Part shown: positions 1-64,000 of the stretch, one piece after another
Position numbering within the stretch: position 1 is the stretch's first letter
Layout of the letters: every line of letters begins with the position of its first letter
NCBI GenBank assembly: GCA_019235715.1
Contig: JAFAKE010000068.1
Location: forward strand, 1-64,000
DNA length: 64,000 nt
Source: Vulcanimicrobiota bacterium
GTDB lineage: Bacteria; Vulcanimicrobiota; Vulcanimicrobiia; Eremiobacterales; Eremiobacteraceae
Direction: 5' to 3'
Made by a program: the position numbers and the translations under genes
The notes under the pieces: generated by a model
Told to the model about the DNA's origin: nothing
The model's database searches: none
The model's input: only the letters and a program-made list of their open reading frames with translations

Positions 1-274
1 CGGTCGTGAACCCGCCCTTGTCGATACGCTCGCGGTAGTAATCGAAGACTTGGCTCGCTTCTTTGCGCAGCGCCGGGATATCGTCCATATCGTACGCACT
101 GATGTAGTCGACCGCGAAGATGTGCTTCTTGACATGCGAAACGTTGACGAACGACTGATCGGACTCGCTCAGCACGAGCACGTCTTCACCTGACGGCAAC
201 GTGATGGCGTGGCGCGTCGACGCCGCACACGCGCACAGCGCGAGCAGAACGAGCGCGACGAACGCGGCCTTCAT
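1..274 (-). CDS. Putative lipoprotein, 3' end beyond the window
   Basis: The first 91 residues are visible and the gene runs off the left edge. A hydrophobic leader (MKAAFVALVLLALCACAAS) ends in a plausible lipobox, LCAC, so the product is probably exported and lipid-anchored. The mature part begins with THAITLPSG-like polar sequence and contains many aromatic and acidic residues, but I recognise no family. The ATG overlaps the lutB stop codon as ATGA, so it is translationally coupled to lutAB on the same transcript. This is the position where many lut operons carry lutC, but the visible sequence is not LutC. Confidence 0.7.
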   Translation of the reverse strand, partial: MKAAFVALVLLALCACAASTRHAITLPSGEDVLVLSESDQSFVNVSHVKKHIFAVDYISAYDMDDIPALRKEASQVFDYYRERIDKGGFTT

Positions 275-1638
275 GCGCGCCGCTCCCACCATTCCTTAAA
301 CGTTTCGTCCGCGATGGGCGGCAAGTCACGATGGCGCGTCCAGGCCGCCAGCGGTCCTGGCTTCCACCCGATGCGCGCCGAGAGGCCAGCGCCGAAACGA
401 GCGAGCCGTATCGCGCGCCGATACGCCGGCAGACTCGACATCGCGCGCGCCCAGAACCGGAACGCGCTGCGCTCGATCCCCTTGCCCGCCGCGCCGCGCG
501 CAACCGCCTTGCGGCGCATGTGCACGAGCTGGTGGGGCAGGTCGATGTCGACCGGACACTCTCCCTGACACGCGCCGCACAGGCTCGAAGTGAACGGCAG
601 CTCACCGGCGCGCTCGACGCCGATCATCTGGGGTGTCTCGACCGATCCGATCGGACCAGGATACACCCATCCGTACGCCCAGCCCCCGACGCGGCGATAG
701 ATCGGGCACACGTTCATGCATGCGCCGCAGCGAATGCAATACAGCGCTTCGCGCGTCGCCGCATCGGCAAGCACGTTGGTGCGCCCGGCATCGATGATGA
801 TGCAATACCACGTGCGCCCGTCTTCTGGTCCCAAGAAATGATGCGTGTACACCGACAGTTTCTGTCCGGTCGCCGCGCGCGCGAGCACGTGCAGGAACGG
901 CGGCAAGTCCGCGAGGCGTGGGATCACTTTCTCGATGCCCATCAGCGCGACGTAGACGGGCGGCGCCGCCGCCGACAACGCTTGATTGCCTTCGTTCTCG
1001 ACGGTGACGACCGTGCCGCTTTCGGCGACTGCGAAATTGACACCGGTCATGCCTAGGCCAGCTTCCAGATAGCGCTGGCGCAAGCGCGTACGTGCCGCCG
1101 CGAGCAGCGCCTGCGGGTCGTCGGTGTACGCGATACCGAGTTTGGCCGCGAATAGCTTGCCGATGTCTTGACGCGACAGATGCAGCGCGGGAGCGATGAT
1201 GTGCGACGGCTTTTGGCCCGCGAGCTGCACGATGTATTCGCCGAGGTCGGTCTCGACGGCGTCGATGCCCGCCGCGGCGAGGCGGTCGTTGAGCTCGAGC
1301 TCTTCTGAGAGCATCGACTTGCCTTTGACGACCGAGCGCACGTTGTGATGTTTGCAGATATCGAGGAACTGCGCAGCCGCTTCGTCGGCGCTGCGCGCCC
1401 ACAGCACCGTGCCGCCGCGCGCGCTGAACTGCTTTTCGAACTCGACGAGAAGCCAAGCCAGGTTGGCGATCGCGTACTCTTTGATGGCGTGCACGCGTGC
1501 GCGCAGCTCCTGCCACGGCACCTGTGACTGCGCGGCATGCTTGTCCGCGACGATGCGCTCCATCGTCGCGGGAAGACCGGGCGGTCCGTGCGGATGGGTG
1601 AGCGCGTCGTGCACCGCATGGCGATCGTAATGGATCAT
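271..1638 (-). CDS. lutB: LutB/LldF-type iron-sulfur protein of L-lactate oxidation
   Basis: This is the probable electron-transfer and LUD-domain subunit of the three-part LutABC lactate dehydrogenase system, which oxidises lactate to pyruvate. From the chosen start the protein is 455 residues, close to the family length. The N-terminal LUD domain is followed by a ferredoxin-like part with CIRCGACMNVCP near residue 301 and CGACQGECP near residue 354. The ATG at 1638 overlaps the lutA stop (ATGA); an upstream in-frame extension runs antisense-like through lutA and was discarded. It overlaps the following lipoprotein gene by four bases. No LutC is visible, so the third subunit must lie elsewhere or be missing. 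Confidence 0.9.
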   Translation of the reverse strand: MIHYDRHAVHDALTHPHGPPGLPATMERIVADKHAAQSQVPWQELRARVHAIKEYAIANLAWLLVEFEKQFSARGGTVLWARSADEAAAQFLDICKHHNVRSVVKGKSMLSEELELNDRLAAAGIDAVETDLGEYIVQLAGQKPSHIIAPALHLSRQDIGKLFAAKLGIAYTDDPQALLAAARTRLRQRYLEAGLGMTGVNFAVAESGTVVTVENEGNQALSAAAPPVYVALMGIEKVIPRLADLPPFLHVLARAATGQKLSVYTHHFLGPEDGRTWYCIIIDAGRTNVLADAATREALYCIRCGACMNVCPIYRRVGGWAYGWVYPGPIGSVETPQMIGVERAGELPFTSSLCGACQGECPVDIDLPHQLVHMRRKAVARGAAGKGIERSAFRFWARAMSSLPAYRRAIRLARFGAGLSARIGWKPGPLAAWTRHRDLPPIADETFKEWWERRA

Positions 1639-2402
1639 GTCGCAGCCAGCACTTCGGCGAGGTGCATCGTGCGAATCGGGCGCGTGGCCGGGTCGCGCGC
1701 CAGCATGCCGCCGATCTGCATAAGGCAACTCGAGTCGGCCGAGACAAGCACTTCGGCGCCGCTTGCAAGTACGTTCGCGCACTTGCGCTCGCCCATAGAC
1801 GCCGACAATTCATCGAACTTCACGCTGAACAGCCCGCCAAAACCGCAGCACTCGTCGCTTCCTGCCAGGTCCACAAGGCGCGCTTCGCGCACCGAACGCA
1901 ACAACCGGTATGGCGCATCGCCTACTTTGAGTTCGCGGCGCGCGTGGCAGCCATCGTGATACGCGACCGAATACGGAAAGCGCGCGCCGACGTCGACGAC
2001 GCCGAGCACGTCGACGAGAAACGTCGACAGCTCGTAGACGCGCCCGCCGATCGCGGACAACGCGGGATCGAGCGTCGGATAGAACACGCGGCACATGGCG
2101 CCGCACGAGCCTGAAGGCACGACGATCCAGTCAAATGCGTCGAAGACGTGCGCGAAGCGCGTGGCGACCGTACGCGCCTCATCCCAGTGGCCGGCGTTGA
2201 ATGCGGGCTGCCCGCAGCACGTCTGGTCGAGCGGATACTCAAGCGTGATGCCCAGGCGTGCGAACAACGTGACCATGGCGCGCCCGACATCAGGGAACAG
2301 CACGTCGCCGTAACATGGCAGGAACAGCGCGACGCGCTGTCCGCTCGCATAGCGCGGTGCGGCGACGTTTTCCATGCGTGCGCAGGGTTTGGTGAGCGCC
2401 AT
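1635..2402 (-). CDS. lutA: LutA-type cysteine-rich Fe-S oxidoreductase subunit
   Basis: The protein has the two CCG-type cysteine-rich repeats of LutA/GlpC-like proteins: DQTCCGQPAFNAGH in the first half and a second CCGFGG in the second half, with GSCGAM and DSSCLMQ segments supplying further cysteines. LVALFLPCYG-type sequence lies near the N-terminus, as in LutA. I chose the ATG at 2402 because GGGTGA lies five bases upstream; an internal ATG at 2375 is also possible. LutA works with LutB in L-lactate oxidation. The start sits only 31 bases from the divergent SDR start, so the two genes must share a very compact promoter region. Confidence 0.88.
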   Translation of the reverse strand: MALTKPCARMENVAAPRYASGQRVALFLPCYGDVLFPDVGRAMVTLFARLGITLEYPLDQTCCGQPAFNAGHWDEARTVATRFAHVFDAFDWIVVPSGSCGAMCRVFYPTLDPALSAIGGRVYELSTFLVDVLGVVDVGARFPYSVAYHDGCHARRELKVGDAPYRLLRSVREARLVDLAGSDECCGFGGLFSVKFDELSASMGERKCANVLASGAEVLVSADSSCLMQIGGMLARDPATRPIRTMHLAEVLAAT

Positions 2403-2433
2403 GATTTCACCCGCTTTCGTCAAATGGCGCGCC

Positions 2434-3228
2434 ATGCCTGACTTCTCCGGCAAGACGATCGTCATCACCGGCGGCGGCAGCGGACTCGGACGCGCGATGG
2501 CGGAGCATCTCGCATCGCTCGGCGGCTCTGTCGTCGTGACCGGACGACGGCCCGAACCGCTCGCGCAAACCGTCGAGGCGATTTCGAACGCGGGAGGCGA
2601 GGCGGAAGCGACGCCAGCGGACGTGCGCGCGCCCGATCAAGTCGAGACGTTGATCGCTGGCGTCGTCGAACGCCATGGCGGCGTCGATTGCCTGATCAAC
2701 AACGCGGCCGGCAACTTCATCGTGCGCGCAGAAGAGCTGTCGCCGAACGGCTGGAACGCGGTCATCAACATCGTGTTGAACGGCACGTTCTACTGCTCGC
2801 GCGCCGCTGGACGCGCGATGATCGCGCGCGCACGCGGCGGGTCGATTTTGAACATGGTCGCCAGTTATGCATGGACCGGCGGACCAGGCACGATCCATTC
2901 GGCGGCTGCCAAAGCAGGCGTGATCGCGATGACGCAGACGCTTGCGGTGGAATGGGGCCGCTACGGCATCCGCACCAACGCGCTCTGCCCCGGTGTCGTC
3001 AACACGCCCGGCGCGGCTGAAAAGTTATTTCCAACAGAAGCAATCCGCGAGCGGATCGCCCGGCGTGTTCCGCTCGGCAGGCTTGAGAGCGAAGGAGAAG
3101 TCGCACGCGCCGCGGCCTTTCTGCTCTCCGACGAGGCTTCGTATGTCAATGGCGCCGTCTTCGTGGCTGACGGCGGCATGTGGTTAGAGCCAGGCTTGCT
3201 GGCGACGGTGGGTAAAGTCGAGCGCTGA
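2434..3228 (+). CDS. SDR-family reductase, 2,4-dienoyl-CoA reductase-like
   Basis: This is a 264-residue short-chain dehydrogenase. The Rossmann motif TGGGSGLGRAM is at the N-terminus, and the NNAAGNF segment is characteristic of 2,4-dienoyl-CoA reductases of unsaturated fatty-acid oxidation. The active-site region (ASYAWTGGPGTIHSAAAKAG, with lysine in SAAAKAG) also follows that subgroup rather than the classical YxxxK pattern. The start at 2434 was chosen by homology (MPDFSGKTIVITGG); an ATG at 2401 would add eleven residues and overlap the lutA start. Substrate assignment is by family resemblance only. Confidence 0.82.
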   Translation: MPDFSGKTIVITGGGSGLGRAMAEHLASLGGSVVVTGRRPEPLAQTVEAISNAGGEAEATPADVRAPDQVETLIAGVVERHGGVDCLINNAAGNFIVRAEELSPNGWNAVINIVLNGTFYCSRAAGRAMIARARGGSILNMVASYAWTGGPGTIHSAAAKAGVIAMTQTLAVEWGRYGIRTNALCPGVVNTPGAAEKLFPTEAIRERIARRVPLGRLESEGEVARAAAFLLSDEASYVNGAVFVADGGMWLEPGLLATVGKVER

Positions 3229-3268
3229 TGGCCTCAAACCACCGGCCGAGTGTGCCGATATCTCTGGT

Positions 3269-3889
3269 ATGAGCCGCGCCGCGGCCCGAGCGTCCGTCCC
3301 GAGTCTCCTGCCTGCGTACCTCTGCCTGGTCGCGCTGGGAAGCATCGTCGCGCACCTTGCGTCGGAGTTCTTCGCCATGGGTTCTGACGCCGACAGCCTC
3401 GCGCTTTCGCCGAGGCATCTTTATCTCGGACTTATCGCGGTTGCGTGCGTGTGCGCGCTCGTATGGCGCGGCGCGGCGTTTTGGCGAGCCTCGCGTGGCG
3501 CGCACGATCTGAAACGCATGCTCAACGTCGCGCTCGATTCGCTGCCATGGCGCGGCCGCGGCGCTGCATTTTTCGCGTTGACCGCGAGTCTGCAGCTCGC
3601 TTTCGGTTTGACGACGCTCTTCGGCGAGGGCTGCGCGTTCTGCGGCCACGACCTCGCCGTCGGCATCATTGGCGCTCTATTGACCTCCGTCGTCCTCGCA
3701 CTTGCCGGCCGGGCCATCGCGCGGCGCTTACCGTCCATCGCCGCCGCCATAGCGACTTTGTTGCTCGGCGTGTCGCCGGACGCCGGCCGGGCGGTCGCGC
3801 GGCAGGCCGCATCGCCCGCCGCAACTATCGATTTCATCTGGTTCACCCAGCTCTATAACCGCCCGCCCCCGTCCCTCTCGATCGCATAG
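3269..3889 (+). CDS. Multi-pass membrane protein with C-terminal RPPP tail (copy A)
   Basis: This 206-residue protein has about four hydrophobic segments (near residues 13-35, 50-72, 100-120 and 128-150). It contains a GEGCAFCGHD motif between the third and fourth, and ends in NRPPPSLSIA. It is not a family I can name. A second protein at 8034 shares the same layout: alignable membrane segments, a SLQ-LAFG-type third helix and an SRPPP tail. Both sit directly upstream of a TonB-receptor-type gene. The CxxCGH motif and RPPP tail recall small proteins encoded beside copper-related receptors (DUF2946-like), but that link is only a suggestion. Confidence 0.65.
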   Translation: MSRAAARASVPSLLPAYLCLVALGSIVAHLASEFFAMGSDADSLALSPRHLYLGLIAVACVCALVWRGAAFWRASRGAHDLKRMLNVALDSLPWRGRGAAFFALTASLQLAFGLTTLFGEGCAFCGHDLAVGIIGALLTSVVLALAGRAIARRLPSIAAAIATLLLGVSPDAGRAVARQAASPAATIDFIWFTQLYNRPPPSLSIA

Positions 3890-3922
3890 TTCTCACTATC
3901 ACCGCGCTCTAGAGGGAGTACC

Positions 3923-6298
3923 ATGTCCAGATATCTCCGCGCCCACCGGCGGGCGTTGGCGGCCTTTGCCGCAGCGCTTGCGTTTCTCGTGCCTTCTTAT
4001 GCATTCGCCGCGAACGCATACCTGAGCGGCCGCGTGCTCTATGCCGGCAAGCCGGTCGCCGATGCGAGCGTCACGGCGACGGGCAACAACGTGCAGCAAG
4101 CGACCAAGAGCGACCAAGCCGGCGACTTCCGGTTCAGCACGCTGTCGCCCGGCTCGTACACGCTGGTGGCGAGCGCGCCCGGAAAATCGGGTACGCTGTT
4201 GGTCGATCTGCCCGCCTCGGGCGCGAGCGTCACGCTCGAAATGTTCGCGCGCATCGGCAGCGTCACCGCGACGGCCGCGCACACTGCGCCGATCCGCGGA
4301 TCGGGCACGGACCTCACCCTCAACTCGAGCGCCTTGAGTCGGTCGCCGGCAAGCGGCAGCTTTCCTGAGATGCTGATCCAGCTGCCGGGAGCAGCGCGCG
4401 GTGCGAACGGCGTCGTGCACATCAACGGCGATCATGGCGACATCAACTACATCGTGGATGGTGTTTCTGTGCCGCAAGCGCTGAATCGCGTGATCGGCAC
4501 GGAATTCAATCCGGGCGACGCGGCATTCGTCGACGTGCTTCAGGGCGCATACCCGGCGCAATACGGCGAGCGCTTCGCGACCGTGCTCAACATCAGCACG
4601 CGGACCGCGGCGGGCGTGCAGCATCCGGGCGCAACGCTGGAACTCGACGGCGGCTCGTTTGCGACATATGACTCGACATTTGGTTTTCACGACCGCGTGG
4701 GCAACGGCGCACTCGTGCTCGCCTTGCAGGCGGGCAGCACGAATCGAGGTCTGGATCCACCACAACCGGCGTCCGTCCATAACCAGGCGAGCAGTAGCAA
4801 CGAGTTCATCCGCTACACGCTGCCGCTGCACGAGGACTTCCTCAACCTCACGGTCTCGCACGCGTACCGCACCTTCCAGATCCCGAACGCGACCGACGAT
4901 GGCCAGCCTGCGAGCAGCGACGACAACGAGACGCAGGACGATACCTTCGCGGCGCTCACCTACCGGCATCCGATCGGCGATCGCGGTGCGTTGACCGTCG
5001 GCGCAGGTTACAAGCGCTCGGACATCCGCGACTTCGGCGACCCGCTCGACGACTGGATCTACGGCTTCGCGATCAACGCCGCGAACGGCGGCCTGCCGAC
5101 CGACTGCTTCAACGCGCTCACGATCCCGAACTACAGCACCACGACATGCGCGTATTCGTTAGCCGACAACCGCACGGCGTACGACTATCTGGTCAATGCA
5201 GACTACGCTTTGAGGAGCCGCAACCACATCGTGCGTTACGGCGCATCGTACGACATCGCCAACATTCCTAAATACTACGCGGTGACGCTGCAGCCGGCCA
5301 ACTATCTCGGCCCGCTGCTCGCACCGGCGGCGCCGCTCGCGCCATTCGCAGTGATCGACAACGCGCCCAACGTCGGTCATATCGAAACGGCCTACGCGCA
5401 GGACAGCTGGCGCATGGGCCCCGATTACGAGCTCGATTACGGCCTGCGCTGGACCGCGTTCCAGATCTTTTCGACGCAGTTCGATCAAGGCTTTACGCAG
5501 TTCAGTCCGCGCGTCAAGTTCACGCGCCTCTTCTCACCGCGGGCAAGCGCGTACATCTACTACGGGCGCTTCTTCACCCCGTTCTCGTTCGAGAACGTGT
5601 CGCCGTATGCGGCGTACCTGCTCAACCTGCCGATCCAACCGACGCTTGCGCAGTTCGACCTGAAGCCGCAACGCGACTCGGACTACGAGGTCGGTGGACA
5701 CTTGCCGCTCGGAGCCGGCGATCTCGGGCTGCGCATCATGCAGAAGGACGCGACCGATCTCATCGACGACACGCAGGTCGGCGTAACGCTGCTGCACCAG
5801 GACATCAACTACCAGCTCGGGCGCATCGCGACGCAAACGGCGGTGTATCAACAGACGCTGGCACAGAGCGGCCGCTTTTATGTGACCGCGAACCACACGT
5901 ACTCGGTCAACAAAGGTTGCGAGACGCAGCTGCTCGCGCCGTGCTTCGGCTCGCCGACCGACTGGACTCCGGCCGACCACGAACAGCGCTGGGGAGCGAC
6001 CGCCGGCATCGTGCTCAACGACGCGCGGGGCGGCTGGTTCTCGGCCGATGGCGAGTATGGCAGCGGGTTGTCGTCCGCCGCGTGTCCGCCGGGTACCCCC
6101 GGGTTTTGTAAGTACACGCCGCATACGGTGCTCTCGGTCGAAAAGGGCTTTGCGCTCGCGCCGAACGTCAGCGCGTGGGCGCGCATCACCAACCTGCTCA
6201 ACAACCAGTACTGGATCACGCTTGATAACGCGCAGGGCAACCACTACGCGAGTGGGCGCACGTTCTTTGTCGGTCTCAAAATGAGCACAGCGCAGTAG
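3923..6298 (+). CDS. TonB-dependent-receptor-type outer-membrane protein 1
   Basis: The protein has 791 residues. A signal peptide (about residues 1-30) is followed by a carboxypeptidase-regulatory-like Ig domain (about 30-110, YLSGRVLYAGKPVADASV), a plug-like domain with INGDHGDINYIVDGVSV, and a long aromatic-rich beta-barrel ending in FFVGLKMSTAQ. GAGGGAGTACC precedes the ATG. The family imports siderophores, metal complexes or organic ligands across the outer membrane. The gene follows a small membrane protein and precedes a secreted cupin, an arrangement partly repeated at 8034-11033. No TonB/ExbBD genes are in the window, so energisation and substrate are unknown. Confidence 0.85.
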   Translation: MSRYLRAHRRALAAFAAALAFLVPSYAFAANAYLSGRVLYAGKPVADASVTATGNNVQQATKSDQAGDFRFSTLSPGSYTLVASAPGKSGTLLVDLPASGASVTLEMFARIGSVTATAAHTAPIRGSGTDLTLNSSALSRSPASGSFPEMLIQLPGAARGANGVVHINGDHGDINYIVDGVSVPQALNRVIGTEFNPGDAAFVDVLQGAYPAQYGERFATVLNISTRTAAGVQHPGATLELDGGSFATYDSTFGFHDRVGNGALVLALQAGSTNRGLDPPQPASVHNQASSSNEFIRYTLPLHEDFLNLTVSHAYRTFQIPNATDDGQPASSDDNETQDDTFAALTYRHPIGDRGALTVGAGYKRSDIRDFGDPLDDWIYGFAINAANGGLPTDCFNALTIPNYSTTTCAYSLADNRTAYDYLVNADYALRSRNHIVRYGASYDIANIPKYYAVTLQPANYLGPLLAPAAPLAPFAVIDNAPNVGHIETAYAQDSWRMGPDYELDYGLRWTAFQIFSTQFDQGFTQFSPRVKFTRLFSPRASAYIYYGRFFTPFSFENVSPYAAYLLNLPIQPTLAQFDLKPQRDSDYEVGGHLPLGAGDLGLRIMQKDATDLIDDTQVGVTLLHQDINYQLGRIATQTAVYQQTLAQSGRFYVTANHTYSVNKGCETQLLAPCFGSPTDWTPADHEQRWGATAGIVLNDARGGWFSADGEYGSGLSSAACPPGTPGFCKYTPHTVLSVEKGFALAPNVSAWARITNLLNNQYWITLDNAQGNHYASGRTFFVGLKMSTAQ

Positions 6299-6360
6299 GG
6301 AGGGCGACGCTCTCGACGAACGGCCTACGGCCTGCCACGAGGCTGGTCTAAGGAGGAAGC

Positions 6361-6813
6361 ATGAGCAAAGGCTTGTTCGCCGTTTGTCTGATCGCTGCCG
6401 CGGCGGTGATCGGTTATGGATCCGCCGGCGCCGCTGCACCGACGGATGCCCCCGTCATCGTGCAGCCGGGTGCGGTGAAGTTCGCGCCCGTCAAGGGGAT
6501 GACCGGCGTCGAATATGGAGTGCTATACGGCGATCCGACCAAGGCGGGGAGCCAGTACGCTGCGCGCTACAGGATCGCAGACGGCGTGAAGTTCCCGCCA
6601 CACACACATCCGCAGCTCGAGCAGGTCACGGTGTTGAGCGGCACGTTCATGGCCGGAATCGGCAAGACGTGGGATGCGACGAAGATGGTTTCATTGCCGG
6701 CCGGCGCGTATGTCGCAATCCCGGCGGATCTGCCGCACTACGCACAAGCGAAAGGCGAAACGATCCTCGAGGTTCACGGCATCGGACCCGACGTCATGAA
6801 CATGGTCAAGTAA
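6361..6813 (+). CDS. Secreted cupin-domain protein
   Basis: This 150-residue protein has a signal peptide (about residues 1-23, ending near AGAAAP) and a single cupin fold. The first cupin motif is recognisable as FPPHTHPQLEQVTVLSG, with two histidines and a glutamate that normally bind metal. The second lies around LPAGAYVAIPADLPHYAQAKG. A strong AAGGAGGAA ribosome site precedes the ATG. It stands 62 bases after receptor 1 and before a bidirectional-looking terminator, so it is probably co-transcribed with the receptor. Its enzymatic or binding role is not evident from sequence. Confidence 0.85.
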   Translation: MSKGLFAVCLIAAAAVIGYGSAGAAAPTDAPVIVQPGAVKFAPVKGMTGVEYGVLYGDPTKAGSQYAARYRIADGVKFPPHTHPQLEQVTVLSGTFMAGIGKTWDATKMVSLPAGAYVAIPADLPHYAQAKGETILEVHGIGPDVMNMVK

Positions 6814-6865
6814 TTCGAACCGACGCGAAGCGAACCACACGGAATAGATCGAAACGAAACGCAGC

Positions 6866-6893
6866 GCCGGCCTTTTAAAGGCCGGCATCTTTT
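6866..6893. terminator. Terminator between convergent cupin and DoxX-like genes
   Basis: A perfect ten-base inverted repeat (GCCGGCCTTT and AAAGGCCGGC, 6866-6875 and 6877-6886) is followed by ATCTTTT on plus. On minus the arm ends in an A/T-rich stretch. It sits between two convergent genes and could stop transcription from both sides. Confidence 0.8.
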
Positions 6894-7339
6894 CATCCGG
6901 TCGAACTATGATCGTCAGCTGGCGGCCGCCAAGACCACCACACGAGATAGATCGCCGGGATGATCGCGGCGCCATCGCGCGCGACGGTCCACCACGTGAC
7001 CGGATCGGTCTCGCGCGGGCCGAAACAACCGCACGGGGTCGGGATGCCGCGAATGACGACCGAGGCAAGCGCGGCGATGAACACCGCCAGCAGTGCGACG
7101 GACACAACCGAGACGATGCGCAGCTGCCAGCCCAGCAGCAGGTACGCGCCTAATACGATTTCAAACAGCGGCAAAGCGAGCGCGGAGAATCCGACGAACG
7201 CCGGCGGCAGTCCCAGCCGAAAGGCGACGATCGTGGATCCGAGGTCGGGCGCATGGCCGACCTTGAGGATGCCGGCGGCCAAGAACACGCCGCCGACGAT
7301 GACGCGAGCGATGAAAGACAGAACGTGAAAAAACCTCAA
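6893..7339 (-). CDS. MauE/DoxX-family membrane protein
   Basis: From the TTG at 7339 the product is about 148 residues with four membrane helices (starting RFFHVLSFIARVIVGGVF). A GIPTPCGCFG motif lies before the last helix; the paired cysteines are typical of MauE-like members that pass electrons to periplasmic thiol proteins. The TTG is chosen because AGGAG lies seven bases upstream; longer in-frame extensions are antisense to the neighbouring thioredoxin gene. It is head-to-head with that thioredoxin and overlaps it by about 15 bases, which supports a joint disulfide or thiol-redox role, as in the MauE/MauD pair of methylamine utilisation. Confidence 0.78.
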   Translation of the reverse strand: MRFFHVLSFIARVIVGGVFLAAGILKVGHAPDLGSTIVAFRLGLPPAFVGFSALALPLFEIVLGAYLLLGWQLRIVSVVSVALLAVFIAALASVVIRGIPTPCGCFGPRETDPVTWWTVARDGAAIIPAIYLVWWSWRPPADDHSSTG

Positions 7340-7963
7340 ACCGCCGCTCCTAAGCGGGCCGCAACCGGCCCTCCCTGGCGCACGATTGCGTCGCTGGCCG
7401 CCGGCGTCCTCGTCATCATCGCGATCGCGGTGTACGCCTGGTCGCAGATGCACAAGCTGCCGAGCGCTGCCGTCGCGCCCAACGCGGTCCCATCCGTGCC
7501 GCCGATGCGCAAGGTGGGCACTCCCGCGCCGGTGTTCGACGTGCAAACGCCGCTCGGACCGATCAACAACGCGACGTTCGCCGGCAAACCGTACATGCTC
7601 GAGCTGTTCGCGACGTGGTGCCCGCACTGCCAGCGCATGACGGCGGTGCTCAAATCGCTGCGCGCAACGATCCCAGAAGCGCGCTTCGGCATGGTGTCGA
7701 TAACGGGCTCACCGTACGCGGCCGGATCGACTGAAGGCAATCCGATCCCTGAGAATCAGGACGACGTCAATCAGTTCGACAAGTACTTCGGCATCACGTG
7801 GCCGTCGGTGTTCGACCCCGACCTGAAAACCGCCACGACGTGGGGACTCGACGGCTTTCCGACCATCTACATCGTCAACGCCAAAGGGACGATCGTGTTC
7901 GCCGGCAGCGGAGAAATGCCGGAATCGCGCCTGCTGAGCGAGGCGCGCAAGGCCGGCGCCTGA
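7325..7963 (+). CDS. Membrane-anchored TlpA/MauD-like thioredoxin
   Basis: The product is about 212 residues. A short basic N-terminus is followed by one membrane anchor (TIASLAAGVLVIIAIAVYAW), then a periplasmic thioredoxin fold with active site FATWCPHCQRM (CPHC). A cis-proline region, GLDGFPTIYIVN, lies near the C-terminus. A CPHC centre suggests a thiol-disulfide oxidoreductase in the envelope. I use the GTG at 7325, which gives a normal positively charged leader; a more upstream ATG at 7253 lies wholly antisense to the divergent DoxX-like gene. A hairpin with a T-rich tail follows the stop. Confidence 0.82.
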   Translation: MKKPQTAAPKRAATGPPWRTIASLAAGVLVIIAIAVYAWSQMHKLPSAAVAPNAVPSVPPMRKVGTPAPVFDVQTPLGPINNATFAGKPYMLELFATWCPHCQRMTAVLKSLRATIPEARFGMVSITGSPYAAGSTEGNPIPENQDDVNQFDKYFGITWPSVFDPDLKTATTWGLDGFPTIYIVNAKGTIVFAGSGEMPESRLLSEARKAGA

Positions 7964-7995
7964 GCGGCACCTGAAAACCGGCGGGCCGCGCGCTG

Positions 7996-8016
7996 GCGGG
8001 AAGCTCCCGCTTCTTT
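7996..8016 (+). terminator. Probable terminator after the thioredoxin gene
   Basis: A six-base stem, GCGGGA and TCCCGC with a three-base loop, is followed by TTCTTT, 32 bases after the thioredoxin stop codon. The stem is short, so termination may be partial. Confidence 0.5.
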
Positions 8017-8033
8017 AGCGTACGTCTCACTAA

Positions 8034-8705
8034 ATGGCTCGAAGGGACGTCTGCTGGTTGCTCATCGGCGCGGTCGCGTTGGCGGCGTCGCTGCTTGGCC
8101 ACGCCGCGCAGTTGAGCATCGAGTCCGCGCATCTGTTCGGCTCGACGCGCGCCGCGTATTCTCACATGTTGCAGACACCCTATGCGTACGTCGCGCTCGG
8201 CCTGCTGTTCGTCGCCGCCTACTTCATCGCGCGCGGCATCATCGAAGGAGTGCGCGATCGTTTTGAGGACGGCGAATGGCTCGTACCTGCGCTTGATGCG
8301 TTGCGCACGATCGCGCCCGCTCGCCTCGTGCTTGCCGTCGTTTCTTTGCAGTTCGGATCGCTGATCGTCGGAGAGCTTTCCGAGCAAGCGCTTTCGTCAT
8401 ACGACCGCTTTGGGCTCGGCGCCATCTTCGGCGCTGGACACTATTCGGCGGCGTTCGTACACATCGCGATCGGCGTCGTTCTTGCGCTCGTCTTACATGC
8501 GTTCGCGCGCGCGGCATGCGAACGGGTCGCGGCGATCGCGCGCTTCGTGCTCGTGCTTGTCGGCCGTCTTGCTCAGCCGGCACTGCGCACCGCTGTTCCG
8601 CAGTTGCGCGCCATCGCGCTTGCTGCGGATTCACCCCTTCCTCCCTTACTGGCGCGTCACATCGCCAGCCGGCCTCCTCCGCTCGTGGCTGCCCTTATAG
8701 CATAG
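8034..8705 (+). CDS. Multi-pass membrane protein with C-terminal RPPP tail (copy B)
   Basis: This 223-residue protein has about four hydrophobic helices (near 8-25, 50-68, 100-118 and 140-160) and ends in ASRPPPLVAALIA. It parallels the protein at 3269 in length, helix order, a SLQ-x-GS third helix, a histidine before the fourth helix (AGHYSAAFVH, versus CGHDLAVG) and the RPPP tail. It lacks the CxxC of copy A. It lies 54 bases upstream of receptor 2 in the same direction and is probably in the same operon. No known family was recognised. Confidence 0.65.
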   Translation: MARRDVCWLLIGAVALAASLLGHAAQLSIESAHLFGSTRAAYSHMLQTPYAYVALGLLFVAAYFIARGIIEGVRDRFEDGEWLVPALDALRTIAPARLVLAVVSLQFGSLIVGELSEQALSSYDRFGLGAIFGAGHYSAAFVHIAIGVVLALVLHAFARAACERVAAIARFVLVLVGRLAQPALRTAVPQLRAIALAADSPLPPLLARHIASRPPPLVAALIA

Positions 8706-8759
8706 GCGGCCAAACCCGGCATCCCGCCCTTTGGCCGCCACCCGACTTGGTGGAGGTCC

Positions 8760-11033
8760 ATGTTTTCATTTCGTTTTGTTTATCCATATGCGCTCGCTGT
8801 CGCGACGCTGCTCCCGGTATGCGCGCTGGGAACGCTTCCCGCGGCCGCTGACACGTACGGCGCCATCAAAGGCACCGTTTATGACGACGCAGGGCACCCG
8901 CTCGCCCACGCCGCCGTAGCTGCGCAAGCGGGCGAAGGCAAGAAAAATACGACGACGACCGGTTCAGACGGACGCTACGCGTTCGTCCGGCTCGTCGTCG
9001 AGACATACGTCGTCACCGTCAGCGCGCCCGGGCTCGCCGCGCAGACCGGCGTCGCAACGGTAACTACGGGGAGTGGCGTGACGCTCGATTTCCATCTTTC
9101 GAAGAAGAAACTCGCGACCGTAACTGCAGTCGCGTCCGCCGGTCATCCAGTCAGCGTCACGGTGCTCTCACCGCAGTACGTGCAGACGCTCCCGGACAAT
9201 TTTAAGCTCGCGCACGTCACGCAAACCATTCCCGGCGTCGTCCCGTTCTCGTATGATGAGCCGGTCGCGCGCGGTTTTCACGGGATCTCATATCAGATCG
9301 ACGGCGTGCCGGTTCCGCAGACCACATCGTCATCGTTCGCTGAGGTCGTGAATCCCGCCGACATCGGCACACTGGAGATCTACACGGGGTCGTTCCCGGC
9401 CGAATTTGGCGGCAGTCGCATGGGCGGCCTCGTGAACATCAACACGAAGCGGCCGACCGCCAACGGCGGCGATCTCGTGCTGACGGGTGGCAACTACGCG
9501 TCCGGCTCAACACAGCTCACGGATCAATTCGGCGGCGAGCAGTTCAAGGGATATGTCTCGCTGAATCTGTTCCGCACGAGCCGCGGCCTCGATGCGCCGA
9601 CCCCTGACCCCGTGACGCATGATGACGCGAGCACCGCGAGCGAGTTCATGCGCCTGACCTACAACCCGGATGCGCGCGATTCGTGGGCCTTCCATCTCTC
9701 GAATCAGTTCTCGACATTCCAGATCCCGATCGACCCAAATCCTGCGAGCATCAGCTTCGCTCCGGCCGGTACCGACGACAATCAATACGAATACAACACC
9801 TACGCGAACTTGATCTTCAACCGGCTCAGCGCGGACGGACAGGGCTATCTCGAGATCGCGCCATGGTACAACCGCTCGCAAGTGAAATTCACCAACGATC
9901 CTCTCAACGATCTCGCGAGCACGTCGGCCGCCTCGACCTTCCAGGACCGCGCCGGTATCTATTACGGCTTGACTACCGCGTGGTTCCGGACGGATCCCAA
10001 AGACAACTTCAAGACCGGCTTCACGGTCTACACAGAGAACTTCAACAGCACGTTCAACCTGCAGTTCATCGACCCCACGATGACCCTGCAGACCTTCAAC
10101 GACAACGTCAGCCAAACGGGCAGCGACATCGGCATCTACGCCGAGGACAAGCGCATCCTCTCGCCGGTATTCACCGCCAACGTAGGGTTGCGTTACGACC
10201 GCTCGACCGGATTCACATCCGGCAATCAGGTCAGCCCACGCATTGAGATCGACGGCCAAACGCTTAACCCGAAAGATACAGTCCACATCTATTACGGGCG
10301 GCTCTACGCTGCGCCGGCGTTGGAGGACACGCGCCGCGATGCGGTCATCGTTTCTGGTAGCACCGGCTTGCCAGTGTACGATCTCAAGCCCGAAACAGAT
10401 TCGATCTATGAGTTCGGCTTTGCGCATCAGATGACGCCGGTTGCGCGCTGGTACGTCAATCTGTGGGCGCGCTCGGTCGCAAACGTACTCGATACCACGC
10501 AGATCGGGTCGACGCCGATCTTCACGATCTTCAACTCGACGAGCGGCCGCGCTCAAGGCATCGAGTTCAGCTTTGCCGGTACGGATGAGAACAACGGCAA
10601 TAGTTACTTCGTCTCGTATGGGCTTTCGCAGAGCCTTGCGTCAGGCATTTCAGGCGGAACGTTCCTCTTCTCTCCAGCCACCCTGCAGGGCGCATTCGGT
10701 TACGCTCTCGAGGACCACGACCAAACCAACACGCTTAATGCCGGCTATACATTCCGCTTCATGCCCGATCGATCGGAGTTCGCCAGCATTCAAACCGAAT
10801 ACGGCAGCGGCTTTCCGGTGCAGTTCGAGAACGGCCCGGGTCGCCTGCCCGCACACTGGGAGCTCAACGCCTCTTTTGGGCGGCTGGCGTCGCGCGGACA
10901 TTTCGGCTATCAGATACAGGCGACCAATATCACCAACAACCAGTACTTGATCAAGCTCAACAACGGGTTCAACACAACCCAGTACGCACGCGGATTTCAA
11001 CTGACGGGCCAGGTGACGGCGCCGATCTTGTAG
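8760..11033 (+). CDS. TonB-dependent-receptor-type outer-membrane protein 2
   Basis: The protein has 757 residues with a signal peptide (about 1-30), a carboxypeptidase-regulatory-like domain (YGAIKGTVYDDAGHPLAHA), a plug with YQIDGVPVPQTTSSSF and FPAEFGGSRMGG, and a long barrel. GGAGG lies just upstream of the ATG. It resembles receptor 1 in order and in local motifs (NNQY near the end of the barrel in both), so the two are likely paralogues with different ligands. It follows the copy-B membrane protein and ends 36 bases from the convergent DUF3105 gene. Substrate unknown; nearby metal-uptake genes make a metal complex a reasonable guess. Confidence 0.85.
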   Translation: MFSFRFVYPYALAVATLLPVCALGTLPAAADTYGAIKGTVYDDAGHPLAHAAVAAQAGEGKKNTTTTGSDGRYAFVRLVVETYVVTVSAPGLAAQTGVATVTTGSGVTLDFHLSKKKLATVTAVASAGHPVSVTVLSPQYVQTLPDNFKLAHVTQTIPGVVPFSYDEPVARGFHGISYQIDGVPVPQTTSSSFAEVVNPADIGTLEIYTGSFPAEFGGSRMGGLVNINTKRPTANGGDLVLTGGNYASGSTQLTDQFGGEQFKGYVSLNLFRTSRGLDAPTPDPVTHDDASTASEFMRLTYNPDARDSWAFHLSNQFSTFQIPIDPNPASISFAPAGTDDNQYEYNTYANLIFNRLSADGQGYLEIAPWYNRSQVKFTNDPLNDLASTSAASTFQDRAGIYYGLTTAWFRTDPKDNFKTGFTVYTENFNSTFNLQFIDPTMTLQTFNDNVSQTGSDIGIYAEDKRILSPVFTANVGLRYDRSTGFTSGNQVSPRIEIDGQTLNPKDTVHIYYGRLYAAPALEDTRRDAVIVSGSTGLPVYDLKPETDSIYEFGFAHQMTPVARWYVNLWARSVANVLDTTQIGSTPIFTIFNSTSGRAQGIEFSFAGTDENNGNSYFVSYGLSQSLASGISGGTFLFSPATLQGAFGYALEDHDQTNTLNAGYTFRFMPDRSEFASIQTEYGSGFPVQFENGPGRLPAHWELNASFGRLASRGHFGYQIQATNITNNQYLIKLNNGFNTTQYARGFQLTGQVTAPIL

Positions 11034-11069
11034 CCCGCGGCCTGACGCGCTGCATCGCGGCGCCGCAGC

Positions 11070-11699
11070 CTACTGCGACGCGTTCGCCGTGTTGTGCACG
11101 TAGGCGTTGATGAACGACATGATCTTCGCCTGATCGACCGCGTCGAGCGTCGCGAGCCGGGTCCACGCCGTCAGCGCGATCTTGTGCGTCATGCCCGGAT
11201 ACGGCGCGACGATGACGGCGGCACCGGACTCCTCAGCCGCTTGGACTTGCGCCGTCGTCGGCTGGAGCTGATCCGAAGGGATCAGCTTGCTGTCGTAGCC
11301 ATACGCGATCTGGTAGAGCGCGCCGGCCAGCTGCGGACAGTCGCAGTTGTACTGCAAGAGCACGTTGCCGTGCTCGAGCAGATGCACTTGCACGTATTTG
11401 GGCAGCGGCGTCGCGCTGTTGAACGTGTCGCTGAACATCTCTTTATGCGGTCCTGACGTCGGCGGGTTCGAGTTGTAGGCGAACGCGGTCGACGCGCCCT
11501 CTTCGAAGTGCGCATGGCCCTGCGAAGGGTAGTGCGTGCCGAGGAACTGCACGCTGCTGGTCGGCGGCGCGGCGGGCGAAGCCGTCGGGCTGCTCGTTGC
11601 TTGCGTCGTGCCGCTGTCGTCGTGTTTGGCGCAGCCGGCTGCGGCCAGTACTAACGCGGCGAGTGGCGCGACCAGAGTGCGCGCGTGGCGTGGCGTCAT
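11070..11699 (-). CDS. DUF3105-family lipoprotein
   Basis: The protein has 209 residues with a lipobox-type leader (VLAAAGC near residues 17-23), a proline/serine linker and a DUF3105 domain. That domain carries YNSNPPTSGPH, VHLLEHGNVLLQYNC, the cysteine pair of CDCP, and APYPGM. The family function is not established; clustered His and Cys residues would suit metal or thiol chemistry. It is coupled (ATGA) to a paralogue immediately upstream, and both lie downstream of mntH in the same direction. Confidence 0.85.
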   Translation of the reverse strand: MTPRHARTLVAPLAALVLAAAGCAKHDDSGTTQATSSPTASPAAPPTSSVQFLGTHYPSQGHAHFEEGASTAFAYNSNPPTSGPHKEMFSDTFNSATPLPKYVQVHLLEHGNVLLQYNCDCPQLAGALYQIAYGYDSKLIPSDQLQPTTAQVQAAEESGAAVIVAPYPGMTHKIALTAWTRLATLDAVDQAKIMSFINAYVHNTANASQ

Positions 11700-12385
11700 T
11701 GGGTGAGGTTCTCCGTGTTCTGCAAGTAAGCGTTGATGAAGGTGATGACGGCGCTGGGATCGAGTGAGTCGAGTGTTTCAAGCCGGGTCCACGCGGTCAG
11801 CGCGATCTTGTGCTTCATCCCAGGATACGGCGCGACGAACACGCCGCGCCCGATCTCCTCGATGCGCTGCACGTCGTCAGCCGTGAACTCGCTTTGCCCG
11901 GCGGGAAGCTGCTGGTTGTTGTACGTCGTCGCGATCTGGCTCAGGCCGCCCGAGATCTCAGGGCACGTGCAGTTGTATTGCAGCAGCACGTTGCCGTGCT
12001 CGAGCAGATGGACTTGGATGTACTTCGGAAGCGGCGACGCGTTGAGCAGCGTCGGCACGAACTGCTCGAGGTGCATGCCAGACGTCGGCGGGTCTGAGTT
12101 GTATGGATAGTTGGCGACTGCCGGATCGGTTGGATCCTTCTTATCGTGCCCGGCATGGCCTTGGGACTTGTAATGGATGCCGGGCGTCGCGCGCGGCCGC
12201 GGCAGCGACGTCGGCGTCGGGCTTGGGCTGGGCGTCGCAGTCGCGTTCGCCGCGGTCTGGCCGCTTTGATGCGTGAAGCTCAATGCGACGAGCGTGATGA
12301 GACCGACGATCACCAGGACTCCAAGCGCAATCGTGACGATGCGCCCGGTCTGATCGGCCGGTGCTTGCTGTATCCGTTTTGACAT
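11696..12385 (-). CDS. DUF3105-family protein with one membrane anchor
   Basis: This is a paralogue of the following gene: 229 residues with a single N-terminal helix (IVTIALGVLVIVGLITLVAL) instead of a lipobox, a proline-rich linker, then the same domain with YNSDPPTSGMH, VHLLEHGNVLLQYNC, CTCP and APYPGM. The two C-terminal halves are near-collinear, indicating tandem duplication followed by a switch of membrane anchor. It lies 72 bases downstream of mntH and may belong to the same transcript. Function unknown. Confidence 0.85.
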   Translation of the reverse strand: MSKRIQQAPADQTGRIVTIALGVLVIVGLITLVALSFTHQSGQTAANATATPSPSPTPTSLPRPRATPGIHYKSQGHAGHDKKDPTDPAVANYPYNSDPPTSGMHLEQFVPTLLNASPLPKYIQVHLLEHGNVLLQYNCTCPEISGGLSQIATTYNNQQLPAGQSEFTADDVQRIEEIGRGVFVAPYPGMKHKIALTAWTRLETLDSLDPSAVITFINAYLQNTENLTQ

Positions 12386-12457
12386 CGCGCGCGTGATTCG
12401 CGCCGCCGCTACGTCAAGCCCTGGCGCTCGTGCCGCCCGAACAGGCCGATCCGACGA

Positions 12458-13759
12458 CTAACCGCGCAGCGTTTGCCAGAGCAGCGCGATGTTGAGCGCC
12501 ATGACGACGACAGCCGCGATGACCGCAAGCGCACGGACCAGCGGCTTGTTGACCATGTCGCCCATGACGGATTTGCGATTCGTGAAGCGCAGCAAGAGTA
12601 TCAGCGGAAGCGGCAGCACGAGGCTTAGCACGACTTGGCTGACGATCAATGCCTGCGTGGCGTTCACGCCAAGCGCGACGACGATGATCGTCGGGATCAT
12701 GGTGACGACGCGCCGTACCCACATGGGCACGGCAAAACCGACGAAGCCCTGCATGATGACCTGGCCCGCCATCGTGCCGACGACCGAGCTTGAGATACCC
12801 GAGGCCATCAGTGAGATCAAAAACACGGATGCGGCCGCCCAACCGAGCAGCGGCGTCAGCGTCTTGTATGCAGATTCGATGCTCGCCACTTCCGGATGTC
12901 CTCCGAAGTGGAACACGGCGGCGGACATGTACATCATCGCCATGTTTACCAATCCAGCGATGCCCAGCGCGATCAGGACATCGAGATGGGAATAACGCAC
13001 GACGACGCCGGCCTCCGCGCGATTCGCCGGCACGACGCGGCCTTGCGTCAAGCTCGAGTGCAAGTAGATCACGTGCGGCATGACGGTGGCGCCGATGATG
13101 CCGACGATGAGCAGCACCGCCCCCTGGCCGCCGATCCACGGCACGACCGAATGATAGGCGATCTGTCCCCAGTCGGGTCGCGCCAGCACCGTCTCGACGA
13201 GATAGCACAGCGCGATGACGCCGACCAGCGCCGCGATCAGCGTCTCGATGCGGCGAAAGCCAGTCGCTTGCAGGCTCAAGATGCCGTACGTCACGACGAA
13301 CGTGATCAGGACGCCGGCGAGCAGCGGCAGGTGGAAAAGCAGCGACAATCCGATCGCGGCGCCGAGCGATTCGGCCAGGTCGGTCGCCATCGCGCCGACT
13401 TCGCTGACCAGCCACATCGAGATCGCCGCCGGCCGCGAAAAATTATCGCGGCAGACCTCCGGCAGGTTCTTGCCCGTGACGATGCCGAGCTTGGCCGACA
13501 GCGATTGGAACAGCATCGCCGTGACGTTCGCGAAGACGACGACCCACAACAGGTTGTAGCCGAAGCTCGCGCCGCCTTGCACGTTGGTCGCGAAGTTGCC
13601 GGGATCCATGTATGCGACCGATGCGATGAATGCCGGGCCCGCGAAGGGGATGAGCGCGCGCCAACCACGGCGTCTGCCTTCCAGCACATCGCGCGCGGCG
13701 CGGCGCGTCTGCTCGCTCCAACCTGCGCGCTGCGCGCGCTCTGCAGATGCGCCCGCCAT
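12458..13759 (-). CDS. mntH: Nramp-family divalent metal transporter MntH
   Basis: This is a 433-residue Nramp transporter with about eleven helices, importing Mn(II) or Fe(II) with protons. The metal-site motif of helix 1 is seen as YMDPGNFATN (the family DPGN) and that of helix 6 as GATVMPHVIYLHS (MPH). Cytoplasmic N-terminal basic residues precede the first helix. Its ATG overlaps the stop of the DtxR/MntR-type regulator gene, so regulator and transporter form one operon. Manganese-responsive control by that neighbour is the likely arrangement. Confidence 0.93.
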   Translation of the reverse strand: MAGASAERAQRAGWSEQTRRAARDVLEGRRRGWRALIPFAGPAFIASVAYMDPGNFATNVQGGASFGYNLLWVVVFANVTAMLFQSLSAKLGIVTGKNLPEVCRDNFSRPAAISMWLVSEVGAMATDLAESLGAAIGLSLLFHLPLLAGVLITFVVTYGILSLQATGFRRIETLIAALVGVIALCYLVETVLARPDWGQIAYHSVVPWIGGQGAVLLIVGIIGATVMPHVIYLHSSLTQGRVVPANRAEAGVVVRYSHLDVLIALGIAGLVNMAMMYMSAAVFHFGGHPEVASIESAYKTLTPLLGWAAASVFLISLMASGISSSVVGTMAGQVIMQGFVGFAVPMWVRRVVTMIPTIIVVALGVNATQALIVSQVVLSLVLPLPLILLLRFTNRKSVMGDMVNKPLVRALAVIAAVVVMALNIALLWQTLRG

Positions 13760-14472
13760 CAGCGCTTCCCAGCACGCGAGCGTCCGGCCCGCGCGCTGCG
13801 CGTGTCGCGTTCTACGCGCTCGACGCGCACGGCGGACGCAGCAGCCGGCGTGAGGGTGGAGCGTCCGCGGCCGACGCGCAGCTTTGCGCGGCGTGTATCG
13901 ATGGCGTCGAGCACGATGAGCGCGCCGGGAAGCACGCCCGCGCGCGCGAGCGCACGCACCGCATCGCGATCGCGGTCGAGGATGCGCGTCACGCGCAGCT
14001 TCGCGCCGAGCTGCGCCTGCCCAAGCGGCGCGTCGCGCCTCGTCGTCGCGCCGGAGCCTGGTATGGGGTCGCCGTGCGGATCGTACTGCGGGTGTCCGAG
14101 CAGATGCTCGAGGCGCTGCGCGACGTCGTCCGAGATGCTGTGTTCGATGCGCTCGGCTTCGGCGTGCAGACGATCGAGGGGAACGCCGAGCGCGCGATGG
14201 AGGAACGTCTCGACGACGCGATGGCGGCGCACCATGTCCAGGCCGAGCTTGCGGCCTTTGGCGGTGAGCTGGAGCTGGCCGCCGCCGAGATCGCGGATAA
14301 GGCCGCGCCGCGAAAGTTCGTGCGCGAGCTTGCTCACCGACGCGCGCGACACGCCGAGGCGCCGTGCGACGTCCGACGGCTTGACGGGTTTGCCTTCGCC
14401 CTCTTGCAGGATCGCCTTGCAGTAGTCCTGGCGCGCGCGCTCGGGCGATCGGTCGCGATCGATGTCAACCAT
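13759..14472 (-). CDS. mntR: DtxR/MntR-family metal-responsive repressor
   Basis: From the ATG at 14472 the protein is 237 residues. The N-terminal winged helix is clear (RARQDYCKAILQEGEGKP, then VARRLGVSRASVSKLAHEL). A dimerisation/metal domain follows, with GHPQYDPHGDPIP, the DtxR signature CPHGxPIP with the cysteine absent, and a C-terminal FeoA/SH3-like domain. A long in-frame upstream extension is proline/arginine-rich junk and was removed. The start codon lies inside an inverted repeat, so autoregulation is likely. It directly precedes mntH, which favours Mn or Fe homeostasis. Confidence 0.88.
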   Translation of the reverse strand: MVDIDRDRSPERARQDYCKAILQEGEGKPVKPSDVARRLGVSRASVSKLAHELSRRGLIRDLGGGQLQLTAKGRKLGLDMVRRHRVVETFLHRALGVPLDRLHAEAERIEHSISDDVAQRLEHLLGHPQYDPHGDPIPGSGATTRRDAPLGQAQLGAKLRVTRILDRDRDAVRALARAGVLPGALIVLDAIDTRRAKLRVGRGRSTLTPAAASAVRVERVERDTRSARAGRSRAGKR

Positions 14473-14496
14473 AGCTAACAGTAAACCATGGTTGAC
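14464..14496. promoter_or_regulatory. Inverted-repeat operator at the mntR start
   Basis: GTCAACCAT (14464-14472) is matched by ATGGTTGAC (14488-14496), and the perfect ten-base palindrome AACCATGGTT sits at 14484-14493. The mntR start codon is the first three bases of the element on the minus strand. Similar-length A/T-flanked inverted repeats serve as DtxR-family operators, so this is a candidate autoregulatory site. No obvious Shine-Dalgarno site is visible, and a leaderless message is possible. Confidence 0.55.
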
Positions 14497-14570
14497 AATC
14501 GGCGGCCCGGGGGCCTGCCGGCCGGCCCAAGTGTGAGCGCGAGGCGCGGAGTGCTTAGCTGGGGAGGGGC

Positions 14571-15002
14571 CTACGAGCAGCGCCGGCACACGCCGTAGAA
14601 CTCGAGGCGGTGGCGGCGCACCTGGAAGCGCAGACGCTGCGAGAGCGAGCGCGCGAACGACTCGGCCTGGCCGCAGGGCACGTCGTCGACCGTGCCGCAG
14701 CGCGTGCACACCGCATGATGGTGGTGCGCAGGCGCGCAGAAGAGATACGACGCCTCGCCGTGCTCGCGCGGCTCGCGCGTCGCCGCGCCGACGCGCTCGA
14801 GGACGTCAAGCGTGCGGTAGACCGTCGCGAGTCCGATGCCCGCGCGCCGCTGCGCAAGCCGCCGGTGCAGCTGCTGCGGCGTCACGTAGCGGCGTAAACG
14901 AGCGAATTCTGCGACGATCAATTTGCGCTGCGCGGTCATCCGGCAGCCGCTGCGCGCCAGCTCGGCATACACGGAGTCCTGCGCCGCCGCTGACGCGCTC
15001 AC
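14571..15002 (-). CDS. Fur-family regulator (Zur/Fur type)
   Basis: The product has 143 residues from a GTG at 15002, which overlaps the permease stop (GTGA). The winged-helix part has SGCRMTAQRKLIVAEF and GIGLATVYRTLDVLE. The C-terminal half has the HHHHAVCTRCG cluster and ends in CRRCS, giving the two CxxC pairs of a structural zinc site. It is the last gene of the ZnuABC-type operon, so a zinc-sensing Zur role is the simplest reading; Fur or Mur is possible. Its target is probably the palindrome over the first gene of the same operon. The long in-frame upstream extension is antisense-like through the permease and was rejected. Confidence 0.85.
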   Translation of the reverse strand: MSASAAAQDSVYAELARSGCRMTAQRKLIVAEFARLRRYVTPQQLHRRLAQRRAGIGLATVYRTLDVLERVGAATREPREHGEASYLFCAPAHHHHAVCTRCGTVDDVPCGQAESFARSLSQRLRFQVRRHRLEFYGVCRRCS

Positions 15003-15889
15003 CGGCCCGCAGGCGCCGCCGGCTGCGCTGCGCCGGCCTGGGCGCGGCGGCGCGCTGCGACCACCTGCGTGAGCAGCGAACGCCGCTTGGGCGAAAACGC
15101 CATCGCCGCAAAAAAACAGAACGTCGCGGTGAGCACGATCGTCGATCCGGATGCCGCGTTCAAATAATACGAGGCGTACAATCCGACGATCGCCGAGCCG
15201 ACGCCGATCGCCGCCGATGCCGCCATCATCGTCGCGAAGCGGTTCGTGAGCTGGTACGCTGCGGCTGCGGGCGTGACCAGCAGTGCGGCGACGAGTACGA
15301 TGCCGGCGGCTTGGAGCGACACGATGATCGTGACGGCGAGGATGACGAGCAGCAGGTTGCTCAGCGCTACGGTTGGGATGCCGCTCGCCTGCGCCATAAG
15401 CGGATCGAACGACGCGAACAGCAGCTCTTTGTAAAACGCGAACACGACGAGCAGCACGCCGATCGTGAGCCCGCTGACAAGCATGATGTCGGTGCGATCG
15501 ACCGAGAGCACGTTCCCGAACAAGAAGTCCTGCAGGTCGACGATGTAATTGCGCGCACGCGACATCAGCAGCACGCCGAGCGCGAACACAGCGGTGAACA
15601 TGACGCCGATAGCGGTATCGAGCGAGACATCCGAACGTCGGCTGATCGAACCGATCCCAAGGGCGGTCAGAATGGCGACGATGAGGCCGCCGACGTACAG
15701 GTTGAACTTGAACAGATACGCGATCACGATGCCGGCGAACGACGCGTGCGCGATGCCGTCGCCGATGAACGAAAGGTTGCGCAGCACGACGTAGACGCCG
15801 ACGACGCTGCACACCAGGCCGATCAGCGTCGATGCGATGAGCGCGCGCACCATGAACTCTTGCTGCAGCGGCGCGAGCACGAAATCCAT
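14999..15889 (-). CDS. Metal ABC transporter permease (ZnuB/MntB family)
   Basis: This is a 296-residue ABC-3 family permease with eight to nine helices, starting MDFVLAPLQQEFMVRALIAS. The conserved GDGIAHASFAGI segment, which contacts the ATPase, is present. The start at 15889 lies four bases after the ATPase gene stop; the longer form reads into that gene. With the ATPase and substrate-binding protein upstream it forms a complete importer for Zn or Mn. It is coupled to the Fur-family gene that follows. Confidence 0.92.
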   Translation of the reverse strand: MDFVLAPLQQEFMVRALIASTLIGLVCSVVGVYVVLRNLSFIGDGIAHASFAGIVIAYLFKFNLYVGGLIVAILTALGIGSISRRSDVSLDTAIGVMFTAVFALGVLLMSRARNYIVDLQDFLFGNVLSVDRTDIMLVSGLTIGVLLVVFAFYKELLFASFDPLMAQASGIPTVALSNLLLVILAVTIIVSLQAAGIVLVAALLVTPAAAAYQLTNRFATMMAASAAIGVGSAIVGLYASYYLNAASGSTIVLTATFCFFAAMAFSPKRRSLLTQVVAARRRAQAGAAQPAAPAGR

Positions 15890-15893
15890 CGCG

Positions 15894-16820
15894 TCAGACC
15901 TGCGCTGAGCGCACCGCCGCCTGCGCTTCGGGCACGACGAGCACGTGGCTGCCATAGGTCGCCGACAGCGTCGCCTCGGTCAGCACCTCATCGGGCGGCC
16001 CGTAGGCGATGACGCGATGGTTGAGGCACAGCACTTTGTCGAACCACGTGGCGACGCACGACAGGTCGTGCGTCGTCGCCACGATCGTCATGCCGGCCTT
16101 CTGCCGTTCTTCGAGCAGCGTGAAGATGGCGTGTTGGCTGGTCGCGTCGACGCCGGCGATCGGTTCGTCGAGCAAGAGCAGCTGCGGGTTCTGCACGAGC
16201 GAGCGCGCGACGAAGACGCGCTGCTGTTGGCCACCCGACAGCTCGCCGATCTGCGCGTCGGCGTACTCGTGCATGCCGACTTCCCGCAGCGCGTCCGACG
16301 CGGCGCGGCGGTCGGCTGCGCCGGGCCGGCGGAATAAGCCGAGCTTGCCGTACACGCCCATCAGTACGACGTCGAACACCGAGACGGGAAACGTCCAATT
16401 GACGGCCTCGGTCTGCGGCACGTAACCGACGCCGCGCGCGTGCCCCGGCGGTTCGCCCAGCACTTCGACAAAGCCGCATTGTGGCGCCAGCAGACCGGCG
16501 ATCACTTTGAGCAGCGTCGATTTGCCGGAACCGTTCGGTCCGATGATGCCGACGAACTCCGCGTCGCGCACGCGGAACGTCACTTCGTCGAGCACGTCGC
16601 GCCCGTAATAGCCGGCGCACATGCCCTCGCAAGCGATCGCCGTCCGCGCTTCGCCGCCCGCGACCGCGGCGCGCGCGGGTCGATGGTCGACGTGGTCGTG
16701 CAGGTGCGGTGCGGCTGCAGGCATCGCGTGACTGTGATCCTGCGCGGCCCCTCGCTCGTTGGGCGCGACGTGCGTATGATCGTGCCGGCGATGGCCTCGT
16801 TCTTCGCGCTGCTCGCTCAT
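15894..16820 (-). CDS. Metal ABC transporter ATPase with histidine-rich N-terminal extension
   Basis: The protein has 308 residues, about 60 more than ordinary ZnuC/MntB ATPases. Residues about 9-50 form a histidine-rich extension with HRRHDHTHVAPN, HSHAM and HLHDHVDH. The ABC core then has Walker A GPNGSGKST, signature LSGGQQQR, Walker B LLLLDEP and the H-loop ATTHD. The start overlaps the substrate-binding-protein stop (ATGA). The extension is cytosolic in such a protein and could bind or sense zinc near the transporter's inner gate; that role is inferred. Confidence 0.92.
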   Translation of the reverse strand: MSEQREERGHRRHDHTHVAPNERGAAQDHSHAMPAAAPHLHDHVDHRPARAAVAGGEARTAIACEGMCAGYYGRDVLDEVTFRVRDAEFVGIIGPNGSGKSTLLKVIAGLLAPQCGFVEVLGEPPGHARGVGYVPQTEAVNWTFPVSVFDVVLMGVYGKLGLFRRPGAADRRAASDALREVGMHEYADAQIGELSGGQQQRVFVARSLVQNPQLLLLDEPIAGVDATSQHAIFTLLEERQKAGMTIVATTHDLSCVATWFDKVLCLNHRVIAYGPPDEVLTEATLSATYGSHVLVVPEAQAAVRSAQV

Positions 16821-17779
16821 GAGGTCAATGCTTTCACGATCGTATCGACGTCGTACTGCATCATGCCCTCGTAGGTCTGCAGTGCCGGCGTCGTCCCGAG
16901 AGTATCGTCGTAGAGATCGGTGACCGTCTTGATGCCCGCGCTCGACGCCAGCTGTTGTGCCAGCTTGGGCGAGAACTGCGGCTCTGCGAAGACGGCACTG
17001 ACGTGATTTGCCTTCGCTTGATCGATCAATGCGGCGAGGTACGCGGCCGACGGAGCCTGACCCGGCGAAGGCTCGATCGCGCCGACGTCGCGCAGCCCGT
17101 AGCGCTTATCGAAGTACAGCCACGCGTCGTGGAAGGTGAGCATGGTGCGCCGCGCGTGCGGAATGGTCGCGATGCGCGACCGGATCCAGGTATCGAGTTT
17201 TTGCAGTCGTGCGATTTCGGCGCGCTCGTTACCGCTATAATAGTCGGCGTTCGGCGGATCGACGTCGCGCAGTGCGGCTGCGATTTTATGGACGTAGACT
17301 TGCGCGTAGGTCACATCCAACCACAGATGCGGATTGCCCGGCTGCCCGGGACCGCTCGCTCCTTCCACCGGCAGGCCGTCTGAAAGCACGAGCACTGTGG
17401 CGGACGGCTTGGCGACGTTGCGCAGGATCTTGTCCAACCACAGTTCCAGTCCCGCGCCATTCTTGATGATGAGCTGCGCTTGTGCGAGGGCGACGAGGTC
17501 GCGCGGCGCCGGATCGTATGTCTCGGGCGACGCGCCGATGGGCACGATGCTCGTGACGTCGACTTTGTCTCCGCCGACTGTTTGGACGAGCGCCGCGATC
17601 GTCGATATCGTCGCCGCGACCGGCACGCGTGCCGCCGCTGGCGGGTGCGCGGACGCGCCGGCGGTCGGCTTTTGCGCGCAGCCCGTCAGGAACAAGGCGG
17701 TCAGAAGGGCGGATGCCGCGACGCCGGCGCGCGCGCCGGCGAAAGTCGTTCTGCCGGCGCGTTGCTTATCGAGAATCAT
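16817..17779 (-). CDS. Metal-binding lipoprotein of the ZnuABC-type importer
   Basis: This is a 320-residue cluster A-I substrate-binding protein with lipobox FLTGC near residue 34. Ligand-region motifs are GNPHLWLDV (His), LTFHDAWLYFDKRYGL (His, ZnuA-like rather than the Glu of Mn proteins) and LYDDTLG (Asp). The usual first histidine is replaced: the motif reads GASPETYDPAP where the family normally has PH. No ZnuA-type histidine loop is present, while the partner ATPase carries a histidine-rich tail. The ATG is at the centre of a perfect palindrome, which makes the exact start uncertain, but no other start codon precedes the lipobox. Confidence 0.9.
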   Translation of the reverse strand: MILDKQRAGRTTFAGARAGVAASALLTALFLTGCAQKPTAGASAHPPAAARVPVAATISTIAALVQTVGGDKVDVTSIVPIGASPETYDPAPRDLVALAQAQLIIKNGAGLELWLDKILRNVAKPSATVLVLSDGLPVEGASGPGQPGNPHLWLDVTYAQVYVHKIAAALRDVDPPNADYYSGNERAEIARLQKLDTWIRSRIATIPHARRTMLTFHDAWLYFDKRYGLRDVGAIEPSPGQAPSAAYLAALIDQAKANHVSAVFAEPQFSPKLAQQLASSAGIKTVTDLYDDTLGTTPALQTYEGMMQYDVDTIVKALTS

Positions 17780-17789
17780 TCTCGATAAG
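17765..17789. promoter_or_regulatory. Perfect 25-bp palindrome (Fur/Zur-type box) over the ZnuA start
   Basis: Twelve bases, CTTATCGAGAAT (17765-17776), are repeated perfectly inverted as ATTCTCGATAAG (17778-17789) around one central base. The core GAGAATCATTCTC has the interrupted inverted-repeat form of Fur/Zur boxes. The znuA-like ATG (17777-17779 on minus) is exactly at the centre. Repressor binding would block transcription start; in RNA, the same sequence would fold into a hairpin burying the start codon. Confidence 0.85.
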
Positions 17790-17820
17790 TCTAGCGGCTG
17801 CGCCTTGGCCGTGTCAAGGA

Positions 17821-18567
17821 CTAAGCGCGCAAGGCGCTGGCCTTGTAGTCGTCGAGGATCGCGCGCACGTACCGCCGTGTTTCGGCGTATGGGGGCACGC
17901 CGTGGTACCGGTCGACGGCACCTGAGCCGGCGTTGTATGCGGCCAATGCAAGGTCGAGCTTGCCGCCGTAACGATCGATGAGCCCGCGCAGCATCTTCGC
18001 GCCGCCTTCGACGTTCTGCGCCGGGTCGTACGCGTCGGTCACACCGAGCGACTTCGCAGTGCCGGGCATCAGCTGCATCAGCCCCATCGCTCCCGCGCTC
18101 GACCGAGCGGATGCGTCGAAACCGGATTCTTGCCGGATCACGGCGGTCAACAGCGCGGGATCGAGATCGTGCTGTGCCGCGCTCCTCCTTATGAGTCCGT
18201 CATAAGGATTCGATCCATTGGCTTGACGCGCAGGTGCGTTCGCTGCGGGCGGCCGCGCACTATTATCGCCGGCGACGCTCTGCGCGCGCATCGCCAGATC
18301 GCGCAACGCACCGATGAAGGTCTGCTCGATCGAGCGCAGTTGACGCGACAACTGTGCGATGAGCGACGTCAAGTTCTGCGCGGGCGCACACGCCTGTCCT
18401 TGGCTATTCACAGCCGGTGCAGACGAAGGCAGAGTATCCGCGCCCAAGTCGGACCACGCGCTCGTCTCGGAATCGAGCAGCTCGAGCGGCCATGGCCGGC
18501 GAGCCACCGGCAGAGTCCAGCTCACGCCTTGGGATGCATCAGAGCTCTGGCTGGGAGACGAAATCAT
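17821..18567 (-). CDS. Lytic transglycosylase (SLT domain), flagellar operon
   Basis: This 248-residue protein has a linker-rich N-terminal half and a C-terminal SLT domain (about residues 120-240). AVIRQESGFDASARSS carries the catalytic glutamate, followed by GAMGLMQLMPGTAKSLG and ALAAYNAGSGAVDRY. It cleaves peptidoglycan glycan strands, presumably to let the rod through the wall. No signal peptide is evident, so export may use the flagellar export apparatus or another route. Its ATG overlaps the fliI stop, making it the last gene of the flagellar operon. Confidence 0.88.
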   Translation of the reverse strand: MISSPSQSSDASQGVSWTLPVARRPWPLELLDSETSAWSDLGADTLPSSAPAVNSQGQACAPAQNLTSLIAQLSRQLRSIEQTFIGALRDLAMRAQSVAGDNSARPPAANAPARQANGSNPYDGLIRRSAAQHDLDPALLTAVIRQESGFDASARSSAGAMGLMQLMPGTAKSLGVTDAYDPAQNVEGGAKMLRGLIDRYGGKLDLALAAYNAGSGAVDRYHGVPPYAETRRYVRAILDDYKASALRA

Positions 18568-19889
18568 GCGGCGGCCTTTCTCAAGCGGTGCGCGATGAGC
18601 GACAGACGCAAGCGCGGTTCTGGCGAGCAGGCTCCGCCGTCGAAGATCAGCGCATCGATCTCATCACGCGCACCGATGCAGGCGTCAAGCCATGCGTCAT
18701 TGCCTGCGCGGTAGGCGCCGACGGCGATCAGGTCGGCCGCCTCTTCCAAGGTGGCGAGCGCGCGGCGCACGATCGACGCGTCCGATGCATGGTCTGCGTC
18801 GACGATGTCTGGCATCGCGCGGCTCAAGCTGCGCAAGACGTCGATCGCCGGGCGGCGGCCTGCATCTGCGAGCGCGCGCGACAGCACGATATGGCCGTCG
18901 AGCATCGCGCGCAGCGCATCAGCAACCGGCTCGTTCGGATCATCGCCTTCTACCAGGACCGCGTACACCGCCGTTAGGGAGCCGTGTACGCGCGCCCCGG
19001 CGCGCTCGAGCAACGTCGCCAAGGCGCGCACGAGCGACGGCGGATGGCCGCGCGCGGCTGGCGCTTCGCCGGCGGCTAGTGCATGCTCGCGCCACGCCTG
19101 CGCGACGCGCGTGATCGAATCGACGACCAATAGCACCCGACGCCCAGTCCGGCACAGCCATTCCGCCTGTGCGGTCGCGCTACGCGCGGCCGCGAAACGT
19201 TCGAGCGGGCGCGCCTCCGCAGGGGTGCAGAACAACGACGTCGAGCGCCAACATGGCGACGAACGCAGACGCCGCGAGGTCTCCTCGACTTCGCGTCCTC
19301 GCTCGCCGACGAGCGCGACGACCCGCGCGTCGACATCCGCACGTTCGAGCAGCTCGCGCAATAGCGTCGTCTTGCCGACGCCGCCACCGGATGCGACCGA
19401 CACGCGTTGGCCATAACCGATCGGTACGAAAGTGTCGATCGCCGCGATGCCGCTGCGCATCGCGCTTCGCACCGGAGCACGTATACCTGCGGGCACAGGC
19501 TGGGGTTGTGCAGTTACGACAGTCGCGCCGGGGATAGGAACACCGTGTGCGTTCCTGCCCCAGGCGTCCAACTCTCCGCCGAGTAGTGCGGTGCCGGCGT
19601 ACGCGCCGAGCCTCGCGCCAGCGCACTGGAATTGGTCACCCGCACGCAGTCCATCGATATCCGTAAGCGGCACGCACGTCGCCCCGTCGCCGGAGACACG
19701 CGTGACCTGCGCCGCCATCCGATAGGACGCGCAACCTGCGCCCAACCCGGCGACGTCGCCGGGCGAGAGCGCCGGCCCCTCGAGTTCGACGACCTCGCGC
19801 CCAGCGCTGCGCACGACACCGCGCCGGATCAGACCGTCGGCGTGCTCGAAGGTGAGCGGCAGCGCACAGTGGCTTCGCTTCATGCGCAC
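18564..19889 (-). CDS. fliI: Flagellar export ATPase FliI
   Basis: This is a 441-residue F1-ATPase-beta-like protein that powers the flagellar type III export gate. Walker A is SGGGVGKTTLL, preceded by VPIGYGQRVSVA, and Walker B lies in RVLLVVDSITRVAQ. An N-terminal beta-barrel domain and a C-terminal helical domain are present. The GTG at 19889 and the ATG at 19883 are both possible starts. It is coupled by overlap to the FliH-like gene upstream. There is no FliJ-like gene next to it; the lytic transglycosylase follows instead. Confidence 0.92.
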   Translation of the reverse strand: MRMKRSHCALPLTFEHADGLIRRGVVRSAGREVVELEGPALSPGDVAGLGAGCASYRMAAQVTRVSGDGATCVPLTDIDGLRAGDQFQCAGARLGAYAGTALLGGELDAWGRNAHGVPIPGATVVTAQPQPVPAGIRAPVRSAMRSGIAAIDTFVPIGYGQRVSVASGGGVGKTTLLRELLERADVDARVVALVGERGREVEETSRRLRSSPCWRSTSLFCTPAEARPLERFAAARSATAQAEWLCRTGRRVLLVVDSITRVAQAWREHALAAGEAPAARGHPPSLVRALATLLERAGARVHGSLTAVYAVLVEGDDPNEPVADALRAMLDGHIVLSRALADAGRRPAIDVLRSLSRAMPDIVDADHASDASIVRRALATLEEAADLIAVGAYRAGNDAWLDACIGARDEIDALIFDGGACSPEPRLRLSLIAHRLRKAAA

Positions 19890-20413
19890 GCTGCGCGCAC
19901 GAGCAGCTCGGCGCGCTCTTCAATAGTAGCGGCGACCTCACCGCCGCCGATATCGATCGCGATAGTGCCGCGCGCGAGTAGTGCATCTGGCGCGACGTCC
20001 ACGCCTCGCTGCGGTCGATACGCATGCGCGTCCGCCGGATGCAGGCGGACGCTGGCGCGCAGCAGACGGCCGCACGCGCGCAGCGCGTCGTCGACGTAGC
20101 GCGTGACAGCACCATCCGCATCGCGCAGCGCACAGCGCAGAGCGCGCGCTGTCGCAATCGTCGCAAAACGGATCGCTTCCTCGCGCACTGCGGCTTCGAA
20201 TCGCTCCAGCGCAAACTCGTCCGTCTTGCGCGCGCACGCGTTATCGTCTGAGGACGGTTCTGCGGGCCGCGTTTCGGGTTCGATGGGCGCCTCAGTACGC
20301 TGCACGTCCGGCACAACGGGCGCGCTGCTCATATCCGCCATCGTCTCACCTGCGCGCGCTTCGTTCACTCTCCTGGGTCGAAGCGCTTCAAATGCGGCGG
20401 CGGTTCTTCTCAT
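19880..20413 (-). CDS. fliH: FliH-like stator of the export ATPase
   Basis: The product has up to 177 residues with a Pro/Glu-rich N-terminus and a helical middle (FALERFEAAVREEAIRFATI). Its C-terminal domain ends in IDIGGGEVAATIEERAELL, as expected for FliH/V-ATPase E-subunit-like proteins that hold FliI. Sequence similarity is weak, so the name rests partly on position between fliF and fliI. Two starts are credible: ATG 20413, overlapping fliF with GAGGAG eight bases upstream, and ATG 20341 with AGGTGA five bases upstream. The expected fliG gene, usually just before fliH, is absent. Confidence 0.7.
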   Translation of the reverse strand: MRRTAAAFEALRPRRVNEARAGETMADMSSAPVVPDVQRTEAPIEPETRPAEPSSDDNACARKTDEFALERFEAAVREEAIRFATIATARALRCALRDADGAVTRYVDDALRACGRLLRASVRLHPADAHAYRPQRGVDVAPDALLARGTIAIDIGGGEVAATIEERAELLVRAACA

Positions 20414-21806
20414 ACAGGTGCTCCTCGATGCGCGCGCGGTGAACCGCGTTGTATGACTGCAGGATCCGTGCGCGCACCGCGTCCGGCAGCGATGAGAGCA
20501 CGTATGCGATCGTGCGCGGCGACTCTCGCTCCAGCGACAGCCGCATACTTTGCGCCAGCGGGTCGGGCGCCACGCGGCGGCGCTGCGGCCATAACGTGAA
20601 ACCGAGTGCCGCTGCTACCATCGCGATCGCCGCGGCAGGCAGCATCGAGCGCGCCAGCGGGGGTGGGGCCATCGCGGCCACCGGGTCCAAGTGCGCCGCG
20701 AAAGGCACCGTTTCGACGACGACCTCGTCACCCGATTCCAGATCGGCGCCGGCGGCAGCGCGTACGAGCGCCGCGATCGCAGGCGCGCGCGATTGCTCCA
20801 CGCGGCCTGCATCCAAGAATACGGCGACCGACGTGCGCGCGATCGCGTCGGCGGCGGTGGTGCGCCGCTCGACGATCGTGTCGTAGGCGTAATGCCGGCT
20901 CGTGCGCTCCTTCGCCAGCTTTCGCCCGTGGTCGCTGCCCGTCTCGCGCCCGGTGTCGGCGTCGAGCAAGCCATGAGGCACGACGCGCGTGCTTTGCAAT
21001 TGTTGCTCGCTGCCGGCGGTACGCACGCTCACGCGGACGATGGCGACGCTCGTGCCCAGCGACGCATCGAGCGCGGACTGTACGTTCGCCTGAATGCGCG
21101 ACTCGCGGCTTGTCACTTGATCTGGCGCGGCGCCGAGCAGCGTGCCGCTTCCATCGACAACGGTGACCCGCTCTGCGCTCAAACCGGGGTAGCCGGCAGC
21201 GACGAAGCGCCGGATTCCGGCGATTTCGCTCGTACCGAGCCGCGCGCCGGCTGAGAGGATGAGCTGGACGCTGGCGCTCGGCGGCGAGCGTTCGCCCGCG
21301 TCCGCAAACGCGTCGCCCGATGCCGGCGCGATGACGACAGTCGCATCCGCGACGCCTTCGATACGCCGCAATCCTGACACAAGGTCGCCTTCGATCCCGG
21401 CGCGTCGCCGGTCATCGATGATCTCCGGAGGCGTCAGAGGGTTATCTTGGGCGTCCAGCACGTCGGCGCTGGTCGGCACATACCCGTGAGGCAGACCGGA
21501 GAGCGTAAGGCGCATGAGGATCTCGCGCCGGCGATGCGCCGGCACGTAGATCGCGCTGCCTTGCGACCCCGTCGTGAACGGCTCGTTCCACATGGTGAGT
21601 ATCTGCGAGACTTCCGCTGCCTGACTTGCATGCAGCGGAGCATCGAACAGCGGAACCTGGGCAGTCGTGCGCGCGAGGGCAGCGATGATCAGTGCGACGA
21701 CCAGCGCGCCGCAAAGCGCGAAGGCTGCCGGCGTCCGCCGGCGATGTATCCAGACGACGCTTTCTTCGATGAGCCTTGGCACCGATGGCGGCAGACGTGC
21801 CAGCAC
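20388..21806 (-). CDS. fliF: FliF MS-ring protein with a FliG-middle-domain-like C-terminus
   Basis: The 472-residue protein starts from a GTG four bases after the fliE stop. An N-terminal helix (about 25-47) is followed by a YscJ/FliF ring-building domain (RRRAGIEGDLVSGLRRIEGV, then ATVVIAPAS) and a second helix near 385-405. The cytoplasmic tail, residues about 412-472, does not look like the usual FliG-binding peptide. It contains ESPRTIAYVLSSLP, resembling the EHPQ-type motif of the FliG middle domain, which contacts FliM. FliF is normally about 550 residues, so the protein is short even with this tail. The arrangement suggests partial replacement of FliG. Confidence 0.85.
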   Translation of the reverse strand: MLARLPPSVPRLIEESVVWIHRRRTPAAFALCGALVVALIIAALARTTAQVPLFDAPLHASQAAEVSQILTMWNEPFTTGSQGSAIYVPAHRRREILMRLTLSGLPHGYVPTSADVLDAQDNPLTPPEIIDDRRRAGIEGDLVSGLRRIEGVADATVVIAPASGDAFADAGERSPPSASVQLILSAGARLGTSEIAGIRRFVAAGYPGLSAERVTVVDGSGTLLGAAPDQVTSRESRIQANVQSALDASLGTSVAIVRVSVRTAGSEQQLQSTRVVPHGLLDADTGRETGSDHGRKLAKERTSRHYAYDTIVERRTTAADAIARTSVAVFLDAGRVEQSRAPAIAALVRAAAGADLESGDEVVVETVPFAAHLDPVAAMAPPPLARSMLPAAAIAMVAAALGFTLWPQRRRVAPDPLAQSMRLSLERESPRTIAYVLSSLPDAVRARILQSYNAVHRARIEEHLYEKNRRRI

Positions 21807-21810
21807 AGGC

Positions 21811-22098
21811 TCATACCTGCGTCTGTAAGAGCGCGTTCACCGCAGCGCTCACGCGTGCGGCTGAAATCGCCGCCACTTCCAGCGCGACGTCAGCCTTGGC
21901 CCGCGCCACCGAGGCGTCGGCGATGCTTCCCTGGCCGAGGGCGACTTGCTGCGCAGTAACGTCGGCGCGCTGCAGCGCCGCGACTGCACCGTCGAGCAAC
22001 GCAGCAAACGAAGATGCGGCGCTTGCTGGACGCTGAGCATCCGTTTCGATCACGACTGCCGGACGGATGGGATCCAGCGCGTTGACTGGACCGATCAT
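21811..22098 (-). CDS. fliE: Flagellar hook-basal body protein FliE
   Basis: This 95-residue protein has the FliE layout: a variable N-terminus, then a helical half with ALQRADVTAQQVALGQG, and an end in ALLQTQV that resembles the family's ending in RMQV. FliE joins the MS ring to the proximal rod. Its ATG overlaps the flgC stop, and it lies directly before fliF, as in most flagellar operons. Confidence 0.82.
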   Translation of the reverse strand: MIGPVNALDPIRPAVVIETDAQRPASAASSFAALLDGAVAALQRADVTAQQVALGQGSIADASVARAKADVALEVAAISAARVSAAVNALLQTQV

Positions 22099-22565
22099 AA
22101 TTGCTCGATGTCGATCGCCTCGACATCCATCTGTTTGGCTGCTTGCAACGCGGAGACGTTCGCGTCGTAGGAACGGCCCGCGCTGACCAGCCCCACCATT
22201 TGGGCGATTGGATCAACGTCTGACGTCTCGACGTAACCTTTGTGCGGCCCGCTTGCCGCGGCAAGCGGATTCTCTGGATCCAGACGATAGACCGGCTCCG
22301 ATTGCTGGCGCACCATTCCCGCAAACCGTACACCGGCTGGCAAGGCGTCATCAGACATGGCGACATCAAGATCGTCGTCTGCGGCAAGCAGCGTCGAACC
22401 ATTGGCATCGTCAGCTGGCGCGAATGACGGCATTAAGGGTTGATAGACGTCTCCATCCGGCCGCTGCACGTTGGCGTTCGCAAGATTGGCCGCGATGACG
22501 TCCATCGACAAGCGCTGTGCTGCCATGCCGCTCGCGGCGATATCGAATGCGGACGCGTCGTTCAT
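22095..22565 (-). CDS. flgC: Flagellar proximal rod protein FlgC
   Basis: The 156-residue protein carries the rod-protein N-terminal motif FDIAASGMAAQRLSMDVIAANLANANV. Its middle has PHKGYVETSDVDPIAQMVGL, and the C-terminal helix includes GRSYDANVSALQAAKQM. These are the conserved ends that form the coiled rod core. It is coupled to flgB upstream and fliE downstream by ATGA overlaps. Confidence 0.92.
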   Translation of the reverse strand: MNDASAFDIAASGMAAQRLSMDVIAANLANANVQRPDGDVYQPLMPSFAPADDANGSTLLAADDDLDVAMSDDALPAGVRFAGMVRQQSEPVYRLDPENPLAAASGPHKGYVETSDVDPIAQMVGLVSAGRSYDANVSALQAAKQMDVEAIDIEQL

Positions 22566-22876
22566 CTGCGCGCCTCTTCTGCGACCGTCTTATATTCGCG
22601 CAAAATCGCACGCGTCTGTTGCGTAAGCGAGCGATACCAAACGGCATTCTTGGCGATCGCTCCCATCGCGTATTCAATGGAAGCGACAGGACCACTCGCG
22701 GGCAATCCGCGCAGCGCAGCGGCGAAACGCACGCCCGCAGCGCTGACGCGTGGGACGAGCGCGACGTCCTTTGCCTCAAAACCGGCGGAACTGGCATTGG
22801 CCGCGTCACTGGAAAGCATGGCCTCGCGAAACTGCGCGAAGCGCATCGCGCCTTCCATCAGGCCAAGCGCATCCAT
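22562..22876 (-). CDS. flgB: FlgB-like proximal rod protein, short
   Basis: From the ATG at 22876, preceded by AGGAGG with about seven bases of spacing, the product is 104 residues, shorter than the 120-140 usual for FlgB. The N-terminal part (LSSDAANASSAGFEAKDV) matches the FlgB pattern of disordered Asn/Ala residues with a KDV motif. The C-terminal helix ends in RAILREYKTVAEEARR. It opens the flagellar operon and is divergent from a secreted-protein gene. Identity is supported by position before flgC. Confidence 0.75.
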   Translation of the reverse strand: MDALGLMEGAMRFAQFREAMLSSDAANASSAGFEAKDVALVPRVSAAGVRFAAALRGLPASGPVASIEYAMGAIAKNAVWYRSLTQQTRAILREYKTVAEEARR

Positions 22877-22966
22877 GAGAGCACCTCCTACATCTGACTG
22901 CCGCCTGACGGTAAGGCTTTCAGGTGAACGGGATTGGTCCGCGATTTTAGCAAAATAGCAAATGCT

Positions 22967-23419
22967 ATGAGTACCCGCCATGTGTCCGCCCTTTTAACCT
23001 GCGCCCTCGCGCTGCTGCTCGGCAGCGCTGCATTTGCGGATGTCAACGACCAGCACACGCAAGTGCAGATCTTACTGCCCAAAGGTTTTTGGATGACGTC
23101 GACCTATTCGGTGCCGGGGCCGACCCAAGACACGAAATACGTCGTCATCGACACGATGCATATGTCGAATCAAAGCCGCGTGTCGCCGCTCAACGTCGAT
23201 TATAAAGATTTCGTGCTGCGCTCGGACGGCTACGCCGACGACGGTTATCACGTCGACCGCAAGATGACCGCGACGCTGATCAATCCGCTGTCAGAAACCG
23301 TGCTGGGGCCCGGCCAAGGGCAGGCAGGCTCCTTGGCGTTCCTCGTGCCTGCGACCGTACGAAACGCCACATTGTGGTATTACGTCATCCAGTTCGACGC
23401 CAATTATCCCTCATATTGA
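22967..23419 (+). CDS. Secreted small protein, possibly DUF4352-like Ig fold
   Basis: The 150-residue product has a signal peptide ending near SAAFADVN. The mature part is beta-rich (YVVIDTMHMSNQSRVSPLNV, FVLRSDGYADDGYHVDR, SLAFLVPATVRNATLWYYVI), with the rhythm of DUF4352-type Ig-like domains. I chose the internal ATG at 22967 because it begins the signal peptide cleanly. It is divergent from flgB and shows no visible functional tie to it. Role unknown. Confidence 0.7.
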   Translation: MSTRHVSALLTCALALLLGSAAFADVNDQHTQVQILLPKGFWMTSTYSVPGPTQDTKYVVIDTMHMSNQSRVSPLNVDYKDFVLRSDGYADDGYHVDRKMTATLINPLSETVLGPGQGQAGSLAFLVPATVRNATLWYYVIQFDANYPSY

Positions 23420-23486
23420 TGTAGACTGACGCACGTCTGCGGGGCCGTCCGTACGGGCGGAATGCCGGCACGCCGATGTATTATGC

Positions 23487-25301
23487 ATGGAGCACGACCG
23501 GCGCGACAACCCGTGGGAGCGGATCGCCGCGCGGCTGGACGAGGCCCTTGATGACGCGCGGACTCTGGCTGCGCGCACGCCGGCGCCGCGCTCGACAGGC
23601 ACGCCGAACGCCGCCGCCTCCGCCTCGTCGACAGCCAATAAGCTGCTCGATCTGCTGGCGCGCGCGCGCAGCGAAGTGCACGCGCGCGAGCTCGAAGCCA
23701 GCGTCGCATCGGCGCGCGCAGGGCGGCTGCAAAGCGAACTCGAGACGCAGCGGCGCAGAGCCGAAACGCTTGCGCGCATCGGCAAAGCGATCAACGCCGT
23801 ACGCCGGCTGGATGCGTTGCTCCAGCTCATCATCGACCTTGCCGTCGAAGCGACCGGCGCCGAACGCGGGCTGATCGTCGTCCCCGACCCGGGCGGCGGT
23901 CGCCAAGAATATAGCGCGGGTGCGAATCTCGAGCCCGACGCCGTCGTACGCCCAGAATTTTCCGTCAGCCGTTCCATCATCGAACGCGTCTTCAAAGAAA
24001 GCGCACCGCTGGTCACCACCGACGCGCAAAACGATCCGCAGGTCGATGCGACGCCGAGCATCCGCTCGCTGCACATCCGCTCCATCAACTGCGTCCCCAT
24101 CGTCGGCAAGAGCGGCACGATCGGGGTGCTTTATGTCGACTCGCGCATCCGCACCGACAATCTCTTCCAACACGATCCCGAACTGCTGACGAGCATCGCG
24201 GATCAGGCCGCCGTCGCCATCGACAACGCGCGCCTGTACGATGACTGGAACAAGAACTTCGAAGATCTGTCCAACATCAAGGCGCAGACGGACGAGATCC
24301 TCGAGTCGATCGCATCCGGCGTCATCATGCTCGACTCAAACGACACGATCGTGCAGTTCAACCGCGCCGCCGAGATCACGTTTGGATTGTCGGCTTCGAC
24401 GCTTGAGGGGCGCCACGCGCGCATCCTCAACTCCTGGATCCCGGGATTCACGACGCTGCTCGACCAGTACAAGTCGATCCCCGAAGGCCGTGCCGAGGTC
24501 GAGATGCGCGGCACGCACTTCGTGCGCGGTCCGATCGTGCTGCAATCGACGTTCTTGCGCGTGCACTCGCTCACCGGCGCCGGAGTCGGAACCGCCGTCG
24601 TCGTCAACGACCTCACCACCCGGCGCAGGCTCGAGGCCGAGAACAAGGCGCAGCTCGAGCGCAGCGAGCGCGTCGCCAAGTCGTTCGAGCGCTATCTCGC
24701 GCCGCACGTCGTCAGCGACCTGCTCGTGGATCCCGACAACGTGCCGCTGGGCGGCACCAGGCTCACCGCGACGATGCTGTTCGCCGACATCCGCGGCTTC
24801 ACGGAATTGTCAGAGCGGCTGATGCCTGAAGAGGTCGTCGACATGCTCAATCGTTATCTCGCGCCGACCGTCGACGTGGTGCTCGCGAATCTCGGACTGC
24901 TCGATAAATATTACGGCGACGGCATCATGGCCGTGTTCGGCGCGCCGCGTCCGGCCGCCGACGACACGAGCAGGGCGGTGCTCGCCGCGCGCCAGATCCT
25001 CGAGCAAGTCGAACTGCTCAACGCCCAGCCGGGCGTGCACTGGCCGTTGTCGGTGAGCATCGGCCTGGCGACGGGCGACGTCGTCGCCGGCAATATCGGC
25101 TCCGAGCGCCGGCTTGAATACACGGTCGTCGGCAGCGCCGTCAACCTCGCGCAGCGCCTGCAGTCGATCGCCGAGCCCAACCAGATCCTCGCCGATGCGC
25201 GCACGTACGAAAAAGTTCGCGGCCAAGTCGCCGCGACGCGCCGTCAGGCCCGTATCAAAGGAAGAGCGGGTTTGACCGACGTCTACGTCCTGCACGGCTA
25301 A
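23487..25301 (+). CDS. GAF-PAS class III adenylate/guanylate cyclase
   Basis: The 604-residue protein has an N-terminal coiled coil (about 50-100), a GAF domain (about 105-250, with ATGAERGLIVV), a PAS domain (about 275-390, FNRAAEITFGLSASTLEGR), then a class III cyclase domain (about 425-600). The catalytic region shows FADIRGFTELSER with a metal-binding Asp, LDKYYGDGIMAVFG with the second Asp and the lysine, and VGSAVNLAQRLQ with the transition-state Asn/Arg. The substrate-specifying lysine suggests cAMP. No membrane helix is present, so it is a cytosolic sensor cyclase with an unknown ligand. Confidence 0.93.
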   Translation: MEHDRRDNPWERIAARLDEALDDARTLAARTPAPRSTGTPNAAASASSTANKLLDLLARARSEVHARELEASVASARAGRLQSELETQRRRAETLARIGKAINAVRRLDALLQLIIDLAVEATGAERGLIVVPDPGGGRQEYSAGANLEPDAVVRPEFSVSRSIIERVFKESAPLVTTDAQNDPQVDATPSIRSLHIRSINCVPIVGKSGTIGVLYVDSRIRTDNLFQHDPELLTSIADQAAVAIDNARLYDDWNKNFEDLSNIKAQTDEILESIASGVIMLDSNDTIVQFNRAAEITFGLSASTLEGRHARILNSWIPGFTTLLDQYKSIPEGRAEVEMRGTHFVRGPIVLQSTFLRVHSLTGAGVGTAVVVNDLTTRRRLEAENKAQLERSERVAKSFERYLAPHVVSDLLVDPDNVPLGGTRLTATMLFADIRGFTELSERLMPEEVVDMLNRYLAPTVDVVLANLGLLDKYYGDGIMAVFGAPRPAADDTSRAVLAARQILEQVELLNAQPGVHWPLSVSIGLATGDVVAGNIGSERRLEYTVVGSAVNLAQRLQSIAEPNQILADARTYEKVRGQVAATRRQARIKGRAGLTDVYVLHG

Positions 25302-25322
25302 AGCCCAGATGGGCCGGCGTCC

Positions 25323-25817
25323 GTGATCGGCCGGCTGCTGCGCGCGTTCGGCTCGTCGCTCGCGCTCGGATTTGCGTCCGGTGTCTGCATCTACGCCGTG
25401 GCGACGATCGTCAACCGGCTCTGGGGACCCGTCTTTTACACCGACGTGACGTTGGAGAACCACGCCGGTCAGGCGCTGATCTATGGGATCGGCAGTGCGG
25501 CGATCATCGGCGCCGCGCTGTTCGTCTCGTCGCTTCTGTTCGTGCGCGATCGAGTACCGGCTCGAACGCTGGCGGCGCTCGCCGCGATCGCGTGCGCGGT
25601 CCAAGGTCTCGAACTTGGCGCCATCGAGGCGATCGCGATCCGTGAAAGCAATACGTTGAGCTGGCCGATCGCAGAGCAGCTTATGCCCTTCAACTTCGGC
25701 ATATTCGCACCGGTCGGGATCTGGGAAGGCCGTCCCGACGCCGCCTTCTTCTGGTTTTCCGCCGCCGCCGCTGTGCTCGCGTGCGCGGTGATTCGAACGC
25801 AAGCGCCGCGCCGATAA
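25323..25817 (+). CDS. Four-helix membrane protein of unknown function
   Basis: This 164-residue protein starts at a GTG 21 bases after the cyclase gene. It has four hydrophobic segments (about 8-28, 48-70, 82-100 and 137-155) and a soluble loop with EGRPDAAFFW before the last. No family was recognised. The short spacing suggests co-transcription with the cyclase, which could indicate a membrane partner, but nothing in the sequence shows this. Confidence 0.65.
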   Translation: MIGRLLRAFGSSLALGFASGVCIYAVATIVNRLWGPVFYTDVTLENHAGQALIYGIGSAAIIGAALFVSSLLFVRDRVPARTLAALAAIACAVQGLELGAIEAIAIRESNTLSWPIAEQLMPFNFGIFAPVGIWEGRPDAAFFWFSAAAAVLACAVIRTQAPRR

Positions 25818-25837
25818 ATGCTCGCGGCGCGGAACCA

Positions 25838-27478
25838 TCAACCTTGCGGCGGCGGCGTTGCCGTCGGGATGCCATGCGGTTCAGGCCCCGGCGGTTGGGC
25901 TGGGAGCATGGGCTGCGCCGGTTGTGGAACCGGCACGATGTGGGGCGTGATCGTGATGACAAGATTTGTGTTCTGCCTGGTCTCGGTGTAAAAGCGGAAC
26001 AGCGCACCGAGCAGTGGGATATCCCCAATGATCGGGATCTTTTGTAAATTCTTGATGTCGCGCGACTGTAGAAGGCCGCCGATGACGAGCGTTTGGCCCT
26101 CGAGCAGGTTGACGCGCGTTTGCGCCTGACGCGATGAGACTTGCGGGTCGCCGGCGGCATTGAAGCCCGTGACCGATGAGACCTGCGAAAACACATCGGT
26201 TTCGATGCTATGCTCCCCGGTGATGCGCGGCAGGATCTGAAGGTTGACCCCGACGTTCACGTACTCGACTTGGCTCGTGACCGCGCCCACACCGCCGACG
26301 CCGACCGGCGTCGTGATGCGGATCGGCAGCGAGTCGCCCGTGACGATCGACGCCGGAAGCCTATCTTCCGTCAAGATCTTCGGTGAAGCGAGCACTTTCG
26401 CTTCGCCCTTGCTGACGAGCAGAAATATGTCGGTTGCAAGCGCAGGCACCCACGGATAGGCCGCCGCTGGCAGTCCGTTGAGGATTTGATACTGCGCGTT
26501 GAAGATGCGCGTGAGCGGCGTTGAGGTCGTCTGGCTGTAGTCGAGGCCGAGCGCCTTATCGCCGGTGTCGGTGACCTCAAGCACTTCGGTGTCGATCAGA
26601 ACGCTCTCCACCGGTATGTCGATAAGCCGCACGATTTCGTCGGCCTGGGCGACTTGCGGCGGCGTGCCTGTGAAGATGATCGCGTTGAGACGCCTATCGA
26701 TCGCGATGTTATCGTTGACGCGCTCGGCTATCTGGTTGCTCTCGGGCTGCCCGCTTTGGTTCACGTACGAATTCAGCGTAGGCGCGTTGGGCAGAGAATT
26801 CTGGCCGAATGCGCCCAGCCCGAAATTCCCCTGGACGCTGCCGCCGAAGTTGTTCACGCCCGGCGTGGTACCGAACGCGTTCGGCTGAGGATTGAATGTG
26901 TTGGACGGCGCAACGGATGCATTAGCCGCCAGCAGCCCCACGACTTCGGACACATCGGCGTATCTGAGCCTGTAGATCCTCGTGATGACACCGCCGTTCT
27001 GCAATGGGTTGACCTGTGGCGGCGGTTGCTGGCTGACCTGTGGTGGCGGCGCGCTGGCCGGCTGACCCGCAGCCGGCACGTCAACGACGAAGAAGTTGCT
27101 TGCCGTCTGGCTGACCGTCGCATGGGCCGGCGAATTGAGTGTGACGGTGATCTGCAGCCCGCCGCCGACCAGCGCCGCGGTGACGTTTTGAACGTTGCCC
27201 ATATTGAGGGGAAACACGTTGGCAACGCCGGGGCCCAGCATCGAACCAATCGCTTGCAGCACGACCGTGTTATTCGGCGCGTTTGGGACAAGCCGCAGCT
27301 GCGCGGGCGAATCGAATTGCAACAGCACGCGGGTGTGCCCGCCGGGAACGGGTTGCGCGGCGACCGAGAGCAGCTCAGCGGCAGAAGCTGCGTGCGGACG
27401 CAACGCCGAGAACATAAGTGCCATCACTGCGAACAACGCGAAACGCGCGCGGCGTCCCATCCTTCGCAGATTTGTCAT
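25838..27478 (-). CDS. pilQ: PilQ/GspD-type outer-membrane secretin
   Basis: This 546-residue protein has a signal peptide (about 1-33), an AMIN-like beta domain (about 35-140), a secretin N-domain with IYRLRYADVSEVVGLLAAN, and the secretin channel region with VRLIDIPVESVLIDTEVLEV, VEYVNVGVNLQILPRI and GGLLQSRDIKNLQKIPIIGD. Secretins form the outer-membrane pore for type IV pili or type II secretion. No other pilus or secretion gene is in the window, so which machine it serves is open; the AMIN-type N-terminus favours PilQ. Confidence 0.88.
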   Translation of the reverse strand: MTNLRRMGRRARFALFAVMALMFSALRPHAASAAELLSVAAQPVPGGHTRVLLQFDSPAQLRLVPNAPNNTVVLQAIGSMLGPGVANVFPLNMGNVQNVTAALVGGGLQITVTLNSPAHATVSQTASNFFVVDVPAAGQPASAPPPQVSQQPPPQVNPLQNGGVITRIYRLRYADVSEVVGLLAANASVAPSNTFNPQPNAFGTTPGVNNFGGSVQGNFGLGAFGQNSLPNAPTLNSYVNQSGQPESNQIAERVNDNIAIDRRLNAIIFTGTPPQVAQADEIVRLIDIPVESVLIDTEVLEVTDTGDKALGLDYSQTTSTPLTRIFNAQYQILNGLPAAAYPWVPALATDIFLLVSKGEAKVLASPKILTEDRLPASIVTGDSLPIRITTPVGVGGVGAVTSQVEYVNVGVNLQILPRITGEHSIETDVFSQVSSVTGFNAAGDPQVSSRQAQTRVNLLEGQTLVIGGLLQSRDIKNLQKIPIIGDIPLLGALFRFYTETRQNTNLVITITPHIVPVPQPAQPMLPAQPPGPEPHGIPTATPPPQG

Positions 27479-27537
27479 GAGTCGATGCCATCCTCGAACG
27501 CGAGCCTTAAGGGACCATAAAGGGCCACACCGTAGAA

Positions 27538-27822
27538 TTACGATTGCGGACGATGGATTTGTTCGGCGGTCTCGCGGTCTCGTTCTCCATCGTCGAATGT
27601 ATCGTCGCCCTCAGACATGTTGGTACATCGTGCGTTCGGCGGGGGCTGATGCGTCTCGATGTATTCTAAGATCAATCTGCTGACGATGCGCGACGCAGGC
27701 GCACCTTCATCACGTGCGATCGCGCGCAAGCGATCGACAAGAACGCGCGGCAAGTAGAAACCGACCTTGACGTACGTCTTCGGTCCGGCGTTTAACAAAC
27801 GCAGTCCCCCAATGCCGCACAT
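27538..27822 (-). CDS. Ribbon-helix-helix-type small regulator
   Basis: The 94-residue protein has an N-terminal strand-helix-helix unit (KTYVKVGFYLPRVLVDRLRA, then DEGAPASRIVSRLILEYIE), typical of ribbon-helix-helix DNA-binding proteins. A charged C-terminal tail follows. The ATG at 27822 adds fifteen residues before the strand; a TTG nearer the strand is an alternative. It is divergent from receptor 3 across 92 bases, so it may regulate that operon and itself. There is no toxin-like gene beside it. Confidence 0.65.
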   Translation of the reverse strand: MCGIGGLRLLNAGPKTYVKVGFYLPRVLVDRLRAIARDEGAPASRIVSRLILEYIETHQPPPNARCTNMSEGDDTFDDGERDRETAEQIHRPQS

Positions 27823-27914
27823 TCTAGCAACGCCGCACGCCGTTGTCTATTCTATTAACGCGCATTTAAACAGGTCTTAAGCGGAGTTTACTCATCGCCG
27901 CATAGCATGGGCAA

Positions 27915-30900
27915 ATGGCGCCGAGCACGCGGTGCCGGAGTGAGCGATTGTCACAAACAACGCGAGCAAGTACATTTTGCTCGAATGTTTTGCGCTATGT
28001 TTCCACGGCGAGCGCTGTATGCATCAGCGTTGTCCTAACATTTGCCGCGGCGCGAGCAGCGTCGACGGGACAAATCGCAGGAATCATAACCGACACGAGC
28101 TCCAAAGCTATCGCCGGCGTCGCAATCACCGCGACCTCGCCAACCGGCGCGTATCACGCCGTCTCCGACGCGCAAGGCCACTACATCATGACGGGTGTCA
28201 CGCTCGACACGTTCGTGATAACGTTCATGCATCAGGGCTACACGCTCAAGACCGTCGCTGGGGTCACCGTGACGGCCGACGAGACAGCGCGCGTGAACGT
28301 CCAGATGGACAAGCAAGCGACCACGCTCGGCGTCGTGCGCGCGCGCGCCGTGACAAGCGCCTTTCAGCCGAATCAAACCATTGACCGGTATACGATCAAC
28401 GCGGCCGGCATCGAGCAGTTGCTTGGCAAGACCTTCAACACGGACCAGCGCCGGCTGCTGCGCGCGCTTCCAAGCGTCACGATCGACAAAAACGGCACGC
28501 CGCTCATCCGCGGCGGGTTCAGCTACCAGACCGCGCTGCAAGTCGAGAACATCGACTATACCGAACCCAACCGGAGCTTGATCAACCGCTTCGAGAACTT
28601 CGGCAACAGCGACGTGCTGAACGGCATCGGTTCGGTCGAGCTGATCCCGGGCGGTTCCGACGCGACGCACGGAGACAGCGGCACTGGTCTGATAGCATAC
28701 ACCATCAAGCGTGGCACGTATCCGGGCGTAGGTCTTTTTGATTTTGAGGACACGGTGCGCGGCGACTTAAGCCAGATCGGCTTCGAGTACGGCATCGCCT
28801 CACCCGACAACCGCATCTCCAACTACATTTCATACGTACGTGAGGAAGGCTACTTCACGTACGGCTGGTACGGCACCGATCCGGCCGGCATTCTAGGAGA
28901 TCCAGCGGTTCTCGATCCGGCGTTTAACACGCTGTTCGCACGCTCGCAGCAGTCGATCTATACGACGGCGGTCTTCAATAAGTCATGGCAATCAAACCAA
29001 GACCTCGTCGACAATTTCAACTACAAGTTCGGACAGAACATGCACGAGTCTGTGCAGATCTTCTGGCAGCAACAGCTTATCCACACGAACCTCGATTATG
29101 GCGGCTTCCAAAACATCAGCGCGGCGCCGCAGACGATCTTCTTCCAGGGCAATCCGAACGTGAACCCTGCCAATGCTCCGATAGATTCGCTCAACGTGCT
29201 TTTCAACTCCCCGCCGTGCTGTCCGACCGACGCGGTCAACGAATTCATCCAGCGCTTCGTGCAGCCGACGCCGTTCGGCAGGCCCGGCCAACCGCTGGGC
29301 GCACCGGAGACGATCATCAGCCCGTTCGATGCGCTTAAGCTTGAGTACTCGACATTTTGGGGCACGTCGTCGCTCGGCGCGCGCATTTACCAGACGGCGA
29401 TGTCGCAATCGGAAACGCTGCCGTCGCGCGGCCTCTATGTGCCGCAAAACGGAGGATTGCGCAGCGGCATTGGCTCGGACTACACACACGTCGTGTCGGA
29501 CAAGCACACCCTCCAGTTCGGATTCAAGTACGAGTTTGCCGTTCCATACGGCGAGCTGAACAATTACGTCGATTACGAAGGCGCCCTCGACGGCCAGTAC
29601 GCAGCTATTGGCGGCAGCTTCATCAACCTCGGCCCTAACACGCACGATATTTTGGCCGACTTCTCGACGACGTGCAACGCCGGCACACCGCCCGGACCGC
29701 CGGCCGAGCACTGCGGATATCTGACGCGCTTCTTCCCGCAGAACGGCATCCCGCAGCTGCCAATCGAGAGCGAAGTGCCGACGGCGAAGCAACAGGTCTA
29801 CGGTTTGTACGGTGAGGACACGTTTACGCCTAATCCGCGCCTCAAGGTGCTCGTCGGATTGCGCGTGGATGGTTATAACTTCCTGATCCCGGCCGACCCG
29901 CAGAATCCGCCGACGACGAACGGCCTTGAACACCAGCACGAGCTCGAACCGCATCTTGGCGCCTCGTATCAGCTCGACCCGAACAACACGCTGCGCGTGA
30001 ACTACGGTCGCACGCTTGCTATTCCGCTGCCGACGTTCTTGGGACTCAACATCAATCGCGCGGCCTTCGCGGCCTTCGCGGGCATACCGTCGTTCGACAG
30101 CGTGACCGGCAAGGGAGCGACCTACTGCGGGCCGGCACAGCCGATCGTGCTGTACGGCAACACCTACTATTCTGGTAACCAGCCTTGCGCGAGCTACGCC
30201 GATCAGCTGTACTGGCTGATCCGCAACGCGCGGTTCTTCGGGCAGGCGCAGATAACGTATCCGTTGCGCGGCGCGACCTTCAATAATTTCGATGCGAGTT
30301 ACGAGCACGAGTTCGCGAACGGCGTCGCGTTCAAACTGACCCCGTTCTACCGGCGCGGTTACGACATCGTCGAACAATCGCAGACGTTGCTCGGCATCGA
30401 TCCCACGACCGGCGCAGAGCAACTCAGCCCGCTGATCTACTCGAACCTCGGCATGCAGAAGGCTACCGGCCTAGAGTTCTACCTCACGACGCCGCGCCGG
30501 CCCGTCGGGTGGAGCGGGCAATGGTCGGTCACCTACATCAACCAGATAGGCAACGACCCGCCCGGGGACTATCTGCCGACCGCGTCAGTGCAACTCGGGC
30601 TCTTGTACCACTCAGCCGCGGTGCCACCGCTGCAAAGCACGCTGGCGCTTTCGTATCGCAACAAGAACGGTCTGAACGTCAACCCGATCTTCCACTACAG
30701 GTCTGGTTACCCGTACGGCGTCGGCGTGTATCAGGCGTACACGATAAACGGTCAGCCGTTTTACATTCCGAACACGAACGTGCTCTACCCCGGCGTGTTC
30801 TCGACGCAACTTGCAGCAGCGCTGAGCAATCCGCAGTTCCCTGGACCCATCACGGGGCCGAATATCGCGGCGATCCGCGGCGTGGATGCGATCACGAGCG

Positions 30901-31205
30901 GCCCGGGCAGCTTGTATTCTTCGCCTGCGCTCACAACCGATATCACGATCTCGATTCAACGCTCCGTGACGTACGGCATCTTGGTCACGAATCTGACCAA
31001 CGTCACAGCGGGCTTGCCGGCGCCGAACTATGCCGTGAATTGCCAACTCGTATCCGCCGGACAATGCGCCGCCTTCGGAACGCCCAACGTGCAAGATCAG
31101 TATCACCACGCGCCTGTCTTGTTCGGCTCGGCGAGTGGACCGTACATCGTGTATCCGGCCCAACAACCTATGCAAGTGCGCGCGTTCATCCAGGCGAGCT
31201 TCTGA
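27915..31205 (+). CDS. TonB-dependent-receptor-type outer-membrane protein 3
   Basis: This large 1096-residue receptor has a signal-like helix near residues 25-48, a carboxypeptidase-regulatory-like domain (IAGIITDTSSKAIAGVAITA), a plug (TPLIRGGFSYQTALQVENID, GSDATHGDSGTG) and a long barrel ending in RAFIQASF. The barrel contains many NPP and cysteine-containing loops (PPCCPTD, TYCGPAQ). No clear Shine-Dalgarno site precedes the ATG, so the start may lie further in. Its stop overlaps the next lipoprotein start (TGATG), giving a three-gene operon resembling receptor plus surface lipoproteins. Ligand unknown. Confidence 0.83.
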   Translation: MAPSTRCRSERLSQTTRASTFCSNVLRYVSTASAVCISVVLTFAAARAASTGQIAGIITDTSSKAIAGVAITATSPTGAYHAVSDAQGHYIMTGVTLDTFVITFMHQGYTLKTVAGVTVTADETARVNVQMDKQATTLGVVRARAVTSAFQPNQTIDRYTINAAGIEQLLGKTFNTDQRRLLRALPSVTIDKNGTPLIRGGFSYQTALQVENIDYTEPNRSLINRFENFGNSDVLNGIGSVELIPGGSDATHGDSGTGLIAYTIKRGTYPGVGLFDFEDTVRGDLSQIGFEYGIASPDNRISNYISYVREEGYFTYGWYGTDPAGILGDPAVLDPAFNTLFARSQQSIYTTAVFNKSWQSNQDLVDNFNYKFGQNMHESVQIFWQQQLIHTNLDYGGFQNISAAPQTIFFQGNPNVNPANAPIDSLNVLFNSPPCCPTDAVNEFIQRFVQPTPFGRPGQPLGAPETIISPFDALKLEYSTFWGTSSLGARIYQTAMSQSETLPSRGLYVPQNGGLRSGIGSDYTHVVSDKHTLQFGFKYEFAVPYGELNNYVDYEGALDGQYAAIGGSFINLGPNTHDILADFSTTCNAGTPPGPPAEHCGYLTRFFPQNGIPQLPIESEVPTAKQQVYGLYGEDTFTPNPRLKVLVGLRVDGYNFLIPADPQNPPTTNGLEHQHELEPHLGASYQLDPNNTLRVNYGRTLAIPLPTFLGLNINRAAFAAFAGIPSFDSVTGKGATYCGPAQPIVLYGNTYYSGNQPCASYADQLYWLIRNARFFGQAQITYPLRGATFNNFDASYEHEFANGVAFKLTPFYRRGYDIVEQSQTLLGIDPTTGAEQLSPLIYSNLGMQKATGLEFYLTTPRRPVGWSGQWSVTYINQIGNDPPGDYLPTASVQLGLLYHSAAVPPLQSTLALSYRNKNGLNVNPIFHYRSGYPYGVGVYQAYTINGQPFYIPNTNVLYPGVFSTQLAAALSNPQFPGPITGPNIAAIRGVDAITSGPGSLYSSPALTTDITISIQRSVTYGILVTNLTNVTAGLPAPNYAVNCQLVSAGQCAAFGTPNVQDQYHHAPVLFGSASGPYIVYPAQQPMQVRAFIQASF

Positions 31206-32578
31206 TGCGCCGCACGGATGGCGTCGCTGTCCTCGCGGTATCGCTTGCGGTGCTTGCAGCACTGACCGGCTGCACCAACGGTGCTCTTTCGATGACGCCG
31301 GCGCCGAATGTCGTCGATCCGTCCTCATTCAAAATGCAACTCGCGGTCGGCACCGCGACGATCGCCGTCAAAGGCGGCGGCGCGTTCCTTGGCCTCAACA
31401 CCGTCGCGACATTCCGGCAAACGAACGGCAACAATGCGACGAGCATCAACACACCCACACTCACGGGACCGCCGGGATTGGACTTCACGCTGGGCAGTGC
31501 GAATGTGATGGCCGGCTACACGCCGAGCGCGCTGTTCGCGCTGTTGCAGCAGACGGGCGTGCCGCCGCCCCCGCCCGGGCTCGACGCGAACGCGAGTTTC
31601 GGCGTTACCACCGGGGTCTTCGGGTACGGCTTTTCCGCATCGAACGCATACTCGGTGCCAGTGTTCACGCAGCTGCGCAGCCTCACAGGGCTCGCCGGCT
31701 ATTGCATCGGTTTTGTGCCGCTTGGGCTGAACACCAACGGCGTGTTCTATAACGCGCCTGACGCGACTCAGAAATCGACCGGCAACCTCGGTCTGCCGCT
31801 GTTGACGGGCGGCATCACTACGTGCAAAGGCCAGTCCAGCCAAGGACCCTTCGCCAGCGATTCGTCTTTCCCGTACACGTACATCGGCGGTCCGCCGCTT
31901 TATCCGTCACCGCAAGGCTATCGCAATCCGGTCTTGTTCTCTGGATATTCGCTTGGCTTTGCCGACATCGCCGTCACGCCGGTCGCCGGCACGTATACGA
32001 TCAGCGCTATATTCCCCAACAGCGTCAACTACTCGAGCTATGCGAAGGCGAGCGCCGCCGCGCAGCTCTCGTCGCTCGCTGCGCTGCCGATATTCCCACA
32101 GCCCGCCGTCACGGTCAATGCGGACGGCAGCGGCGTAGTCGCGGTGAACGTGCCGGCGGGCGTCACAGAGTCCGTGATCACGATCAGCGCATTCGATTGC
32201 GATTTGGTCGACACGAACCGCGGTTTTGGAACGTTCGACTACTACTCCGTGTACAGCGCCTCGAGCGGGTCGCAGGTCCTCTTTCTCTCAAGCAATCTCG
32301 GCCCACCACAATCGAGCGGCACGCCGTCGCACACGTTCTGCACGAAGGACGATGTCAATGCATACAACCAGATGGTTGCAATCCCTAACGGCTTACCGCA
32401 ACTGACGAGCTACAATCAAACGGTCTACGTCGCTGCGGTCGGCTTCGATTACCCGGCAGTCGAGGCGAGCTATCCGTTCAACTTGACGCAGGCGCCTACG
32501 ATCGCGAACAGCGCCGGCCAAGCGGATATCACGACGAGTTATCCGTTCAGCTTTACCAATAACGTCGTGGTGCCATGA
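31205..32578 (+). CDS. Lipoprotein of the receptor-3 operon (first)
   Basis: The 457-residue product has a lipobox (LAALTGC near residue 21) and a long beta-rich, Gly/Pro/Asn-rich mature part (FALLQQTGVPPPPPGLDANA, SYPFNLTQAPTIANSAGQ). Repeated SYPF-type segments occur near the C-terminus. No catalytic motif was recognised. It is translationally coupled to the receptor before it and to a second lipoprotein after it, so the three probably work together at the outer membrane. The role could be ligand capture, by analogy with SusD-like partners, though it shows no SusD similarity. Confidence 0.75.
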   Translation: MRRTDGVAVLAVSLAVLAALTGCTNGALSMTPAPNVVDPSSFKMQLAVGTATIAVKGGGAFLGLNTVATFRQTNGNNATSINTPTLTGPPGLDFTLGSANVMAGYTPSALFALLQQTGVPPPPPGLDANASFGVTTGVFGYGFSASNAYSVPVFTQLRSLTGLAGYCIGFVPLGLNTNGVFYNAPDATQKSTGNLGLPLLTGGITTCKGQSSQGPFASDSSFPYTYIGGPPLYPSPQGYRNPVLFSGYSLGFADIAVTPVAGTYTISAIFPNSVNYSSYAKASAAAQLSSLAALPIFPQPAVTVNADGSGVVAVNVPAGVTESVITISAFDCDLVDTNRGFGTFDYYSVYSASSGSQVLFLSSNLGPPQSSGTPSHTFCTKDDVNAYNQMVAIPNGLPQLTSYNQTVYVAAVGFDYPAVEASYPFNLTQAPTIANSAGQADITTSYPFSFTNNVVVP

Positions 32579-34917
32579 AGCTCACCTTGCCCGTTGGCCT
32601 ATGCGCGCTCTTCGTGTTGACGATTGCGTGCACTATCGTCGCAGCGTGCGGCAGCAGCGGCAGCGGCGGCTTCGTACCTCAGCCCAACGCGTCGCTGGGC
32701 GGTCAAGGGTTCAGCGGTCCGCTGAATCGCACCGTCACGTTCCAAGTGATCGTGCCCGCGGCAGCTGCCGCTCGCTCTTCACACGCGACGAACCGGGCGC
32801 GGCCTGCAGCGTCGGCGCCTCCGTACATCTCGCCCAATATCGGCTGGGTGACGATCGACATCGCTGAAGTGAACGGGTTGTCGTTGGCCAAGCCGCCTCC
32901 GCCCGCGCAGCCGGTGATGGTGCCGTGTCCGGGATCGGCGACGGGATGCAGCGTTACCGTGACCGCCCCCGGCGCGGACGGTACGGATCTCTACTTCGTA
33001 CGCACGTTTGCTCCAGGATCGTTCACGCCCACGCCGCCCAATCTCGTTTCGACCGGCTTCGTCGCGGTGACCGTGCCGCAAAGCGCAGCCACCATGGTCG
33101 GCGGCGGTACGGGCCTGCAGATCGGAGGCTTTGTTGCGAGCATCGATCAGGCGCTCATGCCCGCAAGTCCCAACCTAATGGTCGGAACGCCGAGCAACCC
33201 GGATCCGCACTTGCTCGTCCAAGCAATCGATCCGGCCGGCGCGATCATCATCGGAAACGTCCAGTTCGCAACACCGATCACGGTCATCACGTCGGATTCG
33301 ACGACCTTCAGCCTCAACGGTCTGGCGCAAGTCATCATGCCCGGCCCGCTGCCCTCGCCGATCGACGTCCACTACAGCGGAGGCAATACGGCCGGCACTT
33401 CCATCTCTGCGACGTCGGTGAATGAAAACAATCAGCCGATCGCCGCACCACCGATCTCCATCAATGTGAAGGCCAAACCGACGCCAACGCCGACACCGGC
33501 GCCGGAAAGTTTGTACGTCGCAGATGCTGCGCAAGACCGGATCTACGAATACGGTCTGATCAACGGCGTCCCCGCACCCGCGGCGACGCCACGGCGCATC
33601 ATTCAAGCGGTCTTCACCCCATCGTATGCGTGCTTGAATCCGAGCGGCGTCGTGTTCGTGAGCCAAGCCAATCTGGCAACGGTCGCGGTCGATCAATCTT
33701 CCAACGTGTTCGTGTCCACTGCGTGTACCGATGCCGACATCGGCGGCGACACGCCCATCTTCGAGTACGGACCGAACGCGGTTGGAAGTCCGCCGCCGAC
33801 CGTGATCGACGTGCCGCAGAGCATCGGACAAGCGTCGTATCTCGCGAACTCCGACCAGATCAGCCTCTACCCGGATCCGAATGTGGCGAACCGGCTCTGG
33901 ATCGGCTGGCCGGGCGGCCCGGGATCGACCACGGTCGTCTCGCTGCAGATCGCAGCCGGCAAAGCGACGCCACTTGTTCTCTTGGGCGACTTCTGCTTCC
34001 GCGAGTTCGGTTTCGCCGCGTGCAACGGTTTCGAGCCAAACGGCCCGTCCGGACCGCCTGGCGGAAATTTCGAAACGGCGCAAGGGGGCTACGCGATCAA
34101 CTCGACCAACTTCGGCGTCGTTGGATCCGGTTACGAACGCGCGTTGACCGGCGTCCTCGCACCGCAGAGCGGCGCGGCCGCGGTCCTCGTGCTCAGTCAG
34201 TCGGCCTCGAACTCGAGCGCGATCCCGTTCAGCACGCTAGGAGGCTCGTCCACCGAACTCGGCTTCGCATCGGGTAATCCGCCGGCTCCACCGCTCTCGC
34301 TTGCGATCAGCGGCTCGACGCTCTACGTCCTCGCGCAGGCGAATTCGACAGTTGTCAACGGCAATGCAACCGCGGGCCTGGCCAACTGCGCGCTGGATTC
34401 GCTCGCACTGCAGTGCTCCGACGGATTCCAGCACCTCTACATCGCGGCGTACGACTTGAGTCAGCTGACGGCGCCCGGCGCGGCCGGCACGGCCGTCGAT
34501 CTGGCGCCGACGTTCTTGATGGGCGCAGATCCGGCGCTCTCGCACAGCCTCATCGGCTGCAACGGCATCGGCGCCTTTGGCGCGGCGACGCAGTTCCTAG
34601 CTGCCGCGAACGGATACCTCTACGTGGCCAACCAGACCGGCGCGAATTGCAGCACGTTCAATCCAGGATCGCCGCCGTTCCCCTCAGAGATCGACGTGTA
34701 CAACGTGAACGGCTTGACGGGCGTGCACCTCGATGCGACCGTTGCGCCGGTCGCACGCATTCTCGATCCGACGGGCACGGGCATCTGGTCGCCATATGCG
34801 ATCGCGATTGGTCCGCCAGGCCAAGCGACAGGCGGTCACGCGCTCCTGAAGGTGCGAGCGCTGCACGCACACGTTCGTCCGCTCGGCGTCATCCATCACC
34901 CAATGCGGCCGCGATAG
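32575..34917 (+). CDS. Lipoprotein with propeller-like repeats (second in receptor-3 operon)
   Basis: The 780-residue product has lipobox IVAACGSSGSGG near residue 25. An N-terminal beta domain of about 290 residues is followed by a PTPTPTP linker near residue 305. Repeats beginning SLYVADAAQDRIYEYGL then resemble the strands of a beta-propeller, with later cycles including FVSTACTDAD and YLYVANQTGANCSTF. Such proteins often bind sugars or proteins at the cell surface, but no specific ligand is evident. The ATG overlaps the preceding stop (ATGA), so it is the third gene of the receptor-3 operon. Confidence 0.75.
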   Translation: MKLTLPVGLCALFVLTIACTIVAACGSSGSGGFVPQPNASLGGQGFSGPLNRTVTFQVIVPAAAAARSSHATNRARPAASAPPYISPNIGWVTIDIAEVNGLSLAKPPPPAQPVMVPCPGSATGCSVTVTAPGADGTDLYFVRTFAPGSFTPTPPNLVSTGFVAVTVPQSAATMVGGGTGLQIGGFVASIDQALMPASPNLMVGTPSNPDPHLLVQAIDPAGAIIIGNVQFATPITVITSDSTTFSLNGLAQVIMPGPLPSPIDVHYSGGNTAGTSISATSVNENNQPIAAPPISINVKAKPTPTPTPAPESLYVADAAQDRIYEYGLINGVPAPAATPRRIIQAVFTPSYACLNPSGVVFVSQANLATVAVDQSSNVFVSTACTDADIGGDTPIFEYGPNAVGSPPPTVIDVPQSIGQASYLANSDQISLYPDPNVANRLWIGWPGGPGSTTVVSLQIAAGKATPLVLLGDFCFREFGFAACNGFEPNGPSGPPGGNFETAQGGYAINSTNFGVVGSGYERALTGVLAPQSGAAAVLVLSQSASNSSAIPFSTLGGSSTELGFASGNPPAPPLSLAISGSTLYVLAQANSTVVNGNATAGLANCALDSLALQCSDGFQHLYIAAYDLSQLTAPGAAGTAVDLAPTFLMGADPALSHSLIGCNGIGAFGAATQFLAAANGYLYVANQTGANCSTFNPGSPPFPSEIDVYNVNGLTGVHLDATVAPVARILDPTGTGIWSPYAIAIGPPGQATGGHALLKVRALHAHVRPLGVIHHPMRPR

Positions 34918-34958
34918 AATACCGCTTCATTAAAGAGCGGCGCTGCGAACGTTTAACG

Positions 34959-34989
34959 GAATACTAGTTGATTAACAAAGTTTGATTGC
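34959..34989 (+). repeat. Duplicated upstream element, copy 1
   Basis: The copy reads GAATACT, five variable bases, ATTAACAAA, one variable base, TTTGATTGC. A second copy is at 35105. CAAA-N-TTTG forms a small inverted repeat in its middle. A GGATGCGG sequence follows both copies, so similarity spans about 55 bases. Duplicated regulator sites or a duplicated promoter are the likely explanations. Confidence 0.6.
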
Positions 34990-35104
34990 ATGCTTGTGGA
35001 TGCGGACGCATCAACGCTCGCGAGCATGCTGCGACATCGCTCGTCGAATAAGTATCCGCTTCCATGTGCTTCGACCGAACGCATCTGCAGTCGAGAACGC
35101 GTTA

Positions 35105-35135
35105 GAATACTTTTCCATTAACAAACTTTGATTGC
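35105..35135 (+). repeat. Duplicated upstream element, copy 2
   Basis: This is the second copy of the GAATACT, ATTAACAAA, TTTGATTGC element, about 150 bases before the PstS-like start codon. At least 25 of 31 positions match copy 1. TTAGAAT overlapping its left end could serve as a -10 sequence. Confidence 0.6.
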
Positions 35136-35292
35136 TGGGGGGATGCGGGCCGCCTGCGATTTAGCATGCGGTTAACTTCTGTGGAGTAGCCTGAGGGTCG
35201 GAGTGTGCAACGCGCGGCCGCATTTTTTTGCGTAGACGCGGACGTTTCGCGTTGCGTACTTCAAACTCCAACCCTATGTGAGAGGATACGAG

Positions 35293-36825
35293 ATGAGGAA
35301 AAATCAGTTGGCGTCTGTCCTCGGCGCGAGCGCTCTGATCGCGACCCTTGTTGTGCTGCCGGCGGCATCGATCGCGGCGAACAATACGGCACGATCGACG
35401 CTCGTCGCCGGCGGCGCGACACTGCCGGCACTCGGTTACATGGGTGCGACCTTTGGGACCGGCAAGCTCTCGACAGGTGCGGCGGCTAAATCGGTGTTTG
35501 GCTTCGCGTTAGGCAGCAGCCCCACGATCCAATACTGCCAGACCGGCAGCGGCTACGGCAAGAAAGTGTTGGATGGCGCGGCTAATGTGACTAATCCGCC
35601 GACCAGCACATCCCAAGAAGCCGTCAACCTTACGTGCACAAACGGAACCCCGGTGGTCGGCGTGAACGGCTTCCAAGCGCCGCAAACGGGCACCGGCTTC
35701 CCAATCACCGATCCCGACGTCGTCGCAAGCGACGCGGCGTTGCTGATCTCAGGCACCACTGACGAATACGACATCTTCCTGACCAACAAAGTGAACTCGA
35801 CGCGCGGCAGCTTCCAGCCGGACCGCGGCGAGCCGGTTCAACTTCCCGAGATCGTCGGATCCGTCGGCATGATGTACAACGATCCCGATCTGACCACGCA
35901 ACCGAATCTCACGCCTGCGCAGATCTGCAGCGTCGTGAAGGGCACGGTCACGCAGTGGCACCAGCTCGGCATCGGGCCCGCCAACGGACGGCTGATCAAC
36001 TTTGTGTACCGGGCGGACGGTAGCGGCACGACCTTCTCATTCTCCAACTTCTTGGTCAACAATGTGCTTACGAAGTGCGGCGTCAACGTGAGCCAGCAGT
36101 TCACCGGCGGTTCCAGCACCAATGTGGTGACGACGCCGCCGCCGCTTTCGGCCGGCGCTTCAGGCAACAGCAACATGACGACGTGCATCGCGTCCGGCAC
36201 GAACTGCGCGAGCGGCATCGGCGGCAGCGGCACGGAGAATGGCCATTTGTATGGCTCGATGGGCTACGTCGAGACCGCGAACATCCTCGGCTCGCCGCTG
36301 CTCAACGTCGCTAAGGGTATTTTCTACACCAAGGTCAACAACAAAGATCCCAAGCTGAACCTGCCTGAAGCGGCAGCATCGGTCGCGTCCACGCAGATCA
36401 CATTCGACAAGGAAGTCGTGACGAACGGCGGCGCGGCGACGCTGCAATCGCCCGGCATGCCGATTCCTGTGGCGAAGTGCCTGCTGATCGTGAACCCGAG
36501 CGGGTATGGCAATGTGACCACGGGCTACCCGATCCTCGCTGTATCCAACCTCGACTTCGCATATTCTGACAACGGTACGAACAACGCGAACCTTCAAAAG
36601 GTCGCGCGCGCGCTCGTCAACCCGAACACGGTCTTCGCGAACGGCTTCAAGATCGGTGCGACGACGGGAGGCGGCACGCCGCAGATCACGACGGTCGATG
36701 CTTCAACAACGGTTACCGGCAAAGGCACGACGGGCTACTCAACGCTGTCCGCGAGCTTCGCTGACACGACCAGCGGCACCAAAGGACCGATCTCCACGGC
36801 CGCTGTCGCGTGCATCAACACCTAG
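35293..36825 (+). CDS. Secreted PstS-like substrate-binding protein
   Basis: The 510-residue product has a signal peptide (about 1-29, ending SIAANN). The mature protein carries PstS-family marks: STLVAGGATLPALGY near the N-terminus, QYCQTGSGYGKK, and RADGSGTTFSFSNFL, which corresponds to the phosphate-binding SDGSGTT loop. GSMGYVETAN lies further on. It is longer than a typical 320-370-residue PstS because of Gly/Thr/Asn-rich insertions. No pstCAB genes follow, so it is an orphan binding protein or a matrix-like surface protein. The ATG at 35293 begins the signal peptide. Confidence 0.75.
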   Translation: MRKNQLASVLGASALIATLVVLPAASIAANNTARSTLVAGGATLPALGYMGATFGTGKLSTGAAAKSVFGFALGSSPTIQYCQTGSGYGKKVLDGAANVTNPPTSTSQEAVNLTCTNGTPVVGVNGFQAPQTGTGFPITDPDVVASDAALLISGTTDEYDIFLTNKVNSTRGSFQPDRGEPVQLPEIVGSVGMMYNDPDLTTQPNLTPAQICSVVKGTVTQWHQLGIGPANGRLINFVYRADGSGTTFSFSNFLVNNVLTKCGVNVSQQFTGGSSTNVVTTPPPLSAGASGNSNMTTCIASGTNCASGIGGSGTENGHLYGSMGYVETANILGSPLLNVAKGIFYTKVNNKDPKLNLPEAAASVASTQITFDKEVVTNGGAATLQSPGMPIPVAKCLLIVNPSGYGNVTTGYPILAVSNLDFAYSDNGTNNANLQKVARALVNPNTVFANGFKIGATTGGGTPQITTVDASTTVTGKGTTGYSTLSASFADTTSGTKGPISTAAVACINT

Positions 36826-36873
36826 CTCATGTTTAGCACGCTCATCGAAGTAGAACCAATGAAAGGATCAAAA

Positions 36874-38280
36874 ATGCGATTCAGCTTGTTCAGCAAGTGG
36901 GCGGCGCTTGCCGTCGTGCTTGCAGCACTGGCGATCAGCCTGCCTGCAAGTGCCGCGCCCTACCAACTCAGCGGCAATGGCGGCGCGGGCGGCGTGAACC
37001 AGGGTGGAAGCGCGGGCGTCAACGCAGGCGCCAGTGCTAACAATCCCGGAGGCGCCACTAACGCTTCCGGCGGTATTCATCCGCAAGCAACTTCTCACAA
37101 CCCATATCAGCTCACCGTCGATAGCCGCGCGGCGCTCGTGCCACCCGGACAGACTAAGGGTCATCCGCTTGTGACTATGCATCGCGCATTGCATCCGAAC
37201 TTCTCAACCGAAGCAGTACTGCACTCGTTTGCTGGGCCGGACGGTTCGAGTCCGCAAGGCGCGATCGGGCAGCTCCTCAACGGTGCGCTGTTCGGCACGG
37301 CGTTTAGCGGCGGAGCATCAAGCGCCGGCGTCGATTGGTCATTCAACACCAGGAGCGCTGCGTTCAGCGTCGTCCACACATTCAAGGGTTCGGACGGCAT
37401 GAACCCGGTGAATATAGATTGGGTCGGAGTCGGCGTCACACAGTTCGGCGGAGCCAAGAACATGGGCACTGTCTACGCAGTGAACTTGGCGGGGCACGTT
37501 ACGATACTGCACTCGTTCGTCGGTACCGATGGAGCCCAACCCGTCGGCAATCCGATGGTCTTCGTCGACGGCTGCATCTACGGAACGACGTGGAAGGGCG
37601 GCGCGAACAGCCAAGGCGTGGTCTACCAGATCTGTGGCAGTCGTTTCCGCACCTTGCACTCGTTCAACGAGAACGTAGAGGGCGGGGAACCGTTGGCGGG
37701 TCTGTCTGTTGCCATTAACGGCTTCTCGCTGAGCCCGTACCTCTTTGGCACCACGACCTCAGCCGGTCCGAACGGCGGTGGCACGATATACCGCCTGACG
37801 CCGAATACGGGCGCCGTCACCACGTTGTACGGATTCGGTGGACCTGTCGACGGCAATGGTGATACGCCGTCAGCCGAGCTTATCACCGACTTCAGCGGCA
37901 ATCTCTACGGCACGAACAACGGCGGCGGGCTCGGCGCGGGCACGGTCTTCCGCTACTCGCTCACCTCGGGCGTTCTCACCGCGTTGTATAAATTCGGTGC
38001 AGATGGGTCCGACTCAGCCAATCCCGCTGCACCTCTGGCATTTGACGCTTACGGCAACCTTTATGGTACGGCGACGACCGGTGGCAGTCCGGGTGAAGGC
38101 GGTATCGTGTTCGTTCTCCCGGCGGCTGGCGGCTACATGCAGATTTGGAGCTTCAACGCTGTCACCAACGATGGATCGTTGCCAGCGGGGCCGGTCTTAG
38201 TCGGCATAGACGGAAATCTCTACGGAACAACGCAGTCAGGTGGCGTCAATAGCCTCGGCACCATCTGGCGGATGCAATAA
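36874..38280 (+). CDS. Secreted GloVer-repeat protein
   Basis: This 468-residue protein has a signal peptide (ending PASAAPY), a Gly/Asn-rich low-complexity segment and then tandem repeats of about 45-60 residues. Each repeat ends with YGTT-x-x-GG-type sequence (FGTAFSGG, YGTTWKGG, FGTTTSAG, YGTNNGGG, YGTATTGG, YGTTQSGG). This is the repeat of choice-of-anchor GloVer proteins, which form extracellular propeller-like structures. AAAGGA precedes the ATG at 36874. It follows the PstS-like gene by 48 bases and ends before a strong terminator, so the two are likely one transcript. Confidence 0.85.
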   Translation: MRFSLFSKWAALAVVLAALAISLPASAAPYQLSGNGGAGGVNQGGSAGVNAGASANNPGGATNASGGIHPQATSHNPYQLTVDSRAALVPPGQTKGHPLVTMHRALHPNFSTEAVLHSFAGPDGSSPQGAIGQLLNGALFGTAFSGGASSAGVDWSFNTRSAAFSVVHTFKGSDGMNPVNIDWVGVGVTQFGGAKNMGTVYAVNLAGHVTILHSFVGTDGAQPVGNPMVFVDGCIYGTTWKGGANSQGVVYQICGSRFRTLHSFNENVEGGEPLAGLSVAINGFSLSPYLFGTTTSAGPNGGGTIYRLTPNTGAVTTLYGFGGPVDGNGDTPSAELITDFSGNLYGTNNGGGLGAGTVFRYSLTSGVLTALYKFGADGSDSANPAAPLAFDAYGNLYGTATTGGSPGEGGIVFVLPAAGGYMQIWSFNAVTNDGSLPAGPVLVGIDGNLYGTTQSGGVNSLGTIWRMQ

Positions 38281-38303
38281 ATCGGAGCGCCTCGCCCACG
38301 ACC

Positions 38304-38338
38304 AAACCCCGCAGGTGTTGGCACCTGCGGGGTTTTTT
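38304..38338 (+). terminator. Strong intrinsic terminator after the GloVer gene
   Basis: A perfect 14-base stem (AAACCCCGCAGGTG and CACCTGCGGGGTTT) with a four-base TTGG loop runs straight into a T6 tract. It closes the PstS-like/GloVer operon and also separates it from the convergent Hcp-like gene. Confidence 0.93.
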
Positions 38339-38352
38339 ATTGTCTCGTCACC

Positions 38353-38880
38353 TTATTTGCCGGCCGGCGCGCTCCCACATTGCTTGATGACGGCCGAGCG
38401 ATAGCTCATCAGCAGCGTCTCTCCTGAAGCCGTGCGCGTGCTGTTCACGATGCTCGCATCGGACAAGTTCCACGCCGTGTACTCCGTCGGCCCGGCGCCG
38501 GACTTGCGCACGGTGATCGTCACCGTCGGAATGAGCTTGCTTGTCGTCTGCAGCTGATAAAGCTTAGGCGATGCGGAATCGGCCAGTTTCGTGATCGTAA
38601 GCGAGCCACGCTCGTGGCTCTCGGTCACGCCGGCGCTCGTCATGTTGAGCTTCGGGCCGGTCTTGAACTCGAGCGACTGCGCGGCGAAGTGACCGGTGCC
38701 CGGGATGTTTACGTCGGTGCCGGTGGCGCTCACCGGCATGCATACGAGTTGAAGCTGTTGCGAATTCAGAGCAGCTCCCGGGTGCCCGGCGCCGGGCGCT
38801 GGACTGGGTGCCGTCGCCGCTGACGCCGGAACGGTGCTTGCGAAAACGACGGCTGCGATAAGCCAGATCGAGAGGCGCAT
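38353..38880 (-). CDS. Exported Hcp-fold protein
   Basis: The 175-residue product has an N-terminal signal peptide (MRLSIWLIAAVVFAS to about residue 22, ending SAAT). The mature domain matches the Hcp tube-protein family: GSLTITKLADSASPKLYQL corresponds to the family's TK-x-x-D-x-ASP-x-L block, and YTAWNLSDASIVNSTRT to the later strand block. AAGGAGG precedes the ATG. Classical Hcp of type VI secretion is cytosolic and lacks a leader, so this exported form probably acts as a secreted or periplasmic ring-former. No type VI genes are in the window. Confidence 0.78.
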   Translation of the reverse strand: MRLSIWLIAAVVFASTVPASAATAPSPAPGAGHPGAALNSQQLQLVCMPVSATGTDVNIPGTGHFAAQSLEFKTGPKLNMTSAGVTESHERGSLTITKLADSASPKLYQLQTTSKLIPTVTITVRKSGAGPTEYTAWNLSDASIVNSTRTASGETLLMSYRSAVIKQCGSAPAGK

Positions 38881-38944
38881 AGAGAAACCTCCTTGTCTGT
38901 GCCCTACAACGTAAAGCGCGGGAAGTAGTTCCCGGCGCGATGCC

Positions 38945-39346
38945 TTAGCGCTTGCTGAACTGGAAGCGCTTGCGCGCCCGCTTGCGGCCGTATTTCTTCG
39001 ATTCTTTTTCGCGCGGGTCGCGCGTCAGCAGGCCGGCCTTGCGCAGCACTTGGCGCAGCGACTCATCCGCTGCTACAAGCGCGCGCGCGATACCGTGCCG
39101 GATCGCGCCCGCTTGGCCGGTGAGTCCGCCGCCGAAGGCGTTGATCGTCACGTTGAAGCGGCCGACGCTGTTGGTCGCATCGAACGGCTGGCGTACGATC
39201 TGCATGAGCGTGGCGCGGCCGAGATACCGATCGGCCGCCTTACCGTTGATCGTGATCTCGCCCGTGCCGGGCGTGAGGCGGACGCGGACGACGGCGCGCT
39301 TGCGCCGGCCGGTCGCGGAGGGAACGCTGGGAGCGGTGATCGCCAT
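38945..39346 (-). CDS. rpsI: Ribosomal protein S9
   Basis: This 133-residue protein has the S9 pattern: [19 protein letters not shown] at the N-terminus, [19 protein letters not shown] in the middle and the basic C-terminal end [16 protein letters not shown] that reaches the P-site tRNA. It lies 14 bases downstream of rplM, the standard L13-S9 operon. Confidence 0.98.
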
Positions 39347-39360
39347 CAGTCTTCCTTAAT

Positions 39361-39789
39361 TCAAACCTTCAGGGGTTGCGGCTTATGGGCGTCGTGCTCG
39401 TGTGCGGCGCCGGCGAACACGCGCAAGCGCTTCATGCGCGGCGCGCGCAGCTTGTTGAGCGGCAGCATGCCGCGGACCGCGCGCTCGATAAGGCGCTCGG
39501 GATGCTTCGCCTTGATGTCACCGGCGGTCTGCGTCAGCAGTCCGCCCGGGAACTGCGTGTGATGCTGATAGACCTTATCGGTCCACTTCTTGCCCGTGAG
39601 CTTGACGTGCTCGGCGTTGACGACGATGACGAAGTCGCCGCAATCGGCGTGCGGCGTGAATTCCGGCTTATGTTTGCCGATCAGCACGGCAGCGACGCGC
39701 GCGGAGAGGCGCCCGAGCGTCTGATCTTTGGCGTCGACGATGAACCACTGCCGCTTTGCGGCGTCTTTGGCGAGAATCGGAGTGCGCAT
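39361..39789 (-). CDS. rplM: Ribosomal protein L13
   Basis: From the ATG at 39789 the protein is 142 residues, the usual L13 length. WFIVDAKDQTLGRLSARVA, GDFVIVVNAEHVKLTGKKW and ERAVRGMLPLNKLR are clear family segments. A longer form with thirteen extra residues is possible but does not match the family. It precedes rpsI; the usual upstream truA is present but about 3 kb away, beyond inserted genes. Confidence 0.97.
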   Translation of the reverse strand: MRTPILAKDAAKRQWFIVDAKDQTLGRLSARVAAVLIGKHKPEFTPHADCGDFVIVVNAEHVKLTGKKWTDKVYQHHTQFPGGLLTQTAGDIKAKHPERLIERAVRGMLPLNKLRAPRMKRLRVFAGAAHEHDAHKPQPLKV

Positions 39790-39962
39790 TCGAGCTTGTA
39801 CGGACGTCCTATCAGAAAGAAACCCCACCCGGCGGGAAGGGACAACGACAATAATACGCGAGCGGCGCCCGCCGCGTCAAGTTTGGCAGCGGCATTCCCG
39901 GCTTGTCCCTCATCGCGGTTTCGACGAGGAGCAGACTTCGCGGCATCAGTAATCGGCGCCCC

Positions 39963-40895
39963 ATGGCGCAAGCGCCGCCAACCCAACCGCCGCCGGACCC
40001 ATCAGCTGACCGCAAGCACTTTCGCCAGGTGCGTGAGCAAGCGCGTCTCGCGGCGTTGCGCGCGTGGCTGGGCAGCCAGCAGCGCACGCGCCAGATCGTG
40101 GCTGACTCGACCGACGCAAAGCGCCGCCTCGTCGCCTATCGCACGTTTTGGGGTTGGCTGCCGGCCGCGGTCATCGTGTATTGGATCGCATACATCCTCA
40201 CGCGCTGGGTCGTGTTCGCGTCCACCGGGGAGATCCCCGAATACTATGTCGCGATCCTCGGCACCAAAGCCGGCCAAAGCCAAACGATGTACTACCAGAC
40301 GGGCAGCGTGCAAAAACTGAAGTTCGACCGTCATCCCGAGATGCGCACTTTGCGCGTCATGAGCCCGTCCGCCGGACCCAGTTCGTGTTCGCTCGCGGAT
40401 AATGGCGGCAGCAATCTGCATGCGCTGCCCGCTTCGGCCGTCGCGATTCGAACGACCGACACGATGACCTATATCGAGGTGAGCCTTGACGGCCTCGCCT
40501 CGAGCGAATCGATCGTATGCACCGTCGATTGGAAACCGCATGCGGACTCGTTTACGACGAGTTCGATCGACGTGCACAATGGCGGTGATTGGCCCGCCTT
40601 GCCCAGCTCGCTCACGAGCGAAGATGTGGTGCTGAATCTGTCGTGGCTTGCGGACGAGAACGACGTCGAGGTGTTCAGCCCGAGCGCCAAACGCGGCATC
40701 GACGACAAAGAGCGCGTGCTCAGCGCGGACACCGGCGCGATCGTCCGTTGGACTTCGCCCGAGCGGTCGGCATGGCGCGATATCATCTTCGTCGTCATCG
40801 GCGCGTTGATCGCCTTCGGCGCGGCGATCTTGCTTGAAGCGTTGCGCCATCAGATCGAGCTGTCGATTCATCATGGCACGGGCGCGCCATCATGA
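39963..40895 (+). CDS. Membrane protein with periplasmic beta domain, unknown function
   Basis: The 310-residue protein has a Pro-rich cytosolic start, one helix at about 68-88 (WLPAAVIVYWIAYILTRWVV), a periplasmic region of about 180 residues rich in beta strands and Asp/Ser, and a second helix near 276-300 (DIIFVVIGALIAFGAAILLE). The fold is not recognised. The ATG at 39963 is chosen because the upstream extension contains no hydrophobic signal. The gene overlaps a multi-pass membrane gene by ATGA, so the pair probably forms one complex. It sits on plus between rplM and truA, which are on minus. Confidence 0.7.
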   Translation: MAQAPPTQPPPDPSADRKHFRQVREQARLAALRAWLGSQQRTRQIVADSTDAKRRLVAYRTFWGWLPAAVIVYWIAYILTRWVVFASTGEIPEYYVAILGTKAGQSQTMYYQTGSVQKLKFDRHPEMRTLRVMSPSAGPSSCSLADNGGSNLHALPASAVAIRTTDTMTYIEVSLDGLASSESIVCTVDWKPHADSFTTSSIDVHNGGDWPALPSSLTSEDVVLNLSWLADENDVEVFSPSAKRGIDDKERVLSADTGAIVRWTSPERSAWRDIIFVVIGALIAFGAAILLEALRHQIELSIHHGTGAPS

Positions 40896-41842
40896 GCGTG
40901 CAGCCGGCGGCGATCACGGTGCCGCGACTGACGATCCTCGGCGTCATGCGCAGGGCACTGCGGTTATATCTGATGGGCTGGCCGCGCATGATCGCGCTCT
41001 ACGTCCTGTTCATGGCGCCGGCGCTCGTCGTCGAGTTTTTGCTCGGCACGCAGTCGCACGGGAAGTTTTTGGAGACGCGTCTGCTCGGCTTCGGGCTCTT
41101 CGGCTTACCCGCGTCGCTGCAAATCGCGGTCTCGAACTTCGGCTTGGGCACGCCGCTGTATCTGTACGATCAATTCGACGGCCTGCTCGGCGCGCTGTGT
41201 TTGCCGCTTGCAGCCGCCGCGGTCATCGCCGTCACGCGTGACGCGATCCTCGGGGTCAACACGAACGTCATAGCACCGCTGCGCGCGACGTTGGATAACT
41301 GGCTCGGTTATGCGCAGCTCGGACTGCTCTGGTACATCTGCCTCATCGTCGTATGGGTATCGTACAACGCCGGCGCAGACGCGGTCTATAAGATGACGCA
41401 CAGCAACGACGTCTTCGCGGTGATCATCTACGCGCTCGCGATCGCCTTGACGCTGCTGCTCACGATCGCGTACCGCGCGTCCATCACCGAGATGGCGATC
41501 CGCGGCACCGACGCCGTCACCTCGTCGCGGCTCGGCCTCGAGCTTGCATTCGGGCCCGGCGGCTTGTGGCAACCGTTGGGCCTGAGCCTCGCGATCGCGC
41601 TGCTCTATGCGCTGTTGTGGCTGCTCGCGCCGCTCGGCCGCTTCATCCTCATCAAACTTGGCGTGCCGGCGTCGTCACTCGATACTCCGTCGGCTCTCGC
41701 CGCCTTCTACAACGTAAGCCTGCTGGTGTTCAATCCGTATGCAGTCGTGTGCGTCGCGCTCTACGTGTTCGAGGTTTCCGCGCGCCGTGAGGGCTTCTTT
41801 GACGCACCGCCGGCTACGGCGCCGCCCGTATCCGCTTCCTAA
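40892..41842 (+). CDS. Multi-pass membrane protein, unknown function
   Basis: This 316-residue protein has about six long helices and a short Pro/Ala-rich C-terminal tail. Motifs such as YNAGADAVYKMTH between helices and ARREGFFDAPPA near the end do not identify a family. It has the layout of DUF975-like or glycerophosphodiester-domain membrane proteins, but that is only a topological resemblance. It is coupled to the preceding membrane gene and ends five bases from the convergent M50 protease. Confidence 0.7.
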   Translation: MSVQPAAITVPRLTILGVMRRALRLYLMGWPRMIALYVLFMAPALVVEFLLGTQSHGKFLETRLLGFGLFGLPASLQIAVSNFGLGTPLYLYDQFDGLLGALCLPLAAAAVIAVTRDAILGVNTNVIAPLRATLDNWLGYAQLGLLWYICLIVVWVSYNAGADAVYKMTHSNDVFAVIIYALAIALTLLLTIAYRASITEMAIRGTDAVTSSRLGLELAFGPGGLWQPLGLSLAIALLYALLWLLAPLGRFILIKLGVPASSLDTPSALAAFYNVSLLVFNPYAVVCVALYVFEVSARREGFFDAPPATAPPVSAS

Positions 41843-41847
41843 GATAT

Positions 41848-42621
41848 TTAGGCGGGCATGCGCACCGCGTGCCCGGCGAACAGCCACAGAGCCAGCAACG
41901 CGAACGCGACGACGACAGAAGCCACGATGATACCGGTGCGTTTTGCTCTGAGCGCCGGATCGTTCATCGCGCCGACCGCTTGCGCGACGTGGCCGCCGTC
42001 AAGCGGCGGGATCGGCACCATGTTGAACAGATTGATCAGAAACATCACAGACGCAAGCGCGTACCAATAAGGTGCGCCTGTCGCTAAGCCGGCGAACAAG
42101 CATGCGAGCGCTCCAAGACCGCCGGCGACCGGACCAGCAAGCGCGATGACCGCTTCGGTTTGCGGATTCGCCGCTTTCGGATGGGCGACGAATGCGCCGA
42201 GAAATGGGATGAACATCGGCAAGCTCGCCTTCATGCCGTAGGCTCTGATGGCGGCGACGTGGCCGAGCTCGTGCACGAGGATCAACAAGACGAAACCCGT
42301 TGCGAAGCTCCAGCCCCACAGCGTCGACCACGCCCAGATGGACACGATCAAGCTGCCCGACGACGCCAGCAATTTGAGAGCGATCGCGATCCATTTGAAG
42401 TTCAGCAAGAAGAGCAGCGCGCTCTTGAACTTTAGGGCGAGTGCGAGCAGGACCGCGCCGATGCCCACGATTCCGCCCCTGCGCTTGGTTTGCTCGCGCG
42501 GCTTGAGTTCGAAGGCAGGCTGTGCGGCAAGGCTCGGCGGCAGCAGATGGCGATATTGTGCCAGCGAATCGTTTGGCGCGGGCGCTTTCTGGGCGTTCTG
42601 GGTCTGCGTCGGATCGTCCAT
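41848..42621 (-). CDS. M50-family site-2-protease-like membrane metalloprotease
   Basis: The 257-residue protein has about six helices. The zinc-binding HELGHVAAIRAYG motif is near residue 115, and the third-ligand region NMVPIPPLDGGHV is near residue 200. Such proteases cut transmembrane segments to release regulators or clear signal peptides. The N-terminal 45 residues are polar and cytosolic, and no PDZ domain is present. It lies downstream of truA by 49 bases on the same strand. The substrate cannot be inferred. Confidence 0.9.
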   Translation of the reverse strand: MDDPTQTQNAQKAPAPNDSLAQYRHLLPPSLAAQPAFELKPREQTKRRGGIVGIGAVLLALALKFKSALLFLLNFKWIAIALKLLASSGSLIVSIWAWSTLWGWSFATGFVLLILVHELGHVAAIRAYGMKASLPMFIPFLGAFVAHPKAANPQTEAVIALAGPVAGGLGALACLFAGLATGAPYWYALASVMFLINLFNMVPIPPLDGGHVAQAVGAMNDPALRAKRTGIIVASVVVAFALLALWLFAGHAVRMPA

Positions 42622-42670
42622 TCAGCGTGGTGTTCGCCGACCGGCTGGGCCGACCTGGTCCGATGCCGGC

Positions 42671-43420
42671 TTACAACGGCTGCGCGTAGCGCACGTGCGT
42701 GAGATAGAGGGCGTGCGCAGGCGCAGTCGCGCCGGCAGCCGCGCGGTCACGTGCGGCGAGAATCGATGCCATGTCGTCCGCAGAGCGGCGTCCGCGGCCG
42801 ATGTCGATCAATGTACCGGCGATGATGCGCACCATTTGATGTAGGAACGAATCCGCGGTGATCGTCAGTTCGACGATGTCGCCGCTTCGTTCGATCGCAA
42901 GCGACTCGACCGCCCGCAGCGGCCGACCGCGCTCGGGTACCTGCGCGCAGAACGACGTGAAGTCGTGCTCGCCGAGCAACGTGGTCGAGGCCTGCGCCAT
43001 CGCCGCCAGGTCAAGCGGCGCGCGCACGAACAACGCGCGTCCGCGCAGCAACGGCGATGGCGCTTGTCTGTTGAGGATGCGATATTGATACGTGCGGGCG
43101 AGCGCGTCGTAGCGTGCTGAAAAACCGTGCTCGCGCTCGACGGCGCGCAGCACCGCGATTCCGCTTCCGCGCAGGATCCCCGCAAGCGCGATCGGCCAGC
43201 GTTCGAGCGGTCCGGCATAGGATGTCTCGAAGCTGACCACCTGCCCGGTCGCGTGCACGCCTGCATCCGTGCGTCCAGCGCCGACGACTTCAACTGGCGC
43301 GCCGCACAGAACGGGCAGCGCCTTCTCGAGCTCGCCCGCGACCGTACGCAACTCCGGCTGCCGTTGAAAACCATGAAAGCGCGCACCGTCGTATTCGATG
43401 ACCAACGCGATCGTGCGCAT
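42671..43420 (-). CDS. truA: tRNA pseudouridine(38-40) synthase TruA
   Basis: This is a 249-residue TruA with the catalytic GAGRTDAGVHATGQVVSF (Asp of GRTDAGVHA), the YEYDGARFHGFQRQ-type N-terminus (here IEYDGARFHGFQRQP) and the C-terminal FLHQMVRIIAGTLIDIG block. It modifies the anticodon stem of several tRNAs. It follows a hypothetical gene by 13 bases and precedes the M50 protease. Confidence 0.97.
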   Translation of the reverse strand: MRTIALVIEYDGARFHGFQRQPELRTVAGELEKALPVLCGAPVEVVGAGRTDAGVHATGQVVSFETSYAGPLERWPIALAGILRGSGIAVLRAVEREHGFSARYDALARTYQYRILNRQAPSPLLRGRALFVRAPLDLAAMAQASTTLLGEHDFTSFCAQVPERGRPLRAVESLAIERSGDIVELTITADSFLHQMVRIIAGTLIDIGRGRRSADDMASILAARDRAAAGATAPAHALYLTHVRYAQPL

Positions 43421-43433
43421 GGGATGTCTGCAG

Positions 43434-43898
43434 CTAACCGCGCTTCGGATTCGCCAGACGGATTTGCGCGATCAACTGCTGCCCAGCCGCATACAGCGGC
43501 GCGATGTCCGGCAGCCGTGCGATATCGCTTTCGACCAGATCGCGCGAGACGCAGATACCGTCCGTCGTCAGTCCGTAGAAATGGATGCGTCCCTTGGGGG
43601 GCAGCGGGTGCGCCTGCGTCTTGGTAAATCCCGGCGCCGCGGCGTCCAGCGCGACAAGAAAAGCGGTGCCGGCTTCACGCACTGCTGCATGACCGCCCGA
43701 GCCTATGACGCCGCCCCCACTACCGAAGTGCAAACTGGTCGTGCCATCGGCGATGGCGACGAGCGCGACCCAGTGATCGCTGACCCAAAACTCCATCGAA
43801 CCAGCCCACACTCCATTGGGCAGCGGCGTCAGCTTCAGCTGTCCGGGCGAGAGGGCGAATACCAGATTGCGCAGTTTTGCGCTCACGGGGTCGGCCAC
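43434..43898 (-). CDS. Hypothetical protein upstream of truA
   Basis: This 154-residue soluble protein has no signal peptide or membrane helix. It contains a Gly-rich SGGGVIGSGGH segment and an ordered C-terminal helix region (LVESDIARLPDIAPLYAAGQ). No family was recognised. The 13-base gap to truA suggests one transcript, so a housekeeping role is possible. Confidence 0.6.
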   Translation of the reverse strand: MADPVSAKLRNLVFALSPGQLKLTPLPNGVWAGSMEFWVSDHWVALVAIADGTTSLHFGSGGGVIGSGGHAAVREAGTAFLVALDAAAPGFTKTQAHPLPPKGRIHFYGLTTDGICVSRDLVESDIARLPDIAPLYAAGQQLIAQIRLANPKRG

Positions 43899-43968
43899 CG
43901 CGCGCTACTTGGCTCTGGTCAAGGACCGCTCTTGAGCGGGACGTTCGGTGGTCAAAAGAAGGCGGAGA

Positions 43969-44475
43969 TCATGGTGTAACAATCACAGTTGCAACGTTGG
44001 AGGAAGTGCCAGGGCCGAGCAAGACCGCTGTGATATGATATGTCCCCGCCTTCGTGATCCGATAACCCCAGTCCGAAATCGGAATGAATTCGCCGCCACT
44101 GGACTTCTCGACTATCGTCACTCCAGGATCAAGCAAGATCGTATGGCCGCTTATAGGACCGGCGCGCTGCGGAACGTCAGCAGCCTGGGGCAAAGCCACT
44201 CCGTCCGATCCTTCAATCTTGAGAAGGACATCGTTAACCGGACTAATCCTCGGCGGTATCACGAGAGATTGAGTGCTCATGTTTTGGTAGCTGATTCGCA
44301 CTTGAATCTTATCACCTAGACTATATTGGCTCTTGTCAGTTGCCAGTGTAACACGGACGCTAGCTGGCACATCCCATGAGTTGGCATATCCTGAGGCCGC
44401 CGGGAGCGGACCCGGACCACCCAGGACTATCAGGGCGGTCAACGCGGTCGCGATTTGAACAAGATTCGAGTTCAT
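43969..44475 (-). CDS. Secreted Ig-like protein of unknown function
   Basis: The 168-residue product has a signal peptide ending near LPAASGYA and a beta-rich mature domain. Segments such as VRVTLATDKSQYSLGDKIQVRISYQN and YRITKAGTYHITAVLLGPG recall Ig-like BsuPI or intracellular-protease-inhibitor folds, in which a YxxGD motif is common. No partner gene is evident. It is more A/T-rich than its neighbours and lies beside a degenerate-looking gap, so it may be a recent arrival. Confidence 0.65.
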   Translation of the reverse strand: MNSNLVQIATALTALIVLGGPGPLPAASGYANSWDVPASVRVTLATDKSQYSLGDKIQVRISYQNMSTQSLVIPPRISPVNDVLLKIEGSDGVALPQAADVPQRAGPISGHTILLDPGVTIVEKSSGGEFIPISDWGYRITKAGTYHITAVLLGPGTSSNVATVIVTP

Positions 44476-45124
44476 TTGCGATTCCTAACCACCTGTGGGG
44501 CACGGTTGCGGACTGTTGGGCGGTGGTGCTGTAAAAAGCGCACTCCACGTAGGCGCCCCCGCAATCCTCGAAGGAACGCCCGCCGGTTGCGCGGACGATG
44601 GGACTTGCGACAGCAGAGGCGCAATTCCATGACCAGAACATGACACGAGCACTGCGGCGAGAAGCGAGAGCCCCGCAAATTAGATGAGCGCGCTTCCAAA
44701 ATCTCAGTCTCATGAATCGCCCACAATCACAAGGCTTTGCGACGACCCTTCTTTCCGCGCAACGTTTCACTTCTTTTCTGCTGAGACGACTGTTTCCATC
44801 TGATGGAGTGTGCGACAGACCTGAGCTTCATATCATCAGGACCGAACTTGGCACCGTAAGGCAAGCGGTACAACATCTTCCAACGGGGTGCGCTTGTCGT
44901 TTTCAGCGACCAGGGCCGTGACGAGGTAAGTCGCATCGCAAGACGGCAACATGGCAGCGACGATCTAAACGGCTTTTCCAGGCCGGAGCCTCTCTCATAT
45001 ATTAGGGTCTGGCCCCACCCTTACGAGCATAGTCTTGCACGCTCGCTGATGAGGTACGGCTGATTCTTGCTCAGCCCGCTTTTTGCAGATAACGCGGGCC
45101 GTGATGATTAGGTTAAGGTCCCCG
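44476..45124. other. Gap without a convincing gene; possible gene remnant
   Basis: This 649-base stretch is less GC-rich than its surroundings, and no frame in it shows protein-like sequence of useful length. A short minus frame (44836-44952) reads like a real protein fragment (ATYLVTALVAENDKRTPLED). A GGGTCTGGCCCC sequence near 45005, of the type found at ends of some transposon-associated repeats, lies at its right side. A decayed insertion or gene remnant is a reasonable reading. Confidence 0.4.
44836..44952 (-). pseudogene. Possible coding fragment, 38 residues
   Basis: A short open frame, MLPSCDATYLVTALVAENDK and onward, has composition like a real soluble protein. It is bounded by a stop and has no ribosome site or continuation. 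A frame change after it gives no clear extension. It may be the remnant of a decayed gene, or chance. Confidence 0.2.
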
Positions 45125-46624
45125 TTACTCCGGTCTTTGCAGCGGGAAGAGCAGCACGTCGCGCACCGAGCTCTCGCCGCTCAGCAGCATCACGAGCCGA
45201 TCGATGCCGCTGCCCAAGCCGCCGGTCGGAGGCATGCCGTATTCGAGCGCGTGCACGTAGTCCCAGTCCGGCTCAGGCGCTTCCTGATCGCCGCGCGCGC
45301 GCTGTGCGGCCTGCGCTTCAAAACGCGTGCGCTGATCGTCCGGATCGTTGAGCTCGGAAAACGCGTTGACGATCTCCATGTGCGCGATGAACAGCTCGAA
45401 GCGCTCGACCAATTCGGCGTCGTCGCGCCGCCGCTTCGCCAGCGGCGACAGCACGAGCGGAAAATCGGTGACGAAGGTCGGGTTGAGCAACTGCGGCTCG
45501 ACGACCGCTTCGAAGATCTTGTCAATGACGTGGGCGTGACCCGCGCCCGCCTCGAGACTCAGCTTGAGGCGCTGCGCGACCGCGCGCGCGCGCTGTTCGT
45601 CCAAAATGTCCGCGCGTTCGAGTCCGCCCCACTTCGCCATCGCGTCGAGGTACGCGATGCGGGCAAATGGGCGCTCGAGTTGAAACGTTTCGCCCGCAAA
45701 CGTGTGCTCGCCGCGCACGCGCGCGACGCCGGCCAGATGCACGATCCAGTCCTCGGACAGATCCATCATCGTGTTGACGTCGCCATATGCCTGATAGAGC
45801 TCGAGCATGGTGAACTCTGGGTTATGCGTGCGGTCGATGCCCTCGTTGCGGAAGATGCGGCCCAGCTCGTACACCTTCTCGATGCCGCCGACGATGCAGC
45901 GTTTGAGGTTGAGTTCGGTGGCGATGCGCAGCTGCAGCGAGATGTCGAGCGCATTGGAGTGCGTCACGAAGGGTCGCGCATTGGCGCCGCCCGCGATCGA
46001 GAGCAGCACCGGTGTTTCGACTTCGACAAACCCGCGCTCGTCGAGGTAATGGCGCGTCGCGGCGATCAGCTTGCTGCGCAGCAGCATCGTCTCCAGCACG
46101 GGGCGGTTGACGATGAGATCGACGTAGCGCTGGCGGTAGCGCGTCTCGTGGTCGGTCAAGCCGTGCCATTTCTCAGGCAATTGGCGCAGCGACTTGGCGA
46201 GCACGGTGAACGCCTTGACCGCGATCGTGAGCTCGCCGGTCTTGGTCACGAACGGTTCGCCTTCGACGCCGACCAGATCGCCGCGATCGAGCGTGTCGAC
46301 CAAACGGAACTCGTCGCCGAGCGCATCCGCGCGGAAATAGATCTGGATGCGGCCCGACTGGTCGCTGACGTCGGAGAACACCGCTTTCTTGCCCATCGCG
46401 CGCACGGTCCCCATGCGCCCCGCAGCGCGCACGAGCGTGCCGCTTGCGTGCTCGCCGGGCTGCAGCGCGCCGAATTTCTCGTGCAGGTCGCGCGCCTCGT
46501 GCGAGCGGTCGAAGCGGGTCAGCGCGAACGGATCGCGCCCGGATGAACGCAGCGCGTCGAGTTTCGCTCGACGCGCTTTGATCAGTTCGGCTTCAGTCGC
46601 CCCGAGCTCGTGATCCTCGCTCAA
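45125..46624 (-). CDS. lysS: Lysyl-tRNA synthetase (class II)
   Basis: The 499-residue enzyme has an N-terminal OB-fold anticodon domain and a class II catalytic core. Motif 2 is around RIFRNEGIDRTHNPEFTMLE, and motif 3 is in the GLGSGIDRLVML segment. The start codon is TTG at 46624, overlapping the greA stop as TTGA. The minus-strand order greA-lysS is a common pairing. It ends the operon, followed by the gene-poor gap. Confidence 0.97.
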   Translation of the reverse strand: MSEDHELGATEAELIKARRAKLDALRSSGRDPFALTRFDRSHEARDLHEKFGALQPGEHASGTLVRAAGRMGTVRAMGKKAVFSDVSDQSGRIQIYFRADALGDEFRLVDTLDRGDLVGVEGEPFVTKTGELTIAVKAFTVLAKSLRQLPEKWHGLTDHETRYRQRYVDLIVNRPVLETMLLRSKLIAATRHYLDERGFVEVETPVLLSIAGGANARPFVTHSNALDISLQLRIATELNLKRCIVGGIEKVYELGRIFRNEGIDRTHNPEFTMLELYQAYGDVNTMMDLSEDWIVHLAGVARVRGEHTFAGETFQLERPFARIAYLDAMAKWGGLERADILDEQRARAVAQRLKLSLEAGAGHAHVIDKIFEAVVEPQLLNPTFVTDFPLVLSPLAKRRRDDAELVERFELFIAHMEIVNAFSELNDPDDQRTRFEAQAAQRARGDQEAPEPDWDYVHALEYGMPPTGGLGSGIDRLVMLLSGESSVRDVLLFPLQRPE

Positions 46625-47127
46625 CGCGCCTTCGCTTTGCCGCTCTTGCGGTTCGCGCGGATCGAGATGATCTTGAGCTGCACGTCGCCGCTCGGCGTAT
46701 TTGCCGTCACCGTCTGGCCCGGCTTCGCGCCGATGAGCGCCATGCCGATCGGCGACTCGTTGGAGATCTTCGAATGCAACGGATCGCTCTCCGCGCTGCC
46801 GACGATCGTGTACTCGTTCTCCGCACCGCTGTTGAGGTTTTTGACCTTGACGGTGCTCGCCAGGTGCACTTCGTCCGCGCCGCCTTCGCCTTCGACGATG
46901 ATCTTCGCGTTGCGGATCATCGCTTCGAGCTTCATGATGCGGCCTTCGATGAACGCCTGCTCCTGCTTGGCGTCCTCGTATTCGGCGTTTTCGGAGATAT
47001 CGCCGAACTCTTTGGCCTGGCGGATGCGGTCGTTCACCTCTTTGCGGTGCACGGTCTTGAGCTCGTCGAGCTCGGTTTCAAGCTTGCGCAATCCATCAGC
47101 GGTCAGTACGGTCTCTTTTTCCTGCAT
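46621..47127 (-). CDS. greA: Transcription elongation factor GreA
   Basis: The 168-residue protein has the GreA N-terminal coiled coil (LRKLETELDELKTVHRKEVN, then EFGDISENAEYEDAKQEQ with the two acidic tip residues). Its C-terminal domain has the family SNESPIGMALIGAKPGQTV sequence. It rescues backtracked RNA polymerase. AAAGGA precedes the ATG. A short basic tail (IRANRKSGKAKAR) extends the usual end. Confidence 0.97.
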   Translation of the reverse strand: MQEKETVLTADGLRKLETELDELKTVHRKEVNDRIRQAKEFGDISENAEYEDAKQEQAFIEGRIMKLEAMIRNAKIIVEGEGGADEVHLASTVKVKNLNSGAENEYTIVGSAESDPLHSKISNESPIGMALIGAKPGQTVTANTPSGDVQLKIISIRANRKSGKAKAR

Positions 47128-47151
47128 CGCGTCCTTTCAGTCCGGCGCGCG

Positions 47152-48081
47152 TTAAGAGCGCGCCGCTACATCGTGTTGTGGAAACGTCTCGATCCGGGGC
47201 GCGAAGTGTAACTCGTGCAAGACGCGCATGTAGTCTTCTTCGCGCACGTCCTCCCAGCGCTTGCCGAGCAGCGCGAGCAGCGCCGCCTCCATCACGTTGG
47301 TGCCGAACGACCGGCCACCGAGGTTCGGCGTGCTGGTCACGAGCCGCGCGACGCCGCGTTCGCGCAACTCGTCGACGTTGGCTTGCGTGACGGTGTTCGT
47401 GAGAATCGTCTTGCCGCGCAAGTCGTCCGGCATGTGCTGGCGGATGAAGTGGAAGTCACCGGCGATGACGTCGGCGGCTGCGTAGTACTGCGAGAACTTC
47501 GGCTCGGGCGGCTTTTCTTGCTTCTTGCCCGTGGGATAGAAGAACTGGAACGGCAGCTTGCACGCGTCGGGCAGATAGCGCTCGGCGAGCGCTTCGAACT
47601 CGGCCAGCGACGTCACCGGCTTGTCGATGCCGAGCGCGAAGATGAAGTCGCCGAAGGTGACGCGCGCGCCCGCGTCGACCAACGCCTGCGCCATGCCGAA
47701 GCGGTCGAGCGCGCTCACCATGAGGACCGGCCTGCCGCGGAAATCGATAATGCCTTCCTGTTGAAGGCGCTGGACCGTCTCGCGCTCGAGCGTGTTCTTC
47801 AGACCGCTGCCGTCGACGACCGGCGTCGTCTTCACCGCTTCGAGCATGCGCAAACCGTCGCGCAGCGCGTAGCGTTTCTTGCCGGCGTACAGGTAGACGT
47901 CGATGCCCCCGAGGCCGATCGCGTCGACCGTGCCGTCCAACTCGCGCAGCTTCGCGATCGCGCGATCGAGCGAGCCGTCAAAACCGATGCGGTTGATGTC
48001 GAAATGCTCGCCGAGCCAGTCGACCTCGATGCGGTGATCGCGCGTCGACGAGCCGAGGCTGACCGAAACGATCTTCTTCAT
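47152..48081 (-). CDS. Quinate-5-dehydrogenase-like protein of unknown activity
   Basis: The 309-residue protein begins VSVSLGSSTRDHRIEVDWLG and contains LDGTVDAIGLGGIDVYLYAG and RFGMAQALVDAGARVTFGDF. Homologues in other phyla are often labelled quinate 5-dehydrogenase, but the sequence shows no convincing quinate or shikimate site, so I treat the name as unproven. Its start overlaps the stop of the AAR-like reductase (ATGA), and greA follows by 24 bases. A joint function with that reductase is the most useful clue. Confidence 0.75.
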   Translation of the reverse strand: MKKIVSVSLGSSTRDHRIEVDWLGEHFDINRIGFDGSLDRAIAKLRELDGTVDAIGLGGIDVYLYAGKKRYALRDGLRMLEAVKTTPVVDGSGLKNTLERETVQRLQQEGIIDFRGRPVLMVSALDRFGMAQALVDAGARVTFGDFIFALGIDKPVTSLAEFEALAERYLPDACKLPFQFFYPTGKKQEKPPEPKFSQYYAAADVIAGDFHFIRQHMPDDLRGKTILTNTVTQANVDELRERGVARLVTSTPNLGGRSFGTNVMEAALLALLGKRWEDVREEDYMRVLHELHFAPRIETFPQHDVAARS

Positions 48082-49247
48082 CGCGCGTGTGCCGTCTGAT
48101 CGGGCTGCACCGCGGCCGCGACCGCAGCGCCGTTGGTCGCGGCGGCCGCGCGCGCTCTACGCGCCGCTTCGCGGGTGTGCGCGACTTGCTCGGCGCTCAC
48201 CGCCTTGTCGAACGCGCGCATGCCGGCAAGTTTGAATCCGTGTTTATCCGCCAGGCGCTCGATCTCGAGCACCTTGTCGAGGTGGATGCCGCGCCCGAGC
48301 GAGTAGTTGACGAACTTGTTCTCGAGCGTCAAGATCATCGTTTCGGACATGCATGCGAGCGCGGTGCGCGGCGGCAGACCGAAATCGAAATTGAAGTTCA
48401 CATCTCCCGGCACCAAGATGTTCCCGCCTTCGCTCACCAGCACGTCCGGACGCTCCGTCGCGACGCGACGCGACACGTCGTGCGGCAGCGACACCTCGCT
48501 GATGACCGCCCCAGCCTTGAGATCTTCGGGTTCGACGATCGCCGACACGGCCGAGGTCGCCGTGAGCACGAGATCGGCCTTACGCACCGCTTCGCGGACA
48601 TCGATGGTCCAGTCAAGCGCGGCGCTGACGTGCGGCTGCATCGCGTGCGCAAGATTCTTCAAGCGAGTGGCATTGCGCGCCGCGAGCGTCACGCGCGCGA
48701 CGCGATTGCCCAAGATCTGCGCGCAGGCAGAACCGATGCTGCCGGTAGCGCCGATCACGACGGCGCTTGCATTTGCTTCGTCGATCTCCAACTCGCGCGC
48801 GGCGCGGAATAAGCTTTGAATGCCCGCCGCGATCGTGTACGAATTGCCGGTCGTGATGGCGATCCCGGACACGGTCTCGGCCAAGGTGACGCCGCCGTCC
48901 CCCACGACCGATGAGAATCCGCCCAGGCCGAGGATGCCGCAGCCCAACTCCTTCGCGAGCTCAGCAGCGCCGACGAGACGCGCCATGATATCGGCGCGCG
49001 GCAACTCGAGCCACGACTCGGGCATGATCGGCACGCCGATGAAGTGCCCAGTGATCTCTTCGCCGGTCGCCGCGCTGCGCACGCCGGTGATGTCGGATAC
49101 CCGGTAGGGCGGGATCCATTCCAGAATCTTCTTTATGATAGGGCGTCCTTTGCCGACCGCGCCGGGATCATAGCGCTCGACGTCGTCGTAGGACAAAGGA
49201 TGGACGATGAATCCGAACTTGCGCAAATGCGGGGCTCCGTCGTTCAA
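48078..49247 (-). CDS. Long-chain acyl-ACP reductase (AAR)-like protein
   Basis: The 389-residue protein resembles cyanobacterial AAR, which reduces fatty acyl-ACP to aldehydes. It starts GFIVHPLSYDDVERY, has LGCGILGLGGFSSVVGDGG and ITTGNSYTIAAGIQS, a nucleotide site VVIGATGSIGSACAQIL, and RTALACMSETMILTLENK, whose cysteine matches the AAR catalytic Cys position. The end, GFKLAGMRAF, also fits. A roughly 35-residue Ala-rich tail is extra. The start is TTG at 49247 with AAAGG eight bases upstream. It is coupled to the quinate-dehydrogenase-like gene, rather than to the aldehyde-deformylating oxygenase of cyanobacteria. Confidence 0.72.
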   Translation of the reverse strand: MNDGAPHLRKFGFIVHPLSYDDVERYDPGAVGKGRPIIKKILEWIPPYRVSDITGVRSAATGEEITGHFIGVPIMPESWLELPRADIMARLVGAAELAKELGCGILGLGGFSSVVGDGGVTLAETVSGIAITTGNSYTIAAGIQSLFRAARELEIDEANASAVVIGATGSIGSACAQILGNRVARVTLAARNATRLKNLAHAMQPHVSAALDWTIDVREAVRKADLVLTATSAVSAIVEPEDLKAGAVISEVSLPHDVSRRVATERPDVLVSEGGNILVPGDVNFNFDFGLPPRTALACMSETMILTLENKFVNYSLGRGIHLDKVLEIERLADKHGFKLAGMRAFDKAVSAEQVAHTREAARRARAAAATNGAAVAAAVQPDQTAHAR

Positions 49248-49307
49248 TTGCGTGCCTTTTGCGTTTCGGAGATTGGGACGAACGCTCCTTGAGCGCGCGC
49301 GCCCGGC

Positions 49308-49757
49308 TCAGGCCCGCTGTGTGCGTTTTTCCGCGTGCGACTTGAGCGCCGACAGCATCATGAGCGAATTCTCTTCGACCTTCTTCTGCAGCGTCGGCCC
49401 GATGAGTTCGGCCAACGTCGGCACGCCGAAATCGTAGTCGACGCTGAGCACGACGTGCGTCACGCCGTCGCGTTCTGCGAACGTCCAGGCGCCTTCGAAT
49501 TTGTCAAGATCGCCCTCGATGAGCCGGTAGTCGATTCGTGTTCGTCCATCGTCGAAGACGTCGACTTCCGTCCACTCGATCGGGGCCTCTTCGACGAGCG
49601 TCTTCCAACGCGTCGTCGTGCTGTTGCCATCTCGGCTGATGACTCTGACCGACTCAACATCGGGCATGAACTCGGGGTAGCTCTCCATGTCCTTGGCAAG
49701 CTCGTAGATGACGCGCGCCGGCGCGGCGATGTCGATCGCGGTCTCTACGTAGGGCAT
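49308..49757 (-). CDS. START/SRPBCC-domain protein (polyketide cyclase/CoQ10-binding type)
   Basis: The 149-residue protein starts MPYVETAIDIAAPARVIYEL and continues through MESYPEFMPDVESVRVI to a C-terminal helix, ELIGPTLQKKVEENSLMML. This is the helix-grip fold that binds lipids or polyketides, as in COQ10-like proteins. An ATG at 49790 would add eleven residues but begins right after the upstream terminator. It precedes the AAR-like gene by 60 bases on the same strand, so a lipid-handling partnership is plausible but unproved. Confidence 0.85.
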   Translation of the reverse strand: MPYVETAIDIAAPARVIYELAKDMESYPEFMPDVESVRVISRDGNSTTTRWKTLVEEAPIEWTEVDVFDDGRTRIDYRLIEGDLDKFEGAWTFAERDGVTHVVLSVDYDFGVPTLAELIGPTLQKKVEENSLMMLSALKSHAEKRTQRA

Positions 49758-49791
49758 CGGATGCGGTTCTCGTCCTCTTCGCGCACGCATC

Positions 49792-49815
49792 AAAACGGCC
49801 GAGTAAACTCGGCCG
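49792..49815 (-). terminator. Terminator of the aminotransferase gene
   Basis: The eight-base stem CGGCCGAG and CTCGGCCG with a four-base loop (49796-49815) is followed on minus by TTTT (49792-49795). It ends the class III aminotransferase transcript just before the START-domain gene, which must therefore have its own short promoter or rely on read-through. Confidence 0.8.
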
Positions 49816-49842
49816 CTCGTTGTGACCGGGTCGATCGGCCGT

Positions 49843-51093
49843 TCAGCTCGTGCGTGCTAGCTCTCCGAGTTTTTCCTTGGCTTTGGTCACTCCTTGTCCG
49901 AGCAACGTGAGCGCTTCGTCGATCTCTGTTTTCGTCACGATGAGCGGTGGTTCGAGACGGATGACCTTTTGCTGGTTCAGCGTGTACGCCGCAGTCAATC
50001 CGAGCTTGAGGCATTCGGGGATGATCACGCCGCCGTACCCTTCGTTCGTCAGCTCGACGCCGACAAGCAAACCGCGGCCGCGCACTTCCGCGATGACGTC
50101 CGGATGCCGCGCCATCAGTTCGCCCGCGCGGTCCAGCATGTACGCGCCCAGCTCTCGCGAGCGCGCGACGAGATGCTCTTCTTCGAGCACGCGCAGCGCG
50201 GCCAGGCCCGCTGTGCACGCGAGTGGATTGCCGCCGAACGTCGAGGTATGGATAAGCGGCGCGTGTCCGAATGCGCGCGTCCAAACGTCGGGCCGGCTGA
50301 TCGTCGCGCCGATCGGGATGACGCCGCCTGACAATCCCTTGGCCACGGTCAAAATGTCAGGCACGGCGCGGTCGTGATCGACGCCCCACACGTAGCCGGT
50401 GCGGCCGAGGCCGGTCTGCACTTCGTCCGCGATGAACAGCGCGCCGTGCTTATCGCACAGCTCGCGCACGCCGCGCAGGTACCCGTCCGGCGGAATCATC
50501 ACGCCGCCTTCGGCTTGCACGGGTTCGACGATGAACGCAGCGGCGCCGGGCAGCGCGCGATCGAGTTCGTCGAGATCGCCGAACGCGACGTGGTTGAACT
50601 CGGGCACGAGCGGCTTGAACGAATCCTTGAACACGTCGCGGCCGGTCGCGGTAAGGCTACCCATCGTCTTGCCGTGGTATGCGTTGTGCGTCGCCACGAT
50701 CTTCGTGCGCTTGGTCGACAAGCGCGCGGTTTTGAGCGCAGCTTCGACCGCTTCGGTGCCGCTGTTCGAGAAAAAACTGATCTCGAGATCGCCGGGCGCG
50801 ATGCGCGCAAGCTCCTGCGCGAGCGCGGCGGTCTTGGCATTGAAGAACACGCGCGACGACAACGCCATGTGATCGAGCTGCTCGCGCACAGCAGCGACGA
50901 CCTTCGGATGCAGATAGCCGAGCGTGAACACGCCGTAGCCGCCGCAGAAGTCGAGATACGACTTGCCGTTCTCGTCGGTGATGCGCACGCCGTGCGCAGT
51001 GGTCTCGACCGTGGCGCCGGCGAGCTTCATGAAACGCGCGAGCGGCGGATTGATGTACTGCTTGTATGCAGCGTAGACGTCGTCAAAGGACAT
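49843..51093 (-). CDS. Class III PLP-dependent aminotransferase
   Basis: From the ATG at 51093 the enzyme is 416 residues. It has the fold-type I, class III pattern: SNSGTEAVEAALKTARL, LFIADEVQTGLGRTG with the cofactor Asp, ILTVAKGLSGGVIPIGA with the PLP lysine, and HTSTFGGNPLACTAGLA. The N-terminal YKQYINPPLARFM segment is like putrescine and ornithine aminotransferases. Exact substrate is uncertain; ornithine, putrescine or another omega-amino compound is likely. Upstream in-frame sequence is antisense to the next gene and was excluded. Confidence 0.88.
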   Translation of the reverse strand: MSFDDVYAAYKQYINPPLARFMKLAGATVETTAHGVRITDENGKSYLDFCGGYGVFTLGYLHPKVVAAVREQLDHMALSSRVFFNAKTAALAQELARIAPGDLEISFFSNSGTEAVEAALKTARLSTKRTKIVATHNAYHGKTMGSLTATGRDVFKDSFKPLVPEFNHVAFGDLDELDRALPGAAAFIVEPVQAEGGVMIPPDGYLRGVRELCDKHGALFIADEVQTGLGRTGYVWGVDHDRAVPDILTVAKGLSGGVIPIGATISRPDVWTRAFGHAPLIHTSTFGGNPLACTAGLAALRVLEEEHLVARSRELGAYMLDRAGELMARHPDVIAEVRGRGLLVGVELTNEGYGGVIIPECLKLGLTAAYTLNQQKVIRLEPPLIVTKTEIDEALTLLGQGVTKAKEKLGELARTS

Positions 51094-51156
51094 CGCGGTG
51101 TCTTTTTCTGCGGCGCAGGGGCCGCATCCCGCGCGGTGCAACGGACACAAGCGGTG

Positions 51157-51720
51157 ATGCTTGACAGCGCTGAGGCCGTCATCCGCTCGAAGCTTGATGA
51201 CGGCGAAACGCTCGTTTGGAGCGGGCGGCCGCGTCAAGGTCTGCTTCTGCAGCCGTCTGATGCGCTCGTCATTCCGTTCACGCTGCTGTGGGGCGGTTTC
51301 GCGATCTTTTGGGAATACGAGGTCGTGAGCTCGCACGCGTTCTGGGTGCTCCAGGTGTGGGGCATACCGTTTGTGTTGCTCGGGATCTATTTGATCGTCG
51401 GCCGCTTTTTCACCGACGCGGCGGTGCGCGCGCACACGGCGTATGGCCTGACCGACAAACGTATCATCATCGTGTCGGGGCAGCAGTCGCAGAGCTACGC
51501 GCTTGCCGACATCGCTTCGGTCACGCTTGCAAGCCAGCCGGACGGCAGCGGTACGCTCGCTTTCGGCACGCCGGGAACGCCTGCGCTTCCGGCGCCCGCG
51601 TCCGGTCTATACCTTGCACCTACGCGCGTGAACTTTCCGCGTTTCGCATTGATCGAGAACGCGCAATCCGTGTACGACCAGGTCGACGCGCAGCGCACTG
51701 CGGCCGCTCACAGCGCCTAA
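51157..51720 (+). CDS. Membrane protein with bacterial PH-like domain
   Basis: The 187-residue protein starts at the ATG at 51157 (LDSAEAVIRSKLDDGETLVW). It has two helices (about 30-48 and 58-78), then a soluble domain with YGLTDKRIIIVSGQQSQSYA, the hallmark of bacterial PH (bPH) domains. A C-terminal loop with PTRVNFPRFALIENAQSVY follows. The function of such proteins is mostly unknown. The long in-frame upstream region is antisense to the aminotransferase gene. Confidence 0.78.
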   Translation: MLDSAEAVIRSKLDDGETLVWSGRPRQGLLLQPSDALVIPFTLLWGGFAIFWEYEVVSSHAFWVLQVWGIPFVLLGIYLIVGRFFTDAAVRAHTAYGLTDKRIIIVSGQQSQSYALADIASVTLASQPDGSGTLAFGTPGTPALPAPASGLYLAPTRVNFPRFALIENAQSVYDQVDAQRTAAAHSA

Positions 51721-51775
51721 CCGCTCGCCTATCAAGAACGCTGATAGGGCCGATTGAATAAAACGATTAGACGCT

Positions 51776-51796
51776 CGGGTACACCCGTGTTACAAT
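51776..51796 (+). promoter_or_regulatory. Promoter of the cysteine-rich peptide/aceA unit, with palindrome
   Basis: An extended -10 (TGTTACAAT, hexamer 51791-51796) precedes GGGAGGTG and the ATG at 51831. The palindrome CGGGT-AC-ACCCG (51776-51787) lies just upstream of the -10, where a repressor or activator could act. The -35 is weak, which fits an extended -10 promoter. Confidence 0.55.
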
Positions 51797-51830
51797 GCGT
51801 GCACTGTTTCACTGGGAGGTGTTCAGCCCG

Positions 51831-51929
51831 ATGAACCAAGCCGATCCGCGCGATGACGCGCAGACGCCCGCGAGCAGCGAAGAATGCAATTGTCCGTTCG
51901 GCTGCAAGTGCGATCATGACAACCAGTAA
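51831..51929 (+). CDS. Cysteine-rich 32-residue peptide upstream of isocitrate lyase
   Basis: This short gene (start MNQADPRDDAQTPASSEECN, end CDHDNQ) has a good ribosome site, GGGAGGTG nine bases before its ATG. The C-terminal part contains four cysteines as CNC-PFG-CKC followed by DHD, a compact CxC-x3-CxC metal- or thiol-binding cluster. The first 18 residues are acidic and polar. Its stop lies inside the next gene, 14 bases past that gene's start, so translation is likely coupled. I know of no named family with this exact motif. Whether it is made as a peptide or serves as a control leader cannot be told from sequence. Confidence 0.6.
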   Translation: MNQADPRDDAQTPASSEECNCPFGCKCDHDNQ

Positions 51930-53088
51930 CAACGGACACACCAGCAGTAACGGCGACGGCGCGCACCTCGTGTCGTCGCCGTTGCTGCCCGAGGGCTACG
52001 CGATTCCACGCTCGCGCTTCACGCGCGCAAGCACCCGGATGCGCGAATTGCTGCGCGACGAGCCATACCTATTCGGGCCCGGCGTGTACGATCCGCTGAC
52101 CGCGCAGCTCGTCATGTATCACGGATTCAAAGCGGTGTATTTCAGCGGCTACTCGTTCGCCATGGGCCATCTCGGCAGCACGGACATGGATCTGTATTCC
52201 AGCGTCGAGATCGCCGACGGCGCGCGGCGCACGGTGAGCGCCTTACGCAAATTCCAGCTCACGATGGCCGTCGGCGATCCCGAAAAAGGGGTGCCGCCCA
52301 AGCATCTGGACATCCCGCCGCTGATCGTGGACATGGACGGCGGCTATGGAAACATCTTCAACGTGCAGCGTACGACCGAGCTTTACGTCAATGCCGGCGT
52401 TGCGTCTGCGCACATCGAAGACCAAGTGTTACCGAAGCGTTGCGGCCACATCGGCGGCAAAGCGCTCATTCCCGTCGCCGAGATGATCGGCAAGCTGCGC
52501 ATGGCGCGCGCGGTCGCAGACGATCTCGGCGATCGCGATTTCGTGCTCATCGCACGCACCGATGGTCTAAGCGCGGTCGACGCGCCGGAGCCGGCGCGTG
52601 GACTACCGCTCGCGATTGAACGCGGACTGCATTACCTGGATAGCGGGCTTCCCGACCTGCTTTGGTGCGAATTCCCGACGGCGGACCGCGCTCCAGTCGA
52701 AGAGTTCACGCAGCAGATCCGCAAGCGCTTTCCGGACGCGCGCTTCGCGTTCAACTGGTCCTCGTCGTTCAAGTGGTTCAACGAGAAGAATCCGATGACG
52801 TTCGCGGAGCTCGGTCAGATGGGGGTCAGCTTCATCTTCATCACGCTCGGCGGGCTGCACGCGGCCGGCTATGGCGTGAGCAAGCTCTTGCAAGCGATGA
52901 ACGCGCGCCAAGAACAAGGCTATATCGAACTGCAGCGACAGGAATGGGCACTGGGCGACGACATTCCGTCGAAGAGCCATCACTTCTTCTCGGGCGTGCC
53001 ATACCATCATGTGGTCGGCAAGGCGTATGACGCCGCGCGTCTTGGCAATGAGTTCGTAGAGGAATTGCCGGCGGAAAAAGTCGTCTAG
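51916..53088 (+). CDS. aceA: Isocitrate lyase
   Basis: The 390-residue enzyme belongs to the isocitrate lyase/PEP mutase superfamily. The catalytic loop reads LPKRCGHIGGKALIPV, with the KRCGH motif (usually KKCGH) carrying the active-site cysteine. MDGGYGN and IARTDGLSAVD are further core segments. It splits isocitrate into glyoxylate and succinate in the glyoxylate shunt, letting cells grow on acetate or fatty acids. It starts inside the cysteine-rich peptide gene and ends convergent, with a four-base overlap, against a LysR regulator. No malate synthase is in the window. Confidence 0.82.
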   Translation: MTTSNNGHTSSNGDGAHLVSSPLLPEGYAIPRSRFTRASTRMRELLRDEPYLFGPGVYDPLTAQLVMYHGFKAVYFSGYSFAMGHLGSTDMDLYSSVEIADGARRTVSALRKFQLTMAVGDPEKGVPPKHLDIPPLIVDMDGGYGNIFNVQRTTELYVNAGVASAHIEDQVLPKRCGHIGGKALIPVAEMIGKLRMARAVADDLGDRDFVLIARTDGLSAVDAPEPARGLPLAIERGLHYLDSGLPDLLWCEFPTADRAPVEEFTQQIRKRFPDARFAFNWSSSFKWFNEKNPMTFAELGQMGVSFIFITLGGLHAAGYGVSKLLQAMNARQEQGYIELQRQEWALGDDIPSKSHHFFSGVPYHHVVGKAYDAARLGNEFVEELPAEKVV

Positions 53089-53969
53089 CGCGCAGAGCGG
53101 GCGAGTTCGAGAAACGCTGCGGTGACACCGGCCGGCGCACCCTGATCGCGCCGCTGCGCGATGACGATGCGCTGCGTGACGGGTTGGGCGCCGGCAAGGC
53201 GCACGTGCGCGAGCCTTCTTGCGGCGATGTCGCGCGCTGCCGCCGAGCGCGGCACGAGCGCCACGCCCAAACGCCGCTCGACCATTCGTTTTGCGGCTTC
53301 GATGTTATCAAGCTCCATGATGGCGCGCGGCTGCACGCCGGCGCTCAAGAACAACGCTTGCGTCAGCTCGTAGTAGCTCGACGTGCGGTCGAAAAGGATA
53401 AGGCGTTCGCCTGCGAGCGCCGCAGGTTTGACCGAACGACGCTTTGCAAAACGGTGCTGCGGCGCCACGACGAGCACGAGCTCTTCCTGATAAAGCGGCC
53501 ACGTCTGCACGTCTTCGTGCGCGATCGTGCGCATGAGACCGAGTTGCACCTCGTCGTTGAGCACCATCTTCAAGACGTCTTCCGAGTGACCGGTGCGCAC
53601 GGCGATCTCGACGCGCGGATGCTTGCGCGCGAAACGTTTGAGAATGTCGGGCAAGACGTAGGAGCTGACCGCAGTGGCCGCGCCGATCACCAGGCGACCG
53701 GCGTTGGCAGAACGCACGCCGCCGATCGCCTCGCGGCCAGCCTGCAGCGAGCGTACCGCGCGCGCAGCATATGGCAAGAAGGCGCGACCATATTCGGTGA
53801 GTCGCATGCCGCGCGGCGAGCGCGTGAAGAGCTTCTCGCCTAATTCCCGTTCGAGCGATTGGAGACGCGCCGTCAGCGTCGGCTGATTGACATAGCTCGC
53901 CTGCGCGGCGCGATTGAGCGCACCGCGCCGCGCGATTTCGAGGAAGCTCTCCAATTGCTCGAGGTGCAT
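53085..53969 (-). CDS. LysR-family transcriptional regulator
   Basis: The 294-residue protein has an N-terminal winged helix-turn-helix (LEQLESFLEIARRGALNRAA, then YVNQPTLTARLQSLERELG) and a periplasmic-binding-like effector domain (about 90-290). It overlaps the end of aceA by four bases in convergent orientation. A role in glyoxylate-shunt control is possible but not shown. Targets would normally be near its own upstream region. Confidence 0.92.
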   Translation of the reverse strand: MHLEQLESFLEIARRGALNRAAQASYVNQPTLTARLQSLERELGEKLFTRSPRGMRLTEYGRAFLPYAARAVRSLQAGREAIGGVRSANAGRLVIGAATAVSSYVLPDILKRFARKHPRVEIAVRTGHSEDVLKMVLNDEVQLGLMRTIAHEDVQTWPLYQEELVLVVAPQHRFAKRRSVKPAALAGERLILFDRTSSYYELTQALFLSAGVQPRAIMELDNIEAAKRMVERRLGVALVPRSAAARDIAARRLAHVRLAGAQPVTQRIVIAQRRDQGAPAGVTAAFLELARSAR

Positions 53970-54048
53970 GAGCCGGCTGACGTTTGGCGGCGCCAGACGA
54001 GCATCCTGGGATAAAGGACGAACGGTCCGTCAGCTGTTGTCGAAGGGA

Positions 54049-55113
54049 CTAACTGCCGAGCTTCGTGCCGCAGTTGCCGCAGAACTTGGCGCCCGCTGGA
54101 TTTTGCGTATGGCATTGCGGGCATTCGATCGTCGCTGCGACCGGTTTGCCGCACTCCGGACAGAACTTCGAACCTGCGGGGATCTTCGCTTGGCAATTCG
54201 GACACGCGATCATCGCGGTCGCAGTGCCGGCCGCAGCGGCCTGCTGCGCCGCGTTCCCTTGCGATTGCTGCATCGCCGCGTTGATCATGCCTGGTACCGC
54301 GAAGCCAAGACCCGCGCCCATGCCGATGCCGGCGGCCGCGCCTGCCGCACCGCCGGTGTTCTGCGCAGCTTCCTCAAGCGAGCGTGCGGCTTTGTACTGC
54401 ATGTATTGGTTCATGTTGCCGACAACGCCCATGCCCGTGCGCTCGTCGATGACCTTCTGCACGTCATCGGGCGGCGTGATCGCGTTGATCAAGAAATCGA
54501 TCAGCTCGACGCCGTACTGCGCGAAATCGTCTTTGACGCGCGTCTTCGCCGCCGCATCGAGCGCATCGTAATACTTCGGCAGATCGAGCACGCTCTTGAC
54601 GGTCTCGCCCAACAGATTGTTCAAACGCGAGACGATGATGTTGCGGAAGAAATCTTGCAGTGCGTCCTGCGTGTACACGTTCTGCGTGCCGACGATCTTG
54701 TTGACGAACAGCTGCGCGTCGGTCACGCGCACGCTGAAGATGCCGTAGGCGCGCAGGCGCACCATCGAAAACTCTGCGTCGCGGAAGACGATCGGTTCGG
54801 CCGTTCCCCAGTGCAGATTCGTGAACACTTTCATGCTCACGAAGTAGACCTCGGACTGGAACGGCGACGTGCCGCCGAATGGGATCTTGAGGAAATTCGT
54901 CAGCACCGGCATGTTCTGCGTGGACAGCGTGTAGCGGCCGGGCGTGAACGTGTCGAGTGCGCGGCCATCGCGGAAGAACACCGCCGATTGGCTTTCCTGG
55001 ACGATCAGCTGGCTGCCCCACTTGATATCCGTGGAGCCCGTCTCGGGCCAGCGATGCACGATCTGCTGCCCGCTGTCGTCGAAGAATTCGATGACGGAAA
55101 GACCGAGTGCCAT
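54049..55113 (-). CDS. SPFH-domain protein with C-terminal double zinc ribbon
   Basis: The 354-residue protein has an SPFH/virion-core-like domain (about 20-215, [20 protein letters not shown]) and a Gly/Ala-rich helix region (about 235-300). Two zinc ribbons end it: [19 protein letters not shown] and [19 protein letters not shown]. Relatives are often annotated YdjI-like or as virion core proteins and are cytosolic or membrane-associated scaffolds. No membrane helix is visible. No partner gene was identified; the upstream gap holds only a weak hairpin. Confidence 0.88.
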
Positions 55114-55229
55114 GGTTTGAACTACCTACCTTGCGCTCACGCCGTTCGAGTGCTAATGGCTGGTACCGCGCCGCTCGGGTAGGTGTTTCAAGTACGGCCG
55201 CCGGTTGTCCCGCGGCGGCCGCGGCGTCT

Positions 55230-56288
55230 CTAGGACGCCCGTAAAATGAGGTGGGAGTCCCCGAACTCGTGCCACAGATAGCGCGCGTCGAGCGCCGTCC
55301 GATACGCGCGCGCGATGCGGTCGGCACCTCCGATCGCCCCAAGCATCGCCACGTGCGACGAGCGCAGGTCGTGGAAGCCGGTGAGCAGCGCGTCAACCGT
55401 ATCGGCGCCGCGCTCCGGCGTGATGACGAGGTCTGTCCAGCCGCGCGCGGCGACGACGCGACAACTCGTATCGAGCGCCGATTCGAGCGCACGCACAACC
55501 GTGGTGCCGATCGCGATGATGCGGCCGCCACGCCGGCGCGCGCGCGCGATCGCTGCGGCCGTTTCTGCCGGGACCTCAAACCATTCTTCGTACGGCGGCT
55601 CGTCGTGATCAGGACTTGAAACGCCCGCGTGCAGCGTCACAAAAGCGGCATCGATTCCGCGCTCATGCATGTCTGCAAGCTGTTCGAACGTGAAGGGCCG
55701 GCCCGCGGACGGCATCTCCACCGACCCCGGTTCATCCGCATAGACGTTTTGGTATGCCGCAAGCGGCCACGTCTGCGTCGAGTGGGCGTAGCGGATAGGC
55801 GACGCATAGCGACTGACGTACGCGAGGAATGGCTCGCTCAGATACAGTCGCGTGATCCATAGCCGTCGTGAGCCTTTGTACGGCGTCAACATCTCTGCGA
55901 ATGCACCGCCGGGCAGGCGCAGGCGCTCCCCCGCGGCGACGATCGCCTGACGCGGTTCGACGACCACCAGATCGGCCGGCAAACGAGTTGAGACATGAAG
56001 CTGCACATCGGAGCGATCGGCGCGCTGTGCGGTGAGGGCAGCCGGAATCGTCGATGAACGGTTGAAGACGACCAGATCCGACGGGCTCAGAAAATCCGCC
56101 AACTGCGCAAAGCTCGCGTGCATCTCCTTGCCGCGTGCCGGCGTCACCAACAGGCGCACGTCATCGCGGCCAGCGCCGCGTAGCTCTGCGGGCTCTTTTG
56201 CTTCGAGTTGCGCGGGGATCTTCAGCGAGGCAAGCGCATCGAACGCCGAGGCAGCGTCGACGCGAGTTAACGCGTCAAACGACTGCAC
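55230..56288 (-). CDS. queA: QueA-like S-adenosylmethionine:tRNA ribosyltransferase-isomerase
   Basis: From the GTG at 56288, with AGGAG seven bases upstream, the protein is 352 residues. QueA motifs are present: DLVVFNRSSTIPAAL, MPSAGRPFTFE, AAFVTLHAGVSSP, RGGRIIAIGTTVVRALES and DLVITPERGADTVDALLTGFH. Canonical QueA has VNNSRVIPARL where this has FNRSSTIPAAL, so it may be a diverged member acting on another substrate. No tgt or other queuosine gene is near. It overlaps the SDR gene upstream by 14 bases. Confidence 0.82.
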   Translation of the reverse strand: MQSFDALTRVDAASAFDALASLKIPAQLEAKEPAELRGAGRDDVRLLVTPARGKEMHASFAQLADFLSPSDLVVFNRSSTIPAALTAQRADRSDVQLHVSTRLPADLVVVEPRQAIVAAGERLRLPGGAFAEMLTPYKGSRRLWITRLYLSEPFLAYVSRYASPIRYAHSTQTWPLAAYQNVYADEPGSVEMPSAGRPFTFEQLADMHERGIDAAFVTLHAGVSSPDHDEPPYEEWFEVPAETAAAIARARRRGGRIIAIGTTVVRALESALDTSCRVVAARGWTDLVITPERGADTVDALLTGFHDLRSSHVAMLGAIGGADRIARAYRTALDARYLWHEFGDSHLILRAS

Positions 56289-56988
56289 TGGCCAGCTCCT
56301 GCGCCTGGTAGCGTCCAGCGGCGCTCTCATCTTCGATGAGCGCGACGATCGCCGGTGCGACCGCGCGTGGGTGCGCAAGGCCAGAGAGGTCCACGCCGGG
56401 CTCTGCAAGTTGGTGCATGGTCGTGTTCATGTCGCCGGGGTCCACGTAGAGCACGCGTATGCCGGCGTCACCGAGTTCAGCGGCGAGCGTGCGCGACAGG
56501 TGTTCGAGCGCAGCCTTGCTGGCGCCGTACCCGCCCCAACCGGGATATGCGTTCACTCCAGCGTCCGAGCTGATGTTCATGATCACACCGTGCCGCCGCG
56601 CGCGCATGCCTGGTAATACCAACTGCGACAGATGCAATGGCGCGATCGTGTTGACGCGCAGGATGCGCGCGAACGTCTCCCAATCGAGCGCCTCGAGCGC
56701 CGGCATGGGGCTTGGGCCAAGTTCTGAGGCGTTGTTCACAAGCGCGTCGATATGTCCGAAGCGAGCCAAGCCTGCGGACACGATCGATTCGGCATCTTCG
56801 CTCACGTCGGCGGCAACCGCCACCACGTCGGTCGATTCGCGCAGTTCGGCGGCCGCGCGTTCCAACGCCGCCGCGCCGCGCGCGGCGATGACAAGCTTCG
56901 CGCCGCGCTGCGCTAGAAGTCGAGCGGTCTCAAAACCGAGGCCGCTCGAAGCACCGGTGATGAGTACGACGGCATTTTTGATATCCAT
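56275..56988 (-). CDS. SDR-family oxidoreductase
   Basis: The 237-residue short-chain dehydrogenase has VLITGASSGLGFETARLLAQ at the N-terminus, DALVNNASELG, and the active site ISSDAGVNAYPGWGGYGASK (Ser, and YxxxK). The ATG at 56988 begins the Rossmann fold; a longer in-frame upstream region passes antisense-like through the response regulator and was rejected. Substrate unknown. It lies 83 bases after the response regulator and overlaps queA. Confidence 0.88.
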   Translation of the reverse strand: MDIKNAVVLITGASSGLGFETARLLAQRGAKLVIAARGAAALERAAAELRESTDVVAVAADVSEDAESIVSAGLARFGHIDALVNNASELGPSPMPALEALDWETFARILRVNTIAPLHLSQLVLPGMRARRHGVIMNISSDAGVNAYPGWGGYGASKAALEHLSRTLAAELGDAGIRVLYVDPGDMNTTMHQLAEPGVDLSGLAHPRAVAPAIVALIEDESAAGRYQAQELASAVV

Positions 56989-57071
56989 GCATGAAGTATG
57001 CGCGCGCTGCCTTGCCGGCGCACCGTGCCGGCGCACAGCGGCATGACCGTCCGAAAGGACAGGGAGGCGGC

Positions 57072-57689
57072 TTAGAGCAGCCGCCTGCGTGCGGCAAGCG
57101 CGACTGCCTGGGCGCGGTTCTCGGCGCCCAGTTTTGTCATGATCGAATTGACGTGGAACTTCACCGTGCGCTCGGTGATGCCTAGACGCCGCGCGATCTG
57201 CTTGTTTGATAGCCCGTCCGAAACGCAGCGCAGCACTTCGCGTTCGCGCTCGCTCAGCGCGGGGCGCGCCGGCTGGCGCATTTGCGCGGCGAGCACAGCG
57301 GCGATCGGCGGGGGTAGATACGAGCCGCCTGCGTGCACGTCGCGGATCGCTTTGGCGACGTCCGCGGCCGGCGCGCCTTTGAGAATGTATCCGCGCGCGC
57401 CCGCGCGTACGGCGCCGACTATCCGGTCCTCGTCGCCGAACGCGGTGAAGACGATGACGCGCGTCGCGGGAAGCGCGCGCGCGAGTTCGCGCACCGCATC
57501 GACGCCGCTCAGGCCCGGCATCTCGAAATCGAGCAGCACGACGTCCGGACGCCACGATTGCGCGCTCTTGATAAGCTCGCCCGCAGACCCCACCGAGCCG
57601 ACGATCTGCAGATCCGTGTCGCCGCCGAGCGCTGAGACGAGGCCTTCGCGTACGATCGGGTGATCGTCGACCAGTGCAACGCGGATCAT
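57072..57689 (-). CDS. NarL/FixJ-type response regulator
   Basis: The 205-residue protein has a receiver domain (IRVALVDDHPIVREGLVSAL, phosphoacceptor Asp in VVLLDFEMPGLSG) and a C-terminal LuxR helix-turn-helix (LSEREREVLRCVSDGLSNKQ, IARRLGITERTVKFHV). It is coupled to the histidine kinase upstream (ATGA), forming a two-component system. Target genes are not evident; the SDR and queA follow on the same strand. Confidence 0.96.
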   Translation of the reverse strand: MIRVALVDDHPIVREGLVSALGGDTDLQIVGSVGSAGELIKSAQSWRPDVVLLDFEMPGLSGVDAVRELARALPATRVIVFTAFGDEDRIVGAVRAGARGYILKGAPAADVAKAIRDVHAGGSYLPPPIAAVLAAQMRQPARPALSEREREVLRCVSDGLSNKQIARRLGITERTVKFHVNSIMTKLGAENRAQAVALAARRRLL

Positions 57690-58828
57690 GCGCCACCGTT
57701 TCGCAACGGGATGCTCGCCGTCACGCGCGTGCCGCGGCCGCGTGCGCCCGCGATCGTCAACGCGCCTCCGGCCAATCGCGCGCGTTCGCGCATGCCGACG
57801 ATGCCTTGCCCGCGCCCGGCCCGCGAACGTGCATAGCCGGCGCCGTCGTCGCGGATGGACAGCTCGACGCGCGCACCGCGGCGTGCAAGGTCGATGGAAA
57901 CCTCGGTCGCGCGTGCGTGCTTGCGTACGTTCGTCAGCGACTCACGCGCGATCGCGAGCAATTCGCTCTCGACCGCGGCGGGCATCGCGATTGAGGCCGC
58001 TTGCACGCGCGCGCGGATGCCGGTGCTCGAAGTGAATCTGCGCGCGAGCGATTCGAGCGCTTGCGGCAACGGGTCACCCGCGGGCGGTGCTCCGCGCAGC
58101 GCGAGCATCGAACCGCGTGCTTCGTCGACGCCTTCACGCGCGATGTCGAGCGCGCGCGCGAACTCCAGTTGCGCCCCGGCGCCGTCGCGTTCCATGCGCT
58201 TGAGGCCGCCTTCGAGCTGCAGCGCGATCGCCGTGAGGCGTTGTGCGAGCGTGTCGTGGATCTCGCGCGCGAGTCGCGTGCGCTCCTGAGTGCGCGCCAA
58301 ACGAGCGCCTTCACGGGCGAGACGCGTGCGCTCGACAGCCGCGCCGGCCTGCACGGCGATCGAGCCGAGTAAGCGCAGCTCGCTTGCGGACAACCTGCGC
58401 CAGCGCGGGCCGGTAAGATTCATGATGCCGAGCGGCCGGTCGCGAAAATACAGCGGCACGCTGGCGTGATAGCGCAGGCCGCCGGTGAGCTTGGTCAGCT
58501 TGTCCGCGACGGCAGGCGCGAGCCGGCTGCACTCGATGACGTCGACGTTGCGCGCCGCCAGGCGCCCGTCGCGGAACGATTGAGTGCATTCGCACCAGCT
58601 GCCCGACATGCGCACCGGCTCGCGCAGATAGGGCGGCAGATCGTGCGACGCAGCGAGATAGAAACGCTCGCTGTCGGGATCGAGCAGCCAGATCCATCCG
58701 CTGCGCAAGCGCAGCGCCTTGGTGACGATCGTGAGCATGCGCTCGAGCGCGCGGGCCGTGTCGCTCGTGCCGTTGAGCTCATCGGCGATCGCGTAGAGAA
58801 TGCGCAGACGATCGGCGCGGCGGCGCAT
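57686..58828 (-). CDS. GAF-domain sensor histidine kinase (HisKA_3 type)
   Basis: The 380-residue cytosolic kinase has a GAF domain (about 5-170), then the DHp motif RTRLAREIHDTLAQRLTAIA with the phosphorylated His. The catalytic ATPase domain has VRKHARATEVSID (N-box-like) and IRDDGAGYARSRAGRGQGIVG (G-boxes). The GAF domain has SWCECTQSFRDG cysteines that could bind a cofactor. It pairs with the LuxR-type regulator that follows. Sensed signal unknown. Confidence 0.93.
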   Translation of the reverse strand: MRRRADRLRILYAIADELNGTSDTARALERMLTIVTKALRLRSGWIWLLDPDSERFYLAASHDLPPYLREPVRMSGSWCECTQSFRDGRLAARNVDVIECSRLAPAVADKLTKLTGGLRYHASVPLYFRDRPLGIMNLTGPRWRRLSASELRLLGSIAVQAGAAVERTRLAREGARLARTQERTRLAREIHDTLAQRLTAIALQLEGGLKRMERDGAGAQLEFARALDIAREGVDEARGSMLALRGAPPAGDPLPQALESLARRFTSSTGIRARVQAASIAMPAAVESELLAIARESLTNVRKHARATEVSIDLARRGARVELSIRDDGAGYARSRAGRGQGIVGMRERARLAGGALTIAGARGRGTRVTASIPLRNGGA

Positions 58829-58852
58829 CAGCGCGCGGCGGCCGGCACGCGC

Positions 58853-59494
58853 TCAGCTCTGCGAAGCGATGATCGGGTCGAACAGATGCTGCCGCGCCTC
58901 GAAGCGCCGGTCAAATTCTGCGCTGAGCGCGTCGAACGTCTGCAGTGCACCGGTCAGCTTGGCCGGATCGTTGCCCGCCGCTTCGACGCCCGAGACCGCA
59001 GAGTCGAACGAAGGCAGCTCGTTCATGATGCCGGTGTCGTACTGATACAGGCGCGCGAGCTCAGGTTCGCCGAGTTGCACGCGGTCGAACACCGCCGAGT
59101 AGCCATAGTCGGCGAAACGCATGCGATCGATCAATCGGCTCAACCGCCGCTTTGTCTGATCGACGAGCGCGATGTTGTCGAGATTGCCCGCGCGTGTCGA
59201 CGCATCAATGACCGCATCGAGACGATCTTGGATCGTAGTGAGCCGCTCGCCGATGACGGCGCGCAATTGTTTGTCAGCGATGCGCCGATCTTCGACTGCT
59301 TTGTAGCCGGCAAAGCCTGGAATGAGATGTGCGAGATTGGCGAGCGCCTCGCCGACCGGCGGGAGATGCAGCTCACTATGCGGCGGCTGCGATGCGCTCG
59401 CCGCTGCTTGCGGAGGCGTTGCGGGCGTCGCCTGCGCGGGCGGTGCAACTGGCGGGATCGTCGCTGGAGTTTGTGGTGCGTCCTGGTCAGGCAT
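58853..59494 (-). CDS. Helical protein of unknown function upstream of the two-component system
   Basis: This 213-residue protein has a Pro/Ala/Gln-rich N-terminal 45 residues and then mainly helix (ERLTTIQDRLDAVIDASTRA, VDQTKRRLSRLIDRMRFADY, FDALSAEFDRRFEARQHL). It has no signal peptide or membrane helix and no recognised family. It lies 24 bases upstream of the kinase gene on the same strand, so it could take part in the same signalling pathway. Confidence 0.65.
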   Translation of the reverse strand: MPDQDAPQTPATIPPVAPPAQATPATPPQAAASASQPPHSELHLPPVGEALANLAHLIPGFAGYKAVEDRRIADKQLRAVIGERLTTIQDRLDAVIDASTRAGNLDNIALVDQTKRRLSRLIDRMRFADYGYSAVFDRVQLGEPELARLYQYDTGIMNELPSFDSAVSGVEAAGNDPAKLTGALQTFDALSAEFDRRFEARQHLFDPIIASQS

Positions 59495-59704
59495 GGGAAC
59501 GATGGCTCCTCCTCGAGCGAGCTCGAGCGCGATGCGTATCTCTCGTGCGGCCGCTGTTTCGCCTTACTATATCTGCCTCCCCGTCCGAAGGTTTCGTCCT
59601 TCGCGCGCCAGCCTCACGGCGACCGAGCTCCACAGCACGAGCGCTTCCAATCCCGCTCACCGGCAAGCGCAGCGCCTGCGGTGCAAGAGCCGCGATCGCC
59701 GCGC

Positions 59705-60736
59705 TCACAATGCCGCCGCGAGCGCCTCGTCCTTGTCACTGCCATCCGGCTCGAGTTCGCGCGTCCGCGCGTCGTCTAGGATCTCGCGCACTTCGGGAGC
59801 AGTGGGCGCGTGATTGATGCGTTCGCGCAAGCTGGACGCGTCGCGCACGCCTTTGAGATACCAGCCGAGGTGTTTGCGCATCTGCAGTATGCCGGATTTT
59901 TCGCCGTAGCGTTCGACCATCGCGTCCAAGTGTGCGCGGGCGAAATCGACGCGCTCGACGACGCTGGGAGCCGGCGGCGGCGCAAGCCCACGCATCGCCG
60001 CCGAGATGCGAGCGACCAGCCACGGATCTCCGAGCGCCGCACGACCGACCATGATCGCATCGACGCCGGTTTCGCCCAAGCGGCGCAGCGCGTCGTCGGC
60101 GCTGCCGACGTCGCCGTTGCCGATCACGGGCACGCGCAACTCGCTCTTGAGTCGTGCGATGTACGACCAGTCGCTGCTTCCTTTATAAAACTGCTTGCCG
60201 TAACGGCCGTGCAGCGTGAATGCGTCGATGCCGACCGCTTCAGCGCGTTTTGCGATCTCCAAGAACGTGAAGTTATCCGCTTCCCACCCCAAGCGCATCT
60301 TGACGGTGACTGGGACCTTGACCACGGCGCGACGCACGGCGTCGCAGATACGCACCGCGAGATCCGGATCGCGTAAGATAGCCGCTCCGTCGCCGCCTTT
60401 GACGATTTTGGGCGCCGGGCAGCCGAAATTGATGTCAACGATGTCGGCGCCGCACTCCTCGACAAAGCGCGCGGCGCGTGCCATCACGTCCGGATCGTTG
60501 CCGTGCAGCTGCACTGCGGTCGGACGCTCTTCGGGATAGACGTCGATCATCTCGAGCGTACGCGCGTTCATACGCACGAGCGACTGCGCGGACACGAACT
60601 CGCTGACCGTCAAGCCCAGGCCGAACGGTTTGAACAGGCGCCGGAAGAGCGCGTTGGTCACGCCGGCCATCGGGGCCAGCGCCAACGGCGGGCGGATCTC
60701 GATCGCGCCGATGCGCAGCGGGCGCACGGGATTCAT
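59705..60736 (-). CDS. dusB: tRNA-dihydrouridine synthase (DusB-like)
   Basis: The 343-residue flavoprotein has APMAGVTNALFRRLFKPFG, the catalytic cysteine region VDINFGCPAPKIVKGGDGAA, VPVTVKMRLGWEADN and GVDAIMVGRAALGDPWL. GAAAGGACC precedes the ATG at 60736. It reduces uridines in tRNA D-loops. The last 25 residues form an acidic tail. It is divergent from the BNR propeller gene. Confidence 0.95.
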   Translation of the reverse strand: MNPVRPLRIGAIEIRPPLALAPMAGVTNALFRRLFKPFGLGLTVSEFVSAQSLVRMNARTLEMIDVYPEERPTAVQLHGNDPDVMARAARFVEECGADIVDINFGCPAPKIVKGGDGAAILRDPDLAVRICDAVRRAVVKVPVTVKMRLGWEADNFTFLEIAKRAEAVGIDAFTLHGRYGKQFYKGSSDWSYIARLKSELRVPVIGNGDVGSADDALRRLGETGVDAIMVGRAALGDPWLVARISAAMRGLAPPPAPSVVERVDFARAHLDAMVERYGEKSGILQMRKHLGWYLKGVRDASSLRERINHAPTAPEVREILDDARTRELEPDGSDKDEALAAAL

Positions 60737-60825
60737 GCTGGTCCTTTCGTGAGGCCGGCACGCGGCGCCTCGACAGGTTCGCGACACGGTAGGGCCGCGC
60801 GCGCGACGTCCGGAAACGCTCGCGC

Positions 60826-61938
60826 ATGATCAATCAGTTGCGAAGGGGCATTGTAGCCGTCGTGTGCATGACGATTGCGCTCGGTTGTGCTGCACCGGCA
60901 TCGGCCGCGCTGCGCGCAGTCGCGTTCGTATCACCGACCATCGGATGGATCGCCGGTGACGGCGTGATCTACGGCACGAACGATGGCGGACACACCTGGC
61001 AGCAGCAATACAAAGGAAGATATCAGATCTGGTCGCTCAGCTTCGTCAGCTCGACGACGGGTTTCGCGGCAGCCGTCGACCCCATACCCGGCGTCGGCGC
61101 GCTCTTGACGACGCATGATGGTGGGCGTACGTGGGCACGCGCCGGCGAACCGCGCAATCCGGCGCGGCAGATCAGTTTCGCAAATACGCTCAAAGGCTTT
61201 GCCATGGCCGGCGGTTCGCAACTAGCGAGCAGCATGCCCGAACGCGTGCCCGCATTCTTCGGCGGCAGGCTTGCAACGACGGCCGACAGCGCGCGCAGCT
61301 GGCGCATGCTCGACTCGCCGCTTCTGGTCGACACGACGTGCGCGTCGGATCCGACGCACGTCTGGGCTGCATATCAGGCCGCGGTGCTGCGCTCCGATGA
61401 CGGCGGCGATTCATTCTCGAACGTCTTGTCGCCGATCGTCGACACGAAGCGCATCTGGTACGCGACGATCGAATGCGCGGGTGCCAACGTCGCATGGGTG
61501 CAGTTCGCCGGCGCCGCATCCGGCGATCAGCGGCCATACGTCGTTTTCCGCACGATTGATGGCGGTCAAAGCTGGGCGCCCGTGCTCGCCAATAAAAAGA
61601 CTACCGACGCGTACCCGCAGCTCGCGGCGACGTACGGCGACGTACCCGGCCCCTGGCCCGGCCCGTTCTCGGTCGTCGACGCGAACAGCGCGTTCTTCCT
61701 CGGTGCTTGTCCGCAGTGCGGCGCGCGCGGTGCCATCTCGATCACCGCCACCAACGATGGCGGGAAGACATGGCAGCCGATCTCCACGGTGCCCGACGTC
61801 ACGCTTGCCGGGCCAGTCGCGATCTCGTTCGCAGATGCGCAACATGGCTGGGTCGTCGGCTCGTCCTCAGCCGGCGCGCCCGTTGTCGCCGCCACCTGGG
61901 ATGGCGGCATGACGTGGAGCAAGCAGGTGATCAAATGA
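60826..61938 (+). CDS. Secreted BNR-repeat beta-propeller, Ycf48/HCF136-like
   Basis: The 370-residue product has a signal peptide (about 1-27, ending PASAAL). Repeated strands carry BNR or Asp-box motifs: TNDGGHTWQQ, THDGGRTWAR, SDDGGDSFSN, TIDGGQSWAP, TNDGGKTWQP and TWDGGMTWSK. These mark a seven-bladed propeller similar to Ycf48-like and sialidase-type proteins. No sialidase active-site arginines are evident, so a binding or scaffolding role is likelier. It overlaps the following amidohydrolase start by four bases. Confidence 0.85.
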   Translation: MINQLRRGIVAVVCMTIALGCAAPASAALRAVAFVSPTIGWIAGDGVIYGTNDGGHTWQQQYKGRYQIWSLSFVSSTTGFAAAVDPIPGVGALLTTHDGGRTWARAGEPRNPARQISFANTLKGFAMAGGSQLASSMPERVPAFFGGRLATTADSARSWRMLDSPLLVDTTCASDPTHVWAAYQAAVLRSDDGGDSFSNVLSPIVDTKRIWYATIECAGANVAWVQFAGAASGDQRPYVVFRTIDGGQSWAPVLANKKTTDAYPQLAATYGDVPGPWPGPFSVVDANSAFFLGACPQCGARGAISITATNDGGKTWQPISTVPDVTLAGPVAISFADAQHGWVVGSSSAGAPVVAATWDGGMTWSKQVIK

Positions 61939-63113
61939 GCGTTGATGCTCTCGAAGTTCCTGCGCCGGTCGTGCGCGACGTCATCGCGCTGCGCCGCGAT
62001 TTCCATGCGCACCCGGAGCTCGGCTTTGAAGAAGTGCGCACCGCCGGCATCGTTGCCGAACGCCTGCGCGCGCTCGGCTACCAGGTGCGCACCGGCGTCG
62101 GTCAGACCGGTGTTTTGGGCATTCTGCGCTCGCAGCGCCCCGGCAAGACAATCTTGTTGCGTGCGGACATGGACTGTCTTCCGATCGACGAACGCAGCGG
62201 CGTCGAGTTCTCCTCGACCGTCGCAGGCAAGATGCACGCGTGCGGCCATGACGGACACACGGCGATGCTGCTCGGCGCGGCGCAGATGATCATGGAGCGG
62301 CGCGATCTCATCCACGGCACCATCGTGCTGTGCTTCCAACCTGCGGAGGAAGGCAAAGGCGGCGCGCGCGCGATGATCGAGGACGGCGCGCTCGACGATC
62401 CCGCAGTCGATCGGGTCTACGGCCTCCATCTGACCTCGCTGTATCCCACGGGCCAAGTTTTGGTGCGCCCCGGACCGGTGATGGCCTCAAGCGATTCCAT
62501 CGAAGTGACGATCCGCGGCCGCGGCGGTCATGGGGCCGCACCGCATCAGACCGTCGATCCCATCGTGACCTCCGCGTATTTCATCGCGCAGTTGCAATCG
62601 GTCGCAAGCCGCAACGTCGATCCGACAGAACCGGCAGTGGTGACCATCGGCGCCATTCACGGTGGCACGATCCACAATGTGATCCCTGACAGCGTCGACT
62701 TGCTGGGCACCGTGCGCGCGTTCTCGGAGGCCGAGCGGGCGGCGATGAAGCCGCGCATCGAGCGCGTGCTCTCCGGCTGCTGCGACGCCGCGGGCGCGGG
62801 CTACGATTACCGGTATATCGACCGCTATCCGATCACGGTCAACGACGAGAAGGAAGCCGGGTACGTGCACCAGCTGGCGGTGCGCACGCTGGGAGAGCGA
62901 CGGCTTGGGCATTTGGCGATGACGATGGGCGCGGAAGATTTCTCGTTCATGCTGCAGCGCAGGCCCGGCTGCTTCTTCTTCCTCGGCTCGCAGTCAGACG
63001 AGCGCACGGCCGTGCCGCATCACAACGCCCGCTTCGCGATCGACGAGCGCTGTCTGGCGACCGGCGTGCAGATGATGACGGCGCTCGCGCTGGACGCGCC
63101 GCAAAGACCCTAG
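61935..63113 (+). CDS. M20-family amidohydrolase (hippurate/IAA-amino-acid hydrolase type)
   Basis: This 392-residue binuclear metallohydrolase has VIALRRDFHAHPELGFEE, the metal and catalytic residues in ADMDCLPIDE and HACGHDGHTAMLLGAAQ, FQPAEEGKGGARAMIEDG, and MTMGAEDFSFML near the end. It cleaves N-acyl amino acids such as hippurate or N-acetyl compounds. It is coupled to the propeller gene (ATGA), which is unusual because one product is exported and the other is cytosolic. Confidence 0.92.
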   Translation: MSVDALEVPAPVVRDVIALRRDFHAHPELGFEEVRTAGIVAERLRALGYQVRTGVGQTGVLGILRSQRPGKTILLRADMDCLPIDERSGVEFSSTVAGKMHACGHDGHTAMLLGAAQMIMERRDLIHGTIVLCFQPAEEGKGGARAMIEDGALDDPAVDRVYGLHLTSLYPTGQVLVRPGPVMASSDSIEVTIRGRGGHGAAPHQTVDPIVTSAYFIAQLQSVASRNVDPTEPAVVTIGAIHGGTIHNVIPDSVDLLGTVRAFSEAERAAMKPRIERVLSGCCDAAGAGYDYRYIDRYPITVNDEKEAGYVHQLAVRTLGERRLGHLAMTMGAEDFSFMLQRRPGCFFFLGSQSDERTAVPHHNARFAIDERCLATGVQMMTALALDAPQRP

Positions 63114-63154
63114 CGCTCGCAAGACGTCGCGCTCTGGACAACGAATGGACCTGC

Positions 63155-63937
63155 ATGGCGCGTGCCTTGACGGACGCTGACTTTATTTATCGCCGGCCGG
63201 CTCACGGGTTTCCTCATGTCGTGCTGCTCCCGGGTTTGGTCGCCGGCAAGTGGATGTGGGAGCCGACGCTGCATGCGCTCCACGAAGCAGGGTACGGGTA
63301 TCTGACGCTGGTCGGCCCGATGGCCGGCGAGCACGATCGAGCCGAACCGATCACCGGCACCGTCATCGAGTTGATGGACCGTTGCGGCATTGGGTCGGCG
63401 GCACTGGTCGGCGGCTCGTTCGGTTCGCTCATCGCGCTCGACTGTGCGCTGCGCTTTCCCCAACGCGCGAGCATGGTCGCCCTGTCGGGCGCTCCCGGCA
63501 TGTTCACCGCACGCGACGTCGCTGCGCCGTTCAAAGGAAAAGCGACGCGCACGTTCGGCAATGCGCTTGTCGACCGGCTCTTCTTCGATCGCCGCTGCGC
63601 TCCCGAATACGGCGTGAACGAGACGATGATGCTGTTCCAAGATCAGCGTCGTTTGGCGGTCGCCGCGCGCCTCATGCGCGAAAGCAACCATTACGATTAT
63701 GCGGCGGCGCTTTCCAAGATCGATGCGCGCGTGCTGATGATCTGGGGCGCGGACGACTGCATCAGCCCGTGCAGGCTGTGGGAATCGCACCTCGCACCGA
63801 GCGCGCGGCGTGGCATGTTCTTCAAGATCCAGCGCTGCGGCCACGTTCCGATGATCGAGCGGCCGCGCATCTTCAACGCGCTATTGATGGACCAGCTCGC
63901 ATCGGCGCCGCTCGGACGATTCGGGCACACGAGCTAG
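63155..63937 (+). CDS. Alpha/beta-fold hydrolase
   Basis: The 260-residue protein carries the nucleophile elbow LVGGSFGSLIALDCALR, a catalytic Asp in WGADDCISPC, and His in RCGHVPMIERPR. The N-terminal VVLLPGLVAGKWMWEPTLHA segment forms the oxyanion region. No specific substrate can be assigned. It stands 41 bases after the amidohydrolase gene. Confidence 0.9.
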   Translation: MARALTDADFIYRRPAHGFPHVVLLPGLVAGKWMWEPTLHALHEAGYGYLTLVGPMAGEHDRAEPITGTVIELMDRCGIGSAALVGGSFGSLIALDCALRFPQRASMVALSGAPGMFTARDVAAPFKGKATRTFGNALVDRLFFDRRCAPEYGVNETMMLFQDQRRLAVAARLMRESNHYDYAAALSKIDARVLMIWGADDCISPCRLWESHLAPSARRGMFFKIQRCGHVPMIERPRIFNALLMDQLASAPLGRFGHTS

Positions 63938-63940
63938 CGC

Positions 63941-64000
63941 TTACTCGCGCAAAAAGCCGTCTTCGATATTCAACACGCGGTCGGCGACTTCGACGATGCG
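63941..64000 (-). CDS. C-terminal end of an ABC-transporter ATPase (partial)
   Basis: Only the last 19 codons and stop are in the window, reading RIVEVADRVLNIEDGFLRE. The sequence, with ADR-x-L-x-x-x-DG, is typical of the end of LolD/MacB-type ATP-binding subunits. The gene continues past the right edge. Confidence 0.65.
   Translation of the reverse strand, partial: RIVEVADRVLNIEDGFLRE

Follow-up and report, generated by a model that had tools for sequence, protein, structure and literature searches.

A core-genome aminotransferase-START-AAR-QDH locus of Vulcanimicrobiota as a probable split relative of PigE and TamH

In the glutamyl-tRNA reductase and GSA aminomutase pair, a Cys-thioester reductase hands its aldehyde to a class III PLP enzyme. 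PigE of prodigiosin MAP biosynthesis (NF053554, PDB 4ppm) combines a reductase of the acyl-ACP reductase (AAR) type with a class III aminotransferase, and TamH and KecF, of tambjamine and koreenceine biosynthesis, also join an aminotransferase to an AAR-type reductase. Conversion of an acyl thioester to an aldehyde and then to an amine was shown experimentally for PigE and TamH (PMC8341465, PMC9594044), and the analogy of such pairing to glutamyl-tRNA reductase and GSA aminomutase has been drawn (PMC8341465). For KecF the same conversion was proposed by prediction only (PMC6498172). PigE is a single chain with the reductase N-terminal, encoded in a natural-product cluster, while TamH and KecF are fused in the order aminotransferase-AAR, belong to secondary-metabolite clusters and convert acyl-ACP to an amine, as assayed for TamH and predicted for KecF. 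For the cyanobacterial long-chain acyl-ACP reductase (TIGR04058, 6jzq), the reference residues of SeAAR are C294, the loop GATGDIG and the NADPH 2'-phosphate arginines R189, R193 and R314 (PMC7089970).

The window analyzed here is a stretch of 64,000 nucleotides from a Vulcanimicrobiota bacterium (contig JAFAKE010000068.1). An AAR-type reductase with an intact Cys and a class III aminotransferase (AT) with its PLP lysine are encoded together in it (Table 1). The two proteins share their best NCBIfam match, PigE, but they are separate genes of a core-genome locus, and unlike in TamH and KecF the split pair is accompanied by genes for a START protein and for a protein labelled quinate dehydrogenase (QDH). 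The PigE equivalog NF053554 describes a single didomain protein scoring above 850 bits, whereas the two window proteins score 189 and 421 bits. PigE also differs in its nucleotide loop, which is GYPGSIC and not the canonical GATGSIG. The start of QDH overlaps the stop of AAR (ATGA), and the spacing is tight between QDH and greA and between greA and lysS. All open reading frames named in the sequence-only reading (AAR-like, 309-aa neighbour, START-like, greA and lysS) were recovered in place; the START-like frame was listed as 49308-49793 (minus strand), with the likely start lying further in. That reading had correctly paired AAR with QDH, but it overlooked the AT at 49843-51093, which is the most informative neighbour. 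No Rfam elements were found near the cluster. Elsewhere in the window (8838-8916, minus strand), a tRNA-Tyr called by ARAGORN has ATA as its anticodon rather than the usual GTA, and this may be a mis-call.

Table 1. Features of the locus in the window, and AAR descendants that lack the catalytic Cys, all from genomes with an AT-AAR fusion
Feature	Position	Strand	Remarks
Class III (PLP) aminotransferase (AT)	49843..51093	-	start taken as ATG 51093 (MSFDDVYAAYKQ...); PLP lysine in TVAKGLSGG
Hairpin CGGCCGAG-TTTA-CTCGGCCG followed by TTTT	49792..49815	-	between the AT and START genes; read in the sequence
START/polyketide-cyclase (RatA/COQ10-like) protein	49308..49757	-	likely start ATG 49757 (MPYVETAIDI...); PF03364, 7.9e-22
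AAR-type acyl-thioester reductase	48078..49247	-	Cys299; loop 166-GATGSIG-172; R191/R195/R319
QDH, labelled quinate dehydrogenase	47152..48081	-	309-aa two-domain Rossmann-like protein
greA	46621..47127	-	conserved flanking gene; 24-bp gap from QDH
lysS	45125..46624	-	conserved flanking gene
Cys-less, increasingly diverged AAR descendants, part 1	L287:143-1258, L288:15721-16836, L291, L299		genomes with AT-AAR fusion
Cys-less, increasingly diverged AAR descendants, part 2	L302:2888-3805, L303:3439-4347, L305:4476-5510, L306:4834-5760		

The AAR-like protein carries both landmarks that had been pointed out in it, the cysteine region (ACMSET, with Cys299) and the nucleotide site GATGSIGSA (166-174). 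Its family matches were far beyond chance, with NF053554 PigE first (189 bits, E 1.2e-55) and the cyanobacterial TIGR04058 at 111.7 bits (E 4.4e-32, below the curated cutoff of 449.7), both scores being far below the equivalog cutoffs. Pfam gave a generic Rossmann domain only. Among solved structures, the reductase half of PigE (4ppm) matched the sequence best and the Synechococcus AAR second. The proposed kinship with cyanobacterial AAR therefore holds for the type of enzyme, but its closest described relatives are the reductase halves of PigE/TamH-type fusions. The AlphaFold2 model (pLDDT 87.1) resembled the AAR entries 6jz* in Foldseek with TM 0.66-0.83 (6jzq 0.73-0.83; best E 5e-23), while shikimate dehydrogenases reached at most 0.38 (query-normalised). 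Profile scores and fold together rule out a shikimate or saccharopine dehydrogenase, and the HMM comparison placed the protein much closer to AAR than to shikimate dehydrogenase. Similarity to glutamyl-tRNA reductase was weak and confined to the nucleotide-binding region (E about 1e-9); the likeness to the glutamyl-tRNA reductase and GSA aminomutase pair lies in the combination of a thioester reductase with a class III PLP enzyme.

With about 26% identity to cyanobacterial AAR, the protein shares its fold, Cys nucleophile, nucleotide loop and NADPH arginines. Cys299 corresponds to the catalytic C294 of SeAAR and was invariant in 28 aligned sequences; the loop GATGDIG became GATGSIG, and R189, R193 and R314 correspond to R191, R195 and R319. 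The phylum clade (17 sequences) keeps the Cys, the loop and the arginines throughout, as do nearly all of the 11 other cluster sequences. Judged from its sequence, the product of 48078-49247 is an AAR-type reductase with an intact active site and a downstream partner other than aldehyde-deformylating oxygenase (ADO). It probably reduces an acyl thioester, and a long-chain substrate is plausible.

AAR was detected in 138 of 149 genomes of the phylum and in 83/85 of the good genomes, and QDH in 54 of 58 good relatives and in all 32 genomes from other classes; the genomes are mostly MAGs, in which absence can reflect incompleteness, and E-values were calculated per genome. The gene order AT-START-AAR-QDH-greA-lysS was kept in 20/20 class genomes examined, with occasional insertions. 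In several relatives of the window APC amino-acid permeases are inserted between QDH and greA (L035:6117-7511, L042:7766-9187, L044:5936-7228). The genes after QDH in Desulfotomaculia encode an SCP2-like lipid-binding protein and a further APC permease (L165:7986-9705). The full AT-START-AAR-QDH cluster was also seen in MAGs named 'Chloroflexi' or 'Armatimonadetes', which we withdrew as evidence from other phyla because several of these loci belong to genomes that are themselves members of the GTDB phylum of the window. By sequence, L174 ('Chloroflexi bacterium') is G072, L155 is G141 and L161 is G067, and for G072 and G164 the coordinates also coincide.

The label of quinate dehydrogenase could not be upheld for the neighbour. 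QDH matched no Pfam family, including the PF01488/AroE profile, gave a chance match only in NCBIfam (E 0.087) and had no relative among PDB sequences even when a profile of 41 sequences was used. Its AlphaFold2 model (pLDDT 90.9, pTM 0.89) is two-domain and Rossmann-like, an architecture shared in general terms with shikimate/quinate dehydrogenases, but the fold is not close to the AroE/YdiB type (TMq 0.28 to 1vi2) and, like the missing Pfam match, gives no support to placing QDH in that family. All Foldseek matches were partial; the best were to AAR (TM 0.46-0.48), and shikimate dehydrogenase was also among them. Both the fold search and visual inspection hinted at sequence homology between QDH and AAR, but profile-profile comparison gave it no support (Prob 0.7-3.5%), and the modelled likeness may be claimed at the level of fold resemblance only. 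The protein is strongly conserved, and at the usual GxGxxG position it has S-A-x-D-R-F-G-M-A, with D126 and R127 invariant. Since the canonical motif is missing, classical NAD(P) binding appears doubtful.

At least 564 relatives of QDH were obtained when genome contigs were scanned, and many Desulfotomaculum-type Bacillota are among the best 80. A search of open-licence papers for 'quinate 5-dehydrogenase' together with Desulfotomaculum found nothing. Second, diverged copies of QDH (35-40% identity) occur in several Bacillota genomes (G253, G214, G212 and G264).

We analyzed 120 Bacillota genomes, from the phylum of Desulforamulus putei, in which QDH was present in 93 and AAR in 84. Both occurred in 82, neither in 25, QDH only in 11 and AAR only in two (Fisher p 4e-15, a descriptive value that ignores shared ancestry). 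Of the 82 genomes with both, 63 have QDH immediately upstream of AAR in the same orientation, mostly with less than 60 bp between them; in the window the two genes stand in the opposite order. Typically the locus reads dus - HTH protein - QDH - AAR - greA - lysS, and in most of the Bacillota loci inspected no AT was found beside QDH-AAR. The pairing noticed in the window is thus real and reaches far beyond this lineage, and QDH is probably a functional partner of AAR. Neither AAR nor a fusion was detected in 11 of the 93 QDH-bearing genomes, although one of them, G280, carries an incomplete AAR-like ORF where a contig ends. Retention of QDH in these genomes indicates that it is not wholly dependent on AAR.

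Directly upstream of QDH, most Bacillota loci encode an HTH-type protein of about 180 aa without a Pfam match (L267:5165-5707; L221:6867-7397; L301-L315), and a relative of it precedes the AT-AAR fusions in L230, L231 and L286. This protein likely belongs to the QDH-AAR system.

In about 16 of the 120 Bacillota genomes, as well as in L230 and L231, the AAR domain is part of an ORF of about 870-1370 aa. The fused ORFs that were read have the TamH order, AT then AAR, with the Cys intact. The solo AARs in fusion-bearing genomes kept the Cys in none of the four that could still be aligned (W, W, S, A), while those in genomes without a TamH-order fusion kept it in 45/48, one of the 45 (G284) having a PigE-like fusion. 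Loss in 4/4 against 3/48 gives a Fisher p of 1.3e-4, which again is descriptive and ignores shared ancestry. The three exceptions, solo AARs that lie next to QDH but lack the Cys (L293:801-1817, L294:805-1893, L296:1303-2838), come from G172, G193 and G167, in which no AT-AAR fusion was found.

The Cys-less descendants in the fusion-bearing genomes (Table 1) mostly occupy the slot between QDH and greA. In fusion-bearing G224 this slot holds a 305-aa protein that barely matches AAR (5e-11), and in three more fusion genomes the slot protein was recognisable as AAR through profile comparison only (Prob 89, E 2.5e-6). The simplest reading is that the AT-AAR fusion takes over the reductase step of the solo AAR, which would tie the native job of AAR to an aminotransferase. 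The Cys-less genes have been kept open, which suggests that they retain a non-catalytic role. When plasmids were searched with the AAR-like protein, 16 records were found, with 13 matches under an aminotransferase-annotated gene and three without annotation at the match. On a Leisingera plasmid (L233:4621-8808), next to the gene of an MMPL transporter, a 1395-aa protein is encoded in which an acyl-CoA ligase domain is joined to an aminotransferase and an AAR-type reductase.

The AT of the window belongs to PF00202 (E 1.4e-107). Its best NCBIfam score was to PigE (421 bits), with putrescine aminotransferase next (412 bits); in the single-sequence search of the PDB, putrescine aminotransferase was the closest solved relative (336 bits) and PigE followed (312 bits). 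The AT adjoins START-AAR-QDH in 20/20 class genomes, and in other classes it shares a contig with AAR and sits close to it. In the tree, the cluster ATs formed no resolved clade with the fused AT domains, so the AT half of the cluster may be a separate recruitment. The START-like gene, whose product is assigned to a lipid-binding family, is conserved between AT and AAR in the class genomes. The hairpin located 3' of AT, with its short T-run, is a possible weak terminator between AT and START; the intergenic stretch that holds it gave a local fold of -26.9 kcal/mol, and the hairpin was absent from the output of a consensus scan. AT may therefore not always be cotranscribed with START-AAR-QDH.

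We read AT-START-AAR-QDH as a split relative of PigE/TamH in the core genome of the Eremiobacterota/Vulcanimicrobiota that converts an acyl thioester to an amine, with a probability of about 0.58. This is supported by PigE as the top NCBIfam match of AAR as well as AT, by the fold and active-site residues of AAR, the conserved gene order, the plasmid matches and the AT-AAR fusions, by the loss of the solo Cys where a fusion is present, and by the absence of ADO. The acyl group, supplied by ACP or CoA, would be bound by Cys299 of the AAR-type protein and reduced with NADPH to the aldehyde. Passage of this aldehyde to the neighbouring class III aminotransferase is somewhat favoured, and would give a primary amine, with an amino acid as the probable donor. 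The START protein would probably carry or shield the hydrophobic intermediate, and QDH would act as a non-canonical Rossmann-type partner in the reductase step. This reading is weakened by the lack of an AT beside most Bacillota QDH-AAR pairs, by the hairpin between AT and START, by the 11 QDH genomes without AAR, by the three Cys losses without a fusion and by the lack of a resolved clade of cluster and fused ATs.

The first of these points, together with the adjacency of QDH and AAR in Bacillota, would also fit a core unit of AAR and QDH alone, in which AAR makes a fatty aldehyde and QDH carries out a second reduction, yielding for instance an alcohol used in ether lipids or other lipids, and AT and START are accessory in the phylum. 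The two-domain Rossmann-like model of QDH, whose matches include AAR and shikimate dehydrogenase, agrees with such an activity, but its altered GxGxxG position does not, QDH persists where AAR is missing, and the takeover from solo AAR by AT-AAR fusions speaks for an amine as the product. We consider this explanation unlikely. The same low probability is given to a catabolic direction, in which AT deaminates an imported amine or amino acid and the AAR-type enzyme oxidises the aldehyde to an acyl thioester. Putrescine aminotransferase as the closest solved relative of AT is consistent with it, as are the APC amino-acid/polyamine permeases, which separate QDH from greA in several relatives and follow QDH in Desulfotomaculia. 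However, the locus is part of the conserved core of the phylum and has retained no other catabolic gene, the NADPH-type arginines favour reduction, and the characterised PigE/TamH relatives run reductively.

A non-cyanobacterial AAR-ADO alkane pathway, suggested by an AAR-type enzyme with its catalytic Cys, is largely refuted and most improbable, since ADO (PF11266) was found in 1/61 class genomes and was absent from the other 60 and from the window's own genome, and the ADO-docking residues of SeAAR are missing (R73 replaced by Pro, R118 deleted, R79 not conserved). The sequence-only proposal of AAR-like acyl reduction outside cyanobacteria and without ADO accordingly gains support from profiles, fold, the conserved Cys and the absence of PF11266, though it remains a prediction.

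The chemistry and the enzyme pairing are already known from PigE, TamH and KecF. What is new is that the pair is split and forms a core locus of a phylum, that AAR is tightly associated with an uncharacterised family in both phyla, and that a series of pseudoenzymes exists; no description of the AT-START-AAR-QDH system was found in the open-licence papers searched. Tentatively, an undescribed housekeeping pathway common to Vulcanimicrobiota and Desulfotomaculum-type Bacillota might turn an acyl thioester into a primary amine, which could be an amino-lipid or a signalling amine, with QDH as a new family acting with AAR and the solo AAR having a second, non-catalytic role with QDH. Such a role would explain why Cys-less descendants are kept as open genes after a fusion takes over. 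In the literature on Vulcanimicrobium chemotaxonomy, the polar lipids listed are unidentified ones only.

Acyl-thioester reductase plus aminotransferase chemistry is otherwise known from secondary-metabolite clusters (prodigiosin, tambjamine and koreenceine). A syntenic, mostly single-copy core locus across a phylum, together with the tie to QDH in Bacillota, suggests a general, unrecognised amine-forming step and predicts a class of metabolites to seek in Vulcanimicrobium and Desulfotomaculum-type strains. It also offers a functional context for the mislabelled QDH family and a natural series of transitions from enzyme to pseudoenzyme.
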